From NCBI GenBank assembly GCA_947176615.1, contig CAMWRO010000003.1:1-32762 (forward strand): a stretch of 32,762 nucleotides of DNA, read 5' to 3'. Of the stretch, positions 1 to 32,762 are shown piece after piece; the first letter of the stretch is position 1; each line of letters begins with the position of its first letter. Source of the stretch: an uncultured Porphyromonadaceae bacterium (GTDB lineage Bacteria > Bacteroidota > Bacteroidia > Bacteroidales > Muribaculaceae). Both the position numbers and the translations under genes were made by a program. The notes below the pieces were generated by a model, which was not told the origin of the DNA, ran no database searches, and saw nothing but the letters and a program-made list of their open reading frames with translations.

Positions 1-627
1 ACCGTGCGCCCCGGCAACCTGCTGCTCATCGACTCGGGCGGCAACTACCTCGACGGCACTACCGACATCACCCGCACCATCGCGATAGGCAACCCGACAG
101 CCGCCATGCGCCACGACTTCACCCTTGTCATGAAAGGCCACATCGCCATCGCCACCGCAGTCTTCCCCGAAGGCACCCGCGGCGCGCAGCTCGACGCTAT
201 GGCCCGCATGCCGCTCTGGAAAGAGGGCAAAAGCTACCTCCACGGCACAGGCCACGGCGTGGGCCACTTCCTCAACTGCCACGAAGGCCCCCAAAGCATA
301 CGCCTCAACGACACGATGGCACCGCTGACCCCCGGAATGGTGACTTCCAACGAGCCGGGAGTATATCTCGCCGGCCGTTACGGAATCCGCTGCGAAAACC
401 TCATCGTCACCGTCGAAAAAGCCGAGACCGAATTTGGTCGCTTCTACGCCTTTGACACGGTCACACTGTGCCCGTTTGACCGCATGCTTTTCGACACTTC
501 AATCATGTCTGCCGATGAAATCGCGTGGGTCAACAACTACCATGCAACCGTTTACCGCGAGCTGTCCCCGCTGCTCACATCGGCCGAAGCCGCATGGCTC
601 CGCTCGGCTTGCGCACCTATAAATTAA
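1..627 (+). CDS. Xaa-Pro aminopeptidase / M24 family metallopeptidase, C-terminal part (truncated by window start)
   Basis: Reading frame open from base 1; peptide has M24 'pita-bread' motifs (LLIDSGGNYLDGTTDITRTIAIG, HGTGHGVGHFLNCHEGP, TSNEPGVYLAGRYGIRCENL). Confidence 0.93.
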   Translation, partial: TVRPGNLLLIDSGGNYLDGTTDITRTIAIGNPTAAMRHDFTLVMKGHIAIATAVFPEGTRGAQLDAMARMPLWKEGKSYLHGTGHGVGHFLNCHEGPQSIRLNDTMAPLTPGMVTSNEPGVYLAGRYGIRCENLIVTVEKAETEFGRFYAFDTVTLCPFDRMLFDTSIMSADEIAWVNNYHATVYRELSPLLTSAEAAWLRSACAPIN

Positions 628-741
628 CGGTTTAAGGTTTGGGGTTAAGGTTTAGACAAATGACACTTGCGAAAAGGCTATCAACTAAACCTTAAAACCA
701 AACCCTAAACTCAAAATAAACTCAAACCCTAAACCAACAAA

Positions 742-1296
742 ATGGCCCTTATACTCCCGGTTCGCGGGTTTACCCCGCAGATAGGACAAGACTGTTTCCT
801 TGCCCCCAACGCCACCGTCGTCGGCGACGTCATCATGGGTGACGAATGCAGCATCTGGTTCAACGCCGTGCTGCGCGGCGATGTCAACTCAATACGCATC
901 GGCAACCGAGTCAACATTCAGGACGGCTCGGTGCTTCACACTCTATATCAGAAATCGACCATCGAAATCGGCGACGACGTGTCAATCGGACACAACGTCA
1001 CCATCCACGGTGCCAAAATCCATGACTACGCGCTCATCGGCATGGGCGCCGTCGTGATGGACGATGCCGAAGTGGGCGAAGGCGCGCTTGTCGCCGCCGG
1101 AGCCGTCGTGCTTTCCCGCACAAAAATCGGCCCCAACGAACTGTGGGGAGGCGCACCGGCCAAATTCATCAAAATGGTCGACCCCGAGACATCGCGAGAA
1201 CTGAACCGCAAAATCGCCCACAACTATCTGATGTACTCCCGCTGGTACACAGACCCCGAGGTCGCAGATGCTGCCCGGAATGAAAATCTCGACTAA
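742..1296 (+). CDS. Gamma carbonic anhydrase-like / left-handed beta-helix hexapeptide-repeat protein (YrdA/PaaY-like)
   Basis: Hexapeptide repeats, NATVVGDVIMGDECSIWFNAVLRGDVNSIRIGNRVNIQDGSVLH, typical of the gamma-CA family. Confidence 0.9.
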   Translation: MALILPVRGFTPQIGQDCFLAPNATVVGDVIMGDECSIWFNAVLRGDVNSIRIGNRVNIQDGSVLHTLYQKSTIEIGDDVSIGHNVTIHGAKIHDYALIGMGAVVMDDAEVGEGALVAAGAVVLSRTKIGPNELWGGAPAKFIKMVDPETSRELNRKIAHNYLMYSRWYTDPEVADAARNENLD

Positions 1297-1309
1297 ATTT
1301 GTTAAAAAT

Positions 1310-1340
1310 TTTGCCATTCAAAAAACAATTCGTAAATTTG
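1310..1340 (+). promoter_or_regulatory. Bacteroidetes-type sigma-ABfr promoter upstream of rpsU
   Basis: TTTG (1310-1313), 19-nt spacer, TAAATTTG (1333-1340), matching the TTTG/TAnnTTTG consensus. Confidence 0.75.
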
Positions 1341-1456
1341 CCGCGCTAAAAGACAGTCCGACCGCGACTTACAACGGCGTTTTCAATGTTAGCCGCTAAA
1401 GGACTGCTACTTACAGGCGCAATTAACAACAAAAACAATATAATCAAGAAAACAAC

Positions 1457-1648
1457 ATGATCATCGTACAAGTAAAAGAAGGTGAACCCATTGAAAAGGC
1501 ACTGAAGAAATTCAAGCGCAAATTTGAAAAAACCGGTATCGTCCGCGAGCTCCGCAGCCGTCAGGCTTTTGAAAAGCCCTCGGTTACCAACCGCAAGAAA
1601 ATGATGAAAGCGGTCTACGTTCAGCATCTCCGCGCCACTGAGGAATAA
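1457..1648 (+). CDS. rpsU: 30S ribosomal protein S21
   Basis: 63 aa basic protein MIIVQVKEGEPIEKALKKFKRKFEKTGIVRELRSRQAFEKPSVTNRKK, the Bacteroidetes S21 pattern. Confidence 0.95.
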   Translation: MIIVQVKEGEPIEKALKKFKRKFEKTGIVRELRSRQAFEKPSVTNRKKMMKAVYVQHLRATEE

Positions 1649-1680
1649 TCCCCCTCCTTTTATTTGATTAAAATACACCG

Positions 1681-1717
1681 ATAACGGTGAGGAACACAAC
1701 CGATTCCCCACCGCTAT
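1681..1717 (+). terminator. Possible terminator hairpin after rpsU
   Basis: ATAACGGTGAGGAA / TTCCCCACCGCTAT, 12 of 14 positions complementary, 9-nt loop; no strong T-run. Confidence 0.4.
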
Positions 1718-1761
1718 TGTTGTATGTATGACCCACCTCCTCAACACCCTTTTGAACAGTC

Positions 1762-2448
1762 ATGAAAATAGGAATAATCGTTGCAATGGAGAAGGAGTTG
1801 AAACTCCTGCTGCCACTGCTTGAAAACCGTCAGGAAACAGTTAAAAACGACGTGACATTCCACATCGGTACCGTCAACGGCAACGAAGTCATCGCCATGC
1901 AGTGCGGCATCGGCAAAGTCAACGCCGCGATGGGCGCACTGACACTCATTGACCTCTTTGAGCCCGAAATCGTCATCAACACGGGCGTTGCCGGCGGCAC
2001 AGGCTCCGACGCAGGAGTCCTCGACGTGGTAATCGCCGACCGCGTGGCCTACCACGACTTCTGGTGTCTCGGCGAGGAATGGGGACAAGTGCCCGGATGT
2101 CCCAAATTTTTCAATACCGTCAACTTTCATCTCCTCGACGATACAGAGAATCCACGCATCAAGCGCGGCCTCATAGCCTCGGGCGACCTTTTCGTCTCCA
2201 AGCCCTCCGAAGTCGAGTTCATCCGCAGCATCTACCCCGATGTCAAGGCCGTCGACATGGAATCGGCCGCCATTGCACAAGTCTGCCACCTGAAGGGAGT
2301 CCTGTTTTACTGCATGCGCGTCATCAGCGACACTCCCGGGGGAGCCGACAACATCAGCCAGTATGAAAACTTCTGGGAAGATGCCCCGAGACAGACATTT
2401 GACATCCTTCACACCCTCCTGAGCCGCATTTCTGACTCGCCGCGATGA
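1762..2448 (+). CDS. mtnN: 5'-methylthioadenosine/S-adenosylhomocysteine nucleosidase
   Basis: MKIGIIVAMEKELKLLLPLLE, NTGVAGGT, VDMESAAIAQVCHLKGVLFYCMRVISD motifs. Confidence 0.95.
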   Translation: MKIGIIVAMEKELKLLLPLLENRQETVKNDVTFHIGTVNGNEVIAMQCGIGKVNAAMGALTLIDLFEPEIVINTGVAGGTGSDAGVLDVVIADRVAYHDFWCLGEEWGQVPGCPKFFNTVNFHLLDDTENPRIKRGLIASGDLFVSKPSEVEFIRSIYPDVKAVDMESAAIAQVCHLKGVLFYCMRVISDTPGGADNISQYENFWEDAPRQTFDILHTLLSRISDSPR

Positions 2449-3101
2449 AAGACCTGAAAGGCATCAAGGGGAAATACTACATCGCCCGACTCATCGAGGA
2501 AGGGGAACACGAACATCAGGACTTCAAATTCGCAATCAGTGACGCCCGCAAAATCGCACGCAGCATCTCGGCGTTTGCCAACAATGACGGCGGCCGCCTC
2601 CTCATCGGCGTAAAAGACAACGGCGTGATTGCCGGCGTGCGCAACGAGGAAGACATCTATGTCATCGAGCAAGCTGCCGAAATGTACTGCGAGCCGCGAC
2701 AGGAAATCACCGTAACCTCCTTTGTCTGCGAAGGCGGGGCAATCGTGTTCCGCGTCGAGATACCACGCTCCACCGTGCGCCCCGTCACCGTGAAAGAAGC
2801 CGACGGGTCACGGCGCGCCTACTACCGCGTCAAGGATGAAAACATCTCGGCACCGCCACTGATGGTTAAGGCGTGGCGGCAGAGCGCGACCCCGTGCGGA
2901 CGCACACTTTCCCTCACCGCCCCCGAGCAGAAACTCCTCGAAATGTGTGCCGACGGAACCACGCTCGACGACTTCGTCATCGCCGCCCGCATATCCCGCG
3001 CCACCGGCGAGGACATCGTCGTCGCCCTCTACGGCATGGGCATCATCGACTTCGGCTACGATGGCTCCCGATTTAACATCATTCTGAAAAATCAGCTGTA
3101 A
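2445..3101 (+). CDS. AlbA_2 / Schlafen-type putative DNA-binding (ATP-binding) domain protein
   Basis: EHQDFKFAISDARKIARSISAFANNDGGRLLIGVKDNGVIAGV is typical of AlbA_2; 4-nt overlap with mtnN. Confidence 0.85.
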   Translation: MKDLKGIKGKYYIARLIEEGEHEHQDFKFAISDARKIARSISAFANNDGGRLLIGVKDNGVIAGVRNEEDIYVIEQAAEMYCEPRQEITVTSFVCEGGAIVFRVEIPRSTVRPVTVKEADGSRRAYYRVKDENISAPPLMVKAWRQSATPCGRTLSLTAPEQKLLEMCADGTTLDDFVIAARISRATGEDIVVALYGMGIIDFGYDGSRFNIILKNQL

Positions 3102-3102
3102 A

Positions 3103-3124
3103 AAATACCCACATCCGGGTATTT
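3103..3124 (+). terminator. Short intrinsic-terminator-like hairpin after the AlbA_2 gene
   Basis: AAATACCC-acatcc-GGGTATTT, perfect 8-bp stem directly after the stop codon. Confidence 0.5.
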
Positions 3125-3144
3125 CACAGTCAATTGAATAGCCG

Positions 3145-3300
3145 TAACTTTGCATCGGAAAAACAGAATAACGTGAAGCCTCATAGCAGGGCATCCACAT
3201 CTCCGATGCCCTGAGAGCAATCTATTTTATTGAAAAAAGCTATTGTTTGACAACGGCACCGGGCGATTTGCGAAAATCCCCGGTGCCGTTGCTTTTTTTT
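3145..3300 (+). ncRNA. Candidate intergenic small RNA gene
   Basis: -7 box TAACTTTG (3145-3152); no plausible ORF; hairpin CAGGGCATC/GATGCCCTG (3187-3213); strong terminator at 3251-3300. The -33 element is weak. Confidence 0.5.
3251..3300 (+). terminator. Strong rho-independent terminator
   Basis: CAACGGCACCGGG (3251-3263) perfectly complementary to CCCGGTGCCGTTG (3279-3291), followed by 8 T. Confidence 0.88.
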
Positions 3301-3413
3301 CATCTGCCATTACCGCTCCCAATAGCCGCTATCGAAAAAATCACTCAATCATGTCGATTTTTCGGGCGGGAAGTTTGTTACTTTGTCATGAATTTAAAAT
3401 AACAGGAATTACA

Positions 3414-3605
3414 ATGAATACCCCTTTGATTACTTGGAGCTGTATAGTGGCCTTTTTCATTATTGTGATGATAACCAATATCGTCATTGCCGCCGTTCAC
3501 AACCGCGGTCATCACCGCTTTATCGAAATCGGCAGCGAGAATGAAGAATTTTATGTACCCGGCGACCGCAGAAATGTCGATGAGCATGATGACGAAGATT
3601 TCTGA
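3414..3605 (+). CDS. Small single-TM protein of unknown function with acidic tail
   Basis: Internal ATG of the 3243-3605 ORF: MNTPLITWSCIVAFFIIVMITNIVIAAVHNRGHHRFIEIGSENEEFYVPGDRRNVDEHDDEDF; one TM segment; 3' end overlaps the next gene. Confidence 0.6.
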   Translation: MNTPLITWSCIVAFFIIVMITNIVIAAVHNRGHHRFIEIGSENEEFYVPGDRRNVDEHDDEDF

Positions 3606-4392
3606 CACAGCCGTCAGCCCGACAGGCGGCCTGTGCAGCCGCGAACTGTGCAGGTTTCTGTCACGCTACGGAGCGTGGCTCCTCGGAAGCGGCGCGACAT
3701 GCATAAGGCTTGAAAAAAACATGAAACGAATCGCCGATGCCTATGGCAAGGAGGTCGAGCTGACCGTCATGCCGCGCCACATCCATGTCACCGTCTACGA
3801 GCCGGGGCGCAACGACATGACCACCGCCATCTCGTCGGTTCAGGCCACCGCTATCAGTTTCAACATCAACACAATGCTCAGCCGACTGAGCTGGGAGGTC
3901 GCCGACCGGAAAATCTCGTTTGCCGAGGCCGAGAGACAATTTGAACAGATTATCACGAGCGACACCCAGAACCGCTGGCTCGTTCTGTTGCTCGTCACCC
4001 TCGCCAACGCCTCGTTCTGCCGTCTCTTTGGAGGCGACGCAGTGGCTATGGCAATCGTAGCGATTGCCACAGCCGCCGGCTACTACCTCAAGCAGCTCCT
4101 CCTCGGGCGCGGTGCCGACGTGCGCGTCGTGTTCCTCGTCTGCTCCTTTGTATCCTCGATTCTCGGCGCGACCGACAGTCTTTTCTCTATCGGCGCCACA
4201 CCCGAAATCGCCATCGGCACAAGCGTGCTTTACCTCGTGCCCGGCATACCGTTTCTCAACTCGTTCAGCGACATGCTTTACCGGCACTACATCTGCGCCT
4301 ACAGCCGCTTTGCCGACGCGGTCGTCCTGACCGCCTGCCTCTCCACAGGCCTGTGTGCCGGGATGTCACTCATGCATGTCGGAATGTTCTAA
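3574..4392 (+). CDS. Threonine/serine exporter family protein, ThrE N-terminal-type (DUF1212) subunit
   Basis: RYGAWLLGSGATCIRLEKNMKRIADAYGKEVELTVMPRHIHVTV followed by several TM segments. The exact start among clustered ATGs (3574-3589) is uncertain. Confidence 0.85.
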   Translation: MSMSMMTKISDTAVSPTGGLCSRELCRFLSRYGAWLLGSGATCIRLEKNMKRIADAYGKEVELTVMPRHIHVTVYEPGRNDMTTAISSVQATAISFNINTMLSRLSWEVADRKISFAEAERQFEQIITSDTQNRWLVLLLVTLANASFCRLFGGDAVAMAIVAIATAAGYYLKQLLLGRGADVRVVFLVCSFVSSILGATDSLFSIGATPEIAIGTSVLYLVPGIPFLNSFSDMLYRHYICAYSRFADAVVLTACLSTGLCAGMSLMHVGMF

Positions 4393-4404
4393 CGTTAACA
4401 ACCC

Positions 4405-4887
4405 ATGATACTACAGATTTTACAGGATGCATTATTCGCAGCGATAGCAGCAATCGGTTTTGCCGCTATCAGCCGCCCTCCGCGACGAGCCTACCTCTAC
4501 TGCGCGATTATCGCCGCCGTCGGTCACTCGACTCGTTTCATCATGATGCACGAGCAGTTTTTCAGCATGAACATCGTCTTGGCCACCTTCCTCGCCTCGT
4601 TTTTTGTCGGCAGCCTCGCAGTCTTCCTCTCCCCTGTCGCCCGCACCCCCGCCGAGACATGCCTATTTCCGGCTCTCCTCCCGATGATTCCCGGAATCTA
4701 CGCCTACAAGAGCTTTGGCGGTCTCGCGATGTGCATTTTCGGCAACGACGAGTCCTCTTTCAGCCACTATTTCTATCTTTTCGCCCAAAACGGCCTCACA
4801 TGTCTATTTATTCTTTTAGGCATGGTCATCGGCGCCACCATTCCCATCTTCATCTTCAAAAAAGTATCTTTCCAAGCAACGAGATAA
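4405..4887 (+). CDS. Threonine/serine exporter family protein, ThrE C-terminal-type (DUF3815) subunit
   Basis: 160 aa, multi-TM, LFPALLPMIPGIYAYKSFGGLAM; directly follows the ThrE-N-type gene. Confidence 0.85.
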   Translation: MILQILQDALFAAIAAIGFAAISRPPRRAYLYCAIIAAVGHSTRFIMMHEQFFSMNIVLATFLASFFVGSLAVFLSPVARTPAETCLFPALLPMIPGIYAYKSFGGLAMCIFGNDESSFSHYFYLFAQNGLTCLFILLGMVIGATIPIFIFKKVSFQATR

Positions 4888-4915
4888 CAGGATTTTTCGC
4901 TATATTTGTCACATT

Positions 4916-5815
4916 ATGGAACTTCGTCAGCTCAAATACTTCGTCAAAGTCGCCGAAACGCTCAACTTCTCCGAGGCCGCCAAGACTCTCTGCGTCCCAC
5001 AGAGCACCCTATCCCAGCAAGTAAAGCAGCTCGAACAGGAAATGGGTTCGCAACTGCTCGTGCGCACCAGCCACAGCGTCGGGCTGACCGAGGCCGGACA
5101 GGAACTGCTCCCCTACGCCCGCGAGACCCTGCGAAATGCCGAGCAATGTGTCGAGCGCATCCACGACCTCAACAGCCTCGCAACCGGGACGCTCAACATC
5201 GGCGTGACCTACTCCTTCAGTCCCATTCTGACCGAGACCCTCATCACATTCATGAAACTATACCCCCGCATCAAGCTCAACATCTACTACAAACCGATGG
5301 CCGAGCTGATGGAGATGCTGCGTGAACGAAAGGTGGACTTCCTCCTCGCATTCCGCCCCACACACCCTGTCGAAGGGGTCGAGTCTCACATCCTGTTCCA
5401 GAACAACCTTGCCGTAATCGTCGGCACCCACCACCCTCTCGCATCACGCAAGAGCGTCACCATCGACGACCTGAAACGGTTTGACCTCGCCCTCCCCGCC
5501 CGCGGGCTTCAGGCCCGCAACGCTTTCGAGGCAACCGTGGCCCCCTACATCCGGCTGACCCCGCGCATCGAGCTTAATGAAGTCAACATCCTGCTGAAAC
5601 TCATAAGGCAATCGATGCTCGTCACCATCCTTGCCGAGGCAACAATACACAACGAGACCGGCGTGGTCGCAATCCCGCTCGACATCCCCGACAACGAAAT
5701 GGCCGGATGCGTCCACACTCTCCGCAACACCTACCGCAAGCGGTCAATGCAGGAATTCATCCGCCTCCTGAGCGAATCAGTCGCCGTCCGCGACCGCCAG
5801 ACTGACTGGATTTGA
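4916..5815 (+). CDS. LysR-family transcriptional regulator
   Basis: N-terminal HTH MELRQLKYFVKVAETLNFSEAAKTLCVPQSTLSQQVKQLEQEMGSQLLVRTSHSVGLTEAG and substrate-binding domain. Confidence 0.96.
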   Translation: MELRQLKYFVKVAETLNFSEAAKTLCVPQSTLSQQVKQLEQEMGSQLLVRTSHSVGLTEAGQELLPYARETLRNAEQCVERIHDLNSLATGTLNIGVTYSFSPILTETLITFMKLYPRIKLNIYYKPMAELMEMLRERKVDFLLAFRPTHPVEGVESHILFQNNLAVIVGTHHPLASRKSVTIDDLKRFDLALPARGLQARNAFEATVAPYIRLTPRIELNEVNILLKLIRQSMLVTILAEATIHNETGVVAIPLDIPDNEMAGCVHTLRNTYRKRSMQEFIRLLSESVAVRDRQTDWI

Positions 5816-5846
5816 CCTCGTTCTGAAAAAGTTCATCTAAAAAACA

Positions 5847-5876
5847 TTGACTTTCCGATTATTATGTTTATATTTG
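5847..5876 (+). promoter_or_regulatory. Bacteroidetes-type promoter upstream of GH127 gene
   Basis: TTG (5847-5849), 19 nt, TATATTTG (5869-5876). Confidence 0.7.
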
Positions 5877-5915
5877 CGCAATAAGTGTAAAAAATACCAT
5901 TATACTATTGCGACC

Positions 5916-8276
5916 ATGAAATTTTTCAGACCTTTTTTCATCACATTAGCATGTGCATCGGTTTCGGCAGTCGGTTTTTCAGCCGAGATTCATGAGCACA
6001 AGACACTTGAATACTTCCCCGTCAAGGATGTCAGACTGACATCGGGACCTATGGCCCACGCCCAGCAGCTCGGCATCGACTACCTCCTCGCCCTCGATGC
6101 CGACCGCCTTCTCGCACCCTATCTCAAAGAGGCCGGCCTGACACCGAAGGCCGAAAACTACACCAACTGGGAGAACACCGGCCTTGACGGACACATAGGC
6201 GGACACTATCTCTCGGCCCTATCCTACATGTATGCCGCCACCGGCAACAAGGAAATAGGACAACGCCTCGACTACATGCTCTCCGAGCTGAAACGATGTC
6301 AGGATGCCTCGCCCGACGGCTATCTCAGCGGCGTACCGGGCGGAAAAGCATTTTGGGCCGACCTCGCTGCCGGAAATTTCCGCGCGGGAGGCTTTGACAT
6401 AAACGGCAAGTGGGTGCCGCTCTACAATATCCACAAAATATATGCCGGACTAAAGGACGCTTACCTTCAAGCCGGAAAACCCGAAGCACGCGAAATGCTC
6501 GTCAGACTGACCGACTGGATGACCGGCATCGTTTCGGGACTCTCCGACGAGCAGATTCAAGACATGTTGCGCAGCGAGCACGGCGGTCTGAACGAAATTT
6601 TTGCCGACGTGGCCGTGATAACCGGCGACGGGAAATACATGACACTCGCACGGCAGTTTTCCCACCGCGCGCTACTCGACCCCCTTTCCCACGGTGAAAA
6701 CCGGCTGACAGGCATGCATGCCAACACGCAGATTCCCAAAGTCATCGGGTTCAAGCGCATCGCTGACATCGACGGCAATACCGACTGGGAACGAGCCGTG
6801 GAATACTTCTGGAACGACGTTGTCAACAACCGCTCCGTGTCGATTGGCGGCAACAGCGTCCGCGAGCATTTCCACTCCCCCGACGACTTCTCAAGCATGC
6901 TTGAAAGCGAGCAGGGTCCCGAGACATGCAACACCTACAACATGCTGCGACTGACCAAGATGCTCTACGAGTCGAGCGGCGACCCGAAATATCTCGACTT
7001 CAACGAGCGGGCTCTGTTCAACCACATCCTCTCGGCCCAAAACCACGAGCAGGGCGGCTATGTCTACTTCACCCCCATGCGCTCGGGTCATTATCGCGTC
7101 TACTCTCAGCCACAGACCAGCTTCTGGTGCTGCGTCGGCTCAGGCATGGAAAATCAGGCCCGCTACGGCGAATATATCTATGCCCATAAAGGAAACGACA
7201 TCTATGTCGACCTCTTTGTCCCCTCGACCCTGACGTGGAAAGGCAACACAATCGAGCAACTCACCGATTTTCCCGCCTCCGATGCCACCACACTGGTCGT
7301 CACTCCGGCACGCGCCGAAAAATTTGCCCTCAACATCCGCATCCCCGGCTGGACGACCCGCGACGGCATTACCGTCACTGTTAACGGCAAGGAGCAGAAA
7401 GTAGACCTGTCGGGCGACTATGTGACCCTGTCGCGCAAGTGGAAAAAGGGCGACAAAGTGACCGCCCGCTTCCCCATGCACCTCAGCGTCGAGCAACTCC
7501 CCGACAAGTCGGCCAACTACTCGATACTCTACGGCCCGGTAGTCCTTGCCGCAAGCCTCGGCACCGAAGGACAGGAGGGCCTTTTTGCCGATGACAGCCG
7601 CATGGGCCATGCCGCCAACGGCCCGCGCCTCCCCCTTCAGGAAATGCCTATGATTGTGGGCGATGCCGCCGACATCGTTTCCTATGTCACCCCGGTCGAA
7701 GGACAACCGCTGACATTCAAGCTCTCGCATGTATATCCCGCCAAATACGACGGCATGACCCTCGTCCCCTTCGCCTCGCTCAACGAGTGCCGCTACATGG
7801 TCTACTGGCCTGTGCTGTCCGAGGCCGAGCTTGATGCACGTCTCGCCCGCATTGCCCGTGAGCAGGCCGAGGCTCAGGCCCTCCTTGACCGCACCGCCGA
7901 CATGGTGACATGTGGCGAGCAGCAACCCGAAAGCGACCATTTCATTACGATGGAGAAGACAGACATGGGCACCAACCACGACCGCCACTGGCGACGCGCC
8001 AACCCCGACGGATGGTTCAGCTACCGCATGAAAACGTCGGGCAAAAACCCCACTATCCTCCGCGTCAGCTATCTCCCGGCCCAAGACCGCGCTGCAACCG
8101 TGTGGGTCGGTGACACCTGTGTAGGCACCATTTCTCCTGCCGCACCCGGTGCTCCCGCCGTCGCCGAATTCCCCGTCGCCATCAACGCCGACACCGCCAT
8201 CGTCACCGTCCGCTCCGCCTCACCGTCACCCACCCCCGACATCTACGAAGTCCGCCTGATGACAGAGGAGAAATAA
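5916..8276 (+). CDS. Glycoside hydrolase family 127 (beta-L-arabinofuranosidase-like, former DUF1680), secreted
   Basis: Signal peptide MKFFRPFFITLACASVSAVGFSAE; GHIGGHYLSALSYMYAATG, NIHKIYAGLKDAY, ETCNTYNMLRLTK, FWCCVGSGMENQARYGEYIY motifs. Start chosen at the signal-peptide ATG. Confidence 0.93.
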   Translation: MKFFRPFFITLACASVSAVGFSAEIHEHKTLEYFPVKDVRLTSGPMAHAQQLGIDYLLALDADRLLAPYLKEAGLTPKAENYTNWENTGLDGHIGGHYLSALSYMYAATGNKEIGQRLDYMLSELKRCQDASPDGYLSGVPGGKAFWADLAAGNFRAGGFDINGKWVPLYNIHKIYAGLKDAYLQAGKPEAREMLVRLTDWMTGIVSGLSDEQIQDMLRSEHGGLNEIFADVAVITGDGKYMTLARQFSHRALLDPLSHGENRLTGMHANTQIPKVIGFKRIADIDGNTDWERAVEYFWNDVVNNRSVSIGGNSVREHFHSPDDFSSMLESEQGPETCNTYNMLRLTKMLYESSGDPKYLDFNERALFNHILSAQNHEQGGYVYFTPMRSGHYRVYSQPQTSFWCCVGSGMENQARYGEYIYAHKGNDIYVDLFVPSTLTWKGNTIEQLTDFPASDATTLVVTPARAEKFALNIRIPGWTTRDGITVTVNGKEQKVDLSGDYVTLSRKWKKGDKVTARFPMHLSVEQLPDKSANYSILYGPVVLAASLGTEGQEGLFADDSRMGHAANGPRLPLQEMPMIVGDAADIVSYVTPVEGQPLTFKLSHVYPAKYDGMTLVPFASLNECRYMVYWPVLSEAELDARLARIAREQAEAQALLDRTADMVTCGEQQPESDHFITMEKTDMGTNHDRHWRRANPDGWFSYRMKTSGKNPTILRVSYLPAQDRAATVWVGDTCVGTISPAAPGAPAVAEFPVAINADTAIVTVRSASPSPTPDIYEVRLMTEEK

Positions 8277-8280
8277 CAAA

Positions 8281-8400
8281 TAAATAATAACAGCTGATAA
8301 ATAATAACAGCTGAAAAATAACAGATTACAGATGGGCTTGTCCCGGCGGCGAGTTACCGCCCGCAGTCACCTGTAATCTGTTATTTTTTATTTTTTCTCT
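8281..8400. repeat. 7-nt-period repeat with long inverted repeat
   Basis: ATAACAG CTGATAA ATA ATAACAG CTGAAAA ATAACAG ATTACAG, then CTGTAAT CTGTTAT TTTTTAT on the other arm; 18-bp stem (AAAAATAACAGATTACAG/CTGTAATCTGTTATTTTT) with a nested ggcgg/ccgcc hairpin. Confidence 0.8.
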
Positions 8401-8438
8401 GCAATTTTCTCGTCGGTCTCGACTATTTACTGCTTTTA

Positions 8439-8470
8439 TTTGTTATTTAGTCTGTAAGTATGTAAATTTG
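8439..8470 (+). promoter_or_regulatory. Bacteroidetes-type promoter upstream of GH3-family gene
   Basis: TTTG (8439-8442), 20 nt, TAAATTTG (8463-8470). Confidence 0.65.
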
Positions 8471-8516
8471 TTGTTGAACGAGTTGCCTGTCAGGCGACAA
8501 AATAACCGAGAGAGAG

Positions 8517-10052
8517 ATGAACTGCATAACCCCCCTTATCCGCCCGTGGTTAATGCGTCGGGTCAAAGACGCAGCACGATGGCAAGGCCATGTCAGAGAG
8601 ACGCAGACCCAAGTGCTGCAACGCCTTGTATCGCGAGGACGCGATACTCGCTGGGGTATGACCCGCGGGCTTGACCGCGTAGCGACCTATGAGGACTTTT
8701 TAAAAGCCGTCCCCGAAGTTGTGACCTACGACAAAGTGCGCCCCTACATCATGCGCATGGTCAACGGCGAGCGCGACGTGCTGTGGCCCGGATGGACAAG
8801 AAATTTCGCCCAGTCGAGCGGCACAAGTGACGGCAAGAGCAAATATATCCCCGTAACCCCCGAGTCGTTCCGGTGGTCCCATTACCGCGGCGGCACCGAT
8901 GTCGTGGCCCATTATCTCAATCTGTACCCCGACAGCCGCATCTTCTCGGGAAAGGCGTTCATCCTCGGCGGCAGCTTTGCCAACGAACTGACCCTGCCTC
9001 CCGGCGTGGAGGTGGGCGACCTGTCGGCCAACCTCATCGAGAACATCAACCCGCTGGCCAACATGTTCCGAATCCCCTCCAAGGAGGTCGCGCTCATGAG
9101 CGACTGGAAACAGAAACTTCCCGCGCTGGTCAACGCCTCGATACACGAGAATGTCACTAACATATCAGGCGTGCCGTCGTGGTTCATGACCGTGCTGAAA
9201 GAGGTCATCAAAACCGCCGGAGCCACTACAATCCACGACGTGTGGCCCAATCTCGAAGTGTTTTTCCACGGGGGCATATCGTTTGACCCCTACCGTGAAC
9301 AATACCGCAACATAACCGACCCGTCGCGCATGCGCTATATCGAGACCTACAACGCCTCGGAAGGATTTTTCGCACTTCAGAACGAGATTGACGACCGCTC
9401 GATGCTGTTGCTGCTCGACTCGGGCACCTTCTACGAGTTCATCCCCGTAGAGGATGCCGACAGCGACCGCCCGACAGTCGTCCCTGCGTGGAAAGTCGAG
9501 GAGGGACGCGTCTATGAGATGGTCATCACCTCATGCAACGGCCTGTGGCGTTACAGGCTGGGCGACACTGTCCGAATCAACCGTGCCGACCCGCTGAAAA
9601 TCACGATTGCCGGACGCACCAAGCACTACATCAACGCTTTCGGCGAGGAACTGATGGTCTATAACGCCGACGCGGCCATCGCCCGGGTCGAGAAGGAGTT
9701 GAACTGCGACGTGGTCAACTATACCGCCGCGCCGGTCTATGCAGGCGACCGCTCCCGGGGCCGCCATGAATGGCTCATCGAGTTCACCCGGCACCCCGTC
9801 GACATCGCCGAATTTGCCCGCCGGCTCGACTCGGCCCTTCAGGATGTCAACAGCGACTATCAGGCAAAACGCTCGGGTGGAATATTCCTCGACCAGCTCA
9901 CTGTCGACGTGGGTCGACGCGGCGTTTTTGACCGCTGGCTGTCAACGACAGGCAAGCTCGGCGGACAGCGCAAAGTACCCCGACTGTGCAACGACCGCCG
10001 TTTCCTTGACCCCCTTCTCGCGCTCAATAAGGAATTGAGAATGGAAAATTGA
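8517..10052 (+). CDS. GH3 auxin-responsive-promoter family protein (acyl-adenylase fold)
   Basis: 511 aa; NFAQSSGTSDGKSKYIPVT, YNASEGFFALQ, YRLGDTVRIN, GRTKHYINAFGEELMV motifs of the GH3 adenylating family. Confidence 0.9.
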   Translation: MNCITPLIRPWLMRRVKDAARWQGHVRETQTQVLQRLVSRGRDTRWGMTRGLDRVATYEDFLKAVPEVVTYDKVRPYIMRMVNGERDVLWPGWTRNFAQSSGTSDGKSKYIPVTPESFRWSHYRGGTDVVAHYLNLYPDSRIFSGKAFILGGSFANELTLPPGVEVGDLSANLIENINPLANMFRIPSKEVALMSDWKQKLPALVNASIHENVTNISGVPSWFMTVLKEVIKTAGATTIHDVWPNLEVFFHGGISFDPYREQYRNITDPSRMRYIETYNASEGFFALQNEIDDRSMLLLLDSGTFYEFIPVEDADSDRPTVVPAWKVEEGRVYEMVITSCNGLWRYRLGDTVRINRADPLKITIAGRTKHYINAFGEELMVYNADAAIARVEKELNCDVVNYTAAPVYAGDRSRGRHEWLIEFTRHPVDIAEFARRLDSALQDVNSDYQAKRSGGIFLDQLTVDVGRRGVFDRWLSTTGKLGGQRKVPRLCNDRRFLDPLLALNKELRMEN

Positions 10053-10100
10053 CAATGGCGAGTTTTCAATTCTCGATTCTCAATTCTCAATTAAAAAAAA
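10025..10100. repeat. 7-nt-period repeat (ATTGAGA / TTCTCAA) with inverted copies
   Basis: ggAATTGAGAATGGAAAATTGACAATGGCGAG then TTTTCAATTCTCGATTCTCAATTCTCAATTAAAAA. Confidence 0.8.
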
Positions 10101-10152
10101 TCGTTATCTTTGCATTATGCATTATTAATCATGCATTATAGACATAACGATT

Positions 10153-11547
10153 ATGAAGATAAAATCAATTCTACTGTCGGCACTGGCCTGCGCGTCAGCA
10201 GCCACCATGAGCGCGGCTGACGCTCCGCGATATATTTTCTACTTTATCGGCGACGGAATGGGTATGGGACACGTCATGAGCGCCGAATGCTATAACCGCA
10301 CCGTGCGCGGAAACAACGAGCGACTGCTGATGATGCAGTTCCCCGTAGCGTCGGCAGCCACTACATTCTCGGCATCATCGCCTGTCACCGACTCGGCTGC
10401 CGCAGGCACCGCCCTCGCGACCGGCCACAAGACAAAAAACGGCATGATCGGCATGAACCCCGACACCGTTGCCGTGTCATCTATAGCAGTCAGCCTTGAC
10501 AAGCTCGGCTACGGTATCGGAATCATCACCACCGGCGCGCCCGACGACGCCACCCCCGGCGCGTTCTTCGCCCACGTCCCCAACCGCTCGATGTACTACG
10601 AAATCGGCCGCGATGCCGCCAATTCAAGCGTCAGCTTCCTCGGCGGGTCCAATCTGCGCGGACTCCGTGACCGTGACGGCAATCCGACCGGACTTGCCGA
10701 AATAATCGAAAAATCCGGAATGACAATCGTACGCGGCACCGAGGCCCTGTCATCGGTCAAGACCGACCGCGTGCTGATGCTCAACACTGACTCGCTCCTT
10801 GTCAACGACCTCGGCTATGCCATCGACTCGGTTCCGGGAATCGTGACACTCCCCGCCATGACTCAGGCATGTCTCGACCACCTCGAAAAGAAGTCGCCCG
10901 ACAAGTTTTTCATGATGATTGAGGACGGCAGCATCGACCACGCCTCCCACAGCAACGACGGCGGCGGCGTCATAAAGGAGATTATCAGTTTTCAGGACGC
11001 AATCAGCATCGCCTATGATTTCTACCTCGCCCACCCCGACGAAACCCTTATCGTCATTACCGCCGACCATGACACCGGCGGCATGGCCCTCGGCAACCAG
11101 CACGTCCCCTACGACGCGCATCTGAAATATCTTGACTACCAGCGCATCTCCAAAGACCGTTTCTCAGACTTCTGCAAGAACATTCAGCGTCAGCGCCGCA
11201 TCTTCACTTGGGACGACATGCGCGAAGTCCTTGAGGAGAAGATGGGATTCTGGAAAGGTGTCCCCGTGACCGAGCAGCAGACCGAGGAACTGAAAGAAAT
11301 ATTTGACCGCTGTTTCGTGCGTCACGAAAGCGGCGAGCAGAAAAGCATGTATGCAAGCTATAACGATTTCGTCGTAAAGGTATTCAGCATCATGGACAGT
11401 TTCACCGGCATCGGATGGACAGCCACCCACCACACCGGCGGCATGGTTCCCGTCTATGCGGTGGGAGTCGATGCGTCACGTTTCAACGGGCTCAACGACA
11501 ACACTCAGATTCCCCTCAAAATAATGGAAATCGTCACCGGAAGGTAG
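10153..11547 (+). CDS. Alkaline phosphatase, secreted
   Basis: Signal peptide; FYFIGDGMGMGHV, SPVTDSAAAGTALATGHKTKNGMIG (catalytic Ser region), ITADHDTGGM, ATHHTGGMVPVYAVG. Confidence 0.95.
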   Translation: MKIKSILLSALACASAATMSAADAPRYIFYFIGDGMGMGHVMSAECYNRTVRGNNERLLMMQFPVASAATTFSASSPVTDSAAAGTALATGHKTKNGMIGMNPDTVAVSSIAVSLDKLGYGIGIITTGAPDDATPGAFFAHVPNRSMYYEIGRDAANSSVSFLGGSNLRGLRDRDGNPTGLAEIIEKSGMTIVRGTEALSSVKTDRVLMLNTDSLLVNDLGYAIDSVPGIVTLPAMTQACLDHLEKKSPDKFFMMIEDGSIDHASHSNDGGGVIKEIISFQDAISIAYDFYLAHPDETLIVITADHDTGGMALGNQHVPYDAHLKYLDYQRISKDRFSDFCKNIQRQRRIFTWDDMREVLEEKMGFWKGVPVTEQQTEELKEIFDRCFVRHESGEQKSMYASYNDFVVKVFSIMDSFTGIGWTATHHTGGMVPVYAVGVDASRFNGLNDNTQIPLKIMEIVTGR

Positions 11548-11584
11548 TTTAGGTTTAAGGTTTAAAACCAACTGTTAAAAGACA

Positions 11585-12517
11585 ATGCACCTGTACGCAG
11601 CACCGCTTCAAGGTTACACTGAGGCGATTTACCGCAACGCCCATGCCGAAATCTATGGCGACGGGCCCGATAGATGGTACACCCCGTTCATACGCGTCGA
11701 GCATGGCGAGCCGCGCGGCCGCGACATGCGCCAGCTCGCGTCGCCGCTCAACGCCAACCACCGCCTCGTGCCGCAGATAATGTTCCGCGACGCCGACGAG
11801 TGGGAGAAACTTGTCACGGCAATAACGGAAACCACCGATTACCGCGAAATAGACATGAACCTCGGCTGCCCCTTCCCGCCGCAAGTGCGCAAGGGGCGCG
11901 GGGCCGGACTCCTCGGCCGTCCCGACGAGCTCGCGCGCATCGCCGAGCTCATGAAAGGGCACCCCGAGGTGACATTCTCGGTCAAGATGCGCCTCGGCAT
12001 CACGGCCCCCGACGAGTGGAAAGCGGTCATGCCGGTAATCAACTCCATGCCTCTCGCCCACGTCACAATCCACCCCCGCGTGGCCGCGCAGCAATATGGC
12101 GGCGAGCTGTATCTTGACGATTTCAGGGAAATGACAGCCGGGACTCCCCATCCGGTCATCTACAACGGTGACATCGCCACTCCGGCCGACATCGACCGCG
12201 TGGCCTCGCAGTTCCCCACCCTCGCGGGCATCATGACCGGGCGCGGCCTCCTTGCCCGCCCCTCGCTCGTCGACGAGTGGCGCGAAGGACGCGAATGGAC
12301 TCCCGACGAGAGGCTTGACGCGCTCATGCGCCTCCACTCGCGCGTGGCCGAGCAGTGTGAACAGACCTATCAGGGCGAGACGCAGATTCTCGCCAAGCTG
12401 AAACCGTTCTGGGACTACATCCTCCCGTCGCTTGACCGCCGCACCGCCAAGGCAATCAAAAAAGCCGTGACCCTCCCCGCCTACTACCGCGCGATAGAGT
12501 CAGTAGGGTCAGAATAA
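11585..12517 (+). CDS. tRNA-dihydrouridine synthase family protein
   Basis: APLQGYTEAIYRNAH, EIDMNLGCPFPPQVRKGRGAGLLGRPDEL, VTIHPRVAAQQY, YNGDIATPADID, GIMTGRGLLARPSL. Confidence 0.94.
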   Translation: MHLYAAPLQGYTEAIYRNAHAEIYGDGPDRWYTPFIRVEHGEPRGRDMRQLASPLNANHRLVPQIMFRDADEWEKLVTAITETTDYREIDMNLGCPFPPQVRKGRGAGLLGRPDELARIAELMKGHPEVTFSVKMRLGITAPDEWKAVMPVINSMPLAHVTIHPRVAAQQYGGELYLDDFREMTAGTPHPVIYNGDIATPADIDRVASQFPTLAGIMTGRGLLARPSLVDEWREGREWTPDERLDALMRLHSRVAEQCEQTYQGETQILAKLKPFWDYILPSLDRRTAKAIKKAVTLPAYYRAIESVGSE

Positions 12518-12589
12518 ACGCTGAAAAATGTGTTTAACAACATCTATTGCCTTTTTTGAAAAAATAATTGCTAAATTTACGGGCTCAAT

Positions 12590-12619
12590 AAAGTGACAAG
12601 GCCACGGCCCGGTCACTTT
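12590..12619 (+). terminator. Hairpin, likely terminator of dus gene
   Basis: AAAGTGAC (12590-12597) complementary to GTCACTTT (12612-12619), ending in TTTT, with inner GGCC/GGCC. Confidence 0.6.
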
Positions 12620-12658
12620 TCAATATCGTTAAATCTAACTGAACAACTTGATAGTTTT

Positions 12659-13705
12659 ATGAAGAAATTTTTTCTGACAGCAATCCTTTCCCTTCTCGTA
12701 GTCATGGGTGCTTCGGCCCAAAAAAATGACAACAAGCAATTCCTCGTTTTCGGCGTGGGGTTCTACAACCTTGAAAACCTCTTCGACACAATCAATAACA
12801 ACGGAAAATATGACCTCGAATTTTCCCCGCAAGGCTCGCGCCAGTGGAACGGGGAAAAATACTGGAGCAAAATCAACAACCTTGCCTACTGCATCTCGCA
12901 GATGACCACTCAGACCACCCCTATGGGTCCGGCCATCCTCGGCGTGTCGGAAATCGAGAACCGCAGCGTGCTTGAAGACCTCGTAAAGGCCGAACCCATC
13001 AAGAAATGGATGCTTCAGGTTGTTCACCATGACTCGCCCGACCGCCGCGGCGTGGACGTGGGACTCCTCTATAACCCTCGCATGTTCAAGGTTCTTGACG
13101 TGACCAACCACACTCTTGTCATCCCTGACAACCCCAACTTCCGCACCCGCGACCAGATGTGTGTCACCGGCATCCTCGGCGGAGACACCCTGAGCGTCAT
13201 CGTCAACCACTGGCCGTCGCGACTGGGCGGTCAGGAACAGTCAAGCTATCTGCGCGAGGCAGCCGCAAGCCTCAGCAAGCATATCGCCGACTCGCTCTGG
13301 GCCATCCGTCCCAACCAAGGGGTCATCATCATGGGCGACCTTAACGACGACCCGCAGGACAAGTCGTGTGCCGTGGCTCTCGGTGCGATGAAAGACCTGA
13401 AGAAGGTTTCTCACCACGGATTCTTCAACCCGTGGTGGAAGATGCTCGACAAGGGCATCGGCACTCTCGCCTACAAGGGACAGTGGAATCTCTTTGACCA
13501 GATTATTGTTTCGGGGACACTCCTTGAACAGAATACCGACGGACTGCGTTACTGGAAATGTCAGGTCAACAACTTCGACTTCCTCAAAGGCGATACCGGC
13601 AACCGTCAGGGTTACCCGCTCCGCACCTATTCGGGCGGCGTGTTCCTCAACGGCTATTCCGACCACTTCCCCACTGAAATCTTCCTCATCAAGGAACGCA
13701 AATAA
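12659..13705 (+). CDS. Endonuclease/exonuclease/phosphatase family protein, secreted
   Basis: Signal peptide MKKFFLTAILSLLVVMGASAQ; YNLENLFDT, EIENRSVLEDL, IVNHWPSRLGG, IIMGDLNDDP, SDHFPTEIFL. Start chosen at the signal-peptide ATG. Confidence 0.92.
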   Translation: MKKFFLTAILSLLVVMGASAQKNDNKQFLVFGVGFYNLENLFDTINNNGKYDLEFSPQGSRQWNGEKYWSKINNLAYCISQMTTQTTPMGPAILGVSEIENRSVLEDLVKAEPIKKWMLQVVHHDSPDRRGVDVGLLYNPRMFKVLDVTNHTLVIPDNPNFRTRDQMCVTGILGGDTLSVIVNHWPSRLGGQEQSSYLREAAASLSKHIADSLWAIRPNQGVIIMGDLNDDPQDKSCAVALGAMKDLKKVSHHGFFNPWWKMLDKGIGTLAYKGQWNLFDQIIVSGTLLEQNTDGLRYWKCQVNNFDFLKGDTGNRQGYPLRTYSGGVFLNGYSDHFPTEIFLIKERK

Positions 13706-14361
13706 TGGCTGAAAACAACGACACTAAAGACATCGCACCGTTTGCCATCACGATAGGACGGCAGTTTGGCAGCGGAGGCCGCGAACTCGGCAAGAAACTT
13801 GCCGAGCGGTTAGGCATCGACTACTATGACAAGGAACTGCTCGTGGAATCGGCCAAACTGGCCGGTGTCAACCCCGAGTTCTTTGAAAAGAAAGACGAGC
13901 GTTTCCCCACATTTCTCAACGGTCTTTTCTCGTTCTCGATGGGATTTTCGCCGATGGCCTATTACACCGGAGCGTCATCGATCAGTGACGACGGCCTCTA
14001 CAAAGCATTGAGCGACTTCCTGCTGTCGACAATCGAGAAAAAATCATTCGTGGTCGTGGGGCGGAGTGCCGACTATATCCTGCGCCACCATCCCCGCTGC
14101 ATCAACATCTTTGTCCACGCCCCTGTCGATAAATGTGTCGACCGCATTACGCGCCGCAGCGACTCTCCCGACCGCGACAAGGCCCGCGCCCTCGCCGAGA
14201 AAACCAACCGTCTGCGTGCCGAGTATTACAACTTTTACACCGACAAGACTTGGGGCGACGCGGCGACCTATCATCTGACAATCGACTCGTCGACACTCCC
14301 GATGGACGATATCGCCGACATCGTCATCGGGTATGTCAAGAAAAAACTAAACGCTAAATAA
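13705..14361 (+). CDS. Cytidylate kinase-like family protein
   Basis: AITIGRQFGSGGRELGKKLAERLGIDYYDKELL P-loop-like start of the cytidylate kinase-2 family; TAATG overlap with the upstream gene. Confidence 0.9.
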   Translation: MAENNDTKDIAPFAITIGRQFGSGGRELGKKLAERLGIDYYDKELLVESAKLAGVNPEFFEKKDERFPTFLNGLFSFSMGFSPMAYYTGASSISDDGLYKALSDFLLSTIEKKSFVVVGRSADYILRHHPRCINIFVHAPVDKCVDRITRRSDSPDRDKARALAEKTNRLRAEYYNFYTDKTWGDAATYHLTIDSSTLPMDDIADIVIGYVKKKLNAK

Positions 14362-14369
14362 CTTCCCAC

Positions 14370-15023
14370 ATGGAAATAATAAATTTTGACAGCACCCCCT
14401 CTCTCGTCAGCCAGTATATGAGCGAGTTGCGTGACATAAACGTGCAGAAAGACATGCTCCGTTTCCGCCGCAACCTTGAACGCATCGGTGAAATCATGGC
14501 CTATGAAATATCCAAGCGCATGACCTACCGCGTTGATGACATCATAACCCCCCTCGAAACCGCCGGCTGCCACGTTCTTGACGAGAAAGTAGTGCTTGCC
14601 ACAATTTTCCGCGCCGGAATACCTTTCCACAAAGGATTTCTCGACTATTTCGACCATGCCGAAAACGCATTTGTATCGGCCTACCGCAAGTATAAGGAAA
14701 AAGAAAACTTTGACGTGTTCATCGAATACATCGCCTCGCCGCGGCTCGACGGAAAGACTCTCATTATCGCCGACCCGATGCTTGCGACCGGCGCGTCTAT
14801 GGAACTGAGCTACCGCGCGCTCCTGACCAAGGGGGAACCGGCCCACATCCACGTCGCATCGGTCATCGCCTCGCAAGTGGCCATCGACTACATCAAGTCC
14901 ACTTTCCCCGAAAACAAAACCACCGTATGGGTCGGCGCGATTGACAACGAAATCAACGCCCACTCCTACATCGTCCCGGGTCTCGGCGACGCCGGCGACC
15001 TCGCCTACGGAATCAAAGAATAA
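14370..15023 (+). CDS. upp: Uracil phosphoribosyltransferase
   Basis: Type-I PRTase motif LIIADPMLATGASMELSYRAL, FRAGIPFHKGFLDYF, YIVPGLGDAGDLAYG. Confidence 0.93.
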   Translation: MEIINFDSTPSLVSQYMSELRDINVQKDMLRFRRNLERIGEIMAYEISKRMTYRVDDIITPLETAGCHVLDEKVVLATIFRAGIPFHKGFLDYFDHAENAFVSAYRKYKEKENFDVFIEYIASPRLDGKTLIIADPMLATGASMELSYRALLTKGEPAHIHVASVIASQVAIDYIKSTFPENKTTVWVGAIDNEINAHSYIVPGLGDAGDLAYGIKE

Positions 15024-15026
15024 GAA

Positions 15027-15166
15027 ATATTAAGTCAGAAGTCAGAGTTATGAGTTATGAAGTATATGCCGGGGCAACCCTTTACTTCATCACTCATAAC
15101 TCTGACTTCTGACTTAATATAACTCTGACCTAAACCTCGTAACTCATAACTCTGACCTATAACTTC
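15027..15166. repeat. 7-nt-period repeat (GTCAGAA/GTCAGAG/TTATGAG) with long inverted copy
   Basis: atattaagtcagaagtcagagttatgagt matches the reverse complement of actcataactctgacttctgacttaatat over 29 bp; two more partial copies follow (aactctgacc..., aactcataactctgacc). Confidence 0.9.
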
Positions 15167-15923
15167 AATCAGTGTTGTCGTCGAGGCGGGGGAGGATGGA
15201 GCGGGCGGTGACGTAGTCAGAGAAAGCCTGCTTGTAGGACTCGGAGACGGGGATATAGGTCTTGCCGAAGACGATGCGGTTGCGCTCGATGACTTTTATC
15301 TTGCCGGTGTTGACTATAAACGAGCGGTGAACGCGCATGAAACGGTCGGCGGGGAGACTGCGCTCAAGGGTTTTCATGCTCATCAGGGTCATGATGCAGC
15401 GGTCGTTGTCGGTAGTGTAGATCTTGACATAATCTTTCAGCCCCTCGATATAAAGGATGTCGTTGACAGGAATCTGCACGAGCTTATACTCGCTCTTGAC
15501 TATAATGTAGTCATTGCTTGACGAGCTGCCGCTATTGGCCGCGGAACCGCTGCGGGCCATTTCGACCCATTGCAGGGCGCGGTTGGCGGCAGCAAGGAAT
15601 TCCTCATAGCTGACCGGTTTCAGCAGGTAGTCGAGGGCGTTGACGCGGAACCCCTCGACAGCGTAGTTGTCAAAGGCGGTCGTGAAGACGATGCGGGTCG
15701 ACGGAGGGATGATGCGGGCAAACTCGATGCCGTTGAGCTGCGGCATCTGAATGTCGAGAAACACCACGTCGGCACCGCCGTCGAGTATCAGCTGGATAGC
15801 GTCGCGCGGGGAAGAAAACTCGCCGACGAGGGTCATGAACGGAGTTTTTTCAATATAGGAGGCAATCAGGCCCGATGCAAGGGGCTCGTCATCAATGACG
15901 CAGCTGCGTAGTGTAGTTGTCAT
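15165..15923 (-). CDS. LytTR-family response regulator
   Basis: Receiver domain (CVIDDEPLA, VVFLDIQMPQLNGIEFA) plus LytTR domain (YIVKSEYKLVQIPVNDILYIEGLKDYVKIYT, RVHRSFIVN). Confidence 0.95.
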   Translation of the reverse strand: MTTTLRSCVIDDEPLASGLIASYIEKTPFMTLVGEFSSPRDAIQLILDGGADVVFLDIQMPQLNGIEFARIIPPSTRIVFTTAFDNYAVEGFRVNALDYLLKPVSYEEFLAAANRALQWVEMARSGSAANSGSSSSNDYIIVKSEYKLVQIPVNDILYIEGLKDYVKIYTTDNDRCIMTLMSMKTLERSLPADRFMRVHRSFIVNTGKIKVIERNRIVFGKTYIPVSESYKQAFSDYVTARSILPRLDDNTD

Positions 15924-17008
15924 GCGGGGAGAATGTGATTTAAGTTAATTGTTAATTCAGTATTGTAACGGTTGCCGTCAAGGCCGGAGGCAAATGACGC
16001 GTCGTTGCCGTAAATCAGAGCGAGGCGGCGGCGCAGATTCTGCTCGCCTATCCCCTGCTTGCCCGGCTGTGACGCGGTATCGGGCGCGACTGAATTGGAT
16101 GTCACACAGGTTATGCGCCCCTCGGCGGCGGTTATCTTGATGTCGATGGTATCGGCGGGATTGCCGGTGTTGCCGTGCTTGAACACGTTCTCAATCACCG
16201 TGATAAACAGCAACGGGGCAATCAGGCTGTCGGCACAAGGCCCTGCATCAAGGGTCACGTTCATTTTCAATCCGGGATTAAGCCGCAACCGCATCAGTTT
16301 CACATAATTGTCGACAAATTCCAGTTCCTGCTTGACCGTCACCGCCCCGGGACTCTCGTAAAGGACGTAGCGCAACAGGCGGCTTAGCTCGTGAACGGCG
16401 TTCTGTGCCTTGGCGGGAGAGATGGCGATGAGGGCGTAGATGCTGTTGAGGGTGTTGAACAGGAAATGGGGGTTGAGCTGGCTTTTGAGGTTTTTCAGTT
16501 CCTCCTCGCGATGGGAGGCCACAAGCTCGCGGCTGCGGCGCTCAAGATTGAGCCACCGGTCACCCATGCGCAGTGCCACGCTCAGCCCTATCGTCAGAAT
16601 GAGCATCACGAAGTCCCTCAGAAGCAATGACGCGGCCCGGGCAAGAATCTGCCACTCGGTGGGGTCGGGGCCTTTGCGGTGGCGGGGGTGGAAACCGTTG
16701 CTGACCATGCGCCAGCCAATATAGGTCACTGTCAACACGACAGCCGTCAGGATGAGATTATAGATGACAAATTTCCAGACTGACCGGCGGCTCGTCAGCG
16801 ACCGCTCGATAATAAAATAATAGTTGATATAGAAAACAGCGATAAATATCAATCCCTTTATATACATCCACGGACTCATTCCCCGCCACGGCGATGCGAG
16901 TGTCGACAACACCTCGGGAAGAATAAACAGGATGCATATGAACAGCAGATGGGTCAGAAACGTGTTGACCCGCTTTTTATGACCGATATCACTCATAACT
17001 ATATACAC
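15920..17008 (-). CDS. LytS/YehU-type sensor histidine kinase
   Basis: N-terminal TM segments; LKSQLNPHFLFNTLNSIYALI and HELSRLLRYVLYES motifs; overlaps the response-regulator gene. Confidence 0.94.
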   Translation of the reverse strand: MYIVMSDIGHKKRVNTFLTHLLFICILFILPEVLSTLASPWRGMSPWMYIKGLIFIAVFYINYYFIIERSLTSRRSVWKFVIYNLILTAVVLTVTYIGWRMVSNGFHPRHRKGPDPTEWQILARAASLLLRDFVMLILTIGLSVALRMGDRWLNLERRSRELVASHREEELKNLKSQLNPHFLFNTLNSIYALIAISPAKAQNAVHELSRLLRYVLYESPGAVTVKQELEFVDNYVKLMRLRLNPGLKMNVTLDAGPCADSLIAPLLFITVIENVFKHGNTGNPADTIDIKITAAEGRITCVTSNSVAPDTASQPGKQGIGEQNLRRRLALIYGNDASFASGLDGNRYNTELTINLNHILPA

Positions 17009-17090
17009 TTAGGAGAGTCGAAGTTAGCACTTGGCGTGATAATTCACAAATCCTCTCTACCAATCCACATCTTTCCCCGACAATCGCGGG

Positions 17091-18374
17091 TCAATCGCGC
17101 CGGGCGCGGGCCGCAAGCATCCGATGGCCGAGACGGCAGTAAAGACACTTGCGCGTCTCGCAATAGCTGCGGCGCAACTGAATAAGTGCCTGCGAGGCAA
17201 AGGCATCACGGGCCTTCAATCCGGCACGCTCAAACATTGAGATAATCGCATTGCGCTCTGCCGGCAAGTCCTGAAGCATCGACATGGCCCGCTGAACGAG
17301 CTCTTCGTCGCCGCGCGAATGACCGTAGGCAACCATCAGCGGCACGACCACATTGATGACGAGAGACTCGGCCGACCCGCGGCTGAGGCCGCCAAGGGTT
17401 CCGGGGGCCTCGGCCCCGAATGTGTAATGCCGTTCCCAGTAACCCGAGGGGGCTGCCGAGAACATCCTGACAGCCTCGTCAGTGTCAGTCAGGCCTACGA
17501 TGCGGTTCAGCAGACGGAATCCGCCCGCGACCACGGCGGCAAGCATCGCCACGCGGCGGTGGGGGAAATTTCCGGGACGCATGCGCCCCATCTTCCATCC
17601 GAGCGGCTGAAGGGGGCGCAGTCCGAACTTGTGGGCATAAAACTTGTGTTCCTGAACGAGCCTCGCGACATAAGGGTCAGACGCGGGCGCGGTGTCAAGC
17701 AGCTGCCCCTGACCGAACAGCAGGGACTCAAGCGATAGCAGCGAGTCGCTGTGCTTGCGCAGGAAGTGCAGCGGGACGGCTGTTGCGAGACGCTGCATCG
17801 GCTCGCCGTTTATCCCGAACCCGAGGGCGCGGGCGAGAGTGACGTAGCATGTCTGTTCCCAGTCGCCGACGGTGGATTCAAGAATCGCGTTGACACGGTC
17901 GACCTTCTCATAGACGCGCTCATAGGCAAGGGCGGTTATCCAGTCGGTCAGATAGAGCGGGTGGATTGCGGCAAGTTCAGCCGCACACGGCAGGTCGATG
18001 TCGGCACGGTCAACGAGGTCGTGATAGCGGGAATGGAACTCGGGGGCGCATTTCATGACCATCTGCGGGATAATCTGCCCGTCGTGACGCCTGACCTCGG
18101 TGTCGTCGCGGTCGACGACGTGAAGAATCACCGAGTCGTAGGCTCGGTCGCCGTCATGGCCGTGACGGTGCCAGTCGCTTGCCCTGACATGGATTTCGAC
18201 ATCCCCGGCCCACAGGTCACCCCCGATCGAGACCTTGGCGTTGAAAAAGTCAGGTCCCGACCCGGTGTTCAACTGTCCGGGGTCAAGGATAGCGACCTTG
18301 CGACCGTCGACAGTGACCATGTCAGTGTGCAGCAGCAACCGGTGCTGCCACACATATTGCATCAGGCGTTCCAT
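17091..18374 (-). CDS. DUF2851-family protein
   Basis: MERLMQYVWQHRLL, GQLNTGSGPDFFNAKVSIGGDLWAGDVEIHVRASDWHRHGHDGDRAYDSVILHVV typical of DUF2851. Confidence 0.88.
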   Translation of the reverse strand: MERLMQYVWQHRLLLHTDMVTVDGRKVAILDPGQLNTGSGPDFFNAKVSIGGDLWAGDVEIHVRASDWHRHGHDGDRAYDSVILHVVDRDDTEVRRHDGQIIPQMVMKCAPEFHSRYHDLVDRADIDLPCAAELAAIHPLYLTDWITALAYERVYEKVDRVNAILESTVGDWEQTCYVTLARALGFGINGEPMQRLATAVPLHFLRKHSDSLLSLESLLFGQGQLLDTAPASDPYVARLVQEHKFYAHKFGLRPLQPLGWKMGRMRPGNFPHRRVAMLAAVVAGGFRLLNRIVGLTDTDEAVRMFSAAPSGYWERHYTFGAEAPGTLGGLSRGSAESLVINVVVPLMVAYGHSRGDEELVQRAMSMLQDLPAERNAIISMFERAGLKARDAFASQALIQLRRSYCETRKCLYCRLGHRMLAARARRD

Positions 18375-18398
18375 AACGGAGAGAGGATGCCGCCGGGG

Positions 18399-18875
18399 TC
18401 ACACCTCGGTCATGCGGTTGAAAGCAACCATCTTTATGGCAGTCTCGGCAGCCTCGGCACCCTTGTCGCCCATCGGGCCTCCCACGCGGTCTATCGCATC
18501 CTGCTCGGTGTCGACGGTCAGCACGCCGAATATAACCGGGATGTCACACTCGGCGTTGAGATGGGTGATGCCCTGTGTAACACTCTGGCACACATAGTCA
18601 AAATGGGGCGTGCCGCCGCGCACGACGCAGCCGAATACAATCACAGCGTCAAACGACTCGGTTTCAATGAGTTTAGAGGCGGCAAAAGTCAGTTCGACGG
18701 CACCGGGGACATCAAAAAGGGCGATGTCGTCACGGCTCATGCCGTAGTCGGTCAGACATTTAACCGCGCTGTCGCGCAGTTTACGGGTTATGTGGCCGTT
18801 CCATTCGGCGGTTACAATCGCAATCTTGACTTCGTCAAGCTGCGGCAGCGGAGTAGTAGGGACTGATTGAGACAT
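18399..18875 (-). CDS. ribH: 6,7-dimethyl-8-ribityllumazine synthase
   Basis: VTAEWNGHITRKL, FDVPGAVELTFAASKL, VVRGGTPHFDYVCQSVTQGI, NAECDIPVIFGVLTVDTEQDAIDRVGG. Start taken at MSQSVPTT; the longer ORF reads through repeat DNA. Confidence 0.95.
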   Translation of the reverse strand: MSQSVPTTPLPQLDEVKIAIVTAEWNGHITRKLRDSAVKCLTDYGMSRDDIALFDVPGAVELTFAASKLIETESFDAVIVFGCVVRGGTPHFDYVCQSVTQGITHLNAECDIPVIFGVLTVDTEQDAIDRVGGPMGDKGAEAAETAIKMVAFNRMTEV

Positions 18876-18884
18876 ATTTTTTTT

Positions 18885-18985
18885 TATAGTGTACAGTGAA
18901 GGGGTAAGATGAATGGTGAACAGTGAATAACGGGGAGGAAACAGGATGAAAGAACTATTATCTTCACTTTTCACCTTTCACTTTA
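18885..18985. repeat. 7-nt-period repeat (GTGAACA/GTGAATA vs CTTCACT/TTTCACC/TTTCACT)
   Basis: GTGTACAGTGAAGG..GGTGAACAGTGAATAACGG and, about 40 nt later, inverted CTTCACTTTTCACCTTTCACTTTATATTTTATCTT. Confidence 0.7.
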
Positions 18986-18989
18986 TATT

Positions 18990-20006
18990 TTATCTTGGGA
19001 AAACTTTGTGCCACAGGCTGAGGATGTCGAGCGAGCGGCTTTTGGCATTGACGAGAATGTCGACGATGCGGCGGTGTTCCTCTCCGGCGTTAATCTTTGT
19101 GGCCTTGTGGAGCATCGTGTTGAGCAAGTGGACACCCTTGTCACGCATGGCCGGAATCTGCAACATCGACTCGCCGAGGTCAATCGACATCACGAGCTGC
19201 TCGCGGGTGAAATCGGGTGACAGTTTTGTGGAATATTTCAACGCCCGCGAGAAATATTGCACGGCCTCGCGGTGACGGCCCATGTCGGCGAGAGTGCGAC
19301 CTTCGGTCAGCAGCGACTCGATCAGGCGCGAGGTGGCATCGCCGATACCCTCGTTGACCATCTGCAGGTAGGTCGACGTTGCGGCTTGATAATGGGCCAG
19401 CAGCTCGGCTTGTTTCACACGGGAACGGTAGACCGAGGTCGAGGCGTTCAGGGCCATGATGTGGGCGCTGCCATAGCGCTGCGGATTGGTCTTGGCGAGG
19501 CGTTCAAAAATTTTGAGCGACTTTTCAAGCTCGCGCTCAGCCTGCTTGAACTCGTTTCCCCCGGCATGTATATAGGCGATGTCATAGAGCAGCGCGGCAA
19601 GAATTTCAAGAAAAGGCTCGTCCTTGCGGCGCGGCTCCTGAGAGAGAAGATTGAGCGTAGAGGCCGCTGTCGATGTCGCCAAGTCCATCTCGCCGCTCTC
19701 GATATAGAGGGCAGTCAGAATCTGCATCAGCGCGGCATGGATGTTGAGCAGATGTCCGCTCTCGTCACCGGCGCGCATGATGAGCGCGTCAATATCGACA
19801 ATCGACCTTATGGCCCGGGCTGTCTCGCCACGCTCGACCATCTCGACAGCCGTGCGCCGGAAAAAATCATATGCAGTGTTGAAATCGGCCTCGCCGATAG
19901 CATGGCGCACCTGTGCCATCGCGCGTGAACGGCGGAAAATGGCCCTCAGCGGGGCGACATCGGTTGTAACCGACAGGAAAACCGATTCGAGTGATGTAGG
20001 CTTCAT
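18990..20006 (-). CDS. Tetratricopeptide-repeat-like protein
   Basis: Alpha-helical repeats (AERELEKSLKIFERLAKTNPQRYGSAHIMALN; EGRTLADMGRHREAVQYFSRALKYSTKL); located upstream of ribH. Confidence 0.75.
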   Translation of the reverse strand: MKPTSLESVFLSVTTDVAPLRAIFRRSRAMAQVRHAIGEADFNTAYDFFRRTAVEMVERGETARAIRSIVDIDALIMRAGDESGHLLNIHAALMQILTALYIESGEMDLATSTAASTLNLLSQEPRRKDEPFLEILAALLYDIAYIHAGGNEFKQAERELEKSLKIFERLAKTNPQRYGSAHIMALNASTSVYRSRVKQAELLAHYQAATSTYLQMVNEGIGDATSRLIESLLTEGRTLADMGRHREAVQYFSRALKYSTKLSPDFTREQLVMSIDLGESMLQIPAMRDKGVHLLNTMLHKATKINAGEEHRRIVDILVNAKSRSLDILSLWHKVFPR

Positions 20007-20770
20007 GGGCGGGAAAGGGTTGACAATATTGATTTCATGGCATCGACCACGCCCCCGGGGCCGGGAGTGCCGACGGTGATTTTTTCGCGTTCAGGAAATT
20101 TTTCAACCGTGGCCGAGGCTGTGTCAATGTTATAAAACCGGGGAGTATAAAACTCGATGTGGAGCCGGTAGTTATCGGCGGCATCGCGATTGCCGAAAAT
20201 CAGCTGCAGATCGTCGGTCGTGGTGACAATCACATCGGCAAGTTCCATGTTGTCAAGCACCGAGGGCATGACACGGGTTACGCGGGGCACCTGAAATGTC
20301 TCGAAATAGGGAAGATAGACCACGGTGGCCTTGCGGGCGCGGGCGTGTTCAAGGAGGTCGAGCAGGCGCGGGCGCACACGGTCGTTCAGTGAGAAATAGG
20401 AGCCGAAGACAACGACATCGTCAGGCTCGATGCGGGGCCAAACGGTGTCAAACTCCACGTCGGGCTCACGTCCATAACCGACCAAGCGGACCGTCCCGTC
20501 GGGTTGCTCGAAGATGTCGCGCTGCGGCGACCGTCCCTCGGTGAAACGGTCGACTGACCTGACATCCACACCGGCCGAGGCGAGAAAACCGACAATGAGG
20601 TCGCCGACAGGGTCGGCTGCGGCCTCGCCGACCATGACAACGCTGTGGCCTGCTGCGGCGAGCGCGGCAGCTGCCCGGCCGATGCGGTCACACGGCCTGA
20701 CTGTCACGCCGCCGTCATGACCGAAGATGAGGTTCAGCGGCAATTCGCCTATAAATATAATCTTTCCCAT
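20003..20770 (-). CDS. PfkB-family carbohydrate kinase-like protein
   Basis: AAAALAAAGHSVVMVGEAAADPVGDLIVGFLASAGVD, VIVTTTDDLQLIFG, TVGTPGPGGVVDAMKSILS, resembling the ribokinase fold and PfkB C-terminal motif. Confidence 0.8.
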   Translation of the reverse strand: MGKIIFIGELPLNLIFGHDGGVTVRPCDRIGRAAAALAAAGHSVVMVGEAAADPVGDLIVGFLASAGVDVRSVDRFTEGRSPQRDIFEQPDGTVRLVGYGREPDVEFDTVWPRIEPDDVVVFGSYFSLNDRVRPRLLDLLEHARARKATVVYLPYFETFQVPRVTRVMPSVLDNMELADVIVTTTDDLQLIFGNRDAADNYRLHIEFYTPRFYNIDTASATVEKFPEREKITVGTPGPGGVVDAMKSILSTLSRP

Positions 20771-20788
20771 AGCCTGTGTGCCAGCCGT

Positions 20789-21394
20789 TTACAATTCGTT
20801 GCGCGACTTGTGGCCCAGATAGCCTCCGTGATGCCGCTTGGCATAGTCGGCCACGCTGAAACCGGTCGCAGTCATCACGTTGACAACCAGAATGTCACCG
20901 ATTACGGTCATCATTGTCGTCGAGGTGGTGGGTGTCAGGCCGAGGGGGCACACCTCGGGCGCGCCGCCGGTCCACAAGGTTACGTCGGTAATCCGTGCCA
21001 GCTCGCTGTCGGCGTTACCGGTAATGACTATGAGGGGAATTTGAGGATAAAGATTCTTGGTGAGCGTCACCAAGTCGAGGATTTCGCGTGTCTTGCCCGA
21101 ATTGGAGATAAGGAGCATGACATCATCGGGTTGCAGGACACCCAAATCACCATGCTGGGCCTCGCTCGGATGCAGGTTTACAGCCGGGATGCCGGTCGAC
21201 GAGAAGGTTGTGGCGATATTCATCGCAATCTGTCCGGCCTTGCCCATGCCCGACGTGACGAGTTTGCCTCCACGGCGGTGTACTTGCTCGACAATGAGTC
21301 CGACGGCCTTGTCATAGGCTTCGGAATAGGGAATGTTCAGTATCGCACGACTTTCGGCCTCGACAATCTGACGCATTGACTCTTTAATATCCAT
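20789..21394 (-). CDS. SIS-domain sugar isomerase (KdsD/GutQ-like, lacking CBS domains)
   Basis: KLVTSGMGKAGQIAMNIATTFSSTGIPAVNLHPSEAQHGDLGVLQPDDVMLLISNSGKTREILDLV. 201 aa, SIS domain only. Confidence 0.88.
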   Translation of the reverse strand: MDIKESMRQIVEAESRAILNIPYSEAYDKAVGLIVEQVHRRGGKLVTSGMGKAGQIAMNIATTFSSTGIPAVNLHPSEAQHGDLGVLQPDDVMLLISNSGKTREILDLVTLTKNLYPQIPLIVITGNADSELARITDVTLWTGGAPEVCPLGLTPTTSTTMMTVIGDILVVNVMTATGFSVADYAKRHHGGYLGHKSRNEL

Positions 21395-21396
21395 GC

Positions 21397-21595
21397 TAAG
21401 TAGATGTTCAAATTAAAACGATAATATGTCTACAGTAGATGCGGAGTGGAATCTTGCATATCAACAGCTTGTCCTTTCGGGTCGTTTTGACCTTGTCGTT
21501 CAGTCGCATAGCTCGCTATGCTCCTTCGCTCCGCGTCCAAAACGCCTCCGAAATGACCGCGCTTTTGATATGCATTTAATCTGAACATCTACTTA
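21397..21595. repeat. Nested inverted-repeat (MITE-like or structured RNA) element
   Basis: Outer 20-nt inverted repeats with one mismatch (21397-21416/21576-21595); inner perfect TGCATATCAA/TTGATATGCA (21455-21464/21565-21574); TTTCGG..CGTTTTG / CAAAACG..CCGAAA; central GCATAG-CTCG-CTATGC (21506-21521). Confidence 0.85.
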
Positions 21596-21621
21596 TCTGT
21601 TTTTGTGTTGACTTTATAGTG

Positions 21622-21629
21622 CAAACTTA
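21622..21629 (-). promoter_or_regulatory. Possible -7 box for SIS-domain gene
   Basis: CAAACTTA on +, i.e. TAAGTTTG on -. No convincing -33 element, so weak. Confidence 0.4.
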
Positions 21630-21694
21630 CACAAAAAAAACGACATTCGCGTGACGGCGGATGACATATTTTCGTCCCAAACGCTATGGGAGGG

Positions 21695-22603
21695 TCATTT
21701 TAGCGGCTCGTAGAGGGCGATTGTCTCCTTGAGCGAGGATACTACCATAGCGCGCAACTCGGGAGGAGACATGACCATCACGCGCGGCCCGAGCGACAAT
21801 ATCTCCTGAACGAAGTCGGGGGTCAGGCGCAGGCGGTAGTGAAACACCGAGTAGGAATCATGGACCATCTCCTGCTGGGAATGGTGGAGCGGTAGGGCGC
21901 GGAGGTATTTGGCCTGACGGGAATCTACCTTCAGGGCCACCTCCTTGGTGTCGCCGTGGGAGAAGACGATGCCGAATGCGTCGCGCACAAACGCGTCGCT
22001 GTCAAAGTCATCGGGAATGGCAAATGTCACGGTGTCAAGCACATTCACGTCGGTCATGCGGTCAAGGGCGTAGGTCTTTATCTTGTCCTCCCTGACATTG
22101 CGTCCCGTGACATACCACCGCTGACGGAAGATTTTAAGGAAATAAGGCTCGACCGTCACGCCGGGCGACGGGTTGACGCGGGTATAGGGGTGATAGGTGA
22201 ACGAGACAGGATGATATTCCTTCAATGCCCCGATGACGGCACTGAGGTGCATTCGTGCCGAAGGAACATCTTCGAGGAAAATGCGGTCAGAAACCTCCCC
22301 TACGCTCGACAGGACGTTGCTCATTGCGGCCGAGTTGAGCAGCCAGTCGGTGACACTCTCGCTGTAGCTGTCACTCTCCGAGTCGATATAATACTCAAAT
22401 GTCGAGGGGTTGCACTCGATATTGATTTTAAAAAGCTCCTCGATAGCGTTGCGATAATTGTAGAATGTGCGGCGCGGCATCGGCTCGCCGTCGCTGATGG
22501 GCGACTGCACCCACAGGCGGTTGAGCCTCTCGCGGGTAATCGCCCCGTGACGCTTGATTGTGTCAATCAGCCAGATGTATCGGTTCAGAAGGTTCTTGGA
22601 CAT
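21695..22603 (-). CDS. WYL-domain transcriptional regulator
   Basis: N-terminal HTH region, PVSFTYHPYTR, PYFLKIFRQRWYVTGRNVREDKIKTYALDRMTDV; clear paralogue of the 26470-27369 protein. Confidence 0.88.
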   Translation of the reverse strand: MSKNLLNRYIWLIDTIKRHGAITRERLNRLWVQSPISDGEPMPRRTFYNYRNAIEELFKINIECNPSTFEYYIDSESDSYSESVTDWLLNSAAMSNVLSSVGEVSDRIFLEDVPSARMHLSAVIGALKEYHPVSFTYHPYTRVNPSPGVTVEPYFLKIFRQRWYVTGRNVREDKIKTYALDRMTDVNVLDTVTFAIPDDFDSDAFVRDAFGIVFSHGDTKEVALKVDSRQAKYLRALPLHHSQQEMVHDSYSVFHYRLRLTPDFVQEILSLGPRVMVMSPPELRAMVVSSLKETIALYEPLK

Positions 22604-22720
22604 AATTTTTAAATTTACCTCAACTTGAGCAATCTATACGAGACACGGAGTCAGTTCTTTTCAGGTTTCAAAGGTAGGTAACACGAGGGCATGAATCATG
22701 CAACACTGTGTTAAAGAGGG

Positions 22721-23743
22721 TTAATCCACTGCTTTTTCGGCGCGGGAAACGGCATCGGCGATGAAACTGCCTTTAGCCAGTTTTGAGGCCAATGACATGG
22801 CATTGGCCTTCATCACGGCGTAATCCCCGGGGGAGAGCCGTGACAGGACCTCAGGGAGGTCGCGCAATGATGATACGCATATCCCCGCATTATATTCCTT
22901 TACAATCCCGGCAAGGGCGGCCTGATCCCAGATGATGACCGGCAGACCCGTGCGGAGGTAGAGGGATGTCTTGTGGGGCGCGTTATATTTCAGATATTCG
23001 CCGAGCGCGCCCGCTCCCTCGTCGAGCGAGGAACCGTACCACACAACGCCGAAATCGCCCTGCGCGGTGGCAATCAAGGTGTCGGAATCGACATATCCCA
23101 TCGCGTGAATGCCGGGGGTCAGCCTTGACTTGTCGATACCGCCGCCATAGATGACCAAGTCAAGCGACGGGGCGGCCTCGCCGAGCTGATAAATCCAGTC
23201 ATTGTGAACCGGCGAAGCATTTCCGGCAAACATCAGGCGGTAACGGCCGCCGGAGGCGAGATTCTGAACAGCCGGGACCGAATCAGACAGGTAGTCCCAC
23301 AGACCGGCCTCGATTATCGGCACAGTCACACCGTTGTCAACGAGCCACCGGCGCATGGCAGGAGTGTGAATAACTATGGCCGTGCTGCGGTTTAGCCGCT
23401 CGACCTCCCACTCGACAGTCAGTTTCTTGCGCCGGAAACTGCCGAGGTCGTGAATGAGGGTTATGACCTTGGCTCCGCGGGCCTTGGCACGGCTGACCAC
23501 AAAGTCATAGTACTTTTTAAGCGGGTACTGCACGAGGAGGATGTCACCTTTTTTCAGCGACATGACCCCTTTCAACACACTCGCGAGGGTTATAAAGTAG
23601 GCTCCGACCGCACTGCCGACCCGACGCTGGCGCAACCCGATGTTCCGGTATCCCATCGACTGCAATATAGCCTCGACATCGGTTTTCGCCTTATCGCCCC
23701 CGCCGCCGATTTTACGGTAATTCTTGGATATATAACACTTCAT
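22721..23743 (-). CDS. Glycosyltransferase (galactofuranosyltransferase-like)
   Basis: DILLVQYPLKKYYDFVVSRAKARGAKVITLIHDLGSFRRKKLTVEWEVERLNRSTAIVIHTPAMRRWLVDNGV; LGEYLKYNAPHKTSLYLRTGLPVIIWDQAAL. Confidence 0.85.
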   Translation of the reverse strand: MKCYISKNYRKIGGGGDKAKTDVEAILQSMGYRNIGLRQRRVGSAVGAYFITLASVLKGVMSLKKGDILLVQYPLKKYYDFVVSRAKARGAKVITLIHDLGSFRRKKLTVEWEVERLNRSTAIVIHTPAMRRWLVDNGVTVPIIEAGLWDYLSDSVPAVQNLASGGRYRLMFAGNASPVHNDWIYQLGEAAPSLDLVIYGGGIDKSRLTPGIHAMGYVDSDTLIATAQGDFGVVWYGSSLDEGAGALGEYLKYNAPHKTSLYLRTGLPVIIWDQAALAGIVKEYNAGICVSSLRDLPEVLSRLSPGDYAVMKANAMSLASKLAKGSFIADAVSRAEKAVD

Positions 23744-23841
23744 CTGTTTTCAAGTAATTCCGCAAAGGTAGCAAAATTTTGATGAAGGACGCGGAAAACC
23801 GCAGGGAAGTTTTACAGATATAAAATCGCGGGGGCAAACAT

Positions 23842-23887
23842 GCGATGGGCCACAGGAGAAGGATATCCGTCTCCTGCGGCCCATTGC
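23842..23887. terminator. Long hairpin downstream of unknown membrane protein gene
   Basis: GCGATGGGCC-a-CAGGAGA / TCTCCTG-c-GGCCCATTGC with 10-nt loop. No strong T-run, so terminator function is inferred. Confidence 0.55.
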
Positions 23888-23903
23888 AGATGGTCTATAT
23901 CAG

Positions 23904-25535
23904 TTACTGAATAAACAACTTGTATATCTCAAATCCCATACACAGGACAAGAATAACACAGATTACTTTTGCCCAAAGACCAGTCCCTGTCTCTATCGTT
24001 TCCCAATCGGAACCATCAGAGACGGTATCAACTTCCTCACTTGATGTTGCCAAGAATGCACCGATTATCGCGCCAATAATAAGTCCACCGACCATGGGGA
24101 TGAATAAGCCAATAATACCACCAATCAAAGCACCGATCCACACGGAATTTTTCTTTTCGACAATTTCACTTATTTTGCGGGGCTGCGGGTATTCTCCCGC
24201 GACACGGCGGGCACAAGTATTGGTAAATATTCGAATTTTTTCCTGTTTTGACTCATACTTTTTCAGGATCTTGTCAAATATCACGGCACATCGCCACCAG
24301 ATGATGACGCCGATGGCGATAGTCGAGACAATCGACCAAAATACGCTCAACTTCGTAAAAATTGGTATCGACAGAATCGCGGTCGAAAGAATTCCGTTTA
24401 TAAATATCACCCCGGCACGAGAGTCGCTTTCCTCCTCAAGTGCGGTATCGGCTAGGCACAAGTTATAATTATCACAAACCGCTTTATTGGCAGTAAACTC
24501 TTTTTGCATGACATCACAACCCGAGCTCGCGTAATATATCTTACTCAATGCGTAATATTCGGAGCAATGAGCCTGATAGGTAGCCAACAAACCGTCGTCA
24601 AATATTAAAACCGCAACATACATCGGGAATGTTGTAAATTTACCGCTCAAGACACCCTCAAGATCATTGCGAATATCCTTGCAGCTCTGCTCAAGCGACT
24701 TATTCTCATCGGCTAAATCATTTCCATAGATGATGCCAAACAACAACTCACTATTGACATCTTCCATATCAGGCATATTGTAGCCTGTCGAGAAGACATC
24801 GTTATACCAGTCAGTCAACTGTTTTTGCCAATATTCAAGATAGCGAAGATGAAAACGACTTGACCGCCAATTGTCGAGCGTAAGTTGCATGCGTACAAGC
24901 TCCTTTTCTCTTTTTTCGCCCCTGAAATAATCAGCAGTGACATTTCCCGAAATATATTCAGACAAAATATCTAAGTCATCGGAGTCCATTTTTTTGCACT
25001 GATTCATCAGCCGCTCCACAGCTGGAAGTTTCAATCGTGCAACTTCTCTTAAATGAGGATAAATTTCATTCCGCAACTTGATTTCCATATTTGCGGCTTG
25101 AAACAGTTTGCCTATTCCGCTTGTAGCAAGAGCGCATAGTTCATAGAGTACAGCAGCATCCGTCTCATCGTCACTGAGATAGGCGGGTTTCCGGCCGTTT
25201 GCTACTATGTTAGCTTGTTTGCGAAAATAATTGGCGAGTTTCCCGAATGAACTGTCTATCTCATTCATTTCAGCGAATATATCGCTGCAGATACCATCAA
25301 TTTCTGCTGTCAGCGAACCCCATTGGTTCCTGTCAAATGCCGGAGTCTCAGCCGATTGAACCGCTACAGCGTCACACTCTTGCTTATTGATGTCTACCGC
25401 GACATCTGCCCACGGATTGTCTGACGTGGTTTCAACGACTGCCTCTGCTGTTTCTGTCGTTGTCTCCTCTCCACCTGATGTCGAGAGCGAACTATTCCAT
25501 TTGGAATTATTTTTAATGTAGGATGCTTTATCCAT
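23904..25535 (-). CDS. Multi-TM protein of unknown function with glycine-zipper-like segment
   Basis: 543 aa; long helical soluble N-terminal region; C-terminal hydrophobic segments AGVIFINGILSTAILSIPIF, SIVSTIAIGVIIWW, VWIGALIGGIIGLFIPMVGGLIIGAIIGAFLAT, LWAKVICVILVLCMGFEIYKLF. No family recognised. Confidence 0.85.
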   Translation of the reverse strand: MDKASYIKNNSKWNSSLSTSGGEETTTETAEAVVETTSDNPWADVAVDINKQECDAVAVQSAETPAFDRNQWGSLTAEIDGICSDIFAEMNEIDSSFGKLANYFRKQANIVANGRKPAYLSDDETDAAVLYELCALATSGIGKLFQAANMEIKLRNEIYPHLREVARLKLPAVERLMNQCKKMDSDDLDILSEYISGNVTADYFRGEKREKELVRMQLTLDNWRSSRFHLRYLEYWQKQLTDWYNDVFSTGYNMPDMEDVNSELLFGIIYGNDLADENKSLEQSCKDIRNDLEGVLSGKFTTFPMYVAVLIFDDGLLATYQAHCSEYYALSKIYYASSGCDVMQKEFTANKAVCDNYNLCLADTALEEESDSRAGVIFINGILSTAILSIPIFTKLSVFWSIVSTIAIGVIIWWRCAVIFDKILKKYESKQEKIRIFTNTCARRVAGEYPQPRKISEIVEKKNSVWIGALIGGIIGLFIPMVGGLIIGAIIGAFLATSSEEVDTVSDGSDWETIETGTGLWAKVICVILVLCMGFEIYKLFIQ

Positions 25536-25567
25536 AAATGTTATATAATAGAGGTATAATAAAAAGT

Positions 25568-25996
25568 TTATAAAGCCAATAGGCGGTCAAGCTCTGCAAA
25601 ATAGGCACGGTGTTCCATTTCAAGCATTTTCAACAAAGTATTCTGAGCGTGCAACTCGCCATCTTCCATCGAGGAGAGATTTCTCATCATCAGCTGCTCC
25701 CTTATCATGGCAATACCGTCAATGCGGGATTGGAGATTTTTCTCGGCATAAGGTAGATATTCCTTAAATTTCTGAAGGTTTCGGCGCGAGAGTTCCATGA
25801 ACTGATTGTAACGAATGTCCTGCTCGGCTCTTGCTATTTGTAACTCCTTCCATGCGTTAATAATAGCTGTCCCTGATGCCATCAAAGAGTGACCTTGAGA
25901 CAGACAGTTCCGGATATTTCCGATAAAACGGTCCGATTTAGCCTGTACGTCATCTATCGCGTTAAGGACTTGTGCCATCTGTATTTCATCAGCCAT
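25568..25996 (-). CDS. Small all-helical (coiled-coil-like) protein of unknown function
   Basis: 142 aa, MADEIQMAQVLNAIDDVQAKSDRFIGNIRNCLSQGH...; 32 nt upstream of the membrane-protein gene on the same strand. No family recognised. Confidence 0.8.
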   Translation of the reverse strand: MADEIQMAQVLNAIDDVQAKSDRFIGNIRNCLSQGHSLMASGTAIINAWKELQIARAEQDIRYNQFMELSRRNLQKFKEYLPYAEKNLQSRIDGIAMIREQLMMRNLSSMEDGELHAQNTLLKMLEMEHRAYFAELDRLLAL

Positions 25997-26123
25997 TGTT
26001 TCCTGTATTTTTTAGTTTATTTTAGGTTATAAAAAAGACGTGAATCCGCCTGAATTGTTTTATCCATCGAAAGTCGGGCTCTGGTAAACCTCAGGGTGAC
26101 AGATAAAAGCAAGCAGTTTCACG

Positions 26124-26139
26124 CCTGTATATATACAGG
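26124..26139. repeat. Perfect 16-bp palindrome in the intergenic region
   Basis: CCTGTATATATACAGG equals its own reverse complement. Confidence 0.9.
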
Positions 26140-26281
26140 TGCTCAACGCACTTGCCGAACCTATTCTACCCGAGTAAAAAAGTGTACCAGACTTTGACTT
26201 TCGGAATAAGTTTCGACAATATTGTATAACAATGTATGTACCTGACAACGTCTCATCCTCTGACGAGCGATGTCAATAGTG

Positions 26282-26314
26282 CAAATTTATGAATTAATCT
26301 GATTAAAATCCAAA
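26282..26314 (-). promoter_or_regulatory. Candidate promoter of the two-gene cassette
   Basis: On -: TTTG (complement of CAAA 26311-26314), 21 nt, TAAATTTG (complement of 26282-26289). Confidence 0.45.
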
Positions 26315-26428
26315 TTTTGCCCACTATTTAACACTGATTCCATACACGCGCTTACTGCTTGCTTAGGACGGCGTAAAATTACTGCGAGATTACGCCAATA
26401 ACTGTCTTAGTGGCGAAAATTTCATCAG

Positions 26429-26449
26429 CTGCGACAACTTTTGTCGTAG
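26429..26449. promoter_or_regulatory. Candidate operator upstream of WYL regulator
   Basis: CTGCGACAA-CTT-TTGTCGTAG, 8 of 9 positions complementary, just upstream of -7-like TAATTTTG (26458-26465) and the ATG at 26470. Confidence 0.5.
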
Positions 26450-26469
26450 TCTATGCTTAATTTTGCAGT

Positions 26470-27369
26470 ATGATACATCAATATAAGTTTTGTCTATGGC
26501 TTGTCAACAAGCTGGCTGACCGGGAGATGTCGCTGGAGGAGATTCAGCGCGAGTGGCTTGACAGCGCGAGCAATGACGAGGGGGTTCCTCTGACGGCGCG
26601 GACGTTTTCGCGCTACAGGGCGCATGCCGAGTCATTGCTGAATGTCGACATCGAATGTGACAAGTCGACAAACCGTTACCGTCTCGTGGCCGGGGACAAT
26701 GTGGCTGACTGGATACTGAGCGCGATGCGCGTCAGCGAACTTGCCCGACGTGTCGACATCCGAGACTTCATCATGCTTGAAAATCCTCCGGCGGGAAGCG
26801 GGATTCTCGATACTGTCATCAAGGCCCGCGAGCGATGCGCAATGCTGGAGTTCAGCTATCGCTCGCTTTATCAGGAAACCCGCAAGTACCGGGCCGTGCC
26901 CCTGTTCCTGCGCCTGTTCAGGCAACGGTGGTATGTGACTGCCCGACGTGAGGGCAAGGATTTTCTGACCACCTTTGCACTTGAACGCATGACCGATGTC
27001 AGGGTGGTTGAAAACACTCCCCCCGCGACGATGCCGCCTGTCTCTCCCGAGGAATATTATTATGACTGTTTCGGCGTAATCCATTCGGGCGAGCCTGAGC
27101 GCATAGTGGTGCGCGCATTCTGGCCGCAGAACGCCTATCTTGCCGAGGTGCCGATGCACCACTCGCAACGCGCGGTGGCTGAAAACGACGGCTGGACCGA
27201 CTATGAGCTGTATCTGCGCCCCACCTATGATTTCAAGCAGGAGCTGCTGTGGCATCGCGACAAGCTCGCGGTCATCTCGCCCGCATGGCTGCGCGACGAC
27301 ATGCTCGACATTCTCAGGCGCATGGCCGAGTCATACTCGACCGGGGAGCCGCACTGCAAGGATGAATAG
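26470..27369 (+). CDS. WYL-domain transcriptional regulator
   Basis: CAMLEFSYRSLYQETRKYRAVPLFLRLFRQRWYVTARREGKDFLTTFALERMTDV; VPMHHSQRAV; paralogue of 21695-22603. Confidence 0.88.
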   Translation: MIHQYKFCLWLVNKLADREMSLEEIQREWLDSASNDEGVPLTARTFSRYRAHAESLLNVDIECDKSTNRYRLVAGDNVADWILSAMRVSELARRVDIRDFIMLENPPAGSGILDTVIKARERCAMLEFSYRSLYQETRKYRAVPLFLRLFRQRWYVTARREGKDFLTTFALERMTDVRVVENTPPATMPPVSPEEYYYDCFGVIHSGEPERIVVRAFWPQNAYLAEVPMHHSQRAVAENDGWTDYELYLRPTYDFKQELLWHRDKLAVISPAWLRDDMLDILRRMAESYSTGEPHCKDE

Positions 27370-27372
27370 GAA

Positions 27373-29271
27373 TTACCCCGGGACAGTCAGGTTGCCCGAG
27401 GGGGTGAGGACGAGGCGGCCGTCGTCCATGAGGGAGCGGATGACGGGGAGCACGCGGTCGGGGCGGACGGTGAGCTGCCCGGCGATGTAGTCGACGGTGT
27501 GGCCGCCGGGTTGGGAGGCAAGATAAAGGATTGACTCGGTCATGGTGCGGGTGTCGTCAGCGGGGCGTGCCGTGACAGGGCGAGACTGACGGCACACGTC
27601 GCATTTTCCGCAGGGATGCTCGGGAGTTTCGCCAAAGTAGCGCAACATCGTGTTGACGCGGCACTCGTCGGGCGAGAACGTGAACCGTTTCATGGCATCG
27701 ATGCGCTTTTCAAGACGCTCGCGTTGCACCTCGTAGACCTCGCGGGGCAGGATGACATACTTGGGCAGCTCGCGCGAGGTGGTATAGACAATGTAGGGGG
27801 TGGTTTTGCGGGGGACGTAGCTGATGATGTGCATCCTCGACAGCAGCAGCAACGATTGGTAGACCTTTTCGCTCGACATGACAAGACGCTGTGCGATAAG
27901 GACTTCGTTAATATACACATAGTCGGCAAAGAGGCCGGTATAGGTGCGCAGGAGCAGTTGCAGCACTTCGTCGGTGTCCACGTCAACCCGCAAGTTGTAA
28001 AGCTCCTCTTTCCCAACCGTGATCATCACGCGGGAGCGCGTCGTGGTTTCCTCGACAAATTCCAGATACCCGGCGCGGGTGAGAATCTGCAACGCGCTGT
28101 GGGCGGTCAGCGGCTTGAGGTCAAAAGTGCTGCAGAACAGGTTGAAATTAAACTCATAGACGACGTTATATCCGCTCCCGACGGCGACATTGAGGAAGTT
28201 GCCGACAAGCTCGTAGACCCGCGCGATATATTCCTTGTCGGGGAACGCCTCGGCGACGCGGCGCGTCAGGACGCTCTTGTCATAGCGCGACGCGATGATG
28301 ACGGCAAATGCCGGCTTGCCGTCGCGGCCCGCGCGGCCCGCCTCCTGATAATATTCCTCAAGCGAGGAGGGGAGGTCGTAGTGGGCGACCACGCGCACGT
28401 CGGGTTTGTCGATACCCATACCGAAGGCATTGGTTGCGACCATGACGCGCACCTCGTCGCGTTTCCATCGGTTCTGTTTCTCATCCTTCTCCTCGGGAAG
28501 GAGTCCGGCGTGGTAAAAGTCGGCGCTTATCCCTTCGCGGCACAGCATTTCGGCAATCTCGCGGGTGCGGCGTCGCGAGCGCACATAGACAATCGAGCAG
28601 CCGCGTGTCGATTTCAGTATTTTCAGCAGCAGGCCGTCTTTGTGGTCGCCGTAACGCACGATGTAGGAGAGGTTTTCGCGCGAAAAGCTGCGGGAGAACA
28701 TGTTGGGTTGTCTGAAACGCAGTGTCGACATGATGTCGCGTGTCACCTCGGGGGTGGCCGAGGCTGTCAGGGCGAGCACGGGAACGGAGGGGAAAATGTC
28801 GCGCAACGAGACGATTTTGAGGTAGGAGGGGCGGAAATCATAGCCCCACTGCGAGATGCAGTGGGCCTCGTCGACAACGATGAGCGACACGGTCGTGAGA
28901 CGCAGCATCGAGAGGAACCGCTCGTTTTGCAGCCGCTCGGGGGAGACATAGGCTATTTTGACCTTGCCGAGCCGGCAGCGGTCCATCGCGAGTCGGCTCT
29001 CGCCCGGAGTCATCCCGGCATGAAAAAAGACAGCCTTGATGCCGCGGTCGCGCAGATTGTCGACTTGGTCTTTCATCAGCGAAATCAGCGGTGTCACGAC
29101 GATGGTCAGACCGTCGAGCATCATGGCGGGGACTTGGAACGTGATTGACTTTCCGCCGCCTGTAGGCAGCAGTCCCAGCGTGTCCTTCCCCTCCAGCACC
29201 GAGGTTATAATCTCTTGCTGCAAAGGACGGAACGCATCATATCCCCAGTATTTTTTAAGAACGGTTAACAA
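27373..29271 (-). CDS. recQ: RecQ-family ATP-dependent DNA helicase
   Basis: YWGYDAFRPLQQEIITSVLEGKDTLGLLPTGGGKSITFQVPA, VVDEAHCISQWGYDFRPSYL, LALTASATPEVTRDI, ATNAFGMGIDKPDVRVVAHYDLPSSLEEYYQEAGRAGRDG, zinc-binding CGKCDVC. Confidence 0.97.
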   Translation of the reverse strand: MLTVLKKYWGYDAFRPLQQEIITSVLEGKDTLGLLPTGGGKSITFQVPAMMLDGLTIVVTPLISLMKDQVDNLRDRGIKAVFFHAGMTPGESRLAMDRCRLGKVKIAYVSPERLQNERFLSMLRLTTVSLIVVDEAHCISQWGYDFRPSYLKIVSLRDIFPSVPVLALTASATPEVTRDIMSTLRFRQPNMFSRSFSRENLSYIVRYGDHKDGLLLKILKSTRGCSIVYVRSRRRTREIAEMLCREGISADFYHAGLLPEEKDEKQNRWKRDEVRVMVATNAFGMGIDKPDVRVVAHYDLPSSLEEYYQEAGRAGRDGKPAFAVIIASRYDKSVLTRRVAEAFPDKEYIARVYELVGNFLNVAVGSGYNVVYEFNFNLFCSTFDLKPLTAHSALQILTRAGYLEFVEETTTRSRVMITVGKEELYNLRVDVDTDEVLQLLLRTYTGLFADYVYINEVLIAQRLVMSSEKVYQSLLLLSRMHIISYVPRKTTPYIVYTTSRELPKYVILPREVYEVQRERLEKRIDAMKRFTFSPDECRVNTMLRYFGETPEHPCGKCDVCRQSRPVTARPADDTRTMTESILYLASQPGGHTVDYIAGQLTVRPDRVLPVIRSLMDDGRLVLTPSGNLTVPG

Positions 29272-29304
29272 TGGGTCAATTCAGTTCAATGCACAATTTT
29301 TCAT

Positions 29305-29504
29305 GCAGCCGCTGAGCGGCGGGGCCATGCGTAACCCCACGCCTCGGCGTGGGGACCGGCCGGTACTCTGATATATCGAGCATCGGAGATGCGAATCTAT
29401 AGTCACCACCATAGGCTCGCGTCTTCGACGCTTTTTCGCTTGTTTTGCCTTCTCCCCCACGCCAAGGCATGGGGTTTCGCATGGCCTCGCCGCTCCGCGG
29501 CTTG
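29305..29504. repeat. Long inverted repeat (50-nt arms, 43/50 complementary)
   Basis: 29305-29354 vs reverse complement of 29455-29504; the left arm also has the palindrome CCCCACGCC-TC-GGCGTGGGG (29335-29354). Confidence 0.88.
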
Positions 29505-29556
29505 TCACCGTCAGCTTTAGACCAACAATGACAGGACAGGCACTCCCGCTCGCAAG

Positions 29557-29574
29557 GTCGCGCCACGGCGCGAC
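29557..29574. repeat. GC-rich palindrome
   Basis: GTCGCGCC-AC-GGCGCGAC, perfect 8-bp stem. Confidence 0.85.
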
Positions 29575-29602
29575 GCAATGCTGTTTACTTAACGAGATTG
29601 CA

Positions 29603-29745
29603 AACTGAGCCCGCAGGGCGATTGCCGGTAATGAGGTGGTTACCACCACATCGCCCTGCGGGCTCAGTTATTTTGGGTGGTGCCGATACCCCGCATTCCG
29701 CTGCGCTCCATACGGGGTTTAACACAATATCGCCCTGCGGGCTCA
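29603..29745. repeat. Three copies of GAGCCCGCAGGGCGAT in both orientations
   Basis: CTGAGCCCGCAGGGCGAT (29605-29622), inverted ATCGCCCTGCGGGCTCAG (29650-29667), third copy ATCGCCCTGCGGGCTCA (29729-29745). Confidence 0.92.
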
Positions 29746-29767
29746 ACGAAATTGCCATCCAAGAGAT

Positions 29768-29800
29768 TATACATTCTCAATTCTCAATTCTCAATTGTCA
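29768..29800. repeat. 7-nt-period repeat (TTCTCAA)n
   Basis: cattctcaattctcaattctcaattgtcaagg; same heptamer as the 10025-10100 locus; overlaps the 3' end of recJ. Confidence 0.8.
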
Positions 29801-31518
29801 AGGTGTATCTCCTTGATGAGCAACTGGATGTTTCCGGTCATGCCGTGATGCTTGTTTTCCTCGATGGTGTAGCAGATGCTGAATGGGCGGCGCGAGTGGA
29901 TGTGGTCAAAGAGCGATGCCTTGTTAAAGGCGATACCGTTGAGAACCTTTCCGCAAGTGTCGTCGACAAGTTCGAGCTTGATGTGCTCGTTGTGACGGCC
30001 CACGAGCTTGCTCGTGCCGAAATCCATCACTCCGCGTGTGCAGAACACAGGCTTATTATTGCCCGGTCCGAATGGGTTGAACTTGCGCAGCAGGGTCAGA
30101 AACTCGGGGGTGATTTCCGAGAAACTGAGGAAAGCGTCGATGTCGAGCAGCGGTGTCAGCTGTGACGGAAGAATATTGTTGGCCACATATTCCTCGAAAC
30201 GGCGCGTGAACTCGGGAATGTTTTCCTCTTTCAACGACAGGCCGACAGCATAGGTGTGTCCGCCGAAGTTTTCGAGCAGGTCCCGGGCCGAATCGACCGC
30301 CTTGTACACGTCAAATCCCTGTACCGAGCGCGACGATCCTGTGGCGAGACCGTTGGAAAAGGTCAGCACGACCGACGGCTTGTAGTAAAGCTCGGTCAGG
30401 CGCGACGCTACGATTCCGATAATTCCCTTGTGCCAGTTTTTGTTATATATTACAATCGACTTTTTGTCATTGGTCATCTCGCCCCGCTCCTCAAGGATGG
30501 CGTTGGCTTCATCGGTAATGCGCTTGTCAAGCTCCTTGCGGTCCTGATTGTACCGGTCGATGGCCCGCCCCTTGGCATAGGCATCGGCCACGTCGCGGGC
30601 CACCAGCAGCTCGACGGCCTCACGCCCGCTCTGCATGCGGCCCGATGCATTGATGCGCGGCCCGATTTTGAAAATGACGTCGCTGATTGTTATCTCGCGG
30701 TTTCCGAGCCCGCAGATGCGGATAATCGTGCGCAACCCCATGTTGGGATTGGCATTGAGCCTCCGCAGTCCGTGATAGGTCATGATGCGGTTTTCGTCGA
30801 CCATCGGGACGATGTCGGCAGCGATTGACACCGCCACAAGGTCGAGCATCCCTTCAAGGTCAGTGGTGGGAATGCCGTTGGAAATCGAGAACGCCTGCAT
30901 CAGCTTATACCCCACGCCGCATCCCGAAAGGTGGGAGCAAGGGTAGGACGAGCCTTCGAGCTTTGGGTTCAGGATAGCGACAGCGTCGGGCAGCTCGTCG
31001 TCAGGCACATGATGGTCACAGATGATGAAATCAATGCCGAGCGTGCGTGCATATGCAATCTCCTCGATAGCCTTGATGCCGCAGTCGAGGATAATAATCA
31101 GTTTGACCCCCTGCTCGGCCGCAAGGTCGATAGTGGGTTTCGAGATTCCATATCCCTCGTCATAACGCGTAGGGATATAATAGTCAATATTGGAGTAGAA
31201 ATTCTGGAGATACTTGTAGACCAGCGCGACAGCGGTAGTGCCGTCGACATCATAGTCGCCGTAGACCATAATCTTCTCCTTCGCCCCCATCGCCGTGTTA
31301 AGGCGGTTGACAGCTTTGTCCATGTCGGGCATCAGAAACGGGTCGTGCAAATCACTGAGCGAGGGATGGAAAAATTTTTCCGCTTCCTCGACCGATGAAA
31401 TGCCCCGTTGCACCAATAGCTCGCTAATGGGCGGAGTGGCTGAAAACCGCTTTGCAAGGTCGGATTCCAGCTTTTGTTCGTCGGATGTCAGGGGACAGTA
31501 ATTCCATTTACTTGTCAT
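29791..31518 (-). CDS. recJ: Single-stranded-DNA-specific exonuclease
   Basis: KIMVYGDYDVDGTTAVALVYKYLQ, IDFIICDHHVPDDELPDAVAILNPK, HLSGCGVGYKLMQAF, FKIGPRINASGRM, NFGGHTYAVGLSL. Confidence 0.97.
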   Translation of the reverse strand: MTSKWNYCPLTSDEQKLESDLAKRFSATPPISELLVQRGISSVEEAEKFFHPSLSDLHDPFLMPDMDKAVNRLNTAMGAKEKIMVYGDYDVDGTTAVALVYKYLQNFYSNIDYYIPTRYDEGYGISKPTIDLAAEQGVKLIIILDCGIKAIEEIAYARTLGIDFIICDHHVPDDELPDAVAILNPKLEGSSYPCSHLSGCGVGYKLMQAFSISNGIPTTDLEGMLDLVAVSIAADIVPMVDENRIMTYHGLRRLNANPNMGLRTIIRICGLGNREITISDVIFKIGPRINASGRMQSGREAVELLVARDVADAYAKGRAIDRYNQDRKELDKRITDEANAILEERGEMTNDKKSIVIYNKNWHKGIIGIVASRLTELYYKPSVVLTFSNGLATGSSRSVQGFDVYKAVDSARDLLENFGGHTYAVGLSLKEENIPEFTRRFEEYVANNILPSQLTPLLDIDAFLSFSEITPEFLTLLRKFNPFGPGNNKPVFCTRGVMDFGTSKLVGRHNEHIKLELVDDTCGKVLNGIAFNKASLFDHIHSRRPFSICYTIEENKHHGMTGNIQLLIKEIHLDN

Positions 31519-31876
31519 TTATGTTGTTTCTTTTTTTATTTCGGCTTCAAAGCCCGGAAACCACATCAGTCTGAGGCAACCCGAGCGGGGGGAGAGAGGG
31601 GGGAGTATATGAGAAAACGGCATGGCACAATGGCCAAAACCGGTCAGAATACAGCGCCCGGTTGACTGCTGAATTGTAAAAGGAGAAAGATGTGCGGCAC
31701 CGCCACACGCTACTGAATCATCCCTGAGGCGCACTGTCTTTAAGGAAAAAGACACGGAAAAAACGCCGCCGGTTTACGCCGCCGACTGTTATCCCACGCA
31801 AATTTACTAAGAATATTTGGAACTCTTACTAAAAAGAATGTTATTATTGCTAAAAATACACATTAAGGGATTGTTG

Positions 31877-31923
31877 AAAAAAATGGCGGAGACTGATCAG
31901 AATGCGTCTGAAAAGCCTCCGCC
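31877..31923 (-). terminator. Rho-independent terminator of the nitroreductase gene
   Basis: On -: GGCGGAG...CTCCGCC (31923-31917 / 31891-31885) followed by a T-run (A-run 31877-31883 on +). Confidence 0.75.
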
Positions 31924-31946
31924 GAGCCTAATGGCATTGTGGCACA

Positions 31947-32576
31947 TCACTGCCACTTGTTATATTTCACATTCTCCGGTTTGAATTTCTGTTTCGGCTC
32001 GGGAGTCTCGGCGGGATAGCCGATTGCCACGACGTTGAGCGGCACAATCGTCGGCGGGAAATGGAAGAAACGGTTAAGACCGGCCACGCGCTCCATCGCG
32101 GGATAGGCACCGCACCACACCGCGCCGAGACCCATCGAGTGGGCCGCGAGCAATAGGTTTTCGGTGGCTGCCGAGCAGTCCTGAATCCAGAAATCGTTGG
32201 CCTCGCCGGGAAAACCGAGCTCTTTGTCGCCACACACGATTATGGCGAGAGGCGCGCGGCCCACAGGCGCCCATGCCGGTGCCATTGCCGCCACCGAGTC
32301 AAGCACGGCGCGGTCGTCGAGCACAAGAAATTTCCACGGCTGCTTGTTGCCGGCGGTAGGAGCGGCCATTGCGGCGCGGAGAAGCGAGTCGACGGCTCCG
32401 GCCGAGACCTTTTGGTCGGTATACTGCCTGACACTTGTGCGTGTCATGATGTTTTCGTAGGGCGACACGGCAGCATCGCAGGCGGCGGCTTTATCACACT
32501 CCGTCTTGCCGCATGACGACATCCCTGCCAAGATTGAAATTGCAGCTACAAGGCCGCATAACGCAGTTGTTCTCAT
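31947..32576 (-). CDS. Nitroreductase-family protein with lipoprotein signal peptide
   Basis: MRTTALCGLVAAISILAGMSSCGK (lipobox GMSSC) then nitroreductase fold: TRTSVRQYTDQKVSAGAVDSLLRAAMAAPTAGNKQPWKFLV, LLAAHSMGLGAVWCGAYP. Start chosen at the signal-peptide ATG. Confidence 0.9.
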   Translation of the reverse strand: MRTTALCGLVAAISILAGMSSCGKTECDKAAACDAAVSPYENIMTRTSVRQYTDQKVSAGAVDSLLRAAMAAPTAGNKQPWKFLVLDDRAVLDSVAAMAPAWAPVGRAPLAIIVCGDKELGFPGEANDFWIQDCSAATENLLLAAHSMGLGAVWCGAYPAMERVAGLNRFFHFPPTIVPLNVVAIGYPAETPEPKQKFKPENVKYNKWQ

Positions 32577-32720
32577 TTTATATCTTCTTATTTTTTGCCA
32601 AAGATACGACAAAAAAGCGTCATGGCCGTCATTTTATAATTCTTTTGCATAAAAAAACCTAAAGCGGAAAAATTTGAACGCAAAAGGAGATTGTTGTTAA
32701 TATTTGACACTCTGTTTCAC

Positions 32721-32751
32721 TTTGACCGAGCGGTTTTATTTGTTAACTTTG
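32721..32751 (+). promoter_or_regulatory. Bacteroidetes-type promoter for a gene beyond the window end
   Basis: TTTG (32721-32724), 19 nt, TAACTTTG (32744-32751). Confidence 0.75.
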
Positions 32752-32762
32752 CACCTGTATAA

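Follow-up and report, generated by a model that had tools for sequence, protein, structure and literature searches.

The window analyzed in this work, a stretch of 32,762 nt, is part of a draft genome (G000; 2.83 Mb in 348 contigs, 86% complete). Two codirectional genes were found on its - strand, gene A (23904-25535, 543 aa) and, 32 nt upstream of it, gene B (25568-25996, 142 aa), and a gene for a WYL regulator (26470-27369, + strand, 299 aa) diverges from both, just as an earlier sequence-only reading of this DNA had described. A strong hairpin without a long U-run lies right after A (23835-23893, - strand; about -38 kcal/mol predicted for the fold of 23830-23903) and is the probable end of the operon. 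Rfam matches to miRNA families at this position were discarded as chance hits reflecting the hairpin itself.

The intergenic region between B and the WYL gene contains a structured leader RNA (26031-26215, - strand) with an outer stem P1, an invariant stem P2, an inner stem P3, a long-range tail helix and a U-tract, preceded by a Bacteroidetes-type promoter for leader, B and A (26280-26316, - strand) with a -33 TTTG (26314-26311) and a -7 TAAATTTG (26289-26282). The -7 element TAATTTTG of the WYL gene (26458-26465, + strand) was read from the sequence and is kept in G016, a sister genome of the same genus, and in G100, from another genus, as is TAAATTTGC of the B/A promoter. Neither the RNA with its promoter nor the exchange of the segment 23814-26019 in G016, described below, had been part of the sequence-only reading.

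GC content was 0.40-0.46 over 23.5-26.5 kb vs. about 0.55 around it, and 0.433 in the exchanged segment vs. 0.556 in the rest of the window, which bears out the AT-richness claimed earlier with the exception of the WYL gene; at 0.578 this gene resembles the flanks, and the AT-rich part is thus limited to the pair and the leader. The window also holds a second WYL regulator (21695-22603, - strand; Pfam WYL 9.8e-14), about 32% identical to the cassette regulator and conserved in G016, and a repeat-like spacer between RecQ and RecJ (29272-29790) that is shorter in G016 by about 115 nt (29620-29733).

Proteins A and B

Hydropathy of A indicated two hydrophobic segments at about 375-424, a glycine-zipper hairpin at about 473-491 (about 466-497 by other bounds) and a last segment at 524-542. 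Its predicted layout comprises an N-terminal part of about 110 aa modelled at low confidence, a helical domain, a transmembrane hairpin (about 375-424), the zipper hairpin, a DGSDW segment and the last transmembrane segment; a (D)GSDW-like segment ahead of the latter is kept in most members of the long class of A defined below. The model of A as a whole was of low confidence (pLDDT 59). B lacks hydrophobic segments and is all-helical by prediction, its model (pLDDT 87) showing three helices in a generic helical bundle. A is taken to be a membrane-anchored helical protein and B its soluble helical partner.

The sequence-only reading had recognized no family for either protein, and the searches performed here named none. 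The best Pfam match of A was DUF456, confined to the zipper region and below threshold (19.7 bits vs. a cut-off of 29.4), and Gly-zipper_Omp reached 11.2 bits, below its gathering cut-off of 25. No match to A or B was obtained with NCBIfam or PADLOC, and neither a dynamin-type GTPase domain nor a Leo model was found in them with Pfam and PADLOC. A sequence search of the PDB gave no significant match, the only entries retrieved being a Rop protein and helical bundles made by design. Foldseek, which had been proposed as a check, gave nothing significant with either model; weak fold matches in the PDB (coiled coils, F-BAR proteins, YaxA, IpaB; E ≥ 0.7) were discarded. Homology to a housekeeping family, an outcome that would have spoken against the earlier proposal, was looked for and was absent.

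Distribution of the Pair and Genes around It

A first order-wide profile search with A was swamped by cross-matches to glycine zippers, a problem solved by means of a zipper-free alignment, whose profile revealed more A homologues in one genus. A was present in five of 397 genomes of the family (protein search) and B in one of 61 relatives, so that core-genome synteny, which would likewise have counted against the proposal, does not apply. Those contigs with the closest homologues that carry a name are from Muribaculaceae MAGs. The 14 Muribaculaceae loci fall into two classes that align over most of their length: seven with a long A (515-545 aa) carrying the zipper hairpin, and seven with a short A (389-410 aa; one of them cut by a contig end) without the zipper and without the last transmembrane segment. 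In all of these 14 loci but G304:C12, and thus in 13, an HMM of B identified a B gene adjacent to A. Order- and phylum-wide searches yielded one convincing distant relative, beside three weak matches, one of them in G057; this relative is a diverged pair in another family (L076; A-like E 8.8e-10, B-like E 1.3e-5) that adjoins a type IIG restriction enzyme. A/B is thus confirmed as a true gene pair, its co-occurrence being what the synteny search suggested earlier was meant to reveal, and it constitutes an unnamed family of paired proteins, new here. Recurrent partners were DUF6140, on which our literature search found no paper, DUF4112 and a protein of 323-423 aa that we call E. Relatives of A/B were not found in single-sequence scans of genome contigs and IMG/VR, nor in plasmid and phage searches.

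Defence-type genes accompany the pair at several loci. In G268, LeoA (2.8e-129) and LeoBC (2.1e-75) adjoin it according to PADLOC; in G252, three Dynamin_N GTPases stand at the pair locus; PADLOC further detected a PDC-M40B relative at G304:C12 and a PDC-S30 relative in G407, with a closely similar protein in G369. The remaining loci showed no recognized defence gene in the stretch read, and some have neither such a gene nor an RNA copy; the defence neighbourhood is therefore an association and not a proof. With LeoA/LeoBC and further dynamins, PADLOC candidates and, for the distant pair, a type IIG restriction enzyme as neighbours in relatives, a defence-type role of A/B is likely, in line with the defence or stress-effector system proposed by the sequence-only reading.

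The same neighbours could mean that A/B is a tether or adaptor accessory to membrane-remodelling dynamins, the window copy being a remnant or working with a dynamin encoded elsewhere. Next to the pair there are dynamins in G268 and also in G252, where the leader RNA precedes them; as dynamins occur at only two of the 14 loci and the window has none, we regard this as improbable.

Three of the loci deserve separate mention. L008 (G268:C29, 974-12374) is a dense cluster of LeoA, LeoBC, DUF1232, protein E, A, DUF6140, B and WYL genes, together with two copies of a 182-aa family known from the cassette of G016. L066 (G407:C2, 4053-12260) carries short A, B and DUF4112, flanked by the PDC-S30 relative, a WYL gene and a protein of 589 aa that belongs to no family, and the gene set of L068 (G369) is almost the same.

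Replacement of the Cassette in a Sister Genome

Comparison of the window with the corresponding locus of G016 (L111) by blastn showed 94-95% identity over 16000-23813 and 26020-29619, with the same gene order. The WYL gene is 96% identical and promoter and leader are also kept, whereas the intervening A/B segment (23814-26019; 2.2 kb, 43% GC) is replaced in G016 by an unrelated cassette of 2.85 kb (GC 0.417) with three genes for proteins of 182, 270, and 484 aa. The 484-aa protein displayed a weak TM2 match, and the 182-aa protein shares 76% identity with a protein encoded close to LeoA/LeoBC and A/B in G268. On the promoter side, homology reaches the start codon of the first gene (B in the window), where a 10-nt indel is found. 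Homology up to this codon, with other ORFs beyond it, indicates that promoter, leader and WYL gene were kept while the ORFs were exchanged. This allelic replacement, seen in one pair of draft assemblies, is direct evidence, new here, that ORFs are exchanged while the module stays in place, and gives substance to the horizontal acquisition previously considered a possibility; an assembly error, as a possible source of the difference, would need to yield a clean ORF replacement. Among RecQ-anchored stretches of 20 other genomes of the genus, neither a cassette-type WYL gene nor either cassette was present.

An exchangeable segment holding a small upstream gene and a larger membrane gene, constantly paired and patchily spread, could also be a toxin-antitoxin-like addiction pair in which B restrains A, the WYL protein controls dosage only and no immune role exists. 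The loci, however, frequently include DUF6140, DUF4112 or protein E as well, which a module of just two genes would not, A/B is absent from the plasmids and phages searched, and the cassette replacing it in G016 matches no model of such a pair; we give this explanation a low probability.

The WYL Regulator and Its Candidate Operator

The WYL protein matched Pfam WYL (5.3e-10) and WCX (3.2e-10), and a search of its residues 1-110 against Pfam alone gave no HTH match. It is 54% identical to the WYL protein divergent from a cassette of short A, B and DUF6140 in G252; its identity to the WYL protein of G100, encoded divergently from A/B, is 51%. These closest relatives from outside the genus (51-54%) stand next to further A/B pairs, whereas the remaining WYL proteins of the compared genomes reach at most 34% identity, which argues that regulator and cassettes move together. 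WYL genes near some of the other A/B loci belong to more distant subgroups (27-30% identical). A relative with 38% identity occurs in G516, at L084 (G516:C2, 7711-11649), beside DUF6140, an IetA-like AAA protein and several small membrane-type proteins, and this locus is another possible cartridge. Judged by these relationships, the WYL gene belongs to the A/B system, and the placing of the pair under a divergent WYL regulator in the sequence-only reading holds good.

Upstream of the -7 element of the WYL gene stands a CGACAA-N3-TTGTCG palindrome (CGACAA-CTT-TTGTCG in the window, 26432-26446), which is kept in G100 with different bases, as CTATGACAA-ATA-TTGTCATAG; no clear palindrome was found at the B/A promoter. 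Palindromes of this kind are bound by BrxR and CapW, two WYL proteins that regulate defence systems (PMC9122601, PMC9122588). The window palindrome is a candidate operator to which the WYL protein may bind.

A Leader RNA Shared by Unrelated Operons

The leader RNA, of about 185 nt, folded far better than shuffled sequences on the operon strand (z -4.7; -4.2 for the copy in G100), and several compensatory changes distinguish the window and G100 copies. A covariance model built from three sequences and searched in 18 genomes recovered the three founders and, in G252, a further strong copy (E 9.4e-13) that is flanked by B and the dynamin operon. Weak copies were found at G000:C45 (E 1e-3) and G006:C25 (E 0.05), and further ones at L085 (E 9.3e-7), L101 (core motif; model E 0.004) and L102 (model E 0.0027). 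The family totals nine copies, eight of them distinct, several being weak when taken singly (E 1e-3 to 0.05).

P1 differs in sequence in most copies and pairs in each (AAAGUC/GACUUU, UUUAGAA/UUCUAAA, UUCGGUUA/UAACCGAA, UUCGUCAGA/UCUGACGAA), P2 (UCUGGUAAA/UUUACCAGA, followed by GCC) is nearly invariant, and P3 is variable yet paired. A further helix joins the 3' tail, ahead of the U-tract, to an arm inside the RNA (GGCGUGAA/UUCACGUC; GAGGACACAG/UUGUGUCCUC; AGCCGUUUUU/AAAAACGGCU), and this helix may be a pseudoknot or an alternative terminator hairpin. Alignment-free permutation tests were chosen because a MAFFT alignment of the eight RNAs misplaces the outer arms. Shuffling partners between copies gave p = 5e-5 for P1 and p < 5e-5 for P3, values that are partly circular since both stems helped to select the copies through the model, and p = 1.5e-4 for the tail, a cleaner test because this pairing lies outside the covariance model; the effective sample is below eight in all of them, as L139 and L140 are alike and the window, L010 and L067 share parts.

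All nine copies lie upstream of a codirectional gene, at less than about 230 nt except for one at about 480 nt (G000:C15). Downstream are A/B (twice), the G016 cassette, the dynamins and KAP NTPase with GmrSD (twice). In G450 the gene is a small one, at G000:C15 it encodes a WYL protein, and at G268:C42 it belongs to the UDG superfamily and has a WYL gene as its neighbour. One of the KAP loci, L139 (G000:C45, 3767-9597), carries a KAP P-loop NTPase and two GmrSD-type genes behind the RNA and is a probable defence operon. The third copy of G000 (L261, G000:C15, 9582-11164) is followed by the WYL gene with no cassette between, and may represent a locus that is minimal or has been emptied. Eight of the nine copies have a Bacteroidetes TAnnTTTG promoter, located 81-110 nt upstream of the core.

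No known RNA family was detected when Rfam was run over the whole window at curated cut-offs, nor did Rfam 15 give any match at relaxed E-values for the leader region and the loci of four other copies. Our literature search found no paper on such a leader RNA. As a control, 100 IMG/VR stretches with the core motif gave no model match; such stretches were rejected as chance occurrences (0/100 fit the model and 4/120 pass a loose helix test). A leader-peptide attenuator was also rejected, no short ORF being conserved across the copies. An RNA class absent from Rfam thus precedes several unrelated defence-type operons, and this is new here.

The promoter in eight of nine copies, the U-tract and a size near that of 6S RNA would also suit a free-standing small RNA acting in trans, 6S-like or as a decoy. 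Such an RNA is rather unlikely given that a whole-genome model search (E ≤ 0.1) detected it in only five of 18 genomes, with three copies in G000, that it has no Rfam match and that a codirectional gene is always downstream. The exchange junction just past the 3' end of the element might suggest instead an attC-like DNA recombination site driving the exchange. The placement of promoter and U-tract, the constant orientation toward the next gene and the lack of an integrase nearby make this very improbable, and the wobble test for the RNA sense strand (G-U vs. A-C) favoured either strand weakly.

Proposed Function of the Locus

We consider it probable that the locus is an exchangeable immune-type cassette behind a kept control module, which would consist of the WYL regulator, its candidate operator, the Bacteroidetes promoter and the leader RNA of about 185 nt directly before the first gene. 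The cartridge would be B and A in the window and the three-gene set in G016. Most likely, the promoter at 26282-26314 gives a transcript of leader, B and A. The WYL protein would keep the system low until a signal of infection or damage, and the U-tract after the tail helix would be a natural transcription stop at which the leader RNA sets read-through; expression would be allowed once the signal is perceived through the leader RNA, through the regulator or through the two together. A, anchored by its hairpins and with B bound, would act at the inner membrane and probably stop the infected cell or block the phage there. This last step draws on topology, neighbours and rarity, and any particular effector action of A/B is put forward with less confidence than the cassette behind its module.

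More tentatively, and with somewhat less than even expectation, the leader RNA could be a new class, a sensor-switch that unrelated immune-type operons of Bacteroidales have in common, with cassettes exchanged behind the kept WYL and RNA module. If so, one fold, with its core UCUGGUAAA/UUUACCAGAGCC, tail helix and U-tract, would control A/B, dynamin, KAP plus GmrSD and other cassettes, and a common signal would regulate immunity through RNA. To our knowledge, little is known on how dangerous immune genes are silenced and activated in bacteria; interchangeable effectors behind a kept module, together with a shared RNA class, would make this question testable, and the leader RNA could help to search gut Bacteroidales for defence genes not yet described.

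Comparison with Known Systems

Operons for defence controlled by WYL proteins are already known. The locus resembles those of BrxR and CapW in having a WYL protein beside or divergent from the operon, a palindrome near the regulator's own promoter and one regulator family beside many defence types; it differs in the operon itself, in the structured leader RNA in between and in the exchange of ORFs behind a kept regulator, its operator being a candidate only. A shares with glycine-zipper proteins (Pfam Gly-zipper_Omp, DUF456) a transmembrane hairpin with small-residue spacing, but scores below the Pfam cut-offs, and the short class of A lacks the zipper altogether. The bacterial dynamins LeoA/LeoBC (PADLOC models LeoA, LeoB, and LeoBC) are membrane-acting (PMC4159319) and adjoin the pair in G268, as other dynamins do in G252, whereas no GTPase domain is present in A or B, and neither is recognized by a Leo model. 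With riboswitches and attenuators the leader RNA has in common a structured 5' leader and a terminator-like end before the first gene; it matches no Rfam family, and its core, its tail pairing and its spread over unrelated operons are peculiar to it.
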